Both the position numbers and the translations under genes were made by a program. The notes below the pieces were generated by a model, which did not search any database, was not told the DNA's origin, and saw nothing but the letters and a program-made list of their open reading frames with translations. From positions 1-64,000 of the forward strand of contig NZ_NESD01000003.1 of assembly GCF_003063545.1 (NCBI RefSeq): a stretch of DNA of 64,000 nucleotides. Direction: 5' to 3'. How positions within the stretch are numbered: position 1 is the first letter of the stretch; every line of letters starts with the position of its first letter. Source of the stretch: Limnohabitans sp. Jir61 (GTDB lineage: Bacteria > Pseudomonadota > Gammaproteobacteria > Burkholderiales > Burkholderiaceae_C). This document shows positions 1 through 64,000 of this stretch, piece by piece.

Positions 1-160
1 GAGCCGCGTCAATTTGGTCGTAAGCCTTAGCTTCGCCGCCGAACTTCAAAGACAGGATCGTGGTGATCGCAGCTGTCAAAGTTGTTTTACCGTGGTCAAC
101 GTGACCAATGGTGCCAACGTTCACGTGTGGCTTGGTACGTTCGAATTTTCCTTTTGCCAT
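1..160 (-). CDS. tuf: Elongation factor Tu, N-terminal part (cut by window edge)
   Basis: This is the first 53 codons of EF-Tu, the GTPase that carries aminoacyl-tRNA to the ribosome. The protein begins [20 protein letters not shown] and continues into the P-loop GHVDHGKT (about residues 18-25), which identifies the family without doubt. The ATG is at 160-158, preceded on the minus strand by the purine-rich site AGAAAAGAA. It is the last visible gene of the str operon and lies 132 bp after fusA; the rest of the gene is outside the window. Burkholderiales usually carry two tuf copies; the position after fusA suggests the str-operon copy. Confidence 0.97.
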
Positions 161-292
161 TTCTTTTCTCCAAAGAGCAGTGCCCGTGTACAGGTTTTAT
201 GTCTGCACGATGCTGCTGATTCGCCCCGCACGGGTGACAGGGCGGCGCATCGTCGCAGACAGGGGCCACTTGCGCAGCCCCATGGGGTTTTT

Positions 293-2395
293 TTATTTAG
301 CGCGAGCGGCCACGATGGCTTCTGCAACGTTACGTGGAGCTTCAGCGTAGTGCTTGAATTCCATCGTGTAAGTTGCGCGACCTTGTGACATCGAACGCAG
401 GGTGGTTGAGTAACCGAACATTTCAGACAATGGCACTTCAGCTTTAATTGCTTTACCGCCACCGACCATGTCGTCCATACCTTGCACCATGCCGCGACGT
501 GAGGACAAATCGCCCATCACGCTACCAGCGTAGTCTTCAGGTGTCTCAACTTCCACAGCCATCATGGGCTCCAGAATGACTGGCTGAGCTTTGCGGCAAC
601 CTTCTTTGAAACCAAAGATAGCTGCCATCTTGAACGCCATTTCGTTCGAGTCCACATCGTGGTACGAACCGAAGTGCAATGTGACCTTGACGTCAACGAC
701 TGGGTAACCAGCCAACACGCCTTGGCTCAACGCTTCGATCACGCCTTTTTCTACTGCAGGGATGTATTCGCGAGGAACCACGCCGCCTTTAATAGCGTCA
801 ACGAATTCAAAGCCTTTGCCAGCTTCTTGAGGCTCAACCTTGAGCACCACGTGACCGTATTGACCCTTACCACCGGATTGACGAACGAATTTGCCTTCGG
901 CTTCTTCGACAGTCTTGCGGATGGTTTCGCGGTAAGCCACTTGAGGCTTGCCAACGTTGGCTTCAACGCCGAATTCACGCTTCATGCGGTCGACAATAAT
1001 TTCCAAGTGCAATTCGCCTTGACCACCAATGATGGTCTGGCCAGATTCTTCGTCAGTTTGCACGCGGAAAGAAGGATCTTCTGCAGCCAAACGTGACAAA
1101 GCCATGCCCATTTTTTCTTGGTCAGCTTTTGTCTTTGGTTCAACAGCTTGGCGAATCACGGAATCAGGGAACACCATGCGCTCCAAAGTGATCACTGCGT
1201 TTGGATCGCACAAGGTTTCGCCTGTGGTCACGTCTTTCAAGCCCACGCAAGCAGCGATGTCGCCCGCACGGATTTCGTCCACTTCTTCACGGTTGTTGGC
1301 GTGCATTTGCACGATACGACCGATACGCTCTTTCTTACCGCGCACCGAGTTGTAAACCGTGTCGCCCTTTTTCAGAACGCCAGAGTAAACACGCACGAAT
1401 GTCAACTGACCCACAAATGGATCGGTCATCAACTTGAACGCCAACGCAGAGAATTTCTCGTCATCGTCAGCCTTGCGGATCACTTCTTTTTCGTCTTCGT
1501 CAAAGCCCTTGATGGCTTTCACGTCGAGAGGAGAAGGCATCAATTCAAGCACTGCATCCAACATACGTTGAACGCCTTTGTTCTTGAACGCTGTGCCGCA
1601 CAACATTGGTTGAATTTCGCTGTTGATGGTGCGAACGCGCAAGCCGTGTGTGATTTCTTCTTCAGACAAGTCACCCTCTTCGAGGTACTTGTTCATCAGC
1701 TCTTCAGAGGCTTCAGCCGCAGCTTCAACCATCTTCTCACGCCACTCTTTGGCCACTGCCACGAGGTCAGCTGGGATCTCTTCGAAGGTGAACTTCATAC
1801 CTTGAGACGCTTCGTCCCAAATGATGGCTTTCATCTTGCGCAAATCAACCACGCCTGTGAAGTTATCTTCAGCGCCGATTGGGATCACGATTGGCACAGG
1901 ATTGGCCTTCAAGCGCAATTTCATCTGGTCCACGACCTTGAAGAAGTTGGCACCTGTACGGTCCATCTTGTTCACAAAGGCCAAACGTGGCACTTTGTAC
2001 TTGTTGGCTTGACGCCACACGGTTTCAGACTGGGGTTGCACGCCACCCACAGCACAGTAAACCATGCAAGCACCGTCGAGCACGCGCATGGAACGCTCAA
2101 CTTCAATCGTGAAGTCAACGTGACCAGGGGTGTCAATGATGTTGATGCGGTGGTCAGCGAAAGAGCCATCCATGCCCTTCCAAAAACAAGTGGTCGCAGC
2201 AGAAGTGATCGTGATGCCACGCTCTTGCTCTTGCTCCATCCAGTCCATGGTGGCAGCGCCATCATGCACTTCACCAATCTTGTGGTTCACACCGGTGTAA
2301 TAAAGAATACGCTCTGTCGTTGTGGTTTTACCAGCGTCAATGTGCGCTGAAATACCAATGTTGCGATAGCGCTCAATGGGGGTATTGCGGGCCAT
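293..2395 (-). CDS. fusA: Translation elongation factor G
   Basis: EF-G, 700 residues, the GTPase that drives translocation of tRNA and mRNA on the ribosome. The P-loop AHIDAGKT is at residues 17-24, G3 DTPGH at 88-92, and G4 NKMD near 142. The length and the five-domain arrangement are normal for the family. It follows rpsG with a 15 bp gap and precedes tuf, as in the standard str operon. A minus-strand GTP-binding core plus the long C-terminal domains IV-V are intact, so this is a functional housekeeping copy. Long open frames on the plus strand here are antisense shadows. Confidence 0.98.
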
Positions 2396-2410
2396 GTTTT
2401 ACCTTTGAAT

Positions 2411-2881
2411 TTAGAAGCGGAAGTGGCTGAACGCCTTGTTGGCTTCGGCCATGCGGTGAACTTCGTCACGCTTTTTCATGGCACCGCCACGACCTTCAGA
2501 CGCTTCCAACAATTCGTTGGCCAAGCGCAAAGCCATGGACTTTTCACCGCGCTTGCGAGCGGCTTCTTTCAACCAGCGCATGGACAAAGCCAAGCGACGG
2601 ACTGGACGAACTTCAACGGGCACTTGGTAGTTAGCACCACCCACGCGGCGGGATTTAACTTCCACCATGGGCTTGACGTTGTTGATGGCCACAGTGAACA
2701 ACTCGAGCGGATCTTTGCCCGATTTTTGTTCGATTTGCTCCAAGGCACCGTAAATGATGCGCTCGGCAACAGCTTTCTTGCCGCCTTCCATGATCACGTT
2801 CATGAATTTGGACAGCTCAACATTACCGAACTTTGGATCCGGCAAGATTTCACGTTTAGGGACTTCGCGACGACGTGGCAT
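2411..2881 (-). CDS. rpsG: 30S ribosomal protein S7
   Basis: Ribosomal protein S7, 156 residues, starting [19 protein letters not shown]. It is a primary binder of the 3' domain of 16S rRNA and lies at the head/E-site of the 30S subunit. The length and N-terminal basic stretch are typical of the bacterial family. It sits between rpsL (194 bp upstream) and fusA (15 bp downstream) in the str operon. In enterobacteria S7 represses its own operon by binding the rpsL-rpsG spacer; the relatively long spacer here (2882-3075) would leave room for such a site, but I could not identify the structure by eye. Confidence 0.98.
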
Positions 2882-3075
2882 TGTTTCACCTCATATTGCT
2901 TCAGTTGGCACTCTTTCGAGAGCCCGGAAAGTCATCATGACTTCCACTTACTCGACCCACACCCAACATGGATGCTTCGGGCCACTTCGTTTTGCATCGT
3001 CTGCCTGACGACCAAAACACCGATTTGACGAATTAAGCCTCGCTAAGGCTGATGGCCATTAGGCCTAGAGAGCAA

Positions 3076-3453
3076 TTAAGCCTTCTTAGGACGCTTTGCA
3101 CCGTACTTAGAACGCGATTGCTTACGGTCTTTAACACCTTGCAAATCGAGCGAACCGCGCACGATGTGATAACGCACACCTGGCAAGTCTTTGACACGAC
3201 CGCCGCGCACGAGCACAACGCTGTGTTCTTGCAAGTTGTGGCCTTCACCGCCGATGTACGAAATGACTTCGAAACCGTTGGTCAAGCGAACTTTGGCAAC
3301 TTTACGCAGCGCAGAGTTTGGCTTCTTAGGCGTCGTGGTGTACACACGGGTGCACACGCCACGGCGTTGTGGAGAGTTTTGCATCGCAGGGCTTTTGGAC
3401 TTGATCGTTTCGACCTCGCGCCCCTGACGCACCAATTGATTGATGGTTGGCAT
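3076..3453 (-). CDS. rpsL: 30S ribosomal protein S12
   Basis: Ribosomal protein S12, 125 residues, a decoding-centre protein of the 30S subunit. The conserved loop TTTPKKPNS carries Lys43, and GRVKDLPG carries Lys88 and Asp89 (the usual beta-methylthiolation site). These are the wild-type, streptomycin-sensitive residues. It is the first gene of the str operon. Upstream on the minus strand the leader contains a -10-like TACACT in TTGCTGATACACT and a short palindrome TTCGGAAATTCCGAA, so the operon promoter probably lies at 3460-3560. Confidence 0.98.
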
Positions 3454-3582
3454 TGTTTGTAACGTCCCTAAACGTTGAAATTAAAAGAAAACGTGAATCC
3501 CTTCGGAAATTCCGAAAAGCCTTCTAGTGTATCAGCAACAAGGGTGGGAGGCAAATCTAGTCCGAAATGCCTCAAAAAGGGC

Positions 3583-4746
3583 TTATTTCACCCACAACCG
3601 CACGGTGTCCCATGCGCGGCCCACAAAACCGGCTTGCTCTACGGTTTCTAGCACCAGCAAAGGCACATCCACAAGCGGCTTTTGGTCCAAAGTCACCTTC
3701 AAAGCACCCACCGCTTGGCCGCGGTTGAGGGGCGCCAGCAAAGGCTCGGGACGCGCCACTTGGGTTTGGATGCGGCCAGCAGCGCCAGCTGGCACCGCCA
3801 CCACGATGGGTGCAAAGCGGCCCAGCTTGACTTGGCCGCCTTGGCCTTTCCAAACATTGGGGGTCACAACGGCTTGGTTGGCATCAAACAACTTAATGGC
3901 ATCAAACGCGGTGTAACCCCAATTCAACAGTTTTTGCGACTCGGTGGCGCGCGCGTTCTCACTGGAAGCACCCAAGACGATCGACAACAAGCGACGTTGC
4001 CCCACGCCAGGCGCATCACGCTTGGCGGTGGCAATCAAGCAAAAACCGGCGGCATCGGTGTGGCCTGTTTTCAAACCGTCCACACTGGGGTCACGGAACA
4101 ACAACAAATTGCGGTTGTTTTCGTTGGCGGCAGGTGTGCCTGGGTAGCGGTATTTTTTGATCGCGTAATAACCCACGTAATCAGGAAAGTCTTGCATCAA
4201 ACGTCCGGCCAAGATGCTTAGGTCGCGCGCTGTGGTGGTGTGGCCTGGCTCAGTTAAGCCTTCTGGGTTTTTGTAACCGGTAGATTTCATGCCCAAGACT
4301 TTGGCTTGCGCGTTCATCATTTGCACAAAATGCTCCACTGTGCCGCCCACGCCTTCTGCCAGCGCCATGGTGGCGTCATTGCCCGATTGAACAATCATGC
4401 CTTTGATCAAGTCTTCGACTGGCACTTTCATCTTGGGATCGATGAACATGCGAGAGCCGGGCATCTTCCAAGCGCGCTCACTCACGCCAAAGGTTTGTTG
4501 CAAGCTAATCTTCTTCGCCTTGAGCGCATCAAACACGATGTAAGCCGTCATCAGCTTGGTCAATGATGCGGGCTCAATGGGCTTGTCTGCATCCAACTCC
4601 GCCAAGGTTTGCTGAGCCGTCAAATCCACCAGTAAATACGCACGGGCAGCAATTTCAGGCGGCTGCGGCACTTGGGCTTGCGCCTGAAACACACAAGTCA
4701 AGCCCATCAAAATGCCGATGAAAGTGGTGCGCAGGAATCGTGTCAT
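3583..4746 (-). CDS. D-alanyl-D-alanine carboxypeptidase (PBP5/6 family)
   Basis: A penicillin-binding protein of peptidase family S11, 387 residues. It trims the terminal D-Ala from peptidoglycan stem peptides in the periplasm. An N-terminal signal peptide ends near residue 24. The three active-site motifs are all present: SLTK at 61-64, SGN at 121-123 and KTG at 226-228. A C-terminal beta-sandwich domain follows, and the end resembles the membrane-associating tail of DacA/DacC. It lies 76 bp after an alpha/beta hydrolase on the same strand and may be the last gene of the hemJ-to-dac run or have its own promoter. I cannot separate dacA from dacC by sequence alone. Confidence 0.95.
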   Translation of the reverse strand: MTRFLRTTFIGILMGLTCVFQAQAQVPQPPEIAARAYLLVDLTAQQTLAELDADKPIEPASLTKLMTAYIVFDALKAKKISLQQTFGVSERAWKMPGSRMFIDPKMKVPVEDLIKGMIVQSGNDATMALAEGVGGTVEHFVQMMNAQAKVLGMKSTGYKNPEGLTEPGHTTTARDLSILAGRLMQDFPDYVGYYAIKKYRYPGTPAANENNRNLLLFRDPSVDGLKTGHTDAAGFCLIATAKRDAPGVGQRRLLSIVLGASSENARATESQKLLNWGYTAFDAIKLFDANQAVVTPNVWKGQGGQVKLGRFAPIVVAVPAGAAGRIQTQVARPEPLLAPLNRGQAVGALKVTLDQKPLVDVPLLVLETVEQAGFVGRAWDTVRLWVK

Positions 4747-4822
4747 TGCTGTCTTCTGATGAAAAATGAATCAAAGAATTGACGCGTCTGGGATGCAAAC
4801 GCTGCGTGGTCACGGGCCGGGC

Positions 4823-5446
4823 TTAACCCTGAAGATGCCGCACCACTAAATTCTTGAGAAGTGGCAATTGTCCATGAAAGAAATGACCGCCACCTGGCAC
4901 CACCGTCACAGGCAGACTTTGCGGACGCGCCCAGTCCATCACCGAGGCCAATGACACCGTATCGTCTTGCTCGCCGTGTACCACCAAGGTTTTGTCGTGC
5001 AACTCGGCCGCAATGGGGGCCACCGTGAAACGCTGTGCAGCCGTGCCCACGAATGCCACTTTCTCAATCTGGCGATGCGCCTGAAGTTCAGCCAAGGCAT
5101 GGCTGGCCACAAACGAACCAAACGAAAAACCTGCAATCGCCAATGCGCCATTCGGCGCGACTTGTTCGACCACACTCAAAAAGTCGCACGCTTCGCCTAC
5201 ACCAGCATCATGCTCACCCGCTGAACCACCCACGCCACGAAAGTTAAAACGCACCACGGTCCAGCCACATTGCACAAAAGCACGCGCCAGTGTTTGCACC
5301 ACTTTGTTGTCCATCGTGCCGCCAAACAGCGGGTGTGGGTGGGCCACGATGGCCACGCCGCGTGATGCACCTTCAGGCTCGTCGCGCAAAGCTTCGATAA
5401 CGCCGGCTTCGCCTTGCAGTGTGATTTTTTGGGTCTGCGAATTCAT
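4823..5446 (-). CDS. Alpha/beta hydrolase (dienelactone hydrolase/YsgA-like)
   Basis: A 207-residue alpha/beta hydrolase. The oxyanion region HPHPLFGGTMDNKVV near residues 36-50 and the nucleophile elbow GFSFGS near residue 105 are the family signatures; a late His in GGGHFFHG is the likely catalytic histidine. No signal peptide is seen, so it is probably cytoplasmic. Homologues are small esterases of unknown substrate. It starts 3 bp after the preceding ferredoxin gene on the minus strand, which points to one transcript. The substrate cannot be read from the sequence. Confidence 0.88.
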   Translation of the reverse strand: MNSQTQKITLQGEAGVIEALRDEPEGASRGVAIVAHPHPLFGGTMDNKVVQTLARAFVQCGWTVVRFNFRGVGGSAGEHDAGVGEACDFLSVVEQVAPNGALAIAGFSFGSFVASHALAELQAHRQIEKVAFVGTAAQRFTVAPIAAELHDKTLVVHGEQDDTVSLASVMDWARPQSLPVTVVPGGGHFFHGQLPLLKNLVVRHLQG

Positions 5447-5449
5447 GGC

Positions 5450-5785
5450 TCAGCGCCCCACGTTGGCGGGCACTACCAAGCGTTCGACCACTTGGCCATT
5501 CTTCAAATGGCTTTCCACAATCTCGTTCACATCGTTCTTGTCCATCACGGTGTACCAAACACCCTCTGGGTAAACCACTGCCACGGGACCACCCGCACAG
5601 CGGTCAAGGCAACCAGCTTTGTTCACGCGCACACCGCCAACACCTGCAAGTCCCGCAGCTTTCACTTGAGCTTTGCAATGGTCAAACGACTCTTGTACGC
5701 CATGGTTTGCACAGCAATCTTGGCCGTTATCACGCTGATTCAGGCAGAAAAAAATGTGGTGTTTGTAATAAGAGGTTTGTGTCAT
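5450..5785 (-). CDS. Thioredoxin-like [2Fe-2S] ferredoxin
   Basis: A 111-residue protein of the thioredoxin-fold [2Fe-2S] ferredoxin family (the fold also found in NuoE and in Aquifex/Azotobacter ferredoxins). Cysteines occur in CLNQRDNGQDCC near the N terminus, in DHCKAQ, and in GCLDRCAGGP near residue 60; the spacing fits the family's four ligands plus extra cysteines. It probably transfers electrons in the cytoplasm; no partner is evident nearby. It is packed between a VanZ-like gene (9 bp) and an alpha/beta hydrolase (3 bp), a layout that implies co-transcription. Confidence 0.9.
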   Translation of the reverse strand: MTQTSYYKHHIFFCLNQRDNGQDCCANHGVQESFDHCKAQVKAAGLAGVGGVRVNKAGCLDRCAGGPVAVVYPEGVWYTVMDKNDVNEIVESHLKNGQVVERLVVPANVGR

Positions 5786-5794
5786 GAAGAGATT

Positions 5795-6892
5795 TTAGTT
5801 TTGTGTGCTGCGCTCGCGCGACAAGCGCACCAGCGCCAGCATCATCACAGCGTAAGGCCAAAGCCAACCGAGCCATTGCACCAAGCCGTGAAAACGCACA
5901 AATTGCCCCTGCTCCCACGTTTGCAAGGTTTGAGCGAAATAGGCGCTCTCTGGCGATTGGTTGAGCACGCTTTGCTGGACCAAGACCGCCAACAACAGAA
6001 AAGTCCATGCGATGCGTGCCGACAGCGGTAGAAAAACCAAGGCCACCACACAACCAAAAATCAAACCCAACATCACAGGCAAATCAAGCCACGTCCATGC
6101 ATGCACAGGCCCATAACTCAGCGCAGCAGACAAAGCACTCATGCCCATCGCCATGGCCAGCACGGCCAGCAAGTACAAGAATCTTTGCCCCACCTGGCGA
6201 ATCACACCAAAACCCAACAAGCACGGCACAAGCAAGCCCAGCATCACGCACATCAACTCAGCGCCTGGCAGTAACGGTTCTAATTCAAAGGCACGCAGCG
6301 GAATCCAGTCTTCAAACGGCGTGGCTTCGAAGGCACTGGTCAAGGTGTCTTCCACACGCTCCCACACTTGGCCCAACCCCAACGGCACGGCCACTGGGAA
6401 CAACAGGGCCGCAGGCCACACTGCCATCAACACCAACGCCATATAGGCATCGCGCACAAACCAACGTTCACGGAACTGGCTCCAGCGGCGTAGCAACCCA
6501 AGGTGTTCAAGTGAGTTGGCCAACACCGCACCAATAAATGCACCCAAGGTATTGAGTAAGAAATCTGGCAACGAAGGCACGCGCGCTGGCAAATAGCTTT
6601 GCAAACCTTCCATCGTCAATGACAGCAAAGCAGCAGCCAGCGTGGAGAGCAACACCTCTCGCGTTTGCCAGCCCATGCGCATGGCACTCAAGGTCAAGAA
6701 GAAACCCAGCGGTGCGTAGCCCAGCACATTGGCCACCACATCAAAGCCCAACCAATATTTGGGCCAGGGCGCAGCGAGGAAAGACCAAGTCCAAATACCT
6801 TGGTCACGCCAATGATCAAACGGATAAAGGCTGGCGTAGACGATCAACGCCACGCATATTTGCGAGAGGGGCCAAGCGGAGGTTTTACGCAT
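5795..6892 (-). CDS. VanZ-like polytopic membrane protein
   Basis: A 365-residue membrane protein with about nine hydrophobic segments. The N-terminal half holds the VanZ-like arrangement (SLYPFDHWRD, then DVVANVLGYAPLGFFL and a later DFLLNTLGAFIGA). VanZ of enterococci gives low-level teicoplanin resistance by an unknown mechanism; most proteobacterial homologues are uncharacterised, so no resistance role is inferred. It lies 15 bp after hemJ and 9 bp before the ferredoxin gene on the same strand. Confidence 0.85.
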   Translation of the reverse strand: MRKTSAWPLSQICVALIVYASLYPFDHWRDQGIWTWSFLAAPWPKYWLGFDVVANVLGYAPLGFFLTLSAMRMGWQTREVLLSTLAAALLSLTMEGLQSYLPARVPSLPDFLLNTLGAFIGAVLANSLEHLGLLRRWSQFRERWFVRDAYMALVLMAVWPAALLFPVAVPLGLGQVWERVEDTLTSAFEATPFEDWIPLRAFELEPLLPGAELMCVMLGLLVPCLLGFGVIRQVGQRFLYLLAVLAMAMGMSALSAALSYGPVHAWTWLDLPVMLGLIFGCVVALVFLPLSARIAWTFLLLAVLVQQSVLNQSPESAYFAQTLQTWEQGQFVRFHGLVQWLGWLWPYAVMMLALVRLSRERSTQN

Positions 6893-6907
6893 GGTCCAGC
6901 CGCTGTT

Positions 6908-7339
6908 TTAGAAAGGTTTGACGACCACCAAGATCACCGCGATGGTCAGCAAGACGACGGGAATCTCATTGAACCAGCGGTACCAAACGTGACCGCGCGT
7001 GTTGGTGCGCGCTTCGAACTTGCGCAGCAAACGTCCACAACCGTGGTGATAGCCCAACGCCAACAACACGATGGTGAGCTTGGCATGCATCCAACCATTA
7101 CCCACGCCCACTAAACCAATGCCGTAATAGAGCCAAAGCACCATGCCTAAGCCTACCGCTGGCAGCATCAACAAAGTCGTGAAACGCATCAGCTTACGAG
7201 CCATCAACAGTAAACGGGCTTCTTCGGCTTCTGATCCTTCAGGCACAGAAGCCAAATTCACAAAAATCCGCGGCAGGTAAAACAGGCCCGCAAACCAGCT
7301 GGCGACGAAGATGATGTGAAAAGATTTGATCCAAAGCAT
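6908..7339 (-). CDS. hemJ: Protoporphyrinogen IX oxidase HemJ (UPF0093/CopD-like)
   Basis: A 143-residue integral membrane protein with four hydrophobic segments, starting MLWIKSFHIIFVASWFAGLF. The conserved His in FHIIFVASWFAG and the segment MHAKL are family hallmarks of HemJ, the haem-binding enzyme that oxidises protoporphyrinogen IX to protoporphyrin IX in bacteria without HemG or HemY. It is divergent from hemB, an earlier enzyme of the same pathway, which supports the call. The start codon has no clear ribosome-binding site, and a strong terminator-like hairpin sits only 22 nt upstream of it. Older annotations call this a CopD-family protein. Confidence 0.88.
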   Translation of the reverse strand: MLWIKSFHIIFVASWFAGLFYLPRIFVNLASVPEGSEAEEARLLLMARKLMRFTTLLMLPAVGLGMVLWLYYGIGLVGVGNGWMHAKLTIVLLALGYHHGCGRLLRKFEARTNTRGHVWYRWFNEIPVVLLTIAVILVVVKPF

Positions 7340-7360
7340 GGCTGCAGTTTAGCCGCGGTC

Positions 7361-7386
7361 AAAAAAAGCCCGACACGAGGTCGGGC
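7361..7386 (-). terminator. Intrinsic terminator just upstream of hemJ
   Basis: Read on the minus strand, a perfect 7-bp GC-rich stem GCCCGAC/GTCGGGC with a 5-nt loop is followed by seven T residues. It ends 22 nt before the hemJ ATG, so it would stop minus-strand transcription coming from the hemB side. It would act either as the end of a short RNA or as an attenuator in the hemJ leader. Confidence 0.75.
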
Positions 7387-7500
7387 GAAGTCATCCGAGC
7401 GCTTTGACACGTCAGACGCCCGCTTAGGGAGGAAAAGCGGGGAGCAGCAAGCTGCCCAAGGGCAATCTAGCAAAGCATTTCTTGGGGCTCAATGGGGCAA
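7361..7500 (-). ncRNA. Candidate structured small RNA or hemJ leader
   Basis: No protein gene is evident on the minus strand between hemB and hemJ, yet the stretch carries several stems in a row: CCCAAG/CTTGGG around a roughly 20-nt insert, a GCAG/CTGC hairpin, CCCGCTT/AAGCGGG (positions 7435-7441 with 7419-7425), and then the T-tailed terminator at 7361-7386. This is the shape of either a riboswitch-like attenuated leader for hemJ or an independent sRNA. I compared it from memory with 6S RNA, 4.5S RNA and tmRNA and did not find a convincing match. The 5' end is a guess. Confidence 0.35.
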
Positions 7501-7533
7501 ACACCGCTTTTTGCACCTTGGCGACACCGATAA

Positions 7534-8562
<1,029 letters not shown>

Positions 8563-8600
8563 AGCGCAGCGCGGGTCACTGCGCGTGCGTGGGCCGGTCC

Positions 8601-9284
8601 TTAGCCAACGTGCTTGGCAAAAAACGCCAAGGTGCGGTGCAAAGCCATCTTGGCTGACGCCTCTTGGTATGCACCTCGGTGGTCACAGTTAAAGCCGTGG
8701 TCAGCTGGATACAAATGCACCTCCACCTCGGGGTGAGCGTGCTTGAACTTCTCCACGGTTTCCAAAGGAATCCAATGGTCTTGCTCGGCGTAATGCGCCA
8801 GCACAGGGCAGTCTGGATGACGCGCAATTTCTTCGTCTGTGGTTGAACCACCGCCGTAGTAAGGCACTGCCGCGCTAAGCCCCTTGACCAACGCCGCTGC
8901 ACGCCATGTGAGCAAGCCACCCCAGCAATACCCAACGATGCCCACCTTGCAACCACTGGTCTTGGCGGCGTAATCCACGGCGGCTTGAATGTCAGCCATA
9001 ACGCCTGGAGCGGGCATAGCCTCAATTGCTGCTTTCAAAGCCATGCCGGCTTGCATGTCGTCTGGCGTGTAGCCCAACTCCACACCATGCTTGGCGCGGT
9101 GGAAGGTGGCAGGTGCAACCGCCAAGTAGCCCTGAGCTGCATAACCATCCGCCACTTCGCGGATGTGCGCGTTGACACCAAAAATCTCTTGCAGCACCAC
9201 GATGGCGCCTTTCGGTGCACCCTTGGGCTGGGCCACATAAGCTGAAAATTCAAAGCCATCGGTGGCGTGGAGTCGAACAGTCAT
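8601..9284 (-). CDS. Dienelactone hydrolase family protein
   Basis: A 227-residue cytoplasmic alpha/beta hydrolase of the dienelactone hydrolase family. The nucleophile motif is GIVGYCWGG, with the family's cysteine in place of serine (near residue 120); Asp and His of the triad lie in the second half (DHWIPLE, PADHGFNCD). Such enzymes open dienelactones in chlorocatechol breakdown, but most chromosomal copies have unknown substrates. It is convergent with hemB (38 bp) and divergent from an SDR gene (115 bp), with no catechol genes nearby. Confidence 0.92.
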   Translation of the reverse strand: MTVRLHATDGFEFSAYVAQPKGAPKGAIVVLQEIFGVNAHIREVADGYAAQGYLAVAPATFHRAKHGVELGYTPDDMQAGMALKAAIEAMPAPGVMADIQAAVDYAAKTSGCKVGIVGYCWGGLLTWRAAALVKGLSAAVPYYGGGSTTDEEIARHPDCPVLAHYAEQDHWIPLETVEKFKHAHPEVEVHLYPADHGFNCDHRGAYQEASAKMALHRTLAFFAKHVG

Positions 9285-9399
9285 AAATGCCTCTCTTAAG
9301 TTTTTCTGAAATCACTATCAAACAGGTTACTCGGTTTTCAAAACCTTCGGTGTATCGTGCCGCCCATCAGCTTGCAAAGCACGCACACAGGAGACAGAT

Positions 9400-10146
9400 A
9401 TGAAACCCGTTCTCTTAATCACTGGCGCTAGCCGCGGTATTGGCGCTGCCACCGCCTTGTTGGCAGCTCAACAAGGTTGGGCGGTGGCCGTGAATTACGC
9501 CAGCAACGCCTCGGCTGCTCATAGCTTAGTGCAGCAAATTCAAGCTGCGGGCGGCACGGCGATCGCCGTGCAAGCCGATGTGGGCGACGAAGCGCAAATC
9601 TTGCGCATGTTCGCTGAGGTCGACAACAAACTTGGGCGTATTTCAGGTCTCGTCAACAACGCGGGCGTGGTGGATGTGACCGCCAAAGTGGAAGCTCAAA
9701 GCTGGTCACGATGGGAACGCATGATGCGCATCAATGTGCTGGGCTCGTTTGCCTGCGCGCGTGAAGCTGTCAAACGCATGAGCACTGCTCACGGCGGTTC
9801 GGGCGGCAGCATCGTGAATGTGTCGAGTGCTGCTGCTCGTCTAGGCGCGCCTGGGCAATACGTGGATTACGCCGCCTCCAAGAGCGCGATTGATGCCTTC
9901 ACCATCGGTCTGGCCAAAGAGGTGGCCAACGAGGGCATTCGCGTCAACGCCGTACGGCCGGGCTTGATTGACACCGACATCCATGCCTCGGGCGGCCTGC
10001 CCGACCGCGTGCGCGACTTGTCGCACTTGGTCCCCATGCAACGCGGCGGCACGGCGGAAGAAGTGGCTCAAGCCATCGTATGGCTGCTGAGCGATGCTGC
10101 CAGCTACACCACCATGACATTCATCGAAGCTTCGGGCGGCCGCTGA
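9400..10146 (+). CDS. SDR-family oxidoreductase
   Basis: A 248-residue classical short-chain dehydrogenase/reductase. The dinucleotide-binding motif TGASRGIG is at the N terminus, NNAG near residue 87, the catalytic Ser in NVSSAAARLG, and YAASK supplies Tyr and Lys near residues 153-157. After TGASRGIG the first strand is followed by NYASNAS, which favours NADP(H). The upstream site AGGAGACAGAT precedes the ATG. Its substrate is unknown; by shape it resembles glucose-1-dehydrogenase or FabG-like members (YgfF type). Confidence 0.93.
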   Translation: MKPVLLITGASRGIGAATALLAAQQGWAVAVNYASNASAAHSLVQQIQAAGGTAIAVQADVGDEAQILRMFAEVDNKLGRISGLVNNAGVVDVTAKVEAQSWSRWERMMRINVLGSFACAREAVKRMSTAHGGSGGSIVNVSSAAARLGAPGQYVDYAASKSAIDAFTIGLAKEVANEGIRVNAVRPGLIDTDIHASGGLPDRVRDLSHLVPMQRGGTAEEVAQAIVWLLSDAASYTTMTFIEASGGR

Positions 10147-10158
10147 CCCTACGGGCCA

Positions 10159-11109
10159 CTAAGCGGCAAAGCCTTCGGCCAAAGTTTTGCGCAAATAGTC
10201 CACAAATGCAGTTACCGCTCGCGGCACATGGGGTGAATACGGGCGAATGGCATAGAGCTGCTCAGCAAACGCGCCCACGGGTTGCCAGTCTGGCAACACC
10301 TGTACGAGCTTGCCTTGTTGCAAGGCCGCTTGCGCGCTGAAGTCTGGCAACAGTGCAATACCCAACCCCGTTAAAGCGGCCTCCCTTAACGCCTCGCTGT
10401 TGTTCGCCGCAAGCTGTCCTGTTACCGGCACGGTGATGCGTTCATCATTCGCTTTGTCTTTTGCTTTGGGCTTCGCACGCGCCAGCGTCCATGTGGGCGT
10501 GTCTTGCGCGCGCAAGTAGTGCAGGCAGTTGTGGTCTTGCAAATCAACGGGGGTTTGCGGCGTACCCGCACGGCGCAAATAGGTTTTGCTGGCCACCAAC
10601 ACCGAATGTGTGCTGCACAAAGTCCACGCCACATGTGTGTCGGGTGGTCGTGCCGTATGACGGATGGCTAAGTCAAACCCTTCCGTGGCCAAGCTGCTGA
10701 GCCGGTCCGACATGTCCAACTGCAAACGCACGTCTGGGTAGTCGCGCAAAAAGTCCGCCAAACGCGGAGTCAGCTGCTGACGCGCAAAGGCCACGGGGGC
10801 TGTCACGCGCAACAAGCCGCTTGGCACCCCGGCCAAATCGCGCACTTGCGCAAAACTGTGTTCGATTTGCTCAAAAGAGGCACGCGTGTCATCCACCAAC
10901 CGCTGCCCTGCCTCGGTCAATCGCACGCTGCGCGTGGTGCGCTGCACCAGTGGCACGCGCGCAGCACTCTCGAGCTCGGCAATGCGTTGGCTCATGGCGG
11001 CCTTGCTCACTCCCAAGCGTGTGGCTGCAGCGGTGTAGCTACCTTGCTGCGCCAACACACTGAGCCAATGCAGATGGTGCCAGAGTTCGCTGATTTTTTG
11101 ATCATTCAT
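10159..11109 (-). CDS. LysR-family transcriptional regulator
   Basis: A 316-residue LysR-type regulator. The winged helix-turn-helix is at the N terminus (SYTAAATRLGVSKAAMSQRI, residues about 24-43), followed by the two-lobe effector-binding domain. I start it at the ATG at 11109 (MNDQKISELW) because the earlier ATG at 11145 would put the operator palindrome inside the gene. It is divergent from mmsA with a perfect inverted repeat in the 106-bp gap, so it probably controls mmsA and itself. The effector is unknown; valine or propionate-pathway intermediates are plausible by context only. Confidence 0.93.
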   Translation of the reverse strand: MNDQKISELWHHLHWLSVLAQQGSYTAAATRLGVSKAAMSQRIAELESAARVPLVQRTTRSVRLTEAGQRLVDDTRASFEQIEHSFAQVRDLAGVPSGLLRVTAPVAFARQQLTPRLADFLRDYPDVRLQLDMSDRLSSLATEGFDLAIRHTARPPDTHVAWTLCSTHSVLVASKTYLRRAGTPQTPVDLQDHNCLHYLRAQDTPTWTLARAKPKAKDKANDERITVPVTGQLAANNSEALREAALTGLGIALLPDFSAQAALQQGKLVQVLPDWQPVGAFAEQLYAIRPYSPHVPRAVTAFVDYLRKTLAEGFAA

Positions 11110-11115
11110 ACCTCG

Positions 11116-11137
11116 ATTGTTCACTATTTTGAACAAT
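11116..11137. promoter_or_regulatory. Inverted-repeat operator between lysR and mmsA
   Basis: A perfect 8-bp inverted repeat ATTGTTCA / TGAACAAT with a 6-bp spacer. It contains the T-N11-A core expected of LysR-type binding sites and lies 7 bp before the regulator's ATG and about 80 bp before mmsA. This is the expected place for autorepression and activation of the divergent gene. Confidence 0.7.
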
Positions 11138-11215
11138 AAATTCAAGGTTTAACCCTTGTTGGATGCACAAGCCCTGCCTACACTGCGTCATCTTTTCCAC
11201 ACAACGAGACACACC

Positions 11216-12727
11216 ATGACACAAGCCCACATCGCGCATTACATCAACGGCGCAGTTGCCAACGGCAGCAGCACGCGCACACAACCTGTCTACAACCCCG
11301 CCACAGGCGCGGTCACTGGTAATGTGAGCTTGGCCAACGTGGCCGATGTGAACGCAGCCGTTGCCGCTGCACAAAAAGCTTTCCCCGCATGGGCAGACAC
11401 CCCACCTTTGCGCCGCGCCCGCGTGATGTTCAAGTTCTTGGAACTCATCAACCAAAACAAAGACAAGCTGGCTCACATGATTACCGCTGAGCACGGCAAG
11501 GTGTTCACAGATGCCCAAGGCGAAGTCAGCCGTGGCATCGACATCGTCGAGTTCGCCACTGGCATTCCTCAGTTGCTCAAGGGCGACTACACCGAGCAAG
11601 TGTCCACCGGCATCGACAACTGGACCATGCGCCAACCCCTCGGCGTGGTGGCAGGCATCACCCCGTTCAACTTCCCCGTCATGGTTCCTGCGTGGATGTT
11701 CCCTGTCGCCATCGCCGCTGGCAACACGTTTGTGTTGAAGCCAAGCCCGATTGACCCAACACCTGCACTCTTCATGGCTGAATTGCTCAAGCAAGCTGGT
11801 TTGCCAGACGGCGTGTTCAACGTGGTTCAAGGCGACAAAGAAGCTGTGGATGCTTTGTTGGTTCACCCCGACGTGAAAGCGGTCAGCTTTGTAGGCTCCA
11901 CACCCATCGCCAACTACATCTATGAAACTGGTGCACACCACGGCAAACGCGTGCAAGCCTTGGGCGGCGCGAAAAACCACATGGTGGTCATGCCCGATGC
12001 CGACATCGACCAAGTGGTCGACGCTTTGATCGGCGCAGCTTATGGCTCAGCAGGCGAGCGCTGCATGGCCATCAGCGTGGCAGTGCTGGTGGGTGATGTG
12101 GCTGACAAAGTCATTCCTAAACTCATCGAACGCACCAAGTCTTTGCAAGTGCTAGACGGCGAAAACCTTGCCGCCGAGATGGGCCCTATAGTGACCGACG
12201 TTGCTCGCCAACGCATCAAAGGCTACATCGACGCGGGCGTGGCCGAAGGCGCGCAGTTGCTGGTCGACGGTCGTGAGTTTGCAGGCGCCAAAGCGGGCAA
12301 AGGTTGCGACAACGGCTTCTGGTTGGGCGGCACTTTGTTTGACCACGTCACCACCGACATGAAGATCTACAAAGAAGAAATCTTTGGTCCCGTGTTGTCT
12401 TGCGTGCGCGTGCCCGACTTTGCGAAGGCTGTGCAAATCATCAACGACCACGAGTTTGGCAATGGCGTGAGCTGCTTCACCCGCGACGGCAACGTGGCCC
12501 GCGAGTTTGCGCGCCACATCCAAGTGGGCATGGTCGGCATCAACGTGCCAATCCCAGTGCCCATGGCGTGGCACGGTTTTGGTGGCTGGAAGAAGAGCTT
12601 GTTTGGCGACATGCACGCTTACGGCGAAGAAGGTGTGCGTTTCTACACGAAGCAAAAGAGCGTCATGCAACGCTGGCCTGAGAGCATTGGCAAGGGCGCT
12701 GAGTTCGTCATGCCAACATCTAAGTAA
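11216..12727 (+). CDS. mmsA: CoA-acylating methylmalonate-semialdehyde dehydrogenase
   Basis: A 503-residue aldehyde dehydrogenase of the MmsA/IolA type. It converts methylmalonate or malonate semialdehyde plus CoA and NAD to propionyl- or acetyl-CoA in valine and inositol breakdown. Family motifs: [11 protein letters not shown], the glycine motif [11 protein letters not shown], and the catalytic Cys in [11 protein letters not shown]. The C terminus has [16 protein letters not shown], typical for MmsA. I use the ATG at 11216 rather than 11156, since [12 protein letters not shown] starts where family members start. No other mms genes are adjacent. Confidence 0.95.
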
Positions 12728-12753
12728 CTTTTTCTCTTTGAGGTATGGCGCTG

Positions 12754-12857
12754 TTGCGCGTGCATCGGCAGCTTGGGGCGGCATGTTTTGCTCCTCGTCT
12801 GCTGCGCATCCGAATGTCGCGGCAACATGCCACCCCAATCTACCGCTGTACACGCAA
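12754..12857. repeat. Palindromic element, left copy
   Basis: An imperfect palindrome of about 104 bp. Stems include TTGCGcGTG/CACGCAA, TGGGG/CCCCA and GGCATGTT/AACATGCC, closing on a 35-bp core at 12786-12820. The core can itself fold (GCGCAT/ATG-t-CGC around CCGA). The core recurs, perfectly and in the opposite orientation, at 12975-13009. It lies directly after mmsA and could act as a transcription end, but it has no T-run. Confidence 0.8.
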
Positions 12858-12938
12858 GGGCGCTCTAACGTACACGGGTACAGGTACAGGCACAGACGAC
12901 ATGCATGGACCAATGCTGCATCAGCAGCGAGGCCCATG

Positions 12939-13040
12939 TTGTCAGAGAAGGGGCGGGCTGGGCGGTGTGTTGCAGCGACATTCGGATGCGCAGCAGACGA
13001 GGAGCAAAACACACTGCCCAGCTCGCCCCTGCTCTGACAA
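12939..13040. repeat. Palindromic element, right copy (inverted)
   Basis: A palindrome of about 102 bp: TTGTCAGAG/CTCTGACAA, GGGGCGgGCTGGGC/GCCCAGCtCGCCCC and GTGTGTT/AACACAC enclose the same 35-bp core as the left element, 35 of 35 bases in inverted orientation. The arms differ from the left copy but remain self-complementary (GTGTGTT/AACACAC here, GGCATGTT/AACATGCC there). This suggests that the fold is kept by selection or was formed by a mobile palindromic unit. It ends 68 bp before the GMC gene. Confidence 0.8.
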
Positions 13041-13108
13041 CTACAACAACGAACGCACACAAGCAAGCTACCATCCATCACATAAACACAAAGACTTGAG
13101 ACATTGGC

Positions 13109-14830
13109 ATGAGCGACACCCAATTTGACTACATCATCGTCGGCGCAGGCACAGCCGGCTGCTTGCTCGCCAACCGCTTGAGCGCTAACGCCAGCAAACG
13201 TGTCTTGCTCATCGAAGCCGGTCGCAAAGACGATTACCACTGGGTGCACATTCCTGTTGGCTACCTATATTGCATTGGCAATCCCCGCACTGACTGGCTC
13301 TACAACACAGCCCCCGATGCAGGCCTGAATGGCCGCAGCTTGCGCTACCCACGCGGCAAGGTGCTTGGCGGCTGCTCCAGCATCAACGGCATGATTTACA
13401 TGCGTGGTCAAGCGCGTGACTACGACCAATGGGCCGACATCACGGGCGATTCCCGCTGGCGCTGGGACAACGCCCTGCCCTATTTCAAACTCCACGAAGA
13501 CCACTACCTCGGTGCCAATGCCATGCACGGCGCCAAAGGTGAGCGCAGTGATGTGCTGCTGGCCGACAACACGGTGTACGGCGAAACCTTGCGCCACCAC
13601 ATCGCGGGCGGTGAATGGCGCGTCGAGAAACAACGCTTGCGCTGGGATGTGCTCGACGCATTTGCACAAGCGGCTGTAGAAGCGGGCATTCCCGCCACCG
13701 ACGACTTCAACCGCGGCAGCAACGAAGGTGTGGGCTACTTTGAGGTCAACCAAAAAAGCGGCTGGCGTTGGAACACAGCGAAGGCCTTCATTCGCCCCAC
13801 TTGCTACGCACGTCCTAACTTTGAACTGTGGTCATCCGCACAAGTCGCCAAACTCGTGATGAGCACCGATGCCGATGGCACACAGCGTTGCACAGGTGTG
13901 GAAGTGTGGACGGGCCATAGTTACACCACCGTCACTGCCAAACAATCAGTGGTGCTGAGCGCTGGTGCGATTGGCACGCCTCAAATTTTGCAGCTCTCTG
14001 GCCTTGGCCCTGCAGAACTACTCAAGCAGCACGGCATTGAGCCGGTCATTGATTTGCCTGGCGTTGGCGCCAACTTGCAAGACCATTTGCAAATTCGCTC
14101 CGTGTTCAAAGTTGAGGGTGTGCAAACCCTCAACACCTTGGCCAGCAGTTGGTGGGGCAAAGCCAAGATTGGTTTGGAATACGCGTTCAAGCGCAGCGGC
14201 CCCATGAGCATGGCGCCTTCTCAGCTCGGTGCTTTCACCCGAAGCAGCCCCGATCAGCCTTACCCAAACATTGAATACCACGTGCAACCGTTGAGCCTTG
14301 ATGCGTTCGGCGACCCGCTGCACAGCTTCCCCGCGTTCACCGCCAGTGTGTGCAACTTGAACCCGACCAGCCGTGGCACGGTCAACATCACCAGCGCCAA
14401 CTTTACCGATGCACCCAAAATTGCTCCCAACTATCTGAGCACCGAAGCTGACCGCAAAGTCGCTGCCGATTCATTACGCGTCACACGCCGCATTGCAGCC
14501 CAACCAGCACTCGCTAAGTACAAGCCTGTTGAATACAAACCAGGCGTGCAGTACCAAACCGACGAAGACTTGGCGCGTTTGGCGGGCGACATTGCTACCA
14601 CCATCTTCCACCCCGTAGGCACGGCGCGTATGGGTCGCATCGACGATCCGCTGGCTGTGGTGGACCCTGAATTGCGTTTACGCGATGGACGCGGCGGCGT
14701 TGTGCGAGGCCTGCGTGTAGTGGATGCCAGTGTGATGCCCACCATCACCAGCGGCAACACCAACAGTCCAACATTGATGATGGCCGAGAAGGCTGCGCAA
14801 TGGCTTGCACATGAGGCCGAGCAATGCTGA
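13109..14830 (+). CDS. GMC-family FAD-dependent oxidoreductase (choline dehydrogenase-like)
   Basis: A 573-residue glucose-methanol-choline oxidoreductase. The FAD-binding motif GAGTAGCLLANRLS is at residues 12-25; the GMC signature 1 region includes PRGKVLGGCSSINGMIY near residue 84; signature 2 GAIGTPQILQLSGLG near residue 289; the active-site His is in HPVGTARMG, and the C terminus has SGNTNSPTLMMAEKA. It oxidises an alcohol; choline or another primary alcohol cannot be decided, and no betaine genes are nearby. Downstream of mmsA but separated by the palindromic elements, so it probably has its own promoter. Confidence 0.93.
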   Translation: MSDTQFDYIIVGAGTAGCLLANRLSANASKRVLLIEAGRKDDYHWVHIPVGYLYCIGNPRTDWLYNTAPDAGLNGRSLRYPRGKVLGGCSSINGMIYMRGQARDYDQWADITGDSRWRWDNALPYFKLHEDHYLGANAMHGAKGERSDVLLADNTVYGETLRHHIAGGEWRVEKQRLRWDVLDAFAQAAVEAGIPATDDFNRGSNEGVGYFEVNQKSGWRWNTAKAFIRPTCYARPNFELWSSAQVAKLVMSTDADGTQRCTGVEVWTGHSYTTVTAKQSVVLSAGAIGTPQILQLSGLGPAELLKQHGIEPVIDLPGVGANLQDHLQIRSVFKVEGVQTLNTLASSWWGKAKIGLEYAFKRSGPMSMAPSQLGAFTRSSPDQPYPNIEYHVQPLSLDAFGDPLHSFPAFTASVCNLNPTSRGTVNITSANFTDAPKIAPNYLSTEADRKVAADSLRVTRRIAAQPALAKYKPVEYKPGVQYQTDEDLARLAGDIATTIFHPVGTARMGRIDDPLAVVDPELRLRDGRGGVVRGLRVVDASVMPTITSGNTNSPTLMMAEKAAQWLAHEAEQC

Positions 14831-14840
14831 TGACGACAAA

Positions 14841-14872
14841 CCTAGGGTTAGCCCTCAAGGGAATGTCCTAGG
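14841..14872. promoter_or_regulatory. CCTAGG-flanked symmetrical operator-like site
   Basis: Two CCTAGG palindromes 26 bp apart (14841-14846 and 14867-14872) flank an inner CCCT/AGGG inverted repeat. About 70 bp further on is a ribosome-binding-like GAGGAGACAT (14944-14953), but no start codon follows before a terminator at 14988. The layout is that of a gene's control region without the gene. Confidence 0.5.
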
Positions 14873-14987
14873 CAAAACCCGACATAGCCGCAATTACAGT
14901 CATGTCACTCGATGCAGTGGTAACGCTGTGATCACGAGGGTCTGAGGAGACATACACAACAGACGCTTCCACAGGAACGTCACCCCG

Positions 14988-15016
14988 AAAAGGCACCGGT
15001 CACCCCGGTGCCTTTT
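14988..15016 (+). terminator. Intrinsic terminator after GMC gene/orphan leader
   Basis: A perfect 12-bp stem AAAAGGCACCGG/CCGGTGCCTTTT with a 5-nt loop. The A and T ends make it usable in both directions. It lies 157 bp after the GMC gene and just before the TSUP permease gene. Confidence 0.85.
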
Positions 15017-15056
15017 GCTTTATGGTCGCGTCTTAATTCACGACACAATCCCTTGC

Positions 15057-15815
15057 ATGGAACTTTTTTTCACCACCTTCGCCTCAGCCTTGGCTGGCTT
15101 TGTAGATTCGATCGTGGGCGGCGGTGGCCTCATCTTGCTACCGGCCTTGTTTGCGGTCTACCCGACCACCACCCCAGCCACTTTGTTTGGCACTAACAAA
15201 AGCGCCTCAGTGTGGGGCACGGCCTTTGCCACTTGGCAGTACAGCCGACGCATCCAGGTGAGCTGGTGTGCTTTGCTGCCAGCAGCTGCCACAACCATGG
15301 TGGCCGCATTTGCGGGGGCATGGTTGGTCACTTTGGTGTCCCCCGAGTTTTTACGCCGCTTGCTACCTGCTGTGTTGCTGGTGGTGCTCATCTACACCCT
15401 CATGCGCAAAGATATGGGTCGACACCACACACCGCGTTTTCAAGGTCGTGCCGAGCTGTTGGCAACATCCGCAATCGGATTAACGATTGGTTTTTACGAT
15501 GGTTTCTTTGGTCCAGGTACGGGCAGCTTCTTTGTGTTTTTAATGGTGCGTTGGTTGGGCTATGACTTCCTTAACGCCTCGGTCGCAGCCAAGCTGCTTA
15601 ACCTCTCTAGCAACATTGCTGCACTGACCTTGTTCACCCTGAAAGGCCACGTTTGGTGGCACATGGCGCTGCCATTGGCGATGGCCAATGTGGCAGGCAG
15701 TTTGTTAGGGACGCGCATGGCGCTGCAGCACGGCGCGGGCTTTGTCCGCGGCATGTTCCTGGTGGTGGTGAGTGCGCTGATCTGTAAAACCAGCTACGAC
15801 GCTTTCTTGCGTTAA
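15057..15815 (+). CDS. TSUP-family membrane permease (TauE/SafE)
   Basis: A 252-residue polytopic membrane protein of the TauE/SafE/YfcA (TSUP) family, with about eight hydrophobic segments. The family's repeated glycine-rich motif appears twice: VDSIVGGGGLILLPALF near the N terminus and GFYDGFFGPGTGSF near residue 150. Members export or import sulfonates, sulfite or related anions; the substrate is unknown here. I chose the ATG at 15057 because the earlier ATG at 15015 lies within the downstream edge of the terminator. Convergent with mrdA, 31 bp apart. Confidence 0.92.
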   Translation: MELFFTTFASALAGFVDSIVGGGGLILLPALFAVYPTTTPATLFGTNKSASVWGTAFATWQYSRRIQVSWCALLPAAATTMVAAFAGAWLVTLVSPEFLRRLLPAVLLVVLIYTLMRKDMGRHHTPRFQGRAELLATSAIGLTIGFYDGFFGPGTGSFFVFLMVRWLGYDFLNASVAAKLLNLSSNIAALTLFTLKGHVWWHMALPLAMANVAGSLLGTRMALQHGAGFVRGMFLVVVSALICKTSYDAFLR

Positions 15816-15846
15816 ATCGCTACAGAGGCCATCAAACTTTGGCGAC

Positions 15847-17940
15847 TTAGCGAACCCCGCTAGCCGCTGACTTTTGCACAAGGGCTGGCACAGGTGTCGG
15901 CTTGGCAGCTGCCGATGCAGCCTTCTCAGCCGTTGCCGCAGCTCTTTCAGCGGCAGATGCAGCAGCAATGGGCTCCTCTACCGCCAACTCCGCCGCCTTG
16001 GGAGGCCAAGGCACATTGGCCACGGCACGAGGCTTGCCAATGGGTCGGGTCGCTTGTCCCTTTTGCACAGCCTCAATGTCTTCTTGCGAGGGGTATTGCC
16101 CCATGATCACAAAATCAAACACACGGCGTGCAATAGGTGCCGCATTTTGCGCACCAAAGCCTGAGTTTTCTACGACCATCGCCAAAGCCACCTTGGGATC
16201 ATCCGCTGGCGCAAAGGCCACAAACAAGGCATGGTCGCGCATGCGCTCATCGATGGTGGCGGCGTTGTACTTTTCGTTTTGCTTCACGGTGTAGACCTGC
16301 GCTGTGCCAGTCTTACCTGCGCTCACATACTGCGCGCCCACAAAGCTGGTGGCCGACGTACCTTCAATGTTCACGCCAACCATGCCTTTTTTGATCACCT
16401 CTAAGTTCTCGGGCGTCAAAGCCAACTGTTCGACAGGTTCTTTGGCCACAGCGGTAGAGGCTTTGGTTTCCACATCCAACACTTCGCGAACCAAGTGCGG
16501 TCGCATCTTCAAACCGTTGTTAGCCACCGTGCCCATGGCTTGTGCAATTTGCAGCATGGTGAAGTTGTTGTAGCCCTGACCAATGCCTAGCGAAATGGTT
16601 TCGCCGGAGTACCAGCGCTGCTGCTCTGGCTTTTTATAGGTAGTGCGCTTCCACTCTGTCGAAGGTAAAACACCACGCGACTCACCCAAAATATCGATGC
16701 CCGTGATTTGTCCAAAGCCCAAGGGCTTCATTTGATCGTGCATCAAGTCCACGCCCATGTCACGTGCCAACGTGTAGTAATAGGTGTCGCACGACTCGAC
16801 GATGGACTTGTACATATCGACCGAGCCATGACCACCTTCTTTGTCATCGCGGAAACGGTGGTTACCAAACATGAAAAAGCCGGGATCAGAGATGATGGTT
16901 TTCTCTGCGCGCTTGCCAGTTTGCAAGGCAGCCAGCGCCATAAATGGCTTATAAGTCGACCCCGGCGGATAAGTTCCGCGCAATGCACGATTGAGCAAAG
17001 GCTTGTCAATCGACTCGTTCAGTGCAGCCCAGTTTTCAGCGTCAATGCCATCCACAAACAAGTTGGGGTCAAACGTGGGCTTGCTCACAAAGGCCAGCAC
17101 TTCGCCCGTTTTTGGATCAAGCGCAACGAGCGCGCCACGACGTTTGCCGTACAGGTCTTCGACCAGCTTTTGCAGCTTGATGTCGATCGAGAGCACCACG
17201 CTGTTGCCGGGAATGGCTTGGCTGCTGTTAAGGCGTCGCACCGCGCGGCCACCGGCCGAAGTTTCCATCTCTTGCACGCCAGTAGTGCCATGCAATTGCT
17301 TTTCGTAACTTTGCTCAACGCCAAGCTTGCCGATGTAGTCGGTGCCGCGGTAGTTGCCTGAATCTTCCGACTCTTCAATCTTGCCTTTTTCGGCTTGATT
17401 GATACGCCCGATGTAACCAATCACATGGCTGGCCAATTGGTTGTATGGGTAGTTACGGAACAAACGCGCACGAATTTCAACGCCGGGGAAACGATAGCGC
17501 TGCGCAGCAAATCGGGCCACCTCTTCATCCGTCAAACGGTTGCGGATGGGCACTGATTCGAAGCTCTTCGATTCACCCAATTGCTTTTTAAAGCGGCGTT
17601 TATCGCGCGCCTGAATGTCAATCACACTCGACAGCTGCTCAATCACCTCTTCAAGAGGCGCGACAACTCTGGATGCGGTAATTTCAAGCGTGTAGGCCGA
17701 GTAGTTGGTGGCCAACACAATGCCGTTGCGGTCCATGATGACACCACGGTTAGGCACGATGGGCACGATGGCCGTTCGGTTGTTTTCAGCTTGCGCGTTC
17801 AGGTCGTCATAGCGCACCACCTGCAAATAAAACAAGCGCACAGAAAGCAACCCAAACAACACCAAGATAGAGCCCGTCACCACCACCATACGCGACCTGA
17901 AGCGTCGCAGGTCGGACTCGATGTCGCGAATCACCCTCAT
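15847..17940 (-). CDS. mrdA: Penicillin-binding protein 2 (elongasome transpeptidase)
   Basis: PBP2, 697 residues, the class B transpeptidase that cross-links peptidoglycan during rod elongation together with RodA and MreBCD. One N-terminal membrane segment (VVVTGSILVLFGLLSV), a PBP dimer domain, then the transpeptidase domain with PPGSTYKPFMALAAL (SxxK), SCDTYYY (SxN region) and AGKTGTAQ. The start is the ATG at 17940, which overlaps the mreD stop as ATGA. The C-terminal 60 residues are an Ala-rich, low-complexity tail (AAASAAERAAATAEKAAS) not found in the enterobacterial protein. rodA would be expected next but is not here; a permease gene follows. Confidence 0.96.
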   Translation of the reverse strand: MRVIRDIESDLRRFRSRMVVVTGSILVLFGLLSVRLFYLQVVRYDDLNAQAENNRTAIVPIVPNRGVIMDRNGIVLATNYSAYTLEITASRVVAPLEEVIEQLSSVIDIQARDKRRFKKQLGESKSFESVPIRNRLTDEEVARFAAQRYRFPGVEIRARLFRNYPYNQLASHVIGYIGRINQAEKGKIEESEDSGNYRGTDYIGKLGVEQSYEKQLHGTTGVQEMETSAGGRAVRRLNSSQAIPGNSVVLSIDIKLQKLVEDLYGKRRGALVALDPKTGEVLAFVSKPTFDPNLFVDGIDAENWAALNESIDKPLLNRALRGTYPPGSTYKPFMALAALQTGKRAEKTIISDPGFFMFGNHRFRDDKEGGHGSVDMYKSIVESCDTYYYTLARDMGVDLMHDQMKPLGFGQITGIDILGESRGVLPSTEWKRTTYKKPEQQRWYSGETISLGIGQGYNNFTMLQIAQAMGTVANNGLKMRPHLVREVLDVETKASTAVAKEPVEQLALTPENLEVIKKGMVGVNIEGTSATSFVGAQYVSAGKTGTAQVYTVKQNEKYNAATIDERMRDHALFVAFAPADDPKVALAMVVENSGFGAQNAAPIARRVFDFVIMGQYPSQEDIEAVQKGQATRPIGKPRAVANVPWPPKAAELAVEEPIAAASAAERAAATAEKAASAAAKPTPVPALVQKSAASGVR

Positions 17941-18467
17941 AGCGGTCGGTTCGCGTCTGGGTTCGGTGCGCGACGTTGAGGCGCCAACAAAAACACGCTG
18001 ACCACAGGCCACAACAAAGCCTCAAGCAATGGCGCCAAAAAGATAGTCCAGCCAGGAAACAGGGCACCAGACATGATGCGAACCGTCAACTCTAAGGCGT
18101 GTGCGGCAACAAACATTGGCAACACTTGCATGGCTTGCGAAGGCACAGTGAACCAAAGCAAACGACGATGCATTAAAACCGCCATGAAACCCAAGGCGGT
18201 ATAAGTCAATGCATGCTGACCCAGCAGCGCCGATTGGTGCACATCGGTTGCCACGCCAAAGAAAAAAGCGACGCCAATGCCGACCAAGCGTGGTTGATGT
18301 ACGCACCAAAACACCAAGACCAAAGCCAAAAAGTCAGGCATCCAAGCTGCATTACCCACCAAGCTGATATTGGCCACCATATTGGTGAACAAAGCTGCAA
18401 TCAGCGTGCTCAATACAAACAAGGGATTGGCGGGTAATAACAGCTGTTGGCCGCGAGGCATGATCAT
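17937..18467 (-). CDS. mreD: Rod shape-determining protein MreD
   Basis: MreD, 176 residues, an integral membrane component of the elongasome with about five or six hydrophobic segments. The first includes NPLFVLSTLIAALFTNMV; GVATDVHQSALLGQHAL is the conserved loop near residue 75. It overlaps mreC by 4 bp at its start and mrdA by 4 bp at its end (ATGA), indicating translational coupling in the order mreB-mreC-mreD-mrdA. Confidence 0.93.
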   Translation of the reverse strand: MIMPRGQQLLLPANPLFVLSTLIAALFTNMVANISLVGNAAWMPDFLALVLVFWCVHQPRLVGIGVAFFFGVATDVHQSALLGQHALTYTALGFMAVLMHRRLLWFTVPSQAMQVLPMFVAAHALELTVRIMSGALFPGWTIFLAPLLEALLWPVVSVFLLAPQRRAPNPDANRPL

Positions 18468-19384
18468 TTGCGACCACCTTTCTGCGAGGCCACGGGCTGT
18501 ACTTTTTCAATTTGTGGGCGCGCTGGCAGTTGATCGCTCAAAGGCTCCAGCACCATCACATGGCGTGCGCCTTGTACGCGACCCACGGGCTCGCACAAGA
18601 TGCGCGCAAATGCGGTTTCTGCTCGGCGCTCGACCTTGGATACTTTTCCTACCAAAACACCAGCTGGATAAATGCCATCCACACCGCTGGTTGACAACAT
18701 GTCACCCACTTCAATGTCCGCATTGGTCGCCATGAATCGCAGCTCAAGCAAAGGTGCGCCGCCAGATTCGCCGTAAGCCACGCCACGCGCGCCAGTGCGA
18801 GTGTTGAGCACGGGAATGGAGTGTTCGCGATCGGTAACCAACGTCACTTCACTCAGCAATGGCAACACGTGCGTCACTTGACCCAAGATGCCATGTTCGT
18901 CCATGACTGGAGAACTAGGTTTGATGCCATTGACCATGCCTTTGTCAATGATCAGTTTCCGCGTGAAGGGGTCGGCTGCGTCATATAACACCTCTGCCGT
19001 TTGCCCCTTTGTTTCTAAACGCTTGCTCAAGTTCAACAACTCGCGAAGTTGTTTGTTTTCAAGCGCCAGCTGCTCGACTTGTCCCGAGCGACGGGCCTGC
19101 ACCAGCAGTTGCTGGCGCGCCTCCCGCTCAGAGGCTTGCGCCACATCGCGCTCTTGCATGTATTCGCCCGTGTACTCCATGAACACTTGCGGGCGCATGG
19201 CCAACCACTGCACGGGGTACAACGCCACCGACAAGGTGGCACGCAAAGGCTGGGTCACACCAAACCGCACGTCAGCCACCATCAACAGCACCGACAAGGC
19301 GCTGAAGAAAAGTAATTTAGAGACGGCTGAAGGGCCTTGCTTGAAGAAGGCCGGGGGGGAGCGGTCGAGGGTGCCCAGTGGCAC
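18464..19384 (-). CDS. mreC: Rod shape-determining protein MreC
   Basis: MreC, 306 residues, a bitopic periplasmic scaffold that links MreB to PBP2. An N-terminal membrane helix (LLFFSALSVLLMVADVRFG) is followed by a coiled-coil stretch (ASEREARQQLLVQARRSGQ) and the two beta-barrel domains typical of the family (TVVEV-like GDMLSTSGVDGIYPAGVLVG). It starts 4 bp after the mreB stop and overlaps mreD by 4 bp. Confidence 0.95.
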   Translation of the reverse strand: MPLGTLDRSPPAFFKQGPSAVSKLLFFSALSVLLMVADVRFGVTQPLRATLSVALYPVQWLAMRPQVFMEYTGEYMQERDVAQASEREARQQLLVQARRSGQVEQLALENKQLRELLNLSKRLETKGQTAEVLYDAADPFTRKLIIDKGMVNGIKPSSPVMDEHGILGQVTHVLPLLSEVTLVTDREHSIPVLNTRTGARGVAYGESGGAPLLELRFMATNADIEVGDMLSTSGVDGIYPAGVLVGKVSKVERRAETAFARILCEPVGRVQGARHVMVLEPLSDQLPARPQIEKVQPVASQKGGRK

Positions 19385-19388
19385 TTAA

Positions 19389-20830
<1,442 letters not shown>

Positions 20831-20840
20831 GGCTTAAACC

Positions 20841-22322
20841 ATGACCCAATTGCACAACATGACCGTGGCCCAACTGGCCCAAACACTCCAAACCAAGCAA
20901 GCCAGCGCTGTCGAAGTGGCCACGGCCTTTTTGGCACGCGCGGGCGGCAACCCGCACAACGCGTTTTTGGACATCAACAGCGAAGTGACGCTGGCTCAAG
21001 CCCAGGCCAGCGATGCCCGCATTGCCGCTGGCACAGCAGGCGCTTTGGAGGGCGTACCGATTGCGCACAAAGACGTGTTTGTCACCCGCGATTTCGCCAC
21101 AACCGCTGGCTCCAAAATTCTGAGCGGCTACCGCTCACCATTTGATGCCACCGTGGTTCAAAAGCTAGGCGCTGGCGTGAACGACCAAAACGGCGCCGGC
21201 ATGGTGAGCTTGGGCAAAGTCAACTGCGACGAGTTCGCCATGGGCTCAGCCAACGAAAACTCTGCCTACGGCCCAGTGACCAACCCTTGGGACACCTCGC
21301 GCGTACCTGGCGGCTCCTCCGGCGGCAGCGCTGCTGCAGTGGCCGCACGCTTGGCGCCCGCTGCCACAGGCACTGACACCGGTGGCTCGATTCGCCAACC
21401 GGCCAGCTTTTGCGGCATCACCGGCATCAAGCCAACCTATGGCCGCGCCAGTCGCTACGGCATGATTGCCTACGCATCAAGCCTTGACCAAGCAGGCCCC
21501 ATGGCTCGCACCGCCGAAGACTGTGCGTTACTGCTGTCTGCCATGTGCGGTGCTGATTTGGACCGCGATTCAACTTCGCTAGACGTGCCTGCCGAGAACT
21601 TCTCGGCCAAGCTCGGCGACAGCTTAACTGGCCTGCGTATTGGCATTCCCAAAGAGTTCTTTGGCGAAGGCCTCGCCGCCGACGTACGCACGACGATTGA
21701 CGCAGCGCTCAAAACGCTCGAAGCCCAAGGTGCCAAGCTCGTGCCCATCACTTTGCCGCGCACTGAGCTGGCCATTCCTGTGTACTACATCATCGCGCCC
21801 GCCGAAGCCAGCTCGAACCTGAGCCGCTTTGATGGCGTGAAGTTTGGCCACCGCGCCAAGGACTACACCGACCTCGTGAACATGTACAAAAAGACACGCG
21901 CCGAAGGCTTTGGCGAAGAGGTCAAACGCCGCATCATGACCGGCGCTTATGTGTTGAGCCACGGCTACTACGACGCGTACTACCTGCAAGCGCAAAAAAT
22001 TCGCCGCATGATCGCAGACGACTTTCAAAGCGCCTTTGCTGAGTGCGATGTGATTGCCGGCCCCGTGGCCCCCTCCGTCGCATGGAAATTGGGCAACAAC
22101 GCCAGCGACCCGTTGGCTGACTACTTAGCCGACATCTTCACACTGCCAGCCTCATTGGCTGGCTTGCCCGGCATGAGCATGCCCGTGGGTTTCGGCAAGG
22201 GCCATATGCCTGTGGGCATGCAGCTGATTGGCAACTATTTGCAAGAAGCGCGCTTGTTGAACGTCGCACACCAGTACCAATTGGCCACTGACCATCACCT
22301 CCAACAACCGGAGGGCATTTGA
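20841..22322 (+). CDS. gatA: Asp/Glu-tRNA(Asn/Gln) amidotransferase subunit A
   Basis: GatA, 493 residues, the amidase subunit that releases ammonia from glutamine for conversion of misacylated Glu-tRNA(Gln) or Asp-tRNA(Asn). The amidase signature with [13 protein letters not shown] is near residue 160, with [14 protein letters not shown] following; the Ser-cisSer-Lys triad residues (Lys in IAHKDVF near 74) are present. One base separates it from gatB. Burkholderiales use it mainly for Asn-tRNA where asparagine synthetase routes are limited. Confidence 0.97.
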
Positions 22323-22323
22323 A

Positions 22324-23799
22324 ATGACAGCTAAATTAGTTCAAGGCTACGAAGTCGTCATTGGCTTCGAAACACACGCTCAACTCTCCACCAAGAGCAA
22401 AATTTTCAGCCGTGCCTCAGTGGCGTTCGGCGCAGAGCCCAATACGCAAGCTTGCGCGGTGGACATGGCCCTGCCAGGCACGCTGCCCGTGATGAACATC
22501 GGCGCAGTCGAACGCGCCATTGAGTTTGGCTTGGGCGTCAACGCACACATTGCCGAGCGCAGCATCTTTGCTCGCAAAAACTACTTCTACCCCGACCTGC
22601 CCAAGGGCTACCAAATCAGCCAGTTTGAAATTCCAGTGGTGCAAGGTGGCGAGGTGTCGTTCTTCTTGGAAGTTGGCAAAGAGACCGTGCACAAAACTGT
22701 GCGCCTAGAGCGTGCCCACCTCGAAGAAGACGCGGGCAAATCGTTACACGAAGATTTCATTGGGCAATCAGGCATCGACTTGAACCGTGCGGGCACACCA
22801 CTGCTAGAAATCGTCACGCAACCCGACATGCGCTCTAGCGAAGAAGCTGTGGCCTATGCCAAAGAACTGCACAAAATCGTCACGTGGATTGGCATTTGCG
22901 ACGGCAATATGCAAGAAGGCTCGTTCCGTTGCGACGCCAACGTTTCGGTGCGCAAGCCCGGGCAACCGTTGGGAACTCGCCGCGAAATCAAGAACTTGAA
23001 CAGCTTCAAGTTCATGCAACAAGCCATCGACTATGAAGTGCGCTGGCAAATCGACCAAATCGAAGACGGTCACGCCATCGAACAAGCAACGGTGTTGTTT
23101 GACCCTGACACGGGTGAAACACGCGCCATGCGCACCAAGGAAGACGCCGCTGACTACCGCTATTTCCCAGACCCAGACCTGCCACCGTTAGTCATTGGTC
23201 GCGATTGGGTTGAGCGCGTGAGAAGCGAAATGGCCGAGCTACCGCGCGTCATGGCTGAACGCTTTGTCAAAGACTACGCATTGCCCGAATACGACGCCAC
23301 TTTGCTCACACAAAGCAAAGCCACTGCCGCTTACTTCGAAGCCGCAGCCAAAGCCTGCGGCCAACCCAAATTGGCAAGCAACTGGATCATGGGTGAAGTC
23401 TCTCGCCGCTTGAACAGCGGTGAGGTGACGTTTGACAACATCCCTGTCAGCGCCGCACAACTGGGCGCATTGATCAGCCGTATCAGCGACAACACCATCA
23501 GTAACAGCGCTGCACGCCAAGTGTTTGAAGGTTTGTGGAATAAAGAAAGCCCCTCCGGTAGCGGCGAAGGCGATGTCGACGCACTCATCGAAGCCAAAGG
23601 CCTCAAACAAATCAACGACACGGGCGCGTTGGAAGCCATCATCGATGAAGTGCTGGCCGCCAACCCCAAGAACGTGGAAGAGTTCAAAGCGGGCAACGCC
23701 AAAGCCTTGAACGGTTTGGTCGGACCCATCATGAAGGCCAGCAAAGGCAAGGCAAACCCTGCGCAGGTCAATGAACTCTTGATGAAAAAACTGAGCTGA
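22324..23799 (+). CDS. gatB: Asp/Glu-tRNA(Asn/Gln) amidotransferase subunit B
   Basis: GatB, 491 residues, the kinase-like subunit that activates the misacylated tRNA's side chain by phosphorylation and binds the tRNA through a C-terminal YqeY-like tail. The start contains [34 protein letters not shown] [16 protein letters not shown] lies near residue 155. The C-terminal YqeY-type domain ([18 protein letters not shown]) is complete. A TRAP transporter operon follows after 26 bp, so read-through is possible. Confidence 0.97.
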
Positions 23800-23825
23800 T
23801 CACAGCCGATATTGAGGAGACAACA

Positions 23826-24848
23826 ATGCACACATCCACTTTGCTTCGTCGCACACTGCTGGGCTTGGCTGCAGCTTCTGCACTGATGACAGCGAGCACA
23901 ACAGTCGTATGGGCTCAAAATGCAGCGGGCACCAAAACCCTATTGCGGATCTCTAGCCCTGCAGTGCCAGACGATTGGCACGGGAAGATGTGGGATGTGC
24001 TCAAGGAGTCGCTCAACAAGTCAGCGCCTAACCAGTACGACGTGCAAATCAACCTCAACGGTGCTTTGTTCAAGCAAGGTACAGAGCCCGCCGCGATGGC
24101 GCGTGGCAATTTGGAGTTGGCCTCTATCTCAGCGTTTGACATTGCCAAGCTAGTCCCTGAGTTTTCTATCTTCACAGCGGGCTATGTCATCCGCGATCCA
24201 AAGCACCAACAAAAGGTATTCAACGGACCCATCGGCGAAGAGTTGTTCAAAGCAGCGTCTGAAAAAATGGATGTCACCATCCTTGCCACCGCCTATTTGG
24301 GTACGCGTCAACTCAACTTGCGCGACACGCGCAAAGTCAACACGCCCGCCGACCTCAAAGGTGTGAAGTTGCGCATGCCCGGCTCCAAAGAGTGGTTGTT
24401 TTTAGGAGACTCACTGGGCGCTACTGCCACACCACTTGCATTTGGCGAGGTGTACATGGGCCTCAAAACCGGCACCATTGACGGCCAAGACAACCCACTA
24501 CCTACCGTGCGCGCAGCCAAGTTTTATGAAGTCACGCAGCAAATCGTGTTGACCAACCATTTGGTGGATAGTTTGTTCATTGCTGTATCCAACAAAACTT
24601 GGAACAGCCTCTCCGCTTCAGAACAAAAGAATCTCAAAGCTGCTGCGCAAGCGGCTGCTAAGTTCAACAACGAGAACCGGATCAAGGAAGAAGCGCAAAT
24701 TTTGGATTTCTTCAAAAAGCAAGGCTTGAAAGTGAACAAGCCGCACGAAGAGGCTTTCAGACAAACCGTTCAAGCAGCCTACGACAAATCTGAAATGGCG
24801 CAAAGCTGGCCCAAGGGCTTGATTGAGCGCATCAACGCAAGCAAATAA
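23826..24848 (+). CDS. dctP: TRAP transporter substrate-binding protein (DctP family)
   Basis: A 340-residue periplasmic solute receptor of the DctP family. The signal peptide covers about residues 1-33 and ends in TVVWAQ-A. The ligand-clamping Arg typical of TRAP receptors is in VKLRMPGSKEW near residue 180, followed by ATPLAFGEVYMGLKTGTIDGQDNP. It binds a carboxylate ligand that cannot be named. The gene is preceded by TGAGGAGACAACA, a strong ribosome-binding site, and followed after 2 bp by dctQ. Confidence 0.95.
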   Translation: MHTSTLLRRTLLGLAAASALMTASTTVVWAQNAAGTKTLLRISSPAVPDDWHGKMWDVLKESLNKSAPNQYDVQINLNGALFKQGTEPAAMARGNLELASISAFDIAKLVPEFSIFTAGYVIRDPKHQQKVFNGPIGEELFKAASEKMDVTILATAYLGTRQLNLRDTRKVNTPADLKGVKLRMPGSKEWLFLGDSLGATATPLAFGEVYMGLKTGTIDGQDNPLPTVRAAKFYEVTQQIVLTNHLVDSLFIAVSNKTWNSLSASEQKNLKAAAQAAAKFNNENRIKEEAQILDFFKKQGLKVNKPHEEAFRQTVQAAYDKSEMAQSWPKGLIERINASK

Positions 24849-24850
24849 AA

Positions 24851-25327
24851 ATGCTCTTGCGAAAAATCGCAAATGCTGTGGGAGGCTTGCTCTTCCTCGC
24901 ACTGTTCTTCACTTTTCTTGTGCAAATCATTGCGCGATTTATTTTTAACCAGCCTTTGCCTTGGAGCGACGAGCTGGCCGTCATCTTGTATTTGTGGGTC
25001 ATCTTGTGGGCCTGCGCATTTGTTGTTCCCGAAAAAGAACATGTCATGTTCGATTTGGTATGGAACAGCGTCAACCCCTCTACACGTCGACTGATGCGCA
25101 TGGTTGGCCACACACTCATCGGCGGTTTGTCTATCGCGGCGATTCCTGCCAGTTGGGAATATGTGCACTTCATGGCACGCGAAAAAACAGCAGTGCTAGG
25201 TCTGTCGTTTGAATGGGTGTTTCTGCCTTTCGTGTTGCTACTGGTGTCATTGGCAGCACGCAGCTGGCACGGCTTGGTGCAAGCCATGAACAACCGCGAC
25301 TCAGATATTCACGAGGTCAAGCCATGA
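24851..25327 (+). CDS. dctQ: TRAP transporter small membrane subunit (DctQ family)
   Basis: A 158-residue protein with four membrane segments, the small permease subunit of a TRAP transporter. The conserved FFTFLVQIIARFIF and PWSDELAVILYLWVILWACA segments are typical. It sits between the receptor and the large subunit, and its TGA overlaps the dctM ATG. Confidence 0.93.
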   Translation: MLLRKIANAVGGLLFLALFFTFLVQIIARFIFNQPLPWSDELAVILYLWVILWACAFVVPEKEHVMFDLVWNSVNPSTRRLMRMVGHTLIGGLSIAAIPASWEYVHFMAREKTAVLGLSFEWVFLPFVLLLVSLAARSWHGLVQAMNNRDSDIHEVKP

Positions 25328-26631
25328 CGATGACGCCCCTCAGCGCCCTCGCCGCCGTGTTGGTGCTGGGTATGTTGCTTCGTATGCCCATTGGTTTTTC
25401 CATGCTCATGTCCGGTGTGGCTTACCTCATCACCAAAGGCCAAGACTTAGGATTGGTGGCCGAGCAAGTGAGCAACGGGCTGTACAACAGTTATGTGCTG
25501 CTGGCCGTACCCCTGTTTGTGTTTGCTGCCAACTTGATGAACGCAGGCACCGTGAGCGAACGCATTTTTGATTTCTGCCGCATCTTGGTAGGCCGCATGC
25601 GCGGTGGGTTGGCGCAGGTGGATATTTTGGTCAGCGTCATCTTCTCAGGCATGAGTGGCAGCGCCATTGCCGATGCCGCGGGCCCAGGCCTCGTGACGAT
25701 TCGCCAGATGCTCAAGAAGCCCGAATACACACGCGGCTTTGCGGGTGCGGTGGTGGTGGCCAGCGCCACGCTGGGCCCCATCATTCCACCGTCCATCCCT
25801 ATGGTGATTTACGCGCTGGTTTCAGGCGCATCCGTTGGCGCTTTGTTCTTAGGCGGCGTAGTGCCAGGTTTGTTGATGACGGTGCTCATGATGTGCGTGG
25901 TGCACTTCATTGCCACCAAACGCAACATGCCACGCGAAGAGCCTATTCCCATGCACGAATGGCCCAGCATTCTGTTTCGCGGCGCGTTGCCTCTGTCTAT
26001 GCCCATCGTGTTGCTTGGGGGCATTTACTCGGGCGCGTTCACGCCCACTGAGGCTGCAGCTGTTGCCGCATTGCACGCGCTGATTTTGTCTACTGTGGTG
26101 TACCGCGCGTTGACTTGGCGCAGCTTTTGGGGCGTGGTGATGGAGTCCACGCGGGCGAGTGCGGTCATCACTATCATCTTGGCAGGCTCATTCATCTTGA
26201 ACTACGCCTTCACCGCTGAGCAGGTGCCGCAACACATGGCCGCGTGGGTGGACAGCATGCAGCTCAGCCGCATTCAGTTCTTACTGATGGTCAACGTGCT
26301 GTTCTTGGTGCTAGGCTGCTTTCTTGACGTGTCGGTGCTGCTGCTGGTGTTTGTGCCCATGCTCTTGCCTGCTGTGAATGTTCTGGGTATTGACCTCGTT
26401 CACTTTGGCGTCTTGGTCGTGCTCAACATGATGATTGGCCTGATTCATCCACCCTTTGGCATGCTGCTGTTTGTCACCAAAGCCCTCACCGGCATTCCTA
26501 TTGGCGAGATGATGCGCGAAGGCTGGATGTTTTTGGTGATGCTGTTGGGCTTGTTACTTGCCCTGACGTTTCTCCCGGAGCTGGTACTTTGGTTGCCACG
26601 CACCATGGGCTACGGCGTGGCTGCCACATGA
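25324..26631 (+). CDS. dctM: TRAP transporter large permease subunit (DctM family)
   Basis: A 435-residue polytopic protein with about 12 hydrophobic segments, the ion-coupled permease of the TRAP system. Family features include GMSGSAIADAAGPGLV near residue 115, GPIIPPSIPMVIYAL near 155, and GLIHPPFGMLLFV near residue 375. The ATG at 25324 overlaps the dctQ stop; an upstream in-frame ATG at 25213 lies within dctQ and is rejected. The transporter is not next to any enzyme gene that would reveal its substrate. Confidence 0.95.
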   Translation: MTMTPLSALAAVLVLGMLLRMPIGFSMLMSGVAYLITKGQDLGLVAEQVSNGLYNSYVLLAVPLFVFAANLMNAGTVSERIFDFCRILVGRMRGGLAQVDILVSVIFSGMSGSAIADAAGPGLVTIRQMLKKPEYTRGFAGAVVVASATLGPIIPPSIPMVIYALVSGASVGALFLGGVVPGLLMTVLMMCVVHFIATKRNMPREEPIPMHEWPSILFRGALPLSMPIVLLGGIYSGAFTPTEAAAVAALHALILSTVVYRALTWRSFWGVVMESTRASAVITIILAGSFILNYAFTAEQVPQHMAAWVDSMQLSRIQFLLMVNVLFLVLGCFLDVSVLLLVFVPMLLPAVNVLGIDLVHFGVLVVLNMMIGLIHPPFGMLLFVTKALTGIPIGEMMREGWMFLVMLLGLLLALTFLPELVLWLPRTMGYGVAAT

Positions 26632-26687
26632 TTTTTTGAAGGCTCAAGCCGATCGTCCATTTGCCTGGTCAATTGTTGAAACTAGCG

Positions 26688-26722
26688 CAGGCGCATCGCT
26701 CTTCGTGCGCATGGTGCGCTGA
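26688..26722. terminator. Imperfect hairpin between convergent dctM and metzincin gene
   Basis: AGCGCA/TGCGCT and inner GCGCA/TGCGC stems enclose a short loop. It lies between two convergent genes, where a shared stop is expected. There is no T-run on either strand, so it is only a weak candidate. Confidence 0.3.
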
Positions 26723-26738
26723 CCAAATTCAATAACTG

Positions 26739-28076
26739 TTACGGTATGTCTGCCCTTTTGCGCAAAAATTTTGCTGCCGCTTTACTCGATTCAGTCGCCC
26801 AATCAACATCGATTTTCTGAGCTGCAATCCGTTCAGGTTTTCGTCCCACAGCACCAGCAGAAATGCCATTTGGTTCAAATTGCGTCGCTTGGAATCCTGA
26901 CAGGGCCAGTTCCGTTAAATAAGCTCTGGCTTGCGCGTTCGGACTCTGTGCCAAAGCGCCTATGCCCATATGCGCCAATCTTTGACATGCTTTCAGCTCA
27001 TCTGCACCAGCGCCGCTCGCACACCAAAAGCTAGGGCGTGTCGCCCGAATCACCATAGCCGTGGCTTGATCTGTCACATCTGGTGTTTCATTTTTCGCCA
27101 ACGCAATGATGGCTATCTCTTTCATCTCACGCAAATGGCTGGCTGGCCTTTGCTGTGCATAAGTCATCACAACCGCTGCTGATTGCGTACCACCTAATTG
27201 ACCTAACACGGCCAAAGCATTGGCTTGCACGCTTGGCGACTCCTGATCATTGAGAAGCTGAGCCAAAGGCAACAACTCTGCATCGCTGAGTGTTTTGAAT
27301 GGACTCAAATCCAAACCATGCAAACCTGCATGACGCACCTGTGTCGCCACATCTGTTGCAGCCATCGGTTGCGTTCGCAACGCAGGCAACTGAGCTGTCA
27401 CCGCAGCCTGCACCACTTTCGGCTGAAGCGATTCGCCTAAGTTGCCATATTGGCGTACCTCATAACGTTCGAGTTCGGTAGAGTAAGGCTGCGGAGTGGG
27501 TGTCATCACGCGATGCAAATCATTGGCATGCCCTAATTGCACCGAATGCCCCATTTCATGCAGCCACAAGATATGGTCTGTTGTTCCGTAGTTGCTAGAT
27601 GCTCCATCCACTGTGCCTTGAACCACAACGGTTGGACTACCAACCGGCGTGCACCCTAATATCACGGTGGTTTCGACAGTGTGATTGCCGCAGCTCCAAA
27701 TTTTATTGGTGATGAACAGGCGCAGCTGTTTGTTGTTTTCGCTGCGTATACGGCTGCTCATGCGTAAGATGTCTTGCGAGTACAAGTCTTCCCAGTTGTC
27801 GCTGATTTGTATGTTGGGCAGCACATCAAATTGAATGTCGATGCCTCGATCACGCAAAGTTTGCTGAACGCCTGACAATACAGCCTGCACCTCTGCTAGG
27901 TCGTAATGACTGATACTCTGGTCTGCAGCCCGGTACACCTGCACCTTGACTGGATGCGACACGCCAGATGTCTCTGAATACACCAAAGGCTGAGTCGCCA
28001 CACAAGCACTCAGCAATGATGCAACGCCAACAGCCCAGGCTGTGCGACCCAATGTGGCAATGGATTGAAACCCCAT
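26739..28076 (-). CDS. Metzincin-like zinc metalloprotease lipoprotein with C-terminal repeat domain
   Basis: A 445-residue lipoprotein that I do not recognise as a named family. The ATG at 28076 gives a signal peptide with lipobox LSAC (near residue 25). Near residue 175 is HEMGHSVQLGH, a full HExxHxxGxxH zinc site, followed by HRVMTP, which fits the Met-turn of metzincins (matrixin/astacin type). The preceding region has DWEDLYSQDILRMSSRIR and a secretion-like beta region. The C-terminal 200 residues (LSDAELLPLAQLLNDQES, VLGQLGGTQSAAVV) look like HEAT-type helical repeats. Convergent with dctM; pyrE lies upstream on the same strand but 75 bp away. Substrate unknown. Confidence 0.75.
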   Translation of the reverse strand: MGFQSIATLGRTAWAVGVASLLSACVATQPLVYSETSGVSHPVKVQVYRAADQSISHYDLAEVQAVLSGVQQTLRDRGIDIQFDVLPNIQISDNWEDLYSQDILRMSSRIRSENNKQLRLFITNKIWSCGNHTVETTVILGCTPVGSPTVVVQGTVDGASSNYGTTDHILWLHEMGHSVQLGHANDLHRVMTPTPQPYSTELERYEVRQYGNLGESLQPKVVQAAVTAQLPALRTQPMAATDVATQVRHAGLHGLDLSPFKTLSDAELLPLAQLLNDQESPSVQANALAVLGQLGGTQSAAVVMTYAQQRPASHLREMKEIAIIALAKNETPDVTDQATAMVIRATRPSFWCASGAGADELKACQRLAHMGIGALAQSPNAQARAYLTELALSGFQATQFEPNGISAGAVGRKPERIAAQKIDVDWATESSKAAAKFLRKRADIP

Positions 28077-28151
28077 ATGCGTCCCCTGTCTATTTTGAAA
28101 ACACCTATTTGAAAATAGATGCCTCGACAAAGGTGCATGTCTCGGTTCAGA

Positions 28152-28847
28152 TCACACGCCGTAACGCTCTCGATAGGTTTGCGTGCGGTCTAAATGTTCG
28201 GCCATATCGCCCGTGGCATGCGCGCTCAAATAAGTCAACAAGTCACTCAGCTCTGCAATTGCACACACCTGCAGCCCGACTTGCTCACGCACGTATTGCA
28301 CGGCACTGTAAGGCACGTCTTTTGTCGAGCCATCGGCTTGTTTTTCAGTGGCCATTTCTTGGCGATCCAGCGCAATCGCCACAGCGTGTGGTGTGGCACC
28401 TGCGGCTTTGATCAGGGCGATGGATTCACGAGCCGCAGTGCCTGCGCTCATCACGTCGTCCACGATCAACACGCGACCTTTGAGTGGCGCACCCACCAAG
28501 CTGCCGCCTTCGCCGTGGTCTTTGGCTTCTTTGCGGTTGTAGGCAAAGGGCACGTTCTTGCCCAAACGGGCCAGCTCAATCGCCACAGCTGCGCCCAAAG
28601 GAATGCCTTTGTAGGCGGGGCCAAAAATCATGTCGAACTCGATGCCGCTTTGTACCAAGCGTTGCGCGTAAAAGCTGGCGAGCTTGCCCAATTTCGCGCC
28701 ATCGTCAAACAAACCGGCATTGAAGAAGTAAGGGCTCATGCGGCCCGCTTTGGTTTTGAACTCCCCAAATTTCAGTACGCCACAATCCAGCGAAAATTGC
28801 ACAAATTCTTGTGCCAACGCATCGTTGGCAGCCACACTCTGACTCAT
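28152..28847 (-). CDS. pyrE: Orotate phosphoribosyltransferase
   Basis: PyrE, 231 residues, transfers orotate to PRPP to give orotidine 5'-phosphate in pyrimidine synthesis. The PRPP-binding motif VLIVDDVMSAGTA is near residue 130, and YNRKEAKDHGEGG is the flexible catalytic loop. The start MSQSVAANDALAQEFVQF is plausible; only 11 bp separate its ATG from the TTG of exodeoxyribonuclease III on the other strand, so each promoter must lie inside the other gene. Confidence 0.96.
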   Translation of the reverse strand: MSQSVAANDALAQEFVQFSLDCGVLKFGEFKTKAGRMSPYFFNAGLFDDGAKLGKLASFYAQRLVQSGIEFDMIFGPAYKGIPLGAAVAIELARLGKNVPFAYNRKEAKDHGEGGSLVGAPLKGRVLIVDDVMSAGTAARESIALIKAAGATPHAVAIALDRQEMATEKQADGSTKDVPYSAVQYVREQVGLQVCAIAELSDLLTYLSAHATGDMAEHLDRTQTYRERYGV

Positions 28848-28858
28848 GGGGAAATTCC

Positions 28859-29650
28859 TTGTTCAAACTAACCAGCCTCAACCTCAACGGCATTCGTTCG
28901 GCCGCCCGCAAGGGCGTGGAAGCTTGGCTCGAAAAAGCCAGCCCTGATTGTATTTGCGTCCAAGAAATCAAAGCCCAAGCCTCCGATGTCGTGGGTAGCT
29001 TCGACACCTTGGCCGGTTTGAAAGGCCACTTTCACTACGCCCAGAAAAAAGGCTACTCGGGCGTGGGCGTGTACACCAAGCACGAGCCCAGCGATGTGAT
29101 CGTGGGTTTTGACGGCGGCGAGTTCGATGCCGAAGGCCGCTACATCGAGCTGCGTTTTGACACGCCCACACAAAAACTGTCCATCATCAGCAGCTACTTT
29201 CCCAGCGGATCATCCGGCCCTGAGCGCCAAGAAGCCAAGTACCGTTTCTTAGATGCCATGTATCCACACCTGCAAGCTTTGAAGAACGGCCGCGAGTTTG
29301 TGCTCTGCGGCGATATCAACATCGCCCACAAAGAAGCTGACTTGAAGAACTGGAAAGGCAACCAAAAGAACAGCGGCTTCTTGCCCGAAGAACGTGCGTG
29401 GATGACCAAGCTCACCACCGAAGGCGGCATTGTGGATGTTTACCGACAGCTAGAGCCGGACGCCACCGACGCCGCCTACACCTGGTGGAGCAACCGCGGC
29501 CAAGCCTATGCGAACAACGTGGGTTGGCGTTTGGACTACCACTTGGCCACGCCAGCACTCGCGGCCAAAGCCAGGGAAACGAACACTTTCAAAGACATCA
29601 AATTCAGTGACCATGCGCCGCACACGATTGCCTATGAGGGTTTGATTTAA
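28859..29650 (+). CDS. xth: Exodeoxyribonuclease III (AP endonuclease)
   Basis: A 263-residue exonuclease III/ExoA family enzyme, which cuts at abasic sites and trims 3' ends during base-excision repair. Family motifs: LNLNGIRSA at the N terminus, CVQEIKAQ near residue 34 (metal-binding Glu), GDINIAHKEADLKN near residue 160 and SDHAPH at the C terminus (catalytic Asp-His). I use the TTG at 28859 as the start, giving MFKLTSLNLNG as in homologues; GGGGAAA is a weak upstream site. A longer ATG start at 28811 would overlap pyrE. Confidence 0.93.
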   Translation: MFKLTSLNLNGIRSAARKGVEAWLEKASPDCICVQEIKAQASDVVGSFDTLAGLKGHFHYAQKKGYSGVGVYTKHEPSDVIVGFDGGEFDAEGRYIELRFDTPTQKLSIISSYFPSGSSGPERQEAKYRFLDAMYPHLQALKNGREFVLCGDINIAHKEADLKNWKGNQKNSGFLPEERAWMTKLTTEGGIVDVYRQLEPDATDAAYTWWSNRGQAYANNVGWRLDYHLATPALAAKARETNTFKDIKFSDHAPHTIAYEGLI

Positions 29651-29658
29651 AGACGGAC

Positions 29659-29979
29659 ATGCGTGAGCGTCACAACGTCTACGTGATTGAGTTGGACAAG
29701 GACGTCTTGTACGAAGCCAAGTTCAAAAAAGCCAATCCCGATTACGTCACTGGCAAGCCCTGCGTCTACGTGGGCATGACGGGCCACGACCCAGATCATC
29801 GCTTCGACCAACACAAAGCGGGCATCAAATCCAACAAGTACGCCATGAAATACGGCATACGGTTGATGCCTGAGATCTATGAAAAGCTCAATCCCATGCC
29901 CTATGGAGATGCCCAATACATGGAAGTTGACTTAGCGATCAGACTGCAAAAACTGGGCTACGGGGTGTGGCAGAACTAA
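29659..29979 (+). CDS. Small GIY-YIG-like protein
   Basis: A 106-residue protein whose core resembles a lone GIY-YIG nuclease domain: NVYVIEL (in place of GIY), then CVYVGMTG (YIG position) near residue 36, HRFDQHKAG with Arg and His, and a late Glu in YMEVDLAIRLQKLGYGVW. Catalytic positions of the family (Tyr, Arg, His, Glu) can all be assigned, though the first motif is atypical. It starts 8 bp after exodeoxyribonuclease III and may be co-transcribed with it, which hints at a DNA-related role. No extra binding domain is present. Confidence 0.6.
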   Translation: MRERHNVYVIELDKDVLYEAKFKKANPDYVTGKPCVYVGMTGHDPDHRFDQHKAGIKSNKYAMKYGIRLMPEIYEKLNPMPYGDAQYMEVDLAIRLQKLGYGVWQN

Positions 29980-30017
29980 TTTTTGCAAAAATCCCGATAC
30001 ACATTAAGATACAAAGC

Positions 30018-30188
30018 ATGAAAAAGCTGCCGAAAATTGAATTGAATCAGTTGACGCCATTTGCGGTGGGCGTGTCTATTTTGGGGTTTTGCCTGATGCA
30101 AACAGACACGCTGATGAATCTTGGCGCGATTCTGTTTTCGCTTGGACTGCTGCCTCTGGCCGTGATGGTTTCTAAATACAAAGATTGA
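30018..30188 (+). CDS. Small two-helix membrane protein
   Basis: A 56-residue protein starting MKKLPKIELNQLTPFAVGV with two hydrophobic stretches (PFAVGVSILGFCLM and LGAILFSLGLLPLAVMV) and a short polar end VSKYKD. I prefer the ATG at 30018 over the in-frame ATG at 29967, which overlaps the preceding gene. No known family was recognised. It is convergent with the outer-membrane protein gene after ureG (5 bp between stops). Confidence 0.55.
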   Translation: MKKLPKIELNQLTPFAVGVSILGFCLMQTDTLMNLGAILFSLGLLPLAVMVSKYKD

Positions 30189-30193
30189 TCAAC

Positions 30194-30970
30194 TTAAAAC
30201 GGGTAACTCACGATTGCCTTAACTGTCCAAGTATCGGTGACTGAGGTTGTGCCTTTGCCCACACCAAAGTTGAAATCAAACGGTTCGCCTTCGTAGTCCA
30301 TCACCACATACGTTGATTTTTCTTGTTGATCATTCGGCAAGATGCTGTTCAATCGGCCTTTGCCGTTGTAATGCTCTAGGCCCAATGCGACAGACTCTGA
30401 GACCTTCCTCGCCACCTTGGTCGCGAGTGTGAAATCAGGCGATCCATGTGTGTAGCCGCTAGAAATATCCCACCCAAAAATTGGGTTCACGGCCAACAAC
30501 CAATCTTTGTTTTTCCAACCCGCGATGGTCCGCACTTCAGTGCTTCGTATGGACTCTGAAAACTGCGACTTGACTTGCCCCACTTCTAAGTTCAACCCGC
30601 TGAACCAGCCGCTGTTTTCGTTGGGCTGAATAGGCAGCCATTTGATACGCGCTTTGGCGCCAGCTGCATAGTAATGACCATCCCCACTTCGCACCGTGGG
30701 AATGTAGAGGCCGACATCGACCGTCTTGGTCAACCCCCAAGAAATTTCAGGCGTCACACGCAGGCCATGATGATTCAAGACTTCACCGGGATAGCTAGGC
30801 GTTGTCACGCCTTTGGGTGTGGTGTTGATGTGCAACTCCAAGCCCAATTCACCCGGTTGATTAATGTCATCGGTGTAAACCTGAATTTCGTCTTGAAGCG
30901 ACGCATGTGCGGTCTGCACGCACGCAGCCATCACTGCCAATGACAAGAAAAATCGAAATACTTTAGACAT
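30194..30970 (-). CDS. Outer-membrane beta-barrel protein downstream of ureG
   Basis: A 258-residue exported protein. The signal peptide MSKVFRFFLSLAVMAACVQ ends after AHA. The mature part is rich in alternating polar/aromatic strands and ends in Phe (IVSYPF), as outer-membrane barrels do. It resembles transporter-like barrels such as the MetA phenol-degradation family, but I am not certain. It starts 46 bp after the ureG stop on the same strand and might be the last gene of the urease operon; a role in urea or nickel entry would be a guess from position alone. Confidence 0.65.
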   Translation of the reverse strand: MSKVFRFFLSLAVMAACVQTAHASLQDEIQVYTDDINQPGELGLELHINTTPKGVTTPSYPGEVLNHHGLRVTPEISWGLTKTVDVGLYIPTVRSGDGHYYAAGAKARIKWLPIQPNENSGWFSGLNLEVGQVKSQFSESIRSTEVRTIAGWKNKDWLLAVNPIFGWDISSGYTHGSPDFTLATKVARKVSESVALGLEHYNGKGRLNSILPNDQQEKSTYVVMDYEGEPFDFNFGVGKGTTSVTDTWTVKAIVSYPF

Positions 30971-31016
30971 GGATGATGCGCAAATGTATGGGGAAACAAC
31001 CCCTATTCTCGCCTGA

Positions 31017-31670
31017 TTACAACAACATGCCTTTGGTCTCAATGAACTTCACCACTTCTTGCAAACCATCGAGGGTTCGCAAATTGGTCATCACAAAAGG
31101 CCTCAAACCACTCACATTGGTGCGCATGCGAATGGTGTCGGCTTCCATAACATCCAAATTAGCACCGACGTGGGGCGCAAGATCAGTTTTATTGATGATG
31201 AACAAATCGCTCTTGGTGATGCCAGGCCCACCTTTGCGTGGAATTTTTTCGCCGGCCGCCACGTCGATAACGTAAATCGTCAAGTCACTCAACTCGGGGC
31301 TGAAAGTGGCAGCCAAATTGTCACCACCACTCTCAATGAAGACCACGTCGGCATCTGGAAACTCGACCAACATGCGGTCGATGGCTTCAAGGTTAATGGA
31401 TGCATCTTCACGAATTGCGGTGTGCGGACAGCCACCCGTCTCCACGCCCATGATGCGCTCCGCGGGCAATGCACCACTAATTGTGAGCAAGCGCTGGTCC
31501 TCCTTGGTGTAGATGTCATTGGTAATGGCCACAAGATCGTATTTGTCACGCATGGCTTTGCACAGCATTTCCAGTAAAGTTGTTTTACCAGAGCCAACAG
31601 GGCCGCCTATGCCCACCCGCAAGGGCGGCAATTTTTTGGAGCGGTGTGCGATGTTGTGTAGGTGCTTCAT
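31017..31670 (-). CDS. ureG: Urease accessory GTPase UreG
   Basis: UreG, 217 residues, the SIMIBI-class GTPase that powers nickel insertion into urease together with UreE, UreF and UreD. P-loop [13 protein letters not shown] near residue 18, metal-binding CPH in [13 protein letters not shown] near residue 85, and [13 protein letters not shown] near the end. The ATG at 31670 overlaps the ureF stop as ATGA; the long upstream extension in the same frame is not part of the protein. Last certain gene of the ure operon. Confidence 0.97.
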
Positions 31671-32374
31671 GATCGGAACAGTCGTGAGTATTGGGTTTCG
31701 TGTTGGGCCGAGAGAATGGCCAGCATGGGTGAAAAGGCTTGACGCGTGCCGTCTGTTACTTGCAGTGCGTGACTGACGGCACGTGCAATGTGCTGCGCAA
31801 GTTTCGTCAAGATACGCTGCCCGGAGTTTTGTCCAAGTGGCACCGATTTGATAGCAGCTTGAACCATGTTTTCTGCCCAACCAAAAGCGTAGGCTTGCAG
31901 GCATTGCTCTAACGATGCGCCAGTGCGCGACAAAGCCAACGCAAACATCAGTGGATAGGTGGGCACCCATCGGTTACACATCGCGATGGTGTCTGCATCG
32001 ATGGCATCTTGGTTGCGCAGCCACTCCAACATCGAGCGACCCATTTGTTCACTCTGCAAACGTAGCTCGGCGCTTTCGCGTGTGGCGTGCACCCATTGGC
32101 TCAAGACCTCTAAGCGTTCGTGATCCAAGGCTTGCCATGCGACGATCATTTGACCGAGCACCGACATGTCTCCACGCGATTGCGTGAGGTGTAGTTGATC
32201 CACCAACCAATCAGCAGCGCTGTACTCGTCATGCACCAAGCCGTGGTCGATCGCACCCTCTAAGCCTTCGGAATACGAGAAGCCTCCAATCGGCAGCGCG
32301 GGTGACGCGAGCCAAATGAGTTGAATCAGCGCTGGCGTAGAAGACGACACTGAAATTGCCGCATCAATGGTCAT
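31667..32374 (-). CDS. ureF: Urease accessory protein UreF
   Basis: UreF, 235 residues, all-helical, the adaptor between UreD-bound apo-urease and UreG. Family motifs: [21 protein letters not shown] near the N terminus and [20 protein letters not shown] near residue 165. I start it at the ATG at 32374, 36 codons after the longest frame, because the extension codes for the antisense of the His-rich ureE tail. It overlaps ureE by 11 bp and ureG by 4 bp. Confidence 0.94.
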
Positions 32375-32921
32375 GCTTGCTGTTGGGTCCATGCACGTGG
32401 CCATGTGCATGATCTGTGTGAGAGTGGCCGTGATCGTGCGAGTGCCCATGACCTTGCGCATGTCCGTGGCTGCTGTAGGCACCGCCTTCAGGCTCGAACG
32501 CTTCTTGCACAGTCACCACCGTCATGTGCATAGCGCGCAGCATGTCGGCTAGTACGTGGTCGGGCTCAATTTTCAAATGGTCGGGTTGTAACTCAATCGG
32601 CACATGGCGGTTACCCAAGTGATAGGCAGCACGTGTCAAATCAAACGACGAGCCGTGTTCGGCACACGCGGTGATGCGCAGCACTTCTTGCGGTGCAGCT
32701 TGCACGCGCACGAGTGAGCCATCTTCCAACACCAGCACATCGCCGCCGCGCACCAAGGTGCCACGTGCCAGAAACACACCAAAGGCACGGCCATTTGAAT
32801 CAGTCGCATCAAAGCGGCTTTTTTGGCGCACGTCCCAGTCCAGCTCCACGGTGGCGGCGCGTTTGACCAGTGCCGCGGCCAAGCCTTGGCCGCCCGCGAT
32901 TAATTTAGAACAAGTGAGCAT
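32364..32921 (-). CDS. ureE: Urease nickel metallochaperone UreE
   Basis: UreE, 185 residues, the dimeric nickel carrier of urease maturation. The N-terminal peptide-binding domain and the C-terminal ferredoxin-like domain ([11 protein letters not shown]) are followed by a tail of about 35 residues with some 15 histidines ([20 protein letters not shown]), which stores several nickel ions. The tail is as rich as that of the Klebsiella protein. It starts 9 bp after ureC and overlaps ureF. Confidence 0.96.
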
Positions 32922-32930
32922 CAGAGAAAT

Positions 32931-34673
32931 TTAAAACAAGAAATAACGTTGGGTCATGGGCAAACTCACCGCGGGTTCGCAGGTGAGCAAATGACCATCG
33001 GCACGCACTGCATAGGTTTGTGCATCCACTTCCATGCGCGGCGCGTAGTCGTTGTGAATCATGTCACGTTTTCCAACGTTGCGAATGTTCTTCACAGCAC
33101 TCAAGGTTTTATGCAAACCAAACTTTTTTCCAATGCCTGCAGCTAAGCCAGCTTGCGACACGAAAGTGAGCGAGCCACGGTGCAGTGCACCGCCATACGC
33201 GCCAAACATGGGCCGGTAGTGCACGGGCTGAGGCGTGGGAATAGACGCATTGGGGTCACCCATCGCAGCCATGGCAATGAAACCACCTTTCAAAATAATG
33301 CTGGGCTTGATGCCAAAGAACGCAGGCTTCCACACCACCAAGTCGGCCCACTTGCCCACCTCCACACTGCCCACTTCGTGGCTGATGCCGTGGGCAATCG
33401 ATGGGTTGATGGTGTACTTGGCGATGTAGCGCTTCACGCGTGCGTTGTCGTGACGGTCGGTGTCCCCTGGCAGTAAGCCGCGCTGCGCTTTCATCTTGTG
33501 TGCGGTTTGCCACGTGCGAATGATCACCTCACCCACACGACCCATGGCTTGGCTGTCGCTGCTCATCATGCTGATGGCGCCTAGGTCGTGCAAGATGTCT
33601 TCAGCCGCAATCGTCTCGCGGCGAATGCGGCTTTCGGCAAAGGCGAGGTCTTCTGCAATTGCAGGGTCGAGGTGATGACACACCATGAGCATGTCCACAT
33701 GCTCGTCAAGGGTGTTCACCGTGTAAGGACGCGTGGGGTTAGTCGAGCTGGGCAACACATTGGCCTCGCCCACCACTTTCAAAATATCGGGCGCGTGACC
33801 ACCACCCGCACCTTCGGTGTGGAAGGTGTGGATGGTGCGGCCTTTGAAGGCGGCCACCGTGTCTTCCACAAAGCCCGACTCATTGAGCGTGTCGGTGTGG
33901 ATGGCCACTTGTGTGTCGGTGGCTTCGGCCACGTTCAAACAGTTGTCAATCGCGGCAGGTGTGGTGCCCCAGTCTTCGTGCAGCTTCAAACCAATCGCGC
34001 CTGCGTTGATCTGCTCGTGCAGCGAATCGGGCAGAGCGGCATTGCCTTTGCCCAAGAAACCGAGGTTCATGGGGAATGCATCTGCCGCTTGCAGCATGCG
34101 TTCAATGTTCCAAGCGCCGGGTGTGCAGGTGGTGGCAAACGTGCCAGTGGCTGGACCTGTGCCGCCGCCAAGCATGGTGGTCACGCCGCTCGTCAACGCT
34201 TCTTCAATTTGCTGAGGTGCGATGAAGTGGATGTGTGTATCGACACCACCCGCGGTGACGATGTTGCCTTCGCAGCTGATCACCTCGGTGCCTGGGCCAA
34301 TGACGATGTCTACGCCCGGTTGTGTGTCTGGGTTGCCCGCTTTGCCAATGGCCACAATGCGGCCACCTTTCAAACCAATGTCGGCTTTGACAATTCCCCA
34401 GTGGTCGATGATGAGCGCGTTGGTCATCACGGTGTCCACGGCACCGCCCGCTTGCGGGCCCGTGCCTGCACCGTCACGTGTGCGCTGTGATTGCGCCATG
34501 CCATCGCGAATGGTTTTGCCGCCGCCGAACTTCACCTCTTCGCCGTAGCCACCCGCTTGCAGCGTGAAGTCTTTTTCAACCTCAACCACCAAGTTGGTGT
34601 CTGCCAAGTGCAAGCGGTCGCCCACGGTGGGGCCAAACATTTCAGCGTAGGCGCGTTTGCCGATGGTTGCCAT
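32931..34673 (-). CDS. ureC: Urease subunit alpha (catalytic)
   Basis: UreC, 580 residues, the dinickel catalytic subunit that hydrolyses urea to ammonia and carbamate. Nickel ligands are in VDTHIHFI and [14 protein letters not shown]; the carbamylated Lys is in [12 protein letters not shown]; the flap Cys/His in [14 protein letters not shown]. It is slightly longer than the usual 567-573, from an insertion near [17 protein letters not shown] (about residue 65). The ATG overlaps the ureB stop by one base (TAATG). Confidence 0.97.
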
Positions 34674-35008
34674 TACTTGTGTCCTTTATCGGCTGCGCCT
34701 TGATCAATCGCACCATTCACCAAACCGCGAAAGCCAAACACTTGGCGGTCGCCACTCAGGTCCACCAACTCGACCGTGCGTTGTTGGCCTGGTTCAAACC
34801 GCACCGCGGTGCCTGATGCAATGTTTAATCGCATGCCGTGTGCGGCAACGCGATCAAAACTCAAGCCAGCATTCGTTTCTGCAAAGTGGTAGTGCGAGCC
34901 CACTTGGATGGGGCGGTCGCTGGCGTTTTTTACGACGAGTGTGTGCGTGCGTCGCCCTGGGTTGAGGATGTGTTCGCCCTCATCGAGCAACAGTTCACCG
35001 GGTGTCAT
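34673..35008 (-). CDS. ureB: Urease subunit beta
   Basis: UreB, 111 residues, a structural subunit of the (UreABC)3 complex. It begins [18 protein letters not shown] and holds [13 protein letters not shown] and [16 protein letters not shown], all standard. Between it and ureA lies an additional 54-codon gene. It overlaps ureC by one base. Confidence 0.96.
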
Positions 35009-35020
35009 ATATGCCTCGCT

Positions 35021-35185
35021 TTATTTGCCACGACCCATCCACCACATGGCGGCGATGATGGCAAGCGCAGCCAAAAACCCCCAAGCATCTGTGGCGTGGT
35101 AGTGCGAAGCGCCTTCCATGCCATGGCCTTCGTGCGCGAAGGCCAAAATTGGTAAGAGCGTGACGAGAGAGAAAAGTGTCTTCAT
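35021..35185 (-). CDS. Small His-rich exported/membrane protein in the urease operon
   Basis: A 54-codon gene between ureA and ureB. The protein starts MKTLFSLVTLLPILAFAHEG, a clear signal sequence. The mature part is short: HEGHGMEGASHYHATD with five histidines, then one hydrophobic helix (AWGFLAALAIIAAMWW) ending MGRGK. It sits 5 bp after ureA and 12 bp before ureB, in the place where some bacteria have a HupE/UreJ-type nickel permease. It lacks the rest of HupE. I infer a periplasmic-facing metal-binding helper, perhaps for nickel; no function is established. Confidence 0.8.
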   Translation of the reverse strand: MKTLFSLVTLLPILAFAHEGHGMEGASHYHATDAWGFLAALAIIAAMWWMGRGK

Positions 35186-35190
35186 AGCAT

Positions 35191-35493
35191 TCAAACAATG
35201 GGTTGGTGAACGGTCACAAGCTTAGTGCCGTCGGGGAAGGTAGCTTCAACTTGGATGTCCGGAATCATCTCGGCTACGCCGTCCATTACGTCGGCACGGG
35301 TCAGCACATTGCGGCCATCGCTCATCAATTGCGCCACGGTTTTGCCGTCGCGCGCACCTTCCATCACGGCGGCGCTGATGAGGGCTACGGCCTCGGGGTA
35401 GTTGAGCTTCAAGCCACGTGCTTGTCGGCGCTCGGCCAACAAGGCGGCAGTGAAGATCAAGAGCTTGTCTTTTTCGCGAGGGGTGAGTTCCAT
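35191..35493 (-). CDS. ureA: Urease subunit gamma
   Basis: UreA, 100 residues, the smallest structural subunit of urease. Start [20 protein letters not shown] and [15 protein letters not shown] are diagnostic. It is the first structural gene, 146 bp after ureD. A site matching the RpoN consensus lies directly upstream. Confidence 0.97.
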
Positions 35494-35506
35494 AGTGATT
35501 CGAAGT

Positions 35507-35523
35507 ATGCAACATGCGTGCCC
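35507..35523 (-). promoter_or_regulatory. RpoN (sigma-54)-like -24/-12 element upstream of ureA
   Basis: On the minus strand, GGGCACG, four bases CATG, then TTGCAT match TGGCACG-N4-TTGCA in all fixed positions but the first. The GG and GC spacing is correct. The predicted start (about 35497) lies only about 4 nt before the ureA ATG, which is unusual and leaves no room for a ribosome-binding site, so the match may be accidental. Confidence 0.35.
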
Positions 35524-35639
35524 TTTTTTGCACAGTTTTGTTCTCTCCAGATGTCTGCGTTGGTGCGTAACTGCAGATCACATGCGCCATTTCTGTGCAT
35601 GATGCTCAATCTTGAAGATCTATTGCGGATCAAGTCGAA

Positions 35640-36473
35640 TTACATAGACCAAATACGCGGCGGCTTGTCCCCCATCGCCCACAGCCCACGCCGCCAAGCC
35701 GCCCAAACCCCACGCAACAAATTCTGCGCTGGCTCCACCAATGGGGACAAGGTGCGCATCACCACAATGCGCGGATGTGGTGATGTCACGCCCGCTAACA
35801 AACCCACTGGTGCAGCCTCCGCCAACTCACGCGCTAAGGCCAAAGCCAAATCGCGTCGCTCGCGCGGCAAATCTGCGCCGCACGCAAACACCAACGTGGC
35901 CATGCATCGGCGCTTGGCCAAACCCAAAGGCCCATCCATCAAACGTGTGTCTTGTGCATCAATCAAGCCCCGCTCTAGCCACACACCCGACACTTCCATG
36001 TGCTGCTGCAACTGTCCGCGCTCAAAAGGTAAATTGGCATTTGGTAAACCCAACGCCGTGATGTCCCACGCCATCATCTCGGCGCTGGGTGAAAGGTCAA
36101 ACACAGCATGGTTCAAACCGTGGCAGCCGTTGTAGGCAATGGTTTCGAGTGGCAGCCACTCTAAGCGAGCGCCATCGCCCAAATGGGCTTTGACTTGTTG
36201 CGTAGCCAAACCTTGCTCGCTTCTGTAAAAGCGTGTCGCGCCGGGTGTGGTCAACAACGCATGTGTGCCCGCGCCCAAGTTCAACTGAATGTCCAACAAG
36301 TCGCCGCTGACCAAGCCACTGGGCGGGTGCACCAGCACGTTGTGGCACACCGCGTCACCTTCTGGGTAAAGACTTTGCAATACACGCAGCGGGCCTTCGT
36401 GTTCGAATTTCGCCACCGTGCGCTGATCGGCACGTGTGTAGTTAAGTTTGAGATGTGCTTGCCAACCAGTCAT
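35640..36473 (-). CDS. ureD: Urease accessory protein UreD
   Basis: UreD (UreH), 277 residues, the scaffold that binds apo-urease and passes nickel from UreG-UreF. Family features: EGPLRVLQSLYPEGDAVCHNVLVHPPSGLV-type region near residue 27-56 and TTPGATRFYRSE near residue 88; LEWLPLETIAYNG near 118. It is first in the cluster, divergent from a flavoprotein gene 50 bp away. No urea ABC transporter genes are in the window. Confidence 0.93.
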   Translation of the reverse strand: MTGWQAHLKLNYTRADQRTVAKFEHEGPLRVLQSLYPEGDAVCHNVLVHPPSGLVSGDLLDIQLNLGAGTHALLTTPGATRFYRSEQGLATQQVKAHLGDGARLEWLPLETIAYNGCHGLNHAVFDLSPSAEMMAWDITALGLPNANLPFERGQLQQHMEVSGVWLERGLIDAQDTRLMDGPLGLAKRRCMATLVFACGADLPRERRDLALALARELAEAAPVGLLAGVTSPHPRIVVMRTLSPLVEPAQNLLRGVWAAWRRGLWAMGDKPPRIWSM

Positions 36474-36523
36474 GCGCTAATTTTCGCTCACGATGCAGCG
36501 TATTCGCCGCCTACACTTAGCAG

Positions 36524-37804
36524 GTGACTACAAATTCCAACAAACAAATCGCCATCATTGGCGCGGGCCCCTCCGGCCTCATGGCTGCTGAAGTGCTCAG
36601 CGCAGCAGGCGTTCATGTGCATGTGTATGACGCCATGCCCTCCGTCGGCCGCAAATTTTTACTCGCAGGCCTGGGTGGACTCAACCTCACACACGCAGAG
36701 CCTTTTGATATCTTCACCACCCGCTACGCCGAGCGCAGCGAGGCTTGCGCGGCTTGGCTTAAAACATTTGATGCGGCTGCTATTTGCGAATGGGTCAAGG
36801 GCCTTGGCCTTGACACGTTTGTGGGCAGCTCGCAGCGCATCTTCCCCACAGACATGAAAGCCGCACCGCTGCTGCGTGCGTGGTTACACCGCTTGCGCCA
36901 CCCAGCGCAAGGTGTTCCTGTGACGTTTCATATGCGCCACCGTTGGAACGGTGCCTTGCAGCACGCGGCTAACAAGTTCACGCTCAGCTTCGACACCGCC
37001 CAAGGCACACACAGCACACAAGCCGATGCCGTGCTGTTGGCATTGGGCGGCGGCAGTTGGGCCAAGCTGGGCTCAGACGGAGCATGGCAACCTTGGCTGG
37101 GCGCATTGGGCATTGACGTGTCACCACTGCGCCCCAGTAACTGCGGTTTTGATGTGCAAGGCCGTGATGGTCAGACTGGATGGAGCAGCCACTTGTCGGG
37201 CCAGTTTGCAGGCACACCGCTCAAATCTGTGGCTTTGTCGTTCACCGACAGTGCGGGCCTCACCTTTAGCCGTCGAGGTGAATTTGTGGTTACCGCCACG
37301 GGCCTGGAAGGCAGTTTGGTTTATGCCGCGTCTGCACTGTTACGCGACGAAATTGCACGCAATGGCTCTGCCACCTTGCAGCTTGACCTCAAACCTGACT
37401 TCACGCCCGAGCGCGTGTTGGCTGAGGTCTCGCACCCGCGTGGCACACGCTCGCTCAGCAGTCATTTGAAAAGCCGCCTCAACCTCACCGCTTTGCATTT
37501 GGGCTTGTTGCACGAAGTTCTGAGCAAAGAAGCGATGAACAACTCGGTCCAATTGGCAGCGGCCATCAAGCATCTGCCCATCACACTGACTGCGACGCGC
37601 CCCATCGATGAAGCCATCAGCAGCGCAGGTGGCGTTCGCCTTGAAACACTGGACGCACACCTCATGGCCACGGCCTTACCCGGCTTGTTTGTGGCGGGTG
37701 AAATGTTGGACTGGGAAGCATCCACAGGCGGCTACCTACTTAGCGCTTGCTTGGCCAGTGGCCGTGTGGCTGGCCTAGGCGCAGCAAAGCTTTTAGGTGC
37801 TTGA
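36524..37804 (+). CDS. HI0933/BaiN-family flavoprotein (TIGR03862 type)
   Basis: A 426-residue FAD-dependent protein. It starts at GTG (no in-frame ATG nearby) with IAIIGAGPSGLMAAEVL as the dinucleotide-binding loop near residue 10, LAGLGGLNLTHAEP near 48 and LFVAGEMLDWEASTGGYLLSACLASGR near the C terminus, typical of the HI0933 group. Named members reduce or desaturate steroid or bile-acid rings, but the role in this genus is unknown. Divergent from ureD. Confidence 0.88.
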   Translation: MTTNSNKQIAIIGAGPSGLMAAEVLSAAGVHVHVYDAMPSVGRKFLLAGLGGLNLTHAEPFDIFTTRYAERSEACAAWLKTFDAAAICEWVKGLGLDTFVGSSQRIFPTDMKAAPLLRAWLHRLRHPAQGVPVTFHMRHRWNGALQHAANKFTLSFDTAQGTHSTQADAVLLALGGGSWAKLGSDGAWQPWLGALGIDVSPLRPSNCGFDVQGRDGQTGWSSHLSGQFAGTPLKSVALSFTDSAGLTFSRRGEFVVTATGLEGSLVYAASALLRDEIARNGSATLQLDLKPDFTPERVLAEVSHPRGTRSLSSHLKSRLNLTALHLGLLHEVLSKEAMNNSVQLAAAIKHLPITLTATRPIDEAISSAGGVRLETLDAHLMATALPGLFVAGEMLDWEASTGGYLLSACLASGRVAGLGAAKLLGA

Positions 37805-37885
37805 TATGAGCTGAGCCTTGTTAGCCAAGGCTCAGTTTCGGGCTCTATGATTAGGGCATTGCTTAGTTTTTAAATCTTTCTCACC

Positions 37886-38290
37886 ATGTTCCGCACCCTC
37901 CTCAAGTCGAAGATCCACCGCGTTGCCACAACACAGTGCGAGCTCCATTACGAAGGCTCCTGCGCCATCGACGAAAACCTGCTGGACGCCGCCAACATTT
38001 GTGAGAACGAACAAGTCCACATATGGAACATCAACAACGGCGAACGCTTCATCACCTACGCCATCAAAGGCGAGCGCGGCTCGGGCATGATTTCGGTCAA
38101 CGGTTCAGCCGCACGTCGTGCCAGTGTGGGTGACTTGTTGATCATTGCGTCATTCGCGCAAGTGCATGAAGACCAAGTGGCTGGCCATGAACCTCAGCTG
38201 GTGTTTGTGGATGAGAAGAACCAGCAAGTGAGCTTGCGCCACCATGTGCCGACCCAGGCTGCGCCTGGGCATGGAACGGATGAATGTTGA
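37886..38290 (+). CDS. panD: Aspartate 1-decarboxylase (pyruvoyl enzyme)
   Basis: PanD, 134 residues, makes beta-alanine for pantothenate. The self-processing site is Gly24-Ser25 in HYEGSC, giving the pyruvoyl cofactor. The start [13 protein letters not shown] and the following [14 protein letters not shown] are standard. It is followed by a strong terminator, so it is probably monocistronic. It marks the left border of the AT-rich region. Confidence 0.97.
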
Positions 38291-38310
38291 GTTAACGCAG
38301 CAAATCAACA

Positions 38311-38338
38311 AACCCGCTCGTAAGCGGGTTTTGTTTTT
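38311..38338 (+). terminator. Intrinsic terminator after panD
   Basis: An 8-bp stem AACCCGCT/AGCGGGTT with a CGTA loop, followed by TTGTTTTT. It lies 20 bp after the panD stop. Confidence 0.9.
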
Positions 38339-38359
38339 CAACATCTGTGAGGTCTAGAA

Positions 38360-39883
38360 ATGGGAATGCTTAAACACTATCTACTTTTTCTAGGTATGTA
38401 TGGCGTTGGAATTTCACTCCTGTTAGGAGGGATGGTTTCTCTACTGATTCCCATTCGATACGCTGGACTCATTCATACGCTTTCAAAGCCGCTGACTTAC
38501 GCTGCCTTCATTTTTACTGCGTCATGTTCTATTTTGTATTTGTTCTACCCGAACTTCATTGATCATCTAGAACCCACCATCACGCAAATCACTTTGATAT
38601 GGATGCAGGGTGGCGACTTGTATCCACCAATAGACGCCCCATCCAAGCACGGTCTTCTCTATGGCCCGGCGCTTTATTGGGTTCAATATCCATTTCTAGC
38701 AATTAGCAACGATCTCATCCTAAGCTCCAAATTACCTAGCGTGCTTGCTTTCAACGCGGCTTGCTGTCTACTTTTTTACAGTTATAAGAATGCACTATCT
38801 AGAGCGTATTTGCTTTTATTGCTCCCTTTTAACCTGATTCTTTTTTGGAATCGCGCGGAACCTTACTTCGTCTTACTGGTCGCGTTGGCTGTTTTTGTTA
38901 TTGAGCAACAACCCAAATCCCAAGCACTGTTGCTAGGTGTATTGGCAGGTCTTGCGAGCTCTTTTAAAGCTCATGGAATTTTGTACATCCTGCCCTTCTT
39001 AATTTTCTTTTGCAACTATTCTTTTCGTCACAGTGTCCAATTCGCTATCGCATTTAGCTTGATATGTCTAAGCTTTTTCTTAGATCGCCAAACATCACTG
39101 CTTCAATATTTTGAATATTTGAAATTGGCAACAATGCACGGCATTTCTTTTGCGTACTTCGAAAAGAATCTGTTTTTTCTTTTGCTGACATGGGTGCCCA
39201 TTGCACTAACGTTCAAATACACCACCACATCAAAGTTCGATGCATACAGATGGTTTGGCGTTGTTTTTATTGAGATCCTAGTTGTCATTGCTGGTTCAAA
39301 ACCTGGCGCAGGTGTTCACCATCTGATTCCTATTGTCGTTTTGAATTCGTTTCTATACGACATCCAATTACGACAAATTCATAGCACTGACGTTAAGTTT
39401 TCATCCATCAAAATCGGATTTGTAATTTTGGCTCTTTACGTACTTTCCTTTGTTTGGAAAAATATTTATGAGTCAGAAATCAAAAGTAATGCAGTGATTG
39501 AGTCTCAATTTCAAGCGAAGCAGGAAATTCAAATACTCAATGAGAAATTTCCAAACTTGTTGATGGGCGTCACAGACAAAGAAAATGACAACTACCGCCT
39601 GACATTTTTAAGGCCCTACTTGGTTAAGCCCACAGCTTCTCAATTTGAATTTGCTGGGTTCATGGATTTGAACTATTCAGGTGTTTCAGACAAACTATTT
39701 GCGACAGAACTCGAACACTGTAAGTACAAGTACATTGCTATGCCTAACAGTGGGGCACCATTTTCAATCGTGAACTTTTACACGGATCAGCCACTTTTTT
39801 CTGAAGTGACAAGAAATGCGTTTCATGATCACTACCGACCTCAATACATAGGCGCGTTCTTCTCCGTTTATGAATGTCGTTGA
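38360..39883 (+). CDS. Polytopic membrane protein, possibly GT-C-type glycosyltransferase
   Basis: A 507-residue membrane protein with about eleven hydrophobic segments in the first 390 residues and a soluble C-terminal part. No family was recognised with confidence. An extracytoplasmic loop after the second segment contains QGGDLYPPIDAPSKHGLLYGP, which resembles the first-loop pattern of GT-C glycosyltransferases (acidic D followed by a conserved loop). The gene is AT-rich compared with panD, uses different codons, and begins 22 bp after the panD terminator. This fits horizontal acquisition. A surface-glycan role is a guess. Confidence 0.6.
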   Translation: MGMLKHYLLFLGMYGVGISLLLGGMVSLLIPIRYAGLIHTLSKPLTYAAFIFTASCSILYLFYPNFIDHLEPTITQITLIWMQGGDLYPPIDAPSKHGLLYGPALYWVQYPFLAISNDLILSSKLPSVLAFNAACCLLFYSYKNALSRAYLLLLLPFNLILFWNRAEPYFVLLVALAVFVIEQQPKSQALLLGVLAGLASSFKAHGILYILPFLIFFCNYSFRHSVQFAIAFSLICLSFFLDRQTSLLQYFEYLKLATMHGISFAYFEKNLFFLLLTWVPIALTFKYTTTSKFDAYRWFGVVFIEILVVIAGSKPGAGVHHLIPIVVLNSFLYDIQLRQIHSTDVKFSSIKIGFVILALYVLSFVWKNIYESEIKSNAVIESQFQAKQEIQILNEKFPNLLMGVTDKENDNYRLTFLRPYLVKPTASQFEFAGFMDLNYSGVSDKLFATELEHCKYKYIAMPNSGAPFSIVNFYTDQPLFSEVTRNAFHDHYRPQYIGAFFSVYECR

Positions 39884-39946
39884 TGAACTGCTTGCACGCC
39901 ATTTACACACTTACCGAACCAATTCAATTGCTCCCCTAAAGCATAG

Positions 39947-39970
39947 GTTCTAGAGCGTATTTGTTATTGA
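39947..39970 (+). promoter_or_regulatory. Palindrome/-10 promoter unit, copy 1
   Basis: GTTCTAGAGC (one mismatch to the palindrome GTTCTAGAAC), 8 nt (GTATTTGT), TATTGA. It lies 60 nt before the ATG of the first small membrane gene at 40031. Three further copies have the same spacing. Confidence 0.6.
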
Positions 39971-40030
39971 ATTTGTGTCTGGGTCAATCTAAGATTTTTG
40001 GTTGTTATTTGATCAACCATTCACACACAC

Positions 40031-40189
40031 ATGAGATTCGCAATCGTCACGTCTTCCATCTCCGCTCTGCTCATCACTGTCGTCAGCGCAATTTCAATCA
40101 CCGTTCTTTCTTGGTTGTATCCAGCAGTTCAGAACTACAACCCGGCCTCTGAGATGAGTACTGAAATTTCATGGGGCCAAGGTAGCTAA
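40031..40189 (+). CDS. Small membrane protein with EISWGQGS tail
   Basis: A 52-codon gene starting MRFAIVTSSISALLITVVS. One hydrophobic helix spans about residues 4-28, and the short polar tail ends STEISWGQGS. It lies 60 nt after promoter copy 1, and a second gene begins 3 bp after its stop. That neighbour has the same build and a related tail (EIKWGEGS), so the two look like paralogues. No family was recognised. Membrane anchored, tail probably outside. Confidence 0.6.
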   Translation: MRFAIVTSSISALLITVVSAISITVLSWLYPAVQNYNPASEMSTEISWGQGS

Positions 40190-40192
40190 GTT

Positions 40193-40375
40193 ATGAAGCT
40201 CAGTTTCATCATCGCGGTGCTTCTCTCAATTACGAGTATCAGCTCGGCAGCGATTCTTTTTTGGCACACCGCACCTCAATCATCTGCAAAAAAATTTGCG
40301 CCTCAATCTTCAATAGAAATCAAATGGGGCGAGGGTTCTGAAGCTGGCTCACCTGCTAGCACAACCCGCAATTAA
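40193..40375 (+). CDS. Small membrane protein with EIKWGEGS motif
   Basis: A 60-codon gene: MKLSFIIAVLLSITSISSA is a signal peptide or anchor, followed by LFWHTAPQSSAKKFAPQ and EIKWGEGSEAGSPASTTRN. It is 3 bp after the 52-codon gene and shares its helix-plus-EI-x-WG-x-GS layout. The region after it up to 40573 is AT-rich and holds nothing that I can identify. Confidence 0.6.
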   Translation: MKLSFIIAVLLSITSISSAAILFWHTAPQSSAKKFAPQSSIEIKWGEGSEAGSPASTTRN

Positions 40376-40573
40376 TCGATCGCTTAGGCTGTCAGTGGCT
40401 GTAGTTGTGCCTAATGCTTGTCAATGCCTTGCGCGTTCCAGCACGCACTAAAAATTGGCAGATCAAGAAAGTTATTTTTTCAACATAGTTGCACGTCCAT
40501 TTCTTTGTGCGTCAAAACACTTGACGTTATAAAAATCTTATCTGCAACACGTTTCTGTCTCTATACGAAATTG

Positions 40574-40597
40574 GCTCTAGAACCATCTTGCTATGGC
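40574..40597 (+). promoter_or_regulatory. Palindrome/-10 promoter unit, copy 2
   Basis: GCTCTAGAAC (one mismatch), 8 nt (CATCTTGC), TATGGC. It lies 32 nt before the ATG at 40630. It is the weakest of the four in the -10 position. Confidence 0.5.
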
Positions 40598-40629
40598 TTG
40601 CTGATTCCTTTTAAAAATAGCATTTACAC

Positions 40630-40974
40630 ATGTCTAAAACCTTCATATCTTCTCGGCTTTTTCTTATCACTTGCTTCGTTGCAAACATTGCTTCTTTTTC
40701 GGCTGTATTTGCAAGGGCTGACTTGTCAAAAACTACTCCCATTGCATTTGGGAACGATGAACAAGATTTTATTTTTACAGGGCTCTGTCCGAATGGCGAT
40801 GCTTATCGCATTCACGCATACCAAATGGATATTGACGGTTTAACGCAAGCGTTTTATGACTTTGATGGCCCAGCAGGTAAAGGCTCCGTCAAGACCAATG
40901 CGGCTCCTAAAAAAATGGTTGTGCGCGTTTGCCATGAATTGGCTGATATCGCAAATGGTTCAAAGTTTGATTGA
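40630..40974 (+). CDS. Small secreted protein with two cysteines
   Basis: A 114-residue exported protein. A signal peptide covers about residues 1-30 (ending VFARA). The mature chain of about 84 residues has two Cys (GLCPNGD and VRVCHELAD) that could form a disulfide, and acidic/aromatic stretches (AYQMDIDGLTQAFYDFDGP). No family was recognised. It has its own copy of the shared promoter and ends two bases before the next one. Confidence 0.6.
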   Translation: MSKTFISSRLFLITCFVANIASFSAVFARADLSKTTPIAFGNDEQDFIFTGLCPNGDAYRIHAYQMDIDGLTQAFYDFDGPAGKGSVKTNAAPKKMVVRVCHELADIANGSKFD

Positions 40975-40976
40975 AT

Positions 40977-41000
40977 GTTCTAGAACCTATTTGCTATTGA
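40977..41000 (+). promoter_or_regulatory. Palindrome/-10 promoter unit, copy 3
   Basis: A perfect GTTCTAGAAC, 8 nt (CTATTTGC), TATTGA. It lies 55 nt before the ATG at 41056. It begins 3 bp after the stop codon of the preceding small gene. Confidence 0.65.
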
Positions 41001-41055
41001 GATCGTTATGCGTCGCCTCTCTAATGACCTTACTCATTTTTCTTGAAGAGGTCAT

Positions 41056-41286
41056 ATGCAATTCAACTTCAAAAAGCCTATCTCTGGTCTCATAGTCTTG
41101 GCAGCGCTTAGTTGTGCGATGTCTGTCTATTCTGAAAATCACAATGTGGCGCCACGCACTTTTGCGAGCAATCAATTCTCTGAATTACCAAATTCACTTA
41201 AAGTTGAAAATATTTCTCGTGACTACTCCAACGCCCACATTGAATTGATGAAGAAACCTGATGAAGTGACCATTAGCGCTTTTTGA
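41056..41286 (+). CDS. Small secreted protein
   Basis: A 76-residue exported protein. The start MQFNFKKPISGLIVLAALS and the following CAMSVYSE give a signal peptide cut near residue 26. The mature part (about 50 residues) is polar with no Cys after the signal. GAGGTCAT-type purines precede the ATG. No family was recognised. Own promoter (copy 3). Confidence 0.55.
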   Translation: MQFNFKKPISGLIVLAALSCAMSVYSENHNVAPRTFASNQFSELPNSLKVENISRDYSNAHIELMKKPDEVTISAF

Positions 41287-41320
41287 ATCCACCTTATTAA
41301 CTCAAGCGCCTAGCCCATTG

Positions 41321-41344
41321 GTTCTAGAACTGATTGCATATTGA
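41321..41344 (+). promoter_or_regulatory. Palindrome/-10 promoter unit, copy 4
   Basis: A perfect GTTCTAGAAC, 8 nt (TGATTGCA), TATTGA. It lies 81 nt before the regulator gene at 41426, so the regulator belongs to the same set and may control itself. Confidence 0.65.
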
Positions 41345-41425
41345 ATGAACAGCTTCGTCTGCCTAGCATGATCTGGTGAACAAGCTCTTTACGTATCGCC
41401 AAACTCAGTCTGACTGAATAACCAA

Positions 41426-41800
41426 ATGCTTCATTTGTCCATTGAGTACAAATTCTCGAACAAACCTACAAGCAACAGGTTGGAACACCCACTTCTAGTT
41501 TTGCTTGAAAGTGTCAACGAAACTGGATCTATCAACAAGGCCGCCAAGCACCTGGGGCTGTCATACCGCTATGTTTGGGGCGAGTTAAAACGTTGGGAAT
41601 CCGAGCTGAACACTAACCTCATCGTTTGGGGCAGAACAAGCAAAGGCGCAGCCTTGACACCAGAAGCGATGCAATTTCTCGAGGAAGTATCTAAAACAGA
41701 GATTGACCTAGCGCTTCAAATCGCTCATATTAAAAATCGGGTCGAAAAGTGCGTTTCTGTTTTAAAAAACTCCCGCACTATGCATCTGGCAACGCACTAG
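41426..41800 (+). CDS. ModE/LysR-like winged-helix regulator, DNA-binding domain only
   Basis: A 124-residue protein consisting of one winged helix. HPLLVLLESVNETGSINKAA and HLGLSYRYVWGELKRWE match the N-terminal domain of ModE and LysR-like ModE regulators, with TPEAMQFLEEVSK as the end of the wing/dimer helix. The molybdate-binding or periplasmic-binding-like C-terminal domain is absent. The frame is closed by a normal stop, and the last 20 residues are unlike the family. It lies between the small secreted genes and a two-component system and is preceded by promoter copy 4. Confidence 0.75.
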   Translation: MLHLSIEYKFSNKPTSNRLEHPLLVLLESVNETGSINKAAKHLGLSYRYVWGELKRWESELNTNLIVWGRTSKGAALTPEAMQFLEEVSKTEIDLALQIAHIKNRVEKCVSVLKNSRTMHLATH

Positions 41801-41866
41801 CAATTATTTGTAATTACTTACACCTAATAAGCTCTCGGTTAAAACCCATATACAACCAAAATTCAG

Positions 41867-41895
41867 TTGATCTACACAAGGCTACTGGCTAGTAT
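41867..41895 (+). promoter_or_regulatory. Sigma-70-type promoter of the response-regulator gene
   Basis: TTGATC, 17 nt, TAGTAT. The predicted start is about 41902, only three or so bases before the ATG at 41905, and no Shine-Dalgarno sequence is present. The mRNA may be leaderless. Confidence 0.45.
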
Positions 41896-41904
41896 TACTT
41901 TCTC

Positions 41905-42546
41905 ATGGATGCAATTTACAAAAAATCTCTTTTAATCATTGATGACCATCCGGTGTATCGCGATGCACTGCGAGAAAAATTAAGCCATGTCTTTTCTGGT
42001 GATGGAATTGAAGTTGCGGTTGCGAGCAACGCTAATGATGGCTTATCGCTTTTAGAGCAATCTAATCATCAGTGGATCGTTTTGCTTGATGTGCAGATGC
42101 CCGGGCTCAGTGGACTTGCAGGCATCAAAGTTTTCAAAAAAATTCCAAATGTCGAACATGTTGTCTCCATTTCTGGGCTGGATGTGAACTCTTGGGAACC
42201 TAAAACCGCATCGGCTGGTGCGTCGCTATTTCTCTCAAAAGACAGCACGGCTGATTTCATTATTCTGAAACTCAAGCCCTTGTTCGCCATTGATCCGGAC
42301 TATGTTGCCACTGACGTCAATCTTGAACCCAAAGAATTTCGACTCACCCAAAGACAGCTTGAAGTTCTTGACTTGATTGCTCAAGGCCATCCAAATAAAG
42401 TCATCGCAGATTACCTTGATATCAGTGAACAAACTGTCAAGATTCACATCAATCAGATCTTTAAAGAACTGCGTGTTTTCAACAGAACGCAGGCAATGAT
42501 CAAAGCACAAAAACATCACTTGCTTCTTGAAACAAGGTCAAAGTGA
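41905..42546 (+). CDS. NarL/LuxR-family response regulator
   Basis: A 213-residue response regulator. The receiver domain has the acidic pair in IIDDHP near residue 12 and the phosphorylation site Asp62 in LLDVQMPGLSG. The C-terminal LuxR-type HTH includes LTQRQLEVLDLIAQGHPNK and ISEQTVKIHINQIF. It lies 15 bp before the hybrid kinase gene, its likely partner. It could be the activator that reads the GTTCTAGAAC palindromes, but this is untested. Confidence 0.92.
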   Translation: MDAIYKKSLLIIDDHPVYRDALREKLSHVFSGDGIEVAVASNANDGLSLLEQSNHQWIVLLDVQMPGLSGLAGIKVFKKIPNVEHVVSISGLDVNSWEPKTASAGASLFLSKDSTADFIILKLKPLFAIDPDYVATDVNLEPKEFRLTQRQLEVLDLIAQGHPNKVIADYLDISEQTVKIHINQIFKELRVFNRTQAMIKAQKHHLLLETRSK

Positions 42547-42561
42547 TTTTCTAAAACGCTT

Positions 42562-44367
42562 ATGCCTAGCAACACAGCACGACTCAAACCCGCAACGATC
42601 AAGGCTAATAATGCGCGTCTTGCTGAAGATGAAGCAAGTCAGTTGTATCTATTGCGTGAAAAAGCCGTACACATCATCAAGGCCGCTAGATCAGCCACGC
42701 CTGCGAACATATTAGCCCCCCTACTTTGTATCCCTGCATTTAGTGGTGAAGTCAATCCAAAGTATTTGGGTATTTGGCTGACTTACATGTTCGTCGTTGT
42801 CGTGATCCGAACATGGATATTTTTTAAGCTTAAAGACAAAGTAGAAGACATTAGCAATCCGCAGCGTGATTTGAAAATGGCCTCATTAGCTGTCGGCATC
42901 GTGGGCTTAGGGTGGGGTTTAGGCTGGGTATTGATGGCGCCTGATTTGCAGATGGTCAATCGCATCATTTATGTTTACATGATCACAGCTGCAATGATTT
43001 CAAGTATGTTTGCTTATAGCGTGCACAAGCCTACTTTTTATTCATTCACACTGCCCATCATCATCCCATCGCTCAGCACAGCGATATGGTCAATAGATAT
43101 TTTGCCCTGGACTTTTTCAGTTGGTCTGGCCACTTTATATCTTGTTGTTCTCGGCATTTCTAAGAATTTTTCTAGAACATTTGAAGATTCACTTCGCCTT
43201 AGATTTAGGAATGAACACCTCTACAAAGAACTAGCCAACGAACGAGATCAATCGATTGCTGCGAATGTTGCGAAATCTAAATTTATTGCAGTGGCTAGTC
43301 ACGACTTGCGTCAACCAATGCACGCGGTGAACGTCTATCTAGACATCTTTGATGCAGACAAATTTCCTGAGCAAGACAAACTGTTGCTGAGCAAAATCAA
43401 AAGTAGCATCACTTCGCTTAACTCAATGTTTGATTCGTTGCTCAACATTAGCAAGTTAGATGCCCTTGTCACACCCGTTAACAATCGTATTTTCAGTTTG
43501 CAAGAACTAGCCAATACGCTTCGCGACTTGAATGCCACACGCGCAGCTGCGAAAGGATTGACATTCAAAATTTCAAATCCGAATTTAAATGTTTGCGGTG
43601 ATAAATTGCTTTTGCAACAAATCATTAGCAATCTCATCTCAAATGCGATTCAATACACCGAGACTGGCAGCGTAGATGTGAATCTCACTGAACAGATTGG
43701 CTGTTTGGTCGTTGAAGTGATTGACACCGGATGCGGGGTAGAGGAATCAGAACAGTTACACATCTTCGGTGAGTTTTATCGCGCAGATCGAACTCGCTCA
43801 TTGCATGATGGGCTTGGACTGGGACTGTCCATCGTACAGCGCTTGTCCGACCTCATTGGCGCTACCGTGCATCTCAGTTCTCAACCCGACATGGGCTCTA
43901 AATTTGTGATCACAACACCTTACGTGACATCCACAAGTCATGAAGCCCTAGAGCTAGCAACAACACAAACTAAATCCCTCAAAAAACACCGGATTTTGCA
44001 AGGCAAATACATTGCAGTGATTGAAGACAATCCTGTCATTGTGGATGCCTACAAGCAAACCTTAGCGAACGAAGGGGCCTACGTTCACGTTTTGTCCGAA
44101 TCTGAGACAGCACTAGACGAACAACTTGAAAATATTGACTCCATTGACTGCATCCTCAGCGACTACAGATTAAGTCGCACCACAGGAGATGTGTTGATTC
44201 AAAAAATTCGGGAAAACTACAACGAGGAAATTCCCGCCATCATCGTGACGGCCGATACATCACCCTCGCATATCAATTTATTTGCCAGCTTAAACGTACA
44301 AGTCATGCACAAGCCTATTAGCTTTCAAGCTGTCGTCCATGCCATTAAAGACCTCGTTGAATCCTAA
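42562..44367 (+). CDS. Hybrid sensor histidine kinase with seven-helix-type membrane sensor
   Basis: A 601-residue kinase. About six hydrophobic segments (residues 50-205) form the sensor, with no periplasmic domain. HisKA has His247 in ASHDLRQPMHAVNVYLD; the ATPase domain has NLISNAIQYTETG, DTGCGVEE and GLGLGLSIVQRL. A C-terminal receiver carries Asp534 in CILSDYRL. The sensor layout suggests a ligand in the membrane or a signal from membrane peptides, such as the small proteins encoded upstream, but this is only a guess. Paired with the preceding response regulator. Confidence 0.92.
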   Translation: MPSNTARLKPATIKANNARLAEDEASQLYLLREKAVHIIKAARSATPANILAPLLCIPAFSGEVNPKYLGIWLTYMFVVVVIRTWIFFKLKDKVEDISNPQRDLKMASLAVGIVGLGWGLGWVLMAPDLQMVNRIIYVYMITAAMISSMFAYSVHKPTFYSFTLPIIIPSLSTAIWSIDILPWTFSVGLATLYLVVLGISKNFSRTFEDSLRLRFRNEHLYKELANERDQSIAANVAKSKFIAVASHDLRQPMHAVNVYLDIFDADKFPEQDKLLLSKIKSSITSLNSMFDSLLNISKLDALVTPVNNRIFSLQELANTLRDLNATRAAAKGLTFKISNPNLNVCGDKLLLQQIISNLISNAIQYTETGSVDVNLTEQIGCLVVEVIDTGCGVEESEQLHIFGEFYRADRTRSLHDGLGLGLSIVQRLSDLIGATVHLSSQPDMGSKFVITTPYVTSTSHEALELATTQTKSLKKHRILQGKYIAVIEDNPVIVDAYKQTLANEGAYVHVLSESETALDEQLENIDSIDCILSDYRLSRTTGDVLIQKIRENYNEEIPAIIVTADTSPSHINLFASLNVQVMHKPISFQAVVHAIKDLVES

Positions 44368-44396
44368 AAGCGAACCGAGACTGCATCTGGCCGCCT

Positions 44397-44786
44397 TTAA
44401 GCAGCGATATCAACATATGACCCTTTATAGCCATGTGGTGAGTAAGCCTGAGCTTTGTAGTCTTTAAATTGAAGCTCACGAATTAGGTTGCCTGTTTGTT
44501 GCTGCTCTACTTTGACCGATAGCAAGGCCTGTTTTTTGTTGTATGAAATATCTAGCAAATTAACGTTAGACGCCTCTTTTGCGCGGGCGGCAATTTGTGC
44601 TTCTATTGCCTTGAGGCTAGCCAATAAGTCGGGCTTCGCTTGTTGTTTGATCTCGAGTGCGTCTTTTCCTAGCCCTGCAATTTGAGGCGTCGCGTTTCCG
44701 GCGACTTTATTTGGCCGCGCTGAGATTTGCGCAGACACACTGGCTGTTGTAGGAATGTTGATCGAAGTTACGCTGACGCTGTTCAC
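44397..44786 (-). CDS. FlaG-like small protein
   Basis: A 129-residue protein. I choose the GTG at 44786 because GGAGGG lies 9 nt before it; the ATG at 44813 has no such site. The N-terminal half is Ser/Thr/Ala-rich and low in structure. The C-terminal part DISYNKKQALLSVKVEQQ and TGNLIRELQF resembles the conserved beta core of FlaG, where a VKVID-TGEVIRQIP pattern is typical. FlaG genes normally lie next to fliD in flagellar clusters; none is here. The similarity is weak. Convergent with the hybrid kinase (29 bp). Confidence 0.45.
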   Translation of the reverse strand: MNSVSVTSINIPTTASVSAQISARPNKVAGNATPQIAGLGKDALEIKQQAKPDLLASLKAIEAQIAARAKEASNVNLLDISYNKKQALLSVKVEQQQTGNLIRELQFKDYKAQAYSPHGYKGSYVDIAA

Positions 44787-44869
44787 AGCTGCAAACCCTC
44801 CATTGGCATACAAAAATATAGCTCAATATGGACTTGTTTTGCAAGTCATTTCATCGACCCAAAGCGCGC

Positions 44870-45796
44870 TTAAAACACCACGATCACATCTTCGCTGACG
44901 TATCGGTAAATGAAGTCTGGGCCGTTGTAACCCAGCGATCTAAAGTAGCCCGCCTTGGCCTTGATGTAAATACGGTTCGCAATGGGCTTGGTCGCCGAAA
45001 ATTCAAATGCTTTTGCAAGTGTTTTGGCGTCATCCCCTCCTGCTTGACGACCATAACCCACGTTCGCACTGAGATTCCAGCTCGATACCGCGCGATTGAA
45101 CTCTATCGCTGCGATATTTTCGACGAAACGGTATGGGTTGAAATAACCACTGGTAACACCGGTATCTGTATTTTTGAAATATCGACTGCGTAATTGCAAA
45201 TTAACACCTTGCTCTGGCAAGACGTCGTATGTCATTTTTATTTTTGCTAGCGGCCTGTGATTACCGTCTGTATACCTTGTTTCGCCGAGTGTGAACTGCA
45301 TCTTCATCGCAGCGAGGATCGCCTGTTCGACACTCACGTTGTAGTTATTCGCCACAACCCTTGTCATGAGTGACTGCTGAACTTCTACGCGATCTCGGTT
45401 ATAGGTAATTTCTGCAGTCGTTTTTTCATGCAATCGCTTTGAATAGCTGGCATCTGCAGTCCACAGTGCATTGACGGTTTCGAGTGTGTTGTATCCGACT
45501 GTTAGATTTTTAGTCGTCCCTGACTGATCCGTATTTTTCGAGACAACAGAAACTTGATTGCCCTTGCTATACCAATCGCCCATTTGGAAGTGATTGCGAC
45601 TGTATTCCACACCAACTAAGTTGTCGGCATCTTGATAGCGATCGTAATAACCTGTTTTGTATTTATCCGTTTTGAATCCATCGCCAAAGCTAGCCTTATA
45701 GACGCTGGGCAGGTACAAGGCCTGCGCAATCACATGCCCAGTGCTCGCACATCCAATCAATAAAAGGAAAAATACTCTAGTAACTGCAATGCTCAT
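44870..45796 (-). CDS. Outer-membrane beta-barrel protein, unknown
   Basis: A 308-residue exported protein. Signal peptide MSIAVTRVFFLLLIGCAST through about residue 24. The rest shows repeated amphipathic strands (VGVEYSRNHFQMGDWY, TAEITYNRDRVEVQQS, NLQLRSRYFK) and ends in Phe (VIVVF), as expected for an outer-membrane barrel. No family was recognised. It begins 5 bp after the membrane protein gene at 45802, in an apparent three-gene unit with MipA. Confidence 0.65.
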   Translation of the reverse strand: MSIAVTRVFFLLLIGCASTGHVIAQALYLPSVYKASFGDGFKTDKYKTGYYDRYQDADNLVGVEYSRNHFQMGDWYSKGNQVSVVSKNTDQSGTTKNLTVGYNTLETVNALWTADASYSKRLHEKTTAEITYNRDRVEVQQSLMTRVVANNYNVSVEQAILAAMKMQFTLGETRYTDGNHRPLAKIKMTYDVLPEQGVNLQLRSRYFKNTDTGVTSGYFNPYRFVENIAAIEFNRAVSSWNLSANVGYGRQAGGDDAKTLAKAFEFSATKPIANRIYIKAKAGYFRSLGYNGPDFIYRYVSEDVIVVF

Positions 45797-45801
45797 GATG
45801 C

Positions 45802-46359
45802 TTATTGATACTTCTGCACTTTCAATGACTTAAACACAATGACTGCTGTATGAAACAAACTCACGGTGACAAAGCAGCCCATGAAGTCGCCAAATGTCAT
45901 CGCGAGCGATTTGTTCCAATATTCTTCTGTAATGACCACCCCGTCTGCAATGTATAACATCGTATGTACAAAGCCATTCGATGCACTAGCAACTGCAGAT
46001 AACAACACGATATGCCCATAACGCAAATTATCTAAAGTTCTCCTAATGCGCAGCACCTTCATAAGCCCATACGCTACCAGCGCATAGCATGTCAGCCCAT
46101 TGAATGCAAATAGAAACACGGACACTAGTTCCTTGTCTGGCCAAATGCCCCAGCCTAAATACACACCTGAGACTAACAAACCAACATATGCTGGCATTCG
46201 CCCAACTAGTAACAATAGCAGCTTGACGCCCGCCGGAATAAATAAAAGGCTGATGCCTGCAGAGTAAACAAAGTACTGATCAAAGATTTGATTCACTCGA
46301 AATGAAACCGCAAAAATAATTCCGGCGGCTAAAGCGGTATAAAAGTTTTTTAACTCCAT
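45802..46359 (-). CDS. Stand-alone MASE1-like membrane protein
   Basis: A 185-residue membrane protein with about six hydrophobic segments. SAGISLLFIPAGVKLLLLLV near residue 33 and MTFGDFMGCFVTVSLFHT near residue 157 resemble the MASE1 sensor domain, which normally heads kinases or diguanylate cyclases. No output domain is attached. It lies between MipA (40 bp) and the barrel gene (5 bp). It might pass a signal to the nearby hybrid kinase; this is inference. Confidence 0.55.
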   Translation of the reverse strand: MELKNFYTALAAGIIFAVSFRVNQIFDQYFVYSAGISLLFIPAGVKLLLLLVGRMPAYVGLLVSGVYLGWGIWPDKELVSVFLFAFNGLTCYALVAYGLMKVLRIRRTLDNLRYGHIVLLSAVASASNGFVHTMLYIADGVVITEEYWNKSLAMTFGDFMGCFVTVSLFHTAVIVFKSLKVQKYQ

Positions 46360-46399
46360 AGCTTTCTCATAATGCGAGGTTTACAAGTACGTCACGTTA

Positions 46400-47152
46400 T
46401 CAATGAAAGCTTTTGGTGACTGCTAGATAACTAGAGATCTGGTTTTTAGTTTGCACCAAAGGACTGTCAGTGATGGCGCTGTCGAACCATTTTTTTCTAA
46501 CTTGATACACCAAACTTAAATCTTTAACTAATGGATATTCGGCTGTCAGACCAAAATTGGGAGTTGTCGATGTTTTGCCTGAGTATGTGCTGAGGCCGCT
46601 GTTGGTCGATTCTGTCGAACTGATGCCATATAGATGCTGCACATACTTAGCGCTTCTTCGCTCCAAACCCAACTGGGGATAAAAACTGACGCCGCCCAAG
46701 GAAAATTTAGCGGCGTACATCAAGTCCAACAAATTGCCACCAGATGTCGGATCATAAAAATCATAAGCAAAAAATGCACCGTACTCAGTTGACTGGAATG
46801 TGCCGACACCGATTGGCAAAGGGTTTGCGCGATCACGGATGCCTGCCAGTGCAGACTTGTAACCTTCGAGTGTGACCCTTGCTGATATTTCCATGTGCCC
46901 CGCCCCTAGTGGCATAACTTTGTAGCCTAAGGTATTGATGCGTGCATAGAAAGGGCCATAGTCAGCGTAAGCGTAAGGTAGTAGCGCATTGGTGCTGTCT
47001 GCAGTGCGAGTGATAGCGGGTGTGCGGTACACAGCGCCACCGACATCCCCTTGCAATGTGTATGCGTCTTGCGCCCAACAGAAGGGTGTAAAAACTGAGG
47101 CACTGATACACAGCGCGCCTAATAACTTTTTGGGGATCTTTGACTTGGTCAT
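46400..47152 (-). CDS. MipA/OmpV-family outer-membrane protein
   Basis: A 250-residue exported barrel of the MipA/OmpV type. The signal peptide ends near residue 27 (FCWAQ-D). Family features include LLPYAYADYGPFYARINTLGYK-type region near residue 60-80 and a terminal His/Phe pair (VTKSFH). In E. coli MipA links lytic transglycosylase to PBP1B; most homologues are of unknown function, some induced by antibiotics. First gene of the minus-strand unit and divergent from the MBL hydrolase gene (49 bp). Confidence 0.8.
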   Translation of the reverse strand: MTKSKIPKKLLGALCISASVFTPFCWAQDAYTLQGDVGGAVYRTPAITRTADSTNALLPYAYADYGPFYARINTLGYKVMPLGAGHMEISARVTLEGYKSALAGIRDRANPLPIGVGTFQSTEYGAFFAYDFYDPTSGGNLLDLMYAAKFSLGGVSFYPQLGLERRSAKYVQHLYGISSTESTNSGLSTYSGKTSTTPNFGLTAEYPLVKDLSLVYQVRKKWFDSAITDSPLVQTKNQISSYLAVTKSFH

Positions 47153-47201
47153 GAAGCAATGTTATCGCTTACAGCCGTTATTTAACGCTACCATTTACCT
47201 C

Positions 47202-47840
47202 ATGCTCCAGTACGAAACCGTTCCCGTGACCCCTTTCCAACAAAATTGTTCCATCGTCTGGTGCGATGCGACGATGAAAGCCGCAGTGATTGATCCAGGC
47301 GGCGATTTGCCTGTGTTGGAAGCCGCTTGCAAAGAGCTTGGCGTGACACTGGAGCAAATCTGGATCACGCACGCGCATATTGACCACGCAGGTGCAACAG
47401 CCGATTTGGCAGAGAAGCTCAATTTACCGATCATGGGGCCACATGAAGATGACCAATTTTGGATAGATGGGTTGCCTCAGGCTGCAGCCAATTACCACTT
47501 CCCGCCAGCTCGTCCTTTTAAACCAACACGCTGGTTGCATGATGGAGACACCGTCACACTTGGTGGGCATACCTTGCAGGTTCGCCACTGTCCTGGTCAT
47601 ACGCCCGGCCATGTGGTGTTTTATTCGCCAGAAATTAAACGTGCGTTTGTGGGTGATGTGCTGTTCGCTGGCAGCATTGGACGGACAGACTTTCCTCGTG
47701 GTAACCACGAGGACTTAATCAATAGCATCACGCAACGACTTTGGCCAATGGGTGACGATACGGTGTTCATTCCGGGTCACGGCCCTGAAAGTACGTTTGG
47801 CCGTGAACGCAAGACCAACCCTTATGTGGGTGGGACCTGA
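47202..47840 (+). CDS. MBL-fold metallo-hydrolase (GloB/YcbL type)
   Basis: A 212-residue metallo-beta-lactamase-fold hydrolase. Metal-binding motif THAHIDHAG (HxHxDH) near residue 56, then HCPGHTPGH near 130, FVGDVLFAGSIGRTD near 155 and FIPGHGPES at the end. It belongs to the short glyoxalase II-like group (YcbL), whose substrates are thioesters. I use the ATG at 47202; the longer frame runs into the divergent mipA gene. It marks the return to GC-rich core-type sequence. Confidence 0.93.
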   Translation: MLQYETVPVTPFQQNCSIVWCDATMKAAVIDPGGDLPVLEAACKELGVTLEQIWITHAHIDHAGATADLAEKLNLPIMGPHEDDQFWIDGLPQAAANYHFPPARPFKPTRWLHDGDTVTLGGHTLQVRHCPGHTPGHVVFYSPEIKRAFVGDVLFAGSIGRTDFPRGNHEDLINSITQRLWPMGDDTVFIPGHGPESTFGRERKTNPYVGGT

Positions 47841-47869
47841 AACGTGGGCAGGGGATTGCAACGTATTTG

Positions 47870-48169
47870 TCAGTGCACACTCATTGCGCAGTCACCCACG
47901 GAAGACTTTGACACACAACCGAAATCCTGTGTGATCTGCCCGGGCCGCGTGCTTGCAAAGAGTGGTCGAATGATCGTGACCAGTACATAGAGAACGATCA
48001 AGCTTCCTATCGCGATGGCGACGTAGTTGAGTCGCTCTGCACGACGCTGCTGGTTGTGAAAACGGTCAAGGCGAGGCCCTGCGGGTGCGCTAGAAATGTG
48101 TGTGGTGGAAGTCACGGCTGCTACTAATTTGCTGAAATTAGTAGCAATGTTAATTTTTTCAGCGTCCAA
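47870..48169 (-). CDS. Putative small membrane protein
   Basis: A 99-codon frame with one strong hydrophobic helix (YVAIAIGSLIVLYVLVTIIRP) in the second half and a basic stretch before it (RLDRFHNQQRRAERL). The ATG at 48169 or a GTG at 48115 could start it; a perfect 12-bp inverted repeat overlaps the stretch between them. No family was recognised, and it may not be translated. It otherwise fills the gap between the MBL and M48 genes. Confidence 0.4.
   Translation of the reverse strand: MDAEKINIATNFSKLVAAVTSTTHISSAPAGPRLDRFHNQQRRAERLNYVAIAIGSLIVLYVLVTIIRPLFASTRPGQITQDFGCVSKSSVGDCAMSVH
48119..48146. repeat. Perfect 12-bp inverted repeat
   Basis: TGCTACTAATTT / AAATTAGTAGCA with a 4-nt centre GCTG. 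On the plus strand a T-rich stretch follows 10 nt later. It could be an operator in front of the small gene at 47870-48115 or a weak terminator. Confidence 0.6.
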
Positions 48170-48177
48170 AATCTATT

Positions 48178-48203
48178 CGCTTGAGGGTGTACGCCCTCAA
48201 GCG
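48178..48203. terminator. Terminator after the M48 gene
   Basis: A 10-bp stem CGCTTGAGGG/CCCTCAAGCG with a 6-nt loop, 5 bp beyond the M48 stop on the minus strand. T-rich sequence lies on both sides, so it may act in both directions. Confidence 0.7.
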
Positions 48204-48208
48204 TATTT

Positions 48209-49036
48209 TTATTTGCTACGCTCGTATAACGGCATGACCTTGGGCAAGTTGGCTTGGATTTCTTCAATGCGTGTGTTACCTGAAGGATGGGTGCTGAGCC
48301 ATTGAGGAGGTGCACCTTTGTTGGCTGCACTCATTTTTTCCCACAACGTCACGCCTGAGCGCGGGTCATATCCCGAACGTGCGGCGATTTCCATGCCTAC
48401 CAAGTCAGCTTCGGTTTCGTCATCGCGACTGAATTTAAGGGTGAGCAAATTGGCACCTTGCTTGGCTACCAAGTCGGTAATTTGTGGGCTGACGCCAAAG
48501 AACACCGAAGCCACGGTGCTACCAATAGTAGCTACACCATTGGTGGCAGCGGCTTTACCCATGCGCTCACGCGCGTGCTCGCGCAAGGCATGGGCAATTT
48601 CGTGGCCCATGACCATCGCCACCTCATCGTCAGTGAGCTTGAGTTGCGTCAAGATGCCGCTATAAAAAGCGATTTTGCCGCCCGGCATACAAAACGCATT
48701 GATTTGGTTGGAACCTACGAGGTTGACTTCCCAGCGCCACTCTTTGGCACGCGGGTTCCAGTCATAGCTGTGAGGAATCAGCTCTTTGGCGATGCGACGC
48801 AAGCGAATGACTTCAGGGTGATTGTCTGGCCCCAATGCGTTTTTGCTGGCAGCTTCTTTCATCATGTCGCTGTATTGTTTGTGGGCTGATTGCTCCACTT
48901 CAGCGGCTGGCACGAGGCCTGCAAACACCGAGGCTTCTCTGTTCACATCCACACCATCGCGAGCCAACGCCACAGCACCACCTAGGCCGCAAGCGCAGCC
49001 AACACAACCGTAAAGAAAAGCACGTTTGGTAAGCAT
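48209..49036 (-). CDS. M48-family metallopeptidase
   Basis: A 275-residue exported zinc peptidase of family M48 (BepA/YggG-like, core only). Active site HEIAHALREH near residue 137, third ligand in DDETEADLVGME near residue 200, and THPSGNTRIEEI near the end. The ATG at 49036 (MLTKRAFLYGC) has an AAGAGAA site upstream and gives a signal sequence with closely spaced Cys (GCVGCACG); lipidation is possible but the lipobox is poor. The TPR part of BepA is absent. Divergent from ampG, 35 bp apart. Confidence 0.92.
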   Translation of the reverse strand: MLTKRAFLYGCVGCACGLGGAVALARDGVDVNREASVFAGLVPAAEVEQSAHKQYSDMMKEAASKNALGPDNHPEVIRLRRIAKELIPHSYDWNPRAKEWRWEVNLVGSNQINAFCMPGGKIAFYSGILTQLKLTDDEVAMVMGHEIAHALREHARERMGKAAATNGVATIGSTVASVFFGVSPQITDLVAKQGANLLTLKFSRDDETEADLVGMEIAARSGYDPRSGVTLWEKMSAANKGAPPQWLSTHPSGNTRIEEIQANLPKVMPLYERSK

Positions 49037-49071
49037 CAAAATTCTCTTTAAGAAAGCCTGAAAATACAAAC

Positions 49072-50445
49072 ATGAACGATACAACAAGTCCAGCCTCCAC
49101 GCACAAGGCCACCTCTAGCAAAATAGGTTGGCTAGCAGCGCTGCATGTGTACCTAGAACCCGCATCTTGGCGCATGTTGTGCCTTGGTTTTTCTGCAGGT
49201 CTACCGCTGCTGCTGGTACTTGGCACTTTGAGTTTTCGTCTGCGTGAAGCGGGCATTGATCGCAGCACGATTGGCTTTTTAAGCTGGGTAGGTTTGGCCT
49301 ATGGCTTCAAGTGGGTGTGGTCACCCTTGGTAGATCGCATGCCTTTGCCACTGCTCACACGCCTGCTGGGCCGTCGCCGCAGTTGGCTGCTTTTGGCTCA
49401 ATTCATCGTCATGGCAGGCTTGGTGGGTATGGCGCTGCTTGATCCGAAAGTTGCGCTAGAGCCGATTGTGTGGTGCGCCGTCGTCGTTGCTTTTGGTTCG
49501 GCCACGCAGGACATTGCGCTTGATGCGTTTCGTATTGAGTCTGCCAATGTGCAACACCAAGCAGCTTTGGCTGCGACCTATCAAACGGGTTACCGCTTGG
49601 CCATGATTTGGGCGGGCGCTGGGGTATTGTGGGTGGCAGCCCGCGCATCAGACGCTGATGAAACGGTTTACCAGCATGCTGCATGGCAAGCCGCGTATTT
49701 GGTCATGGCCGCATCCATGAGTTTGGGCGTTTTGACCGTATTGCTGTCACCCGAGCCTGCACAGCGCGTAATGCCCCCCGCGCGCAATGCGCGTGAGTGG
49801 CTGCAAGGTGCTTTGATCGAACCTTTTGTGGAATTCATCCACCGCTACCGCTGGCAAGCAGCACTCATCCTTGGACTGATTGCGGTCTACCGCATCAGCG
49901 ATGTAGTGATGGGCATCATGGCCAACCCGTTTTATGTGGACATGGGTTACACGAAAGATGAAGTGGCTGCGGTGACGAAAGTGTTTGGCGTCATCATGAC
50001 GTTGTTGGGCGCTTTTATTGGTGGCGTTCTCTCCATGCGTTTGGGGGTCATGCGCATTCTGATGTTGGGCGCAGCACTGAGCGCGCTCACCAATTTGTTG
50101 TTTGCTTGGCTGGCTACGCGTGGGCATGATCTCACCGCTTTGGTCTGGGTCATCTCCGCCGACAACTTGGCCAGTGGCATTGCGTCTGCGGCCTTCATTG
50201 CCTACTTGTCTAGCCTCACGAACGTGAACTACTCAGCCACGCAATACGCATTGTTTAGCTCCATGATGTTGCTTGCACCTAAGTGGCTGGCTGGTTTCTC
50301 AGGCGTGTATGTAGACGCGCATGGTTATGAAGCATTTTTCACCAGCACTGCACTGCTTGGGGCGCCTGTGCTATTTCTGGTGTGGTTGGCCTCGCGAGTC
50401 TTGCCTGTAGCGCATGGTCACAACGCACCAGAGAAACACCTCTGA
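49072..50445 (+). CDS. ampG: AmpG-type MFS transporter (muropeptide permease family)
   Basis: A 457-residue major facilitator with 12-14 hydrophobic segments. SAGLPLLLVLGTLSFRLREAG near residue 43 and GLAYGFKWVWSPLVDRMPLP near residue 75 are AmpG signatures; ATQDIALDAFRIE is near residue 143. AmpG imports anhydro-muropeptides for wall recycling. Adjacent protein genes (M48 protease) do not add to the call. Some Burkholderiales carry AmpG paralogues of unknown substrate, so the symbol is tentative. Confidence 0.85.
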   Translation: MNDTTSPASTHKATSSKIGWLAALHVYLEPASWRMLCLGFSAGLPLLLVLGTLSFRLREAGIDRSTIGFLSWVGLAYGFKWVWSPLVDRMPLPLLTRLLGRRRSWLLLAQFIVMAGLVGMALLDPKVALEPIVWCAVVVAFGSATQDIALDAFRIESANVQHQAALAATYQTGYRLAMIWAGAGVLWVAARASDADETVYQHAAWQAAYLVMAASMSLGVLTVLLSPEPAQRVMPPARNAREWLQGALIEPFVEFIHRYRWQAALILGLIAVYRISDVVMGIMANPFYVDMGYTKDEVAAVTKVFGVIMTLLGAFIGGVLSMRLGVMRILMLGAALSALTNLLFAWLATRGHDLTALVWVISADNLASGIASAAFIAYLSSLTNVNYSATQYALFSSMMLLAPKWLAGFSGVYVDAHGYEAFFTSTALLGAPVLFLVWLASRVLPVAHGHNAPEKHL

Positions 50446-50508
50446 TTTACCTCGTCTTTACCGTTGCTTTAGAGAAACATACATTTGGCAAGGCATGATG
50501 AATACACC

Positions 50509-51216
50509 ATGAATACCTTGCTCCTGATCGAAGATGACCATCGCCTCGCCAATATGGTAAGCGAGTACCTTGAACAATCTGGTTTTTCTGTTAAACATGC
50601 CGCCAACGGGTTAGATGGTCTCAAGGCCTTGCAAGACACTGCACCTGCCATGGTGCTGCTCGACTTGATGCTGCCTGACATCGATGGCCTAGAGGTGTGC
50701 AAGCGCATTCGTGCTTTGCCCGGTGCTTTGGCACAAACGCCCGTGTTGATGCTCACAGCCAAAGGCGACCCCATGGATCGCATCGTAGGCTTAGAGTTGG
50801 GTGCAGACGACTATTTGCCCAAGCCATTTGAACCACGTGAATTGCTGGCTCGTATTCGCGCTGTTTTGCGCCGCCATGCACCAGGTGACGCTGCTGACGC
50901 AACTCATCAGACACTTAAATTTGGCTCCCTCGAACTTGACCGGGACGCCCGAACAGTCAGCGTGCGCGGACACGTATGTGACCTTACCGCGTACCAATTT
51001 GACCTGTTGTGGGTTCTCGCCGAACGCGCGGGTCGCGTGTTGTCACGCGACCAAATCATGGAGGCTGTGCGCGGCAAAGAGCTTGAGGCGTTCGATCGCT
51101 CCATTGACGTGCACATGGGGCGTATTCGTGCCGCCATTGAAGACGATGCCAAAGTGCCCAAACGTATCTTGACCGTACGTGGTGTGGGCTACGTGTTCGC
51201 CAAACAACAAGACTAA
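50509..51216 (+). CDS. OmpR-family response regulator
   Basis: A 235-residue response regulator. Receiver with IEDDHR near residue 7, Asp52 in LLDLMLPDIDG and Lys in DYLPKPFEPREL; then an OmpR/PhoB winged helix (FDLLWVLAERAGRVLSRDQ, DRSIDVHMGRIR). The ATG at 50509 (MNTLLLIEDD) is preferred over 50485. It lies 4 bp before the kinase gene. The pair resembles RstA/RstB or CpxR/CpxA in order and size, but the signal is unknown. Confidence 0.94.
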   Translation: MNTLLLIEDDHRLANMVSEYLEQSGFSVKHAANGLDGLKALQDTAPAMVLLDLMLPDIDGLEVCKRIRALPGALAQTPVLMLTAKGDPMDRIVGLELGADDYLPKPFEPRELLARIRAVLRRHAPGDAADATHQTLKFGSLELDRDARTVSVRGHVCDLTAYQFDLLWVLAERAGRVLSRDQIMEAVRGKELEAFDRSIDVHMGRIRAAIEDDAKVPKRILTVRGVGYVFAKQQD

Positions 51217-51220
51217 CGCG

Positions 51221-52459
51221 ATGCCTACCCCTGCCAACCCGAGCCGTTCACTTCACCTGCCTTTGTACGTTCGCATATGGCTGGCAGTGGTGTTAGCCGT
51301 TGCAGTGCTGACGTTACTCACAGGTTGGGTGATGCGGATGACAGCAGAACCACCCTTGCGTGAAGTGATGGTGCGCAACGTGGCAGGTCAACTGGTGGGC
51401 GAGGGCAAAGCTCGTTTGCGGTTACCTGACGGATTACCCGTCGAGGCCCCCCCTTTAGATGAGCCGGACATGCCACATCCACCAGGCCACTTTGGATCAG
51501 GCCCCGAGTTCATGGTGCGCATGCACAACGGAGAGCTTATGCACGTGCATTTGCCTCGACCACCGCACAATTTTTGGTCGCGCCCGCCTTTTGGTTTTGC
51601 TTGGACACTGGGACTTGTTGCCCTCGCGGTGGCGCTGGGCACCTACCCCATCGTACGCCGCCTCACACGTCGTTTAGAAAACTTGCAAAAAGGTGTCGAA
51701 CAATGGGGCACGGGGAACTTATCTGCACGCGTAGCTGAACAAGGCAATGACGAAGTGGCTTACCTTGCCCAGCGTTTCAATCATGCAGCATCGCAAGTTG
51801 AGCAACTGGTCACCTCGCACAAATCCTTGCTGGCTAACGCATCACATGAGTTGCGCTCGCCACTCACGCGGATCCGCATGGGGCTCGAATTGATGGGTAA
51901 CTCTCCCTCCCCCGCGATGAAGGCTGAAATCTCGCGTAGTGTGGGTGAGCTGGACCAGTTGATTGATGAAATTTTGCTGGCCAGCCGCTTGGATGCCAAA
52001 GAAGCAGACCTCGGCACAGTGGAACTAGTGGACTTAACGGGCCTTGCCAGTGAAGAGTGCGCGCGTGTGGATGCACGCCTAGAACTTGGGTTCAGCCCTA
52101 AAAGCATCGTGGCTCCTGGTATTGCCAAACTACTGCGTCGCATGTTGCGTAATTTGCTGGAGAACGCACGCCGCTACGGCACCTCAGACATCGAGGTTCA
52201 GCTTGCCAGCATGATGCAAGATGGCGAAGCTTGGGTTCGCCTATCCGTGTGTGACCGTGGTCCTGGCGTTCCAGCCGAATTGCGAGAGCGAATTTTTGAA
52301 GCGTTCTACCGATTGCCCGGCGCCAGCGAGCGTGAAGGCGGCGTAGGCCTTGGCCTGTCACTCGTACGCTCAATTGTGCAACGCCATGGTGGCAGTGTGC
52401 GCTGCGAAGACCGCGAAGGCGGTGGCGCTCAATTTGTGGTGATGTTGCCTGCTCATTAA
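51221..52459 (+). CDS. Sensor histidine kinase
   Basis: A 412-residue inner-membrane kinase. Two membrane segments (near residues 15-35 and 125-147) enclose a periplasmic loop rich in Pro and His (PDMPHPPGHFGSGPE, HLPRPPHNFWSRPP), followed by HAMP, HisKA with His209 in ASHELRSPLTRIRMG, and an ATPase domain (NLLENARRYG, DRGPGVP, GLGLSLVRSI). The Pro/His-rich loop could bind metal ions or protons. The start at 51221 follows the response regulator by 4 bp. Confidence 0.93.
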   Translation: MPTPANPSRSLHLPLYVRIWLAVVLAVAVLTLLTGWVMRMTAEPPLREVMVRNVAGQLVGEGKARLRLPDGLPVEAPPLDEPDMPHPPGHFGSGPEFMVRMHNGELMHVHLPRPPHNFWSRPPFGFAWTLGLVALAVALGTYPIVRRLTRRLENLQKGVEQWGTGNLSARVAEQGNDEVAYLAQRFNHAASQVEQLVTSHKSLLANASHELRSPLTRIRMGLELMGNSPSPAMKAEISRSVGELDQLIDEILLASRLDAKEADLGTVELVDLTGLASEECARVDARLELGFSPKSIVAPGIAKLLRRMLRNLLENARRYGTSDIEVQLASMMQDGEAWVRLSVCDRGPGVPAELRERIFEAFYRLPGASEREGGVGLGLSLVRSIVQRHGGSVRCEDREGGGAQFVVMLPAH

Positions 52460-52478
52460 TCGCGTCACAATATTGGGC

Positions 52479-53483
52479 ATGACATACTCGGCCCTGAACA
52501 CACGTTTCGCGCAGCGTTTCCAACTCAAGACGCCAATTGCTTTGGCACCGATGGCGCTCGCTTCAGGTGGCGTGCTTGCTGCGACGTGTGCCCAAGCTGG
52601 TGCATTGGGCTTGGTAGGCGGCGGGTATGGCGACTTGGCTTGGACGCAGCGTGAATACGCCTTAGCCACGACGCTGCTGAAAGATGATGCAAGCAGTCAC
52701 GCACGCTTGGGTTGCGGCTTCATCACTTGGAAGCTTGACGAAAATGCAGAAGCATTAGATTGGGTTTTGACAGAGAAACCCAGCGCCATCATGCTGTCGT
52801 TTGGTGACCCTCGAACGTATGCCGCACGCATTCAAGCTTCAGGCGCACAACTGATTTGTCAAGTGCAACGCATGGACCAAGTGCCAGTTGCCATCGAAGC
52901 CGGCGCATCCGTGATCGTCGCGCAAGGTGTGGAAGCTGGCGGTCATGGTGCCAATGCGTTGGAAGGACGCAGCACCTTCACGCTGGTTCCTGAAATTGCT
53001 GATTATTTAATAAACCACGCACCCAATACTTTGTTGCTCGCTGCAGGCGGCATCAGCGATGGGCGTGGACTGGCAGCTGCACTCATGCTAGGTGCTGATG
53101 GTGCATTGATTGGTTCTCGCTTGTGGGCTACCACGGAGAGCTTGGCCGCCTCTGGTGCGAAGGCGCAAGCCGTGCAAACCACAGGTGATGGCACAGCGCG
53201 CAGTGCTGTGTTTGACATCTTGCGCCGAAAGAATTGGCCCACTCCTTATGACTTCCGAGCTATTCGCAACGACTTGCATCGCCAACTCGAAAGCGACATC
53301 GCTGCGCTACGCGCCAACCCAGACCTGGCGCGTGCCGACTACGACGCAGGCGTGAAAGCGGGCGATTTCACACGCGCTCACGCCACCGTGGGTGAGAGCG
53401 TGGGTTTGATTGCTGACATCCCTCTCGCGCACGACCTGATCGCTCGCATAACGCAACAAGCTCATGCCTTGCTTGTTAAGTGA
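52479..53483 (+). CDS. Nitronate monooxygenase/2-nitropropane dioxygenase family
   Basis: A 334-residue FMN-dependent TIM-barrel protein. PIALAPMALASGGVLAA at the N terminus, AQGVEAGGHGAN near residue 150 and LLAAGGISDGRGLAAALMLGADG near 195 are the FMN/phosphate sites. These enzymes oxidise nitronates such as propionate-3-nitronate. I use the ATG at 52479 (a TTG two codons earlier is possible). It follows the kinase by 19 bp and overlaps or abuts the GT9 gene. Confidence 0.9.
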   Translation: MTYSALNTRFAQRFQLKTPIALAPMALASGGVLAATCAQAGALGLVGGGYGDLAWTQREYALATTLLKDDASSHARLGCGFITWKLDENAEALDWVLTEKPSAIMLSFGDPRTYAARIQASGAQLICQVQRMDQVPVAIEAGASVIVAQGVEAGGHGANALEGRSTFTLVPEIADYLINHAPNTLLLAAGGISDGRGLAAALMLGADGALIGSRLWATTESLAASGAKAQAVQTTGDGTARSAVFDILRRKNWPTPYDFRAIRNDLHRQLESDIAALRANPDLARADYDAGVKAGDFTRAHATVGESVGLIADIPLAHDLIARITQQAHALLVK

Positions 53484-53491
53484 CGACACCT

Positions 53492-54505
53492 ATGAAAAAA
53501 CGTATTCTCATCTTGTCGCACGACAACAAAATTGGTGACGCGATTGTGGTCACAGGTTTATTCAAACCCTTACGCGCGTTGTGGCCCGACTGCGAAATTG
53601 GCGTATTGTGCGGCGGCAGCAATGCAGCCTTGTATCGCTTCCATCCTGATGTGAAATGGCTGCATATGTCCAGCAGTCGCAATGTGTTTGCGCGCATGTG
53701 GGCCAGTTTGAAAGCACGTTTCATAGGCTATGACATGGTCGTGCACTTTGGCTTAGATCTCGCCAACCCCTCTGTTCAAATTGTGCTGAACTTGGTGAAC
53801 GCCAAGCAGCGCTTTTTGTTTTTAAAGCATCCCACCAAGCCTTTGCCAAACGATGTCGTGATGGCGGGTGATTGGGGCTACAGTCCAAATACCAAAGCGC
53901 AACATTACTCGGCGCGCCACATACGGTTTTTAGAAACTCTGGGAATAACACCTGCCCCCTATGCTTACGATATTCATTTAGGCTCTGCCGAAGGCGCTTT
54001 ACCTAATCAAGGCAATGGCTTATGGATGGTCATCAACAGCCAAAGCAGCGCGGCCAACAAATCGTTCTCATTGCCCTGGCTGAATGAGTTTGTGAATGCC
54101 GTTTATACGCAGCAACCCCACATACATATGCAACTGCTCAGCGCAAGTCCAGCGCTTGAAGCAGCCATGCATGACATGTTTGGCACGCTGATGGATCGCG
54201 TGTCGATCAGCCCATTTGCACCCACCGTGACGCCCTCACTCGCCGCGATTCAATCTGCTGATTTGGTGGTCACACCCGACACTTATGCAGTTCACGCCGC
54301 TAGTGCATGGAACAAACCCGTGATCGCACTGTATGAACCCAGTGTGTTATCGGTGGATTCTTGGGAGCCACTGTCTGACACTTACGCCCAGATCATTGCG
54401 CCAACTGACAAAGCTGTGAGCGATATTGCTGTGCCGGTGGTGATGGAAGCATTGGCGCATTTGCTGGCCACGCCGAAGTCACGCGCGCGCGCGTTCTTGA
54501 ACTGA
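53492..54505 (+). CDS. Glycosyltransferase family 9 (heptosyltransferase-like)
   Basis: A 337-residue GT-B enzyme of family 9. The N terminus has ILILSHDNKIGDAIVVTGL, the GDxxxxTPL-like acceptor motif, and the second domain has LVVTPDTYAVHAASAWNKPVIALYE, the nucleotide-sugar site near residue 265. It is shorter and more divergent than WaaC/WaaF. A GTG at 53480 overlapping the preceding stop (GTGA) is an alternative start. It begins the LPS group with the convergent GT2 and waaF genes. Confidence 0.82.
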   Translation: MKKRILILSHDNKIGDAIVVTGLFKPLRALWPDCEIGVLCGGSNAALYRFHPDVKWLHMSSSRNVFARMWASLKARFIGYDMVVHFGLDLANPSVQIVLNLVNAKQRFLFLKHPTKPLPNDVVMAGDWGYSPNTKAQHYSARHIRFLETLGITPAPYAYDIHLGSAEGALPNQGNGLWMVINSQSSAANKSFSLPWLNEFVNAVYTQQPHIHMQLLSASPALEAAMHDMFGTLMDRVSISPFAPTVTPSLAAIQSADLVVTPDTYAVHAASAWNKPVIALYEPSVLSVDSWEPLSDTYAQIIAPTDKAVSDIAVPVVMEALAHLLATPKSRARAFLN

Positions 54506-54507
54506 GC

Positions 54508-55335
54508 TCAATTTTCGACAAGCAGCGCCCTTTGCTCTGCAGTCCACTTTTGCTCGAGCGGAATGAGCTTGTCCTTGTCAACAAAAGGTGGGTATCCGCC
54601 CTTCATGGTCAGGCGAATGTAGTGGTGGTTGAAGCAATCCAGCGCAATATGCATGGGGCGTATATCGCCCACTTCGCGAGCGCGCATAGCGGTTCGCAAA
54701 AACAAATCGAAGTCTGCGGCTTGTTGGGTTTCGTCCCAAGGCCCCAAAAGGTCTAAGGCTCGACGCGAAAACATCACCGTGTTGCCCACAAAACCTTCCA
54801 CCGCTTGGTGCTTGAACTTGTCACGACGGTTTTGACAAAACGTCGTCCAGTTGCCGTACATCCACTTGTGCATGAGCAACAAGCTGTTGCGGCCAGTACC
54901 AAACAAACCTACCAAGCCGCGGATACGGTTCCAACGGCGACGCAGCCTCTTGGTTGCAGCTTTGCTTTCGATGCGCTCTATGCCGCAAGAGGTGATCACA
55001 TCCAGCTGATTGTGTTCGGCATTGGCAATGAGTGTTTCGTCCCAGTCTTTGCTAACGATGATGTCGTTGTTTAAAAATGCCAACCATTTGCCTTTGGCGA
55101 TCGCAATGCCCTGGTTCTGAGACACGGGATACGAATAGTTGCCTGGGTTGCGAATGACTTGCACGCCCACTGACTCAAAAAAATCAGCGCTGGCATCGGT
55201 TGATGCGTTGTCGATGACGATCAGCTCAAAGGAATGCTTGGTGTTCTTCACCAAGTTTTCCCAGTAAATCTGGTTCATCGGCAGCTGGTTGTAAACCGCT
55301 GTGATGATGCTGAGTTTTGGCTTTTGTTCGGTCAT
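54508..55335 (-). CDS. Glycosyltransferase family 2
   Basis: A 275-residue GT-A enzyme. SIITAVYNQLPMNQIYWEN at the N terminus, VIDNASTDASADFFE near residue 36, GKWLAFLNNDIIVS (the NDD/DxD-like site) near residue 80 and QAVEGFVGNTVMFSRRAL near 180 are characteristic of rhamnosyl/glycosyltransferases of surface polysaccharides. The ATG at 55335 (MTEQKPKLSI) replaces a longer frame that overlaps waaF. It lies 17 bp after waaF and is convergent with the GT9 gene (2 bp). Confidence 0.9.
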   Translation of the reverse strand: MTEQKPKLSIITAVYNQLPMNQIYWENLVKNTKHSFELIVIDNASTDASADFFESVGVQVIRNPGNYSYPVSQNQGIAIAKGKWLAFLNNDIIVSKDWDETLIANAEHNQLDVITSCGIERIESKAATKRLRRRWNRIRGLVGLFGTGRNSLLLMHKWMYGNWTTFCQNRRDKFKHQAVEGFVGNTVMFSRRALDLLGPWDETQQAADFDLFLRTAMRAREVGDIRPMHIALDCFNHHYIRLTMKGGYPPFVDKDKLIPLEQKWTAEQRALLVEN

Positions 55336-55352
55336 GGTGCGGCGATTAAGTT

Positions 55353-56414
55353 TCAGAGCAAACGAAACACGCGATCGGCTGACACATCTTCTAAGCAACG
55401 CATATGTCCCAAAGGACAGCTTCGCTGATAGCAAGGTGCGCAAGCCAAGGGCGGTTGGTAGCTGGCATCCACACGAAGCCACACGACACGAGCGCGGTCA
55501 TTCAGTGGCGGGGTGTGCTCGGGGCTAGAGGAACCATACACCGCCACTTGCGGCACGCCAAACGCAGCGGCTACATGCATCAGCCCAGAGTCATTGCTGA
55601 CCATGCGATGCGCATAAGCAATGAGCGCAAAAGCCTGCATCAAGTTGGTTTGCCCCGCCAAGTTGAAACAATGACCGGGCTTCGTCGCGTTAGCTGTCGT
55701 CGCAATTTCTTGGCAGATGTCGAATTCTTTGTTGGAGCCTAATAAGAACACGGGGCGATCTATCTTTGCTGCCAACTCAGCGAAATGTTTGGCAGGCCAG
55801 CGCTTGGCAGGGCCGTATTCCGCACCCGGCGCAAACACAACAAAGCTGTGCTTCGCCAAGGTAGGCAGTGTGGGCATGTTGGTGGCCAACTCTTCGAGCG
55901 CCTCGTCGAGCAAGCCCACACCAGCTTTGAGCACAGGGCGCAAATCACCCACGAGTTTCATAGGGCCAGAACGGGTCTGGCCCACCAGACTCAACGCCGC
56001 ATACCACTCCACCATCGGCGGGCGTTCTTCTGTGTCTGGGTTGTCTAAGCGGTCGGTCAGCAAACCAAAACGCATTTCGCCGGTATAGCCCACACGCTTG
56101 GCGATGCCTGCCATCCATGGCAGCAAGGCGCTCTTGAGGGAGTTGGGGCACACATAGGCCACATCAAATTTGCCGCGCAAATGGTTGGCCAATTTGATTC
56201 GACCCATCAGTTGCAAGCCGCCGTGTTTGAACGGCATCTCAATCACTTCGGCCACGCCCGGCATCACGCGGTAAACCGGTGCAATCCAAGGCAAGGCTGC
56301 GACAGTGAGGCGCTCGCCGCGCGCAGCCAAGCGGCGCAGCAAGGGTTCGGTCATCACCGCATCCCCAATCCATTGGGGCGCAATGATGAGCGCGTTTTTA
56401 GTGGCCGTGGCCAA
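55353..56414 (-). CDS. waaF: Lipopolysaccharide heptosyltransferase II
   Basis: A 353-residue GT9 enzyme that adds the second heptose to the LPS inner core. ALIIAPQWIGDAVMTEPLLRRL at the N terminus (GDAVM), FAPGAEYGPAKRWPAKHFAEL near residue 190 and VSNDSGLMHVAAAFGVPQVAVYGSSS-type donor site near residue 270-295. There is no in-frame ATG at the right place; a TTG at 56414, overlapping the end of the zinc-finger gene by 17 bp, gives MATATKNALIIAP. The start is therefore uncertain. Confidence 0.88.
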   Translation of the reverse strand: MATATKNALIIAPQWIGDAVMTEPLLRRLAARGERLTVAALPWIAPVYRVMPGVAEVIEMPFKHGGLQLMGRIKLANHLRGKFDVAYVCPNSLKSALLPWMAGIAKRVGYTGEMRFGLLTDRLDNPDTEERPPMVEWYAALSLVGQTRSGPMKLVGDLRPVLKAGVGLLDEALEELATNMPTLPTLAKHSFVVFAPGAEYGPAKRWPAKHFAELAAKIDRPVFLLGSNKEFDICQEIATTANATKPGHCFNLAGQTNLMQAFALIAYAHRMVSNDSGLMHVAAAFGVPQVAVYGSSSPEHTPPLNDRARVVWLRVDASYQPPLACAPCYQRSCPLGHMRCLEDVSADRVFRLL

Positions 56415-56601
56415 CGTGTTCGCCGGCTTTGAGTTTGTACTCGGTGCCGCAGTAAGGGCACTTGGCAACGCCCGTGCTGGCCACATCCAAGTAGACCTTG
56501 GGGTGGGTGTTCCAGAGTTTCATGTCGGCTTTGTCGCTGGGGCAGTACACGCCGCCATGGCCGTTCAAATCTTTGGCCAAGAGTTCAACTGAGTTGCTCA
56601 T
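56398..56601 (-). CDS. Zinc-finger domain protein (zf-CHCC type)
   Basis: A 67-residue protein with a CHCC zinc site: Cys in VYCPSDKAD, His in NTHPKVYLD and the pair in CPYCGTEY. This is the fold of the mitochondrial complex I subunit NDUFS6 C-terminal part; bacterial members are often encoded near LPS genes in Burkholderiales. It ends in GEHVGHGH. It lies 45 bp after ilvE and overlaps waaF. Confidence 0.85.
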   Translation of the reverse strand: MSNSVELLAKDLNGHGGVYCPSDKADMKLWNTHPKVYLDVASTGVAKCPYCGTEYKLKAGEHVGHGH

Positions 56602-56646
56602 TTTTGTAATTCCTAAAAGTTCAGACAGGGGCTCAAACCTTGTTAC

Positions 56647-57588
56647 TTAGACTTTGGTGAGCCAGTGTGCGTACTTGGGATTGCGACCGTTGACGATGTC
56701 AAAGAACGCAGTTTGGATTTTTTCTGTGATCGGGCCGCGACTGCCTTCACCCAATTGGATGCGGTCGAGTTCGCGAATTGGTGTGACTTCAGCGGCCGTA
56801 CCTGTGAAGAAGGCTTCATCAGCGATGTAGACCTCATCACGCGTGATGCGCTTTTGCACAATCTCAAGACCGAGGTCTTTGGCGATGTGGAACACGGTGT
56901 TGCGGGTGATGCCGTTCAAAGCGCCAGCCGACAAATCAGGGGTGTAGATCACGCCGTCTTTGACCACGAAAATGTTTTCACCAGCGCCTTCAGACACAAA
57001 GCCTGAAGTGTCAAGCAACAGAGCTTCGTCGTAACCTTCGTCGGTCACTTCCATGTTGGCCAAGATGGAGTTGGTGTAGTTGCTCACCGCTTTGGCTTGC
57101 GTCATCGTGATGTTGACGTGGTGGCGTGTGTAGCTCGAAGTCTTCACGCGGATGCCGCGCTTCATACCTTCTTCGCCCAGGTACGCACCCCAAGTCCAAG
57201 CGGCGACCATCAAGTGGATGGTGTTGCCTTTGGGGCTCACGCCCAATTTTTTGTCGCCAATCCAAGTGAGGGGACGGATATAGCCCGACTCCAATTTGTT
57301 CTCACGGACCACGTCTCGTTGGGCTTGGTTCACTTGATCTTTGGTGAACGGGATGGCCATACGCAAGATCTTGGCGCTGTTGAACAGTCGGTCTGTATGC
57401 TCTTGCAAACGGAAGATGGCAGTGCCTTGCTCTGTTTTGTAAGCGCGCACGCCTTCAAAGGCGCCGCAACCGTAGTGCAGGGTGTGGCTCAACACGTGGA
57501 TCTTGGCATCGCGCCAATCGACCATCTGGCCGTCCATCCAGATTTTGCCGTCACGGTCAGACATGGATGATGGGATCACGACGCTCAT
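56647..57588 (-). CDS. ilvE: Branched-chain amino acid aminotransferase
   Basis: IlvE, 313 residues, a fold-type IV PLP enzyme that transaminates Leu, Ile and Val. MDGQMVDWRDAKIHVLSHTLHYG near residue 20, then the PLP Lys in MTQAKAVSNYTNS near residue 160, and EGAGENIFVVKDGV near residue 205 are conserved. AAAGGAAA precedes the ATG. Likely first gene of ilvE-zf-waaF. Confidence 0.96.
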   Translation of the reverse strand: MSVVIPSSMSDRDGKIWMDGQMVDWRDAKIHVLSHTLHYGCGAFEGVRAYKTEQGTAIFRLQEHTDRLFNSAKILRMAIPFTKDQVNQAQRDVVRENKLESGYIRPLTWIGDKKLGVSPKGNTIHLMVAAWTWGAYLGEEGMKRGIRVKTSSYTRHHVNITMTQAKAVSNYTNSILANMEVTDEGYDEALLLDTSGFVSEGAGENIFVVKDGVIYTPDLSAGALNGITRNTVFHIAKDLGLEIVQKRITRDEVYIADEAFFTGTAAEVTPIRELDRIQLGEGSRGPITEKIQTAFFDIVNGRNPKYAHWLTKV

Positions 57589-57675
57589 GGGATTTCCTTT
57601 GGACTGATGTTGTTGTCGCCTATTTCGGCGTAATAGCTCATTTTAGCGGGCCTAAGTACCGCTAATTCAATGCAC

Positions 57676-58107
57676 TTAGTCGTTGGCCGCGTGACTCACG
57701 GGGTCGACATCAGTGGCTTGGAAAGGGCGGTCCAAGGTCCAGCTTTGCAGCTTGCCTTGCACAAACACCGCACGCACCACCGATTGGCTGCCATCGCGCC
57801 AGCTGAACACCTCAGGCTGGGCGCCCTTTTCGGTTTCCGGCTGACCCAAAGCACGTGTCATGGCAATGACGTGCATCAGACTCACACCCGCTTTGAGCTT
57901 GGCATTGAGCATGACGGCGCTATCCACAAAGCCAATCGGGCGCTTGCTTGCACGCTTCATGATTTGCACCAAGCGCGTGAAATACAGCAACAACCACATA
58001 ACACCGCCCGTCACCACCATGGCAATGCCCATCCAGCCCCAGCTTTGCCAGGCCCAAGCGGTAAAGCCCACTGTGCCAATCGGCACCAGATATCGTTGAA
58101 AGTTCAT
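57676..58107 (-). CDS. Hypothetical membrane protein
   Basis: A 143-residue protein with two hydrophobic segments near the N terminus (VPIGTVGFTAWAWQSWGWM, IAMVVTGGVMWLLLYF) and a soluble C-terminal part (QPEVFSWRDGSQSVVRAVFV). It is probably an inner-membrane protein with a cytoplasmic domain. I do not recognise the family. It lies 59 bp after radA on the same strand and 87 bp before ilvE. Confidence 0.75.
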   Translation of the reverse strand: MNFQRYLVPIGTVGFTAWAWQSWGWMGIAMVVTGGVMWLLLYFTRLVQIMKRASKRPIGFVDSAVMLNAKLKAGVSLMHVIAMTRALGQPETEKGAQPEVFSWRDGSQSVVRAVFVQGKLQSWTLDRPFQATDVDPVSHAAND

Positions 58108-58166
58108 ACGCTTATTGTCTCAGCCTCTTGAGTCACCCAAACGCGACGTCCTAGCCGCGTTAGCGA

Positions 58167-59543
58167 TTAACCCAACTCACGTACCAAGCCCATGGCCTCG
58201 TCTACCCGTTCCACCGCATGTACGGTCATGCCGGGAATGGGCTTCTTGGGTGCGTTGGCTTTAGGAATGACAGCAACCGTAAAACCCAGCTTGGCCGCTT
58301 CTTTCAGTCGCTCTTGCCCACGAGGTGCAGGGCGCACTTCGCCAGCCAAGCCAACTTCACCAAAAGCAATAAAGCCTTGCGGTAGTGGCTTGCCACGCAA
58401 GCTGCTTTGGATGGACAGCAACACTGCCAAGTCAGCCGCGGGTTCGCTGATGCGCACACCGCCCACGGCGTTGACAAACACGTCTTGGTCCATACACGCC
58501 ACACCCGCATGGCGGTGCAATACGGCCAGCAGCATGGCCAAGCGGTCGCGATCTAAGCCCACGCTCAATCTACGGGGTGATGGGCCACCGCTGTCCACCA
58601 AGGCTTGAATTTCTACCAACATTGGCCGCGTGCCTTCAAGCGTGACCAGCACACAGCTGCCGGGCACGGGCTCGGAATGTTGACTCAAGAAAATGGCGCT
58701 CGGGTTGCTCACACCCTTCAAACCTTTTTCGGTCATGGCAAAGACGCCAATTTCATTCACTGCGCCAAAACGGTTTTTGATAGCACGCACGAGTCGGTAT
58801 GTTGAATGCGTGTCGCCTTCAAAGTACAACACCGTATCCACCATGTGCTCCAGCACGCGAGGGCCAGCCAAAGCACCCTCTTTGGTGACGTGACCCACCA
58901 ACACCACCGCCGTGCCGGTGGACTTGGCCATGCGTGTGAGGTGTGAGGCACATTCGCGCACCTGCGCCACAGAACCTGGGGCACTGGTTAGCTGGTCGGA
59001 GTACACGGTTTGTATGGAGTCCATCACCACCACCGCAGGTTGTAGCTTGTCCACGGTAGCGAGTATTTTTTCAAGCTGTGTTTCCGCCACCACTTGCACT
59101 TGGCTGTGTTCCAGCCCTAAGCGCCGCGAGCGCAAAGCCACCTGCGAGGCTGACTCTTCCCCAGTCACATACAAGGTGCTCATGCCGCTGCGTTGCAGGC
59201 CGTCCATGGCTTGCAAAATCAAAGTCGATTTGCCGATGCCAGGGTCTCCGCCAATCAGCACCACACCCCCCTCAACCATGCCGCCGCCCAACACACGGTC
59301 GAGTTCTTCTTGGCCCGTGGGTGTGCGCGCCACGTCTTGCGCTTCGATGTCGGAGAGAATCGCCACTTCGGATGCGGGAGCTAAGGCAGCCATGCCGGCG
59401 TAGCGATTTTTGGTGGGGCCGCTGCTGTCGACAGCGGTTTCAATCAGCGTGTTCCAAGCATTACAGCTCGGGCATTTGCCTAACCACTTGGCAGTGATGC
59501 CTCCACAGTCGGTGCAGGTGTATTGAGTTTTTTCTTTGGCCAT
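58167..59543 (-). CDS. radA: DNA repair protein RadA
   Basis: RadA (Sms), 458 residues, a RecA-related ATPase that extends recombination intermediates. N-terminal four-Cys zinc finger (CTDCGG and CPSCNAW), Walker A GGDPGIGKSTL near residue 98, the RadA-specific IKNRFGAVNEIG near residue 255, and a C-terminal Lon-like domain. All parts are intact. In related bacteria it is often next to alr; here a hybrid kinase and a pseudogene separate them. Confidence 0.97.
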   Translation of the reverse strand: MAKEKTQYTCTDCGGITAKWLGKCPSCNAWNTLIETAVDSSGPTKNRYAGMAALAPASEVAILSDIEAQDVARTPTGQEELDRVLGGGMVEGGVVLIGGDPGIGKSTLILQAMDGLQRSGMSTLYVTGEESASQVALRSRRLGLEHSQVQVVAETQLEKILATVDKLQPAVVVMDSIQTVYSDQLTSAPGSVAQVRECASHLTRMAKSTGTAVVLVGHVTKEGALAGPRVLEHMVDTVLYFEGDTHSTYRLVRAIKNRFGAVNEIGVFAMTEKGLKGVSNPSAIFLSQHSEPVPGSCVLVTLEGTRPMLVEIQALVDSGGPSPRRLSVGLDRDRLAMLLAVLHRHAGVACMDQDVFVNAVGGVRISEPAADLAVLLSIQSSLRGKPLPQGFIAFGEVGLAGEVRPAPRGQERLKEAAKLGFTVAVIPKANAPKKPIPGMTVHAVERVDEAMGLVRELG

Positions 59544-59583
59544 GCCCAGATATTACTGGATAAATAGCCAGTGTTGTGGTGTT

Positions 59584-62274
59584 TTAACAGGCCAACTCTT
59601 TTAGCTTGGCATGCGTTAAGACTGTTTGTATTTCAGTTTTTAAAGCCTCTAGCGTCAATGGCTTTGACACATAACCATCCATTCCTGAGTTGAAATACAA
59701 CTCTCGATCGCCGACTAGTGCATTGGCCGTGACTGCGATGATGGGCGTACGCTTCAAGTAACGAGCTTGTTCCAATTCTCTGATGCGCTGCGTGGCTTCG
59801 ATACCTCCCATTTCCGGCATTTGAATGTCCATCAAGATGAAATCAAATTCAGCGTTCATAAATGCATCTAGCCCTTCCACACCGTTATTGGCCAGTGTCA
59901 CTTCGTAGCCCATTCGTGTGAGCAAAATAGACTGCAAAGTTTGATTGATCGGCATGTCTTCCACCAGCAAAACGGGTCGCGAAACGTGAGTCAACTCCTG
60001 CTCTGAACTCAGAGTGTGTCCAACACGCTGCGGCACGGTCGAATGACTCAATAAGCGATTACAGAGCGTGATGAGCTCGGCCACATCAATGGGCTTGATT
60101 AAAAAGCCCTGTATGTCGAGCTGTGTCAGCTGCTCTTGACTAATTTGTTCGCTCAATGCGCCCACCAAAATGATCGGCAATTGCTGTGATGAGTACAAAT
60201 TACGCAACTGCGCCACCAATGCATAACCATCGATATCAGGCATGTTGGCATCAATCAGTGCAAGTTTGGCCTGAACCAACTGAGGCGAATGCATGGTTTG
60301 CGCTGCACCATCACAGACCACGGGGTGCAAACCAATGCTTGTCAAACGGTTGGCAAGTACACGCCTGCTGCTGGCAACGTCATCCACGACCAAAACTGTC
60401 TTACCTAGCAGCTCTGACTGAAGTTGTGGACTCGAAACGGCTGCTACGTTCACTTGCTGCAAATGTGTCGTGAAAGTAAATGTGCTGCCCTTGCCCATCT
60501 GGCTATGGACCTGAATTTCTCCACCCATCATTTCAACCAAGCTGCGACTGATGGCCAGCCCCAATCCTGAACCGCCATAACGTCTGGCCGTACTAGAGTC
60601 AGCCTGTGTAAACACATCGAAGATCATGGCTTGCTTGTCTTGCGAAATGCCAATCCCTGTGTCTTTGATGCGTACGACCAACCAAACACCTTCGGATGTC
60701 GGTGCAGACGGCATGTTCTCCACGGTAAGCATGATTTCACCTTGTGCCGTGAACTTGATGGCGTTTCCCAACAAGTTACTGATCACTTGTTGTAAACGCA
60801 AAGGGTCCCCCACGACCCTATCTGGCACGTCTGCCGCAATATCGCAAACGAGCTCCAGCTCTTTTTCAGATGCACGCAAAGAGAGCGTTCGTGTAGCCTG
60901 ACGAATCAGCCCATGTAGCGAAAACTCATGCGGATCAAGGTAGAGCTTTCGTGCTTCAATTTTTGAAAAATCCAAGATGTCGTTAATGACCACCAACAAC
61001 GAGTTCGCGGATACAGAAACCATCTCTAAGTAGCTGCGCTGTTCCTCGGTCATTTGGGTTTGTAAACACAGCTCTGTCATCCCCAAAATACCGTTCATGG
61101 GTGTGCGAATTTCATGACTCATGTTTGCCAAAAAATTGCTTTTGGATTCATTCGCCGCTTGGGCGGCATCACGGGCGATAGACAAATCCTTTTCTGCCTT
61201 AAGCCGTGCCACCATGAACTCATTGAATGCGTGTACGACGGTCTTAATTTCTTTACCGCCAATTTCATCAATAGGCGTTGCGTGTTTGCCATCGCGCATT
61301 TGCATCGCTTTGTCGTGCATGGCTTGGGCCAGCTGACCCAAAGGACTTACCAGCTTTGCAACAAACCCCCACAACAAAGGAATGATCACCAGCATTAGCA
61401 GCGCCGTGACGATCAACATACGCTGATACAAATCATCAATCGGCGAAAAAGCTTCTGAGGAAGGTATCACTGAGCCTAAGATCCAGTCGGTGATCTCCAT
61501 TCGCTTGAACGTGAACAAGGCTTTGAGGCCTCGCGTGTTGAAACCCTCCTGCGTGCCCTCAAAGCCTTGAAGTGCATTTTCAAACGGCAGATTGGAACTA
61601 CGTTCTGGGACAACCTTAAACACCAAGCTCGGGTCGGGATGCGCAATCCTCATACGATCTTTGGTCACCAAGAAGTAATAACCATCTTGCCCATTTTTCT
61701 TGGCTGCAATTGCACCCAACAAATTGGGTTTGTATAAATTAAGAACCCCTCCCATGATGCCAATCATGTGGTTGTTTTTATCCAGAATAGGTACTGCAAC
61801 CACCACAATCGGTTGCTTGGTCGCTTTGCCCAAGATGGGCTTTGAAATCACAGGCTCATGTGTTCGCAACACACCTTGGATGTAGTCTCTCGATGACATA
61901 TCTAGCGACCGTCGCCCAGTTTTCACCGGCCAATCCACTAGTAAAACACCTTTCAAATCGAAGATGTAAAGGTCATCGTAGACATTGAGTAACGCATGCT
62001 CACGCTGCAAAAGCTTTTCTAACTTGCGTAAATCTGTCATGTCCTCTGCAGGTAAATTCATACCCACGCTGCTCAACATGGCTACGCTGTCTTCTAGGCG
62101 GTCGTCTAAATTTTTGGCAAATTCGGTGAGCTGTCGAAATTCGTTTTTCTCAATCCGATGCACGATATCTGATCGCAAGACCTGAAACTGCAAAACCAAC
62201 TGGGCAAGCAAAAGCGCCATCCCCAAAGCTATGGCGCTTAGTGTGAGCTGTAGTTTGATACTGAGGTGTTTCAT
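59584..62274 (-). CDS. Hybrid sensor histidine kinase, Cache sensor and two receivers
   Basis: An 896-residue kinase. One membrane segment near residue 10-28, a double-Cache-like periplasmic domain to about residue 275 (DIFDLKGVLLVDWP-type FDLKGVLLVDWPVKTG, then GYYFLVTKDRMRIAHPD), a second membrane segment, HAMP, HisKA with His387 in MSHEIRTPMNGILGM, an ATPase domain (NLLGNAIKFTAQG, GSGLGLAIS), and two receivers (LVVDDVASS with Asp in ALIDANMPDIDG; LLVEDMPIN with Asp in ILMDIQMPEMGG). The C-terminal Hpt domain found in BarA-type kinases is absent. ATG at 62274. No partner regulator nearby. Its AT-rich upstream region (62275-62437) shows no other gene. Confidence 0.93.
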   Translation of the reverse strand: MKHLSIKLQLTLSAIALGMALLLAQLVLQFQVLRSDIVHRIEKNEFRQLTEFAKNLDDRLEDSVAMLSSVGMNLPAEDMTDLRKLEKLLQREHALLNVYDDLYIFDLKGVLLVDWPVKTGRRSLDMSSRDYIQGVLRTHEPVISKPILGKATKQPIVVVAVPILDKNNHMIGIMGGVLNLYKPNLLGAIAAKKNGQDGYYFLVTKDRMRIAHPDPSLVFKVVPERSSNLPFENALQGFEGTQEGFNTRGLKALFTFKRMEITDWILGSVIPSSEAFSPIDDLYQRMLIVTALLMLVIIPLLWGFVAKLVSPLGQLAQAMHDKAMQMRDGKHATPIDEIGGKEIKTVVHAFNEFMVARLKAEKDLSIARDAAQAANESKSNFLANMSHEIRTPMNGILGMTELCLQTQMTEEQRSYLEMVSVSANSLLVVINDILDFSKIEARKLYLDPHEFSLHGLIRQATRTLSLRASEKELELVCDIAADVPDRVVGDPLRLQQVISNLLGNAIKFTAQGEIMLTVENMPSAPTSEGVWLVVRIKDTGIGISQDKQAMIFDVFTQADSSTARRYGGSGLGLAISRSLVEMMGGEIQVHSQMGKGSTFTFTTHLQQVNVAAVSSPQLQSELLGKTVLVVDDVASSRRVLANRLTSIGLHPVVCDGAAQTMHSPQLVQAKLALIDANMPDIDGYALVAQLRNLYSSQQLPIILVGALSEQISQEQLTQLDIQGFLIKPIDVAELITLCNRLLSHSTVPQRVGHTLSSEQELTHVSRPVLLVEDMPINQTLQSILLTRMGYEVTLANNGVEGLDAFMNAEFDFILMDIQMPEMGGIEATQRIRELEQARYLKRTPIIAVTANALVGDRELYFNSGMDGYVSKPLTLEALKTEIQTVLTHAKLKELAC

Positions 62275-62437
62275 AGTGCCTGCGCGTTTTCTTGTTGAAA
62301 ACAATCGGTGCATTTAATTTAGTAATACTTTACTTTATTATTTACTCTATTTAATTCATTTAATTAGTCTCTAAATGTTCATAAATGAATTGATGACTCA
62401 CAGGCAATCGAATGAAAACACCCATCAATTTATTTAA

Positions 62438-62752
62438 CTGATGCCCATGATGGAGACCGCCTAGCAAGCCGCTGCCATTCTGAAAACTTGCCGTTATCCA
62501 CAAGTTGATGGTCAAGGTGGCATTCGCGGCATGGCTGGCTCTCGCGCCTAACGCTGGGGCCGCTAACCCAACGACGCCCAAATAGCTAACGCACAAGTGT
62601 TTGTGCTGATACAAATGGAAACGCGTGAAGGCATCGCCAATTTAGTCACAATTGCATCCACCTCTGGGGTAGGCGGCGTATTCATCGGCCCTGCAAAGGC
62701 GCGTACGAAGCGACGTTGAACGCATCAGGCCACCCACGATTCGCGATCAGTC
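62438..62752 (+). pseudogene. Decayed HpcH/HpaI aldolase gene fragment
   Basis: In one frame, 62438-62700 translates to a recognisable piece of an HpcH/HpaI (2-oxo-hept-ene-dioate) aldolase: PMMETA, stop, QAAAILKTCRYP, GGIRGMAGSRA, stop, RWGR, stop, PNDAQIANAQVFVLIQMETR and GVGGVFIGPA. The stops are at 62462, 62549 and 62564. After 62700 the frame shifts and continues as [16 protein letters not shown] to about 62752, where it meets the alr stop. The 5' half of the gene is missing. The metal-binding Glu region (QMETREG) is still legible, so decay is recent to moderate. Confidence 0.85.
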
Positions 62753-63853
62753 TTGCGTGAATCCCACGCGATTGGATACAGCACACATCAGCTCGTAACC
62801 CACTGTGCCTGCGGCTTGCGCGACTTCATCAATTGGCAGCACCGTGCCGTTGCTGGCCTTGCCCCATAGCGTGACTTCGCTGCCAAAGCCCACCTCATGA
62901 CCTGCGGCGGTGCAAGGCGTGAGGTCCACCGCAATCATGTCCATGCTCACGCGACCTAAAGTACGTGTCCGCACACCATCCACCAGCACAGACGTGCCCG
63001 TTGCGCAATGGCGCGGGTAACCGTCTGCATAACCGCAAGCCACGATGCCGATGCGCATGGAGACATTGGCAGTGAACGATGAGCCATAGCCCACGGTATC
63101 ACCCACGTTCAATTCTTGTGTCGCGATGATGCGGCTGCGCAAACTCATAGAGGGCTGCAAATCCCATTGCGCGATGTTGCGCTCAGGGAAATCTGGCGCA
63201 CTGCCGTAAAGCGCAATACCTGGGCGCACCCAATCTGCAGCAACAGTCTCATCACTGGCATGGCGCAACAAGCCTGCACTGTTGCAGGTGCTTCGCTCAC
63301 CTGGCAAATCTGCCGTGGTTTTGTTAAATAAGGCGATTTGCTCTGCAATGCCTTTGGCGCCATCTGCATCACTGAAGTGGGTGACCAATGAAATTTCGTC
63401 CACTTGCGGCAACTGGTTCAAGCGTGTCCAGGCCGAACGAAAGCGTGTGGGCGTGAAACCCAAACGGTTCATTCCGCTGTTCATTTTGAGGAAGATGCGA
63501 TGCGGCACTTGTGTCTTGTGGCGGCTGAGCATGTCAATTTGCTCGTCGCAATGCACCGTGTGCCAAAGGTCCAAGCGTGAACACAGCTCAAGGTCACGCG
63601 CCTCAAACACGCCCTCAAGTAGCAATACTGGCCCGCGCCAACCGAGGCTTCGTATGCGTTGCGCTTCTTCTAAGTCGAGCAGTGCAAAACCATCCGCGCC
63701 ACGCAAACCTTCAAACACACGTTCAACGCCGTGTCCATAGGCGTTGGCTTTGACCACAGCCCAAACACGTGTATCGGGTGCAGCGGCACGCATGCGCGCC
63801 AAGTTGTGACGCAAAGCGTCGGTGTGAACAAAGGCTTGAATCGGACGGGGCAT
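62747..63853 (-). CDS. alr: Alanine racemase
   Basis: Alr, 368 residues, a PLP enzyme that makes D-alanine for peptidoglycan. PLP Lys35 in [10 protein letters not shown]; the catalytic Tyr in TVGYGSSF near residue 255; [11 protein letters not shown] near residue 125. I use the ATG at 63853 ([17 protein letters not shown]); the longer frame overlaps the divergent lplT region. It is divergent from lplT with a 100-bp gap. Confidence 0.96.
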
Positions 63854-63953
63854 AGTCAATATTGTGGCACTCGCGTGATATAACCTCGGGTAGACACAGA
63901 AGAAAGAAGAATCAACAGGCCTGCAGCCGTCTGCGTGCCTGCCAAACCTATCC

Positions 63954-64000
63954 ATGAAGCGCGGTTTTTACACCATCATGTCGGCCCAATTTTTCAGTTC
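63954..64000 (+). CDS. lplT: Lysophospholipid transporter, first 15 codons (cut by window edge)
   Basis: The window ends in a frame starting [15 protein letters not shown], which matches the start of LplT, the inner-membrane flippase that brings lysophospholipids back to the cytoplasm. lplT is commonly divergent from alr in Burkholderiales, which supports the call. Too little is visible to say more. Confidence 0.75.

Follow-up and report, generated by a model that had tools for sequence, protein, structure and literature searches.

A conserved promoter box overlapping a predicted -35 element defines a putative local two-component regulon of small exported proteins in Limnohabitans

A block of small genes in the 64,000-nt window from Limnohabitans sp. 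Jir61 (the whole stretch of DNA that was analyzed) carries four copies of a 24-nt box at predicted sigma-70 promoters (Table 1). The box, the spacing of its -35 and -10 elements, their conservation across related genomes, and the co-occurrence of the box with a NarL/LuxR-type response regulator (RR) are directly visible in the genomes compared. The reading that we consider probable is that of a local two-component regulon, in which the NarL-type RR would activate the target units and its own gene via such boxes. Specifically, we infer that a membrane-anchored hybrid kinase senses a signal and controls phosphorylation of the RR, which would then bind the ~24-bp box TCTAGARC-N6-GyTATTGA, probably as a dimer, and recruit RNA polymerase from a class II position at a sigma-70 promoter of the form TTGAnn-N17-TAnnAT. 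By this mechanism, the RR would switch on a 52/60-aa membrane pair, 114-aa and 76-aa exported proteins, and a ModE-like regulator, and would also activate its own gene via a weaker box of like layout. If so, a freshwater genus gains a defined putative RR box, a testable regulon, and small exported families that are unnamed by Pfam and NCBIfam; as the targets are so few, both the signal and the role of the exported proteins should be directly approachable.

Table 1. Coordinates of the boxes, predicted promoter elements, and genes discussed in the text
Feature	Sequence	Position	Strand	Remarks
Box 1	GTTCTAGAGCgtatttgtTATTGA	39947..39970	+	Upstream of the 52/60-aa pair; overlaps -35 TTGAAT (39967-39972)
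Predicted -10	TAAGAT	39990..39995	+	52/60-aa pair; spacer 17
52-aa protein		40031..40189	+	One hydrophobic segment; ends EISWGQGS
60-aa protein		40193..40375	+	One hydrophobic segment; carries EIKWGEGSEAG
Box 2	GCTCTAGAACcatcttgcTATGGC	40574..40597	+	Most degenerate of the four on the + strand
Predicted -10	TAGCAT	40618..40623	+	114-aa gene; register off by one base
114-aa protein		40630..40974	+	Signal-like hydrophobic segment at the N terminus; member of a family with CPNG...RVC
Box 3	GTTCTAGAACctatttgcTATTGA	40977..41000	+	-35 TTGAGA 40997-41002
Predicted -10	TCTAAT	41020..41025	+	76-aa gene; TCTAAT also in the G105 orthologue
76-aa protein		41056..41286	+	Signal-like N terminus; ends KKPDEVTISAF
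Box 4	GTTCTAGAACtgattgcaTATTGA	41321..41344	+	-35 TTGAAT 41341-41346
Predicted -10	TAGCAT	41364..41369	+	ModE-like gene
ModE-like protein		41426..41800	+	124 aa; stand-alone ModE/LysR-type winged helix
Type 2 box	CATATACAACcaaaattcAGTTGA	41847..41870	+	Before the RR gene; -35 TTGATC 41867-41872
Predicted -10	TAGTAT	41890..41895	+	RR gene; start codon begins 10 nt after the last base
NarL/LuxR-type RR		41905..42546	+	213 aa; proposed reader of the boxes
Hybrid histidine kinase		42562..44367	+	601 aa; N-terminal membrane domain, HisKA, HATPase, receiver
60-aa/114-aa fusion		L174:5067-5489	-	One of two genomes with the fusion
60-aa/114-aa fusion		L182:5279-5704	+	The other genome with the fusion
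NLFNM...MRNPRIHEL-type small protein		L238:1237-1440; L239; L189:1386-1147		Each behind a diverged box

Copies of the box in the window and the genome

The original prediction described four units, each consisting of the palindrome GTTCTAGAAC followed 8 nt later by TATTGA or a variant of it, and a pattern scan of the window recovered all four where they had been placed. All lie on the plus strand, those at 39947 and 40574 with one mismatch each in the palindrome and those at 40977 and 41321 perfect; the hexamer is TATTGA in each except the 40574 unit, where it is TATGGC. At up to one mismatch, the palindrome alone has seven matches in the window against 0.91 expected, and the three outside the units (1580, 43169, and 54493) are absent from the matches to the full unit. 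When the proposed search for GTTCTAGAAC-N8-TATTGA was run over the entire genome (2,626,790 bases), near-perfect copies turned out to be confined to this block, the only matches at up to one mismatch being those at 39947, 40977, and 41321. The 40574 copy of the full unit deviates at three positions. With three mismatches allowed, the genome yields 16 matches to the pattern versus 19 to a reversed-pattern control, and this box is backed by its position and by an orthologous box in G094 (L166:4824), not by its score. Extending the pattern with the -10 block retrieved three copies genome-wide at zero or one mismatch, with no matches to the control; the further matches were the 40574 copy read on the minus strand (two mismatches) and one chance site (three mismatches). 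Alignment of 26 box copies, 4 from the window and 22 from loci of related genomes, revealed a conserved unit longer than that first noted, namely, GTTCTAGARC-nn-ATTTGy-TATTGA-N19-TAnnAT. The 24-mer of box 1 is identical in five genomes of the same genus (G063, G077, G092, G101, and G103) and in G193 from another genus.

Promoter layout

Counting from the first base of the palindrome, TAnnnT occurs at position 44 in 22 of the 26 copies, compared with a maximum of 6 at any position in 2000 shuffles. Of the remaining four, the 76-aa gene of the window and its G105 orthologue have TCTAAT at position 44, and the 114-aa gene of the window and the G294 copy have TAnnnT one base off. The retention of TAnnnT at this position indicates that the TTGA of TATTGA (positions 21-24) is the -35 element, with the conserved -10 block TAnnAT (positions 44-49) lying 17 nt beyond. 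The -35/-10 pairs in the window, in order, are TTGAAT-N17-TAAGAT, (TGGCTT)-N18-TAGCAT, TTGAGA-N17-TCTAAT, and TTGAAT-N17-TAGCAT. The initial placement of the palindrome between the -35 and -10 elements, with TATTGA as the -10, finds no support in this conservation, and what stands of the initial proposal is one shared site marking a local regulon of small exported and membrane proteins. The case exemplifies how a palindrome judged by eye was assigned to the wrong part of the promoter, an error that came to light once related genomes were compared.

Assuming a transcription start ~7 nt past the -10 element (position ~56), the conserved block spans about -55 to -32. In the terms used for class I and class II activators, a site that abuts or overlaps the -35 element, with the -10 at 16 to 18 nt, belongs to the latter class, and this is the arrangement found in the sequences of the 26 copies: the 24-nt box abuts and overlaps the predicted -35 in what is class II activator geometry. 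At the 114-aa gene, the start codon (40630) falls at about +1, and its message may be leaderless.

Poor -10 and -35 elements are typical of activator-dependent promoters. Here, the -10 elements are poor (e.g., TACGAT and TAGCAT), the -35 elements keep little beyond TTGA, and the distance from the box to the -10 is constant, all of which argue against the main rival explanation, to which we assign a small but appreciable likelihood, that the RR binds the boxes as a repressor or dual regulator and that the kinase relieves repression. In its favor, the box overlaps the -35, so a bound protein could also block the polymerase, and NarL both activates and represses, frdA being a repressed target (PMC4549865).

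Phyletic distribution of the box and its candidate readers

Our survey covered 84 genomes from the genus, many being incomplete, with L047 and G101, which are one genome, counted once. The box is present at up to one mismatch in 11 of these, 10 of which carry an intact orthologue of the RR (65-100% identity). The G104 orthologue is among the intact ones, its TAG being the natural end; that of G077 (L179) is split over two frames by a frameshift. A stand-alone ModE-like protein (at least 53% identity) occurs in 6 of the 11 and is missing from the other 5, including G063 and G075, for which the listed completeness is 100%. Fisher's exact test gave 7e-10 for box versus RR (3e-8 if G077 is counted as lacking the RR), 7.5e-6 for box versus ModE-like protein, and 1.2e-6 for box versus the 114-aa family, for sets drawn by hand (RR at 59% and ModE-like at 53% identity); all of these values are inflated, as related genomes and orthologous promoters are not independent. 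The suggested comparison of the block in related genomes, once run, showed that the box goes with the RR orthologue.

The block around the box is itself variable: tblastn searches of 43 loci and the window showed that the 52/60-aa pair and the 114-aa, 76-aa, and ModE-like genes come and go. The RR and kinase are its more constant part, and they are located elsewhere in the genome for G075, G085, and one G092 box. Family-wide, the box at up to two mismatches is found in 6 of 399 genomes, with 0 for the control. Two of the six, G193 and G294, are from another genus, and in both the RR (63-64% identity) and kinase adjoin the box; G193 has a perfect 24-mer before a relative of the 114-aa protein, and no small target gene was recognized at the G294 box. 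Counting against the RR as reader, G068, G085, G086, and G096 have an RR of 59-68% identity but no box at up to three mismatches. Degenerate boxes precede the 114-aa gene in G085 and G096; in G068 and G086, no box was found before that gene, and the only candidates are weak boxes at the RR promoter.

The original prediction offered either the ModE-like protein or the LuxR-type RR as the regulator, and the distribution favors the RR and counts against the ModE-like protein. It is unlikely, in our estimation, that the latter reads the palindrome as an autoregulated local regulator. Its gene does lie inside the block, with its own box both here and in G083, and it co-occurs with the box as noted above. 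Its absence from 5 of the 11 box-bearing genomes argues the opposite, as does G193, where the sole match near the perfect box is 30% identical and 4.8 kb off. In L048 and L049, the protein lies beside an RR of 39% identity and there are only weak candidate boxes (scores of 7.3 and 10.8, against a 99% null point of 11.7). Having its own box, and being missing from those 5 genomes, the ModE-like protein probably looks like a target rather than a reader. It corresponds to the winged-helix part of ModE only, scoring 42.5 bits against TIGR00637 (cut-off, 98.5) and 19.3 against the full-length ModE model (cut-off, 369).

Alternative readings of the palindrome

A moderately conserved CATTG precedes the palindrome (16-20 of 26 copies per column) and could be read as a -35 element with a 15-nt spacer to TATTGA. 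Sigma-70 promoters have preferences in spacer length, and MerR-type activators act on the spacer. One may conceive of TATTGA as the -10 element, with the palindrome in the spacer as the site of a repressor or a MerR-like activator; TATTGA is fairly -10-like, the preceding TTTG would suit an extended -10, and the TTG of CATTG would supply the -35. We judge this quite unlikely: a better -10, TAnnAT, occurs 17 nt past TTGA in 22 of the 26 copies, with near-misses in the other four, TATTGA is without the final T of a -10, and a 15-nt spacer is short. The presence of four copies inside 1.4 kb might also suggest a mobile element, or a repeat that spreads without any regulatory role. This is scarcely credible: the four copies have different flanking sequences and all lie upstream of genes in the sense orientation, no near-perfect copy was found outside the block at the stringency used, and the register to the -10 is constant over different genes and two genera.

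Diverged boxes and dyad symmetry

Returning to the box as an RR site, we trained a matrix on 21 boxes, with 24 columns for the box and 6 for the -10, and scanned the window together with 43 loci (457,154 bases in all); shuffled sequence scored 13.4 at best. Untrained sites scoring 14-31 precede the 114-aa gene in G085, G098, G088, and G096, a 51% identical RR paralogue in G075 (GTCGTACAAC, in which the core CTAG is changed to GTAC), and a 68-79-aa protein of the NLFNM...MRNPRIHEL type in G076, G089, and G019. This last protein is found in 3 of the 84 genomes, and all three have the diverged box together with an RR of 46-48% identity. The G093 site and its duplicate in G079 score 13.4, the same as the best shuffle, yet lie directly before the 114-aa gene. 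The RRs of G093 and G088, both of which have a diverged box before the 114-aa gene, are 57% and 49% identical, respectively, and none was found for G079 in the search of the genus genomes. Two sites before the 76-aa gene, scoring 8.4 and 8.7, are inside the shuffled range and count by position alone. In eight diverged boxes, positions 5, 6, 10, 13, 14, 18, 20, 21, and 23 are kept in all eight, and G1 (3/8), T12 (2), T16 (0), G17 (2), and A24 (3) are eroded. These patterns suggest that diverged RRs accompany diverged boxes, G096, with a poor box and a close RR, being an exception.

For the dyad scan, we used a 32-site set from which two sites were excluded: L188:1895 of G089, which is followed by no gene, and that of G079, a duplicate of G093. 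The first-noted palindrome, with its center at 5.5, scored 0.521 over 16 pairs, and a second dyad centered at 13.5 (TCTAGARC-N6-GyTATTGA) scored 0.443; with the outer pairs alone, the center at 13.5 was best (0.452 versus 0.423; median, 0.256). Within-site pairing equals the expectation from independent columns, and pair 2/9 is below it (4/32 versus 10.8), so the symmetry is one of the consensus, without covariation. We favor the center at 13.5, which is at -42.5 from the predicted start, though both centers fit, which makes the half-sites ambiguous.

Two further sites came up in these scans. An untrained G089 site (L188:1895-1846, minus strand) scores 35.8 with a -10 of TAAGAT; no ORF of at least 35 aa starts behind it, and inspection by eye places it just behind a tRNA-like 3' end and beside a selB-like gene. 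When read on the minus strand (window 40583-40535, GTTCTAGAGCcaatttcgTATAGA-N19-TAAGAT), the 40574 box scores 34.2, versus 13.0 on the plus strand, and no minus-strand ORF of at least 50 aa is listed from it towards the 60-aa gene. This reading could represent a promoter for a small RNA or an antisense transcript, or it could simply follow from the palindrome.

The response regulator, its promoter, and the kinase

The RR combines a receiver domain (PF00072, 53.9 bits; cut-off, 30.2) with a GerE domain (PF00196, 63.6 bits; cut-off, 23.5), the architecture of the NarL/FixJ family. Among the best 25 of 80 matches, none of the named NCBIfam subfamilies (NarL, MctR, NarP, ErdR, and others) is above its cut-off, the best model being NarL at 84.9 bits against a cut-off of 250; NarL is also the closest response regulator in the PDB. 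The box before the RR gene is of a second type, with the consensus CATCTACAACcaaAGTTTaRTTGA. Together with a -10, it was found by script in 15 of 17 loci encoding an RR at least 63% identical (the misses are G105 and G096), these 17 promoters being orthologous and not independent. The -10 is TAGCAT in 11 of the 15, its register is the same (9) or one base closer (6), and the unit lies 55-77 nt before the start codon. In the controls, 0.7% of shuffled upstream stretches attain the type 2 score (never more than 2 of 17 over 300 rounds), as do 1.35% of stretches taken at random from real sequence. On the target-box matrix, the type 2 boxes fall mostly within the null (95% point, 0.1; 99% point, 11.7). 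The RR message is probably leaderless because the start codon lies so near the -10.

The membrane domain of the kinase has six helices in the structure model, and hydropathy alone marks about five segments. The model resembles the six-helix membrane anchors of adenylyl cyclases, and those anchors have been argued to serve as receptors. CqsS-type hybrid kinases comprise a six-helix membrane domain, HisKA, HATPase, and receiver in that order, and they share with this kinase the order of the last three. The kinase alignment (A3) holds 24 of 26 rows plus the window, without L047, which duplicates L172, and L048, which contained a stop.

Relationship to known regulatory systems

A class II box read by a NarL-type RR would be a system of a known kind, its geometry having precedents in ComA, NarL, and the lux box. 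Like E. coli NarL acting at napF and yeaR, the RR is a REC-GerE protein, and it is nearest to NarL itself; in both systems the site lies just upstream of and overlaps the -35. The activating 7-2-7 sites of NarL at napF and yeaR occupy -40 to -49 and -38 to -47 (PMC4549865). The likeness to these sites is one of placement, the box having been examined by a general dyad scan. Unlike in the E. coli NarL system, the kinase here is a hybrid with a multihelix membrane domain and the proposed targets are small exported proteins. The lux box bound by LuxR, a 20-nt imperfect dyad at -42.5 (PMC7585371), is similar in size, in its imperfect symmetry, and, if the center at 13.5 is taken, in the distance of its center from the predicted start. 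The lux box, however, has an acyl-homoserine-lactone-binding LuxR as its reader, and the proposed reader has a receiver instead of that domain. In Bacillus subtilis, the LuxR-type regulator ComA acts in both class I and class II modes, and its promoters carry an inverted repeat with a second, more degenerate element after it near the -35 (PMC4797271). The present box has a similar succession of elements under a LuxR-type regulator; it differs in that the ComA hexamers (TTGCGG) form two separate pairs, whereas the candidate dyads of the present box, also two, overlap each other inside its 24 bp. Among the matches listed, we found no published description, by title, of a TTCTAGAA box at response-regulator promoters and no paper, by title, on Limnohabitans small secreted proteins with this kinase system, and a search on strain MORI2 gave none; within that scope, and in Pfam and NCBIfam, the box appears to be unnamed, as do the regulon and the families of small proteins.

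The proposed target proteins

The 52-aa protein matches no Pfam or NCBIfam family above the cut-off, and the 60-aa protein has a 46% identical relative, LMORI2_00820, in Limnohabitans sp. MORI2. In G063 and G103, relatives of the 60-aa protein form in-frame fusions with the 114-aa family; in alignment A1, the L174 and L182 rows begin at an internal Met of the fusion, and P0007 and P0014 (short) and L177 (the same protein as L178) were left out. The structure model of the 114-aa protein has four strands and one helix, with no sequence match in the PDB and no significant Foldseek match. The 52/60-aa proteins have a conserved WGxxS in their tails, and the C-terminal end of the 76-aa protein is likewise conserved. 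These proteins are candidates in a self-sensing circuit, a speculative and rather unlikely scenario in which the tiny exported proteins induced by the RR would make or carry a signal that the CqsS-like kinase perceives. If true, this Gram-negative bacterium would have a quorum-like switch with positive feedback that works through a new kind of protein or peptide signal.

The genes flanking the block are outside the regulon; they show a weak mannosyltransferase-like match (38360-39883) and a weak match to a PgaA barrel (44870-45796), both below the cut-off.
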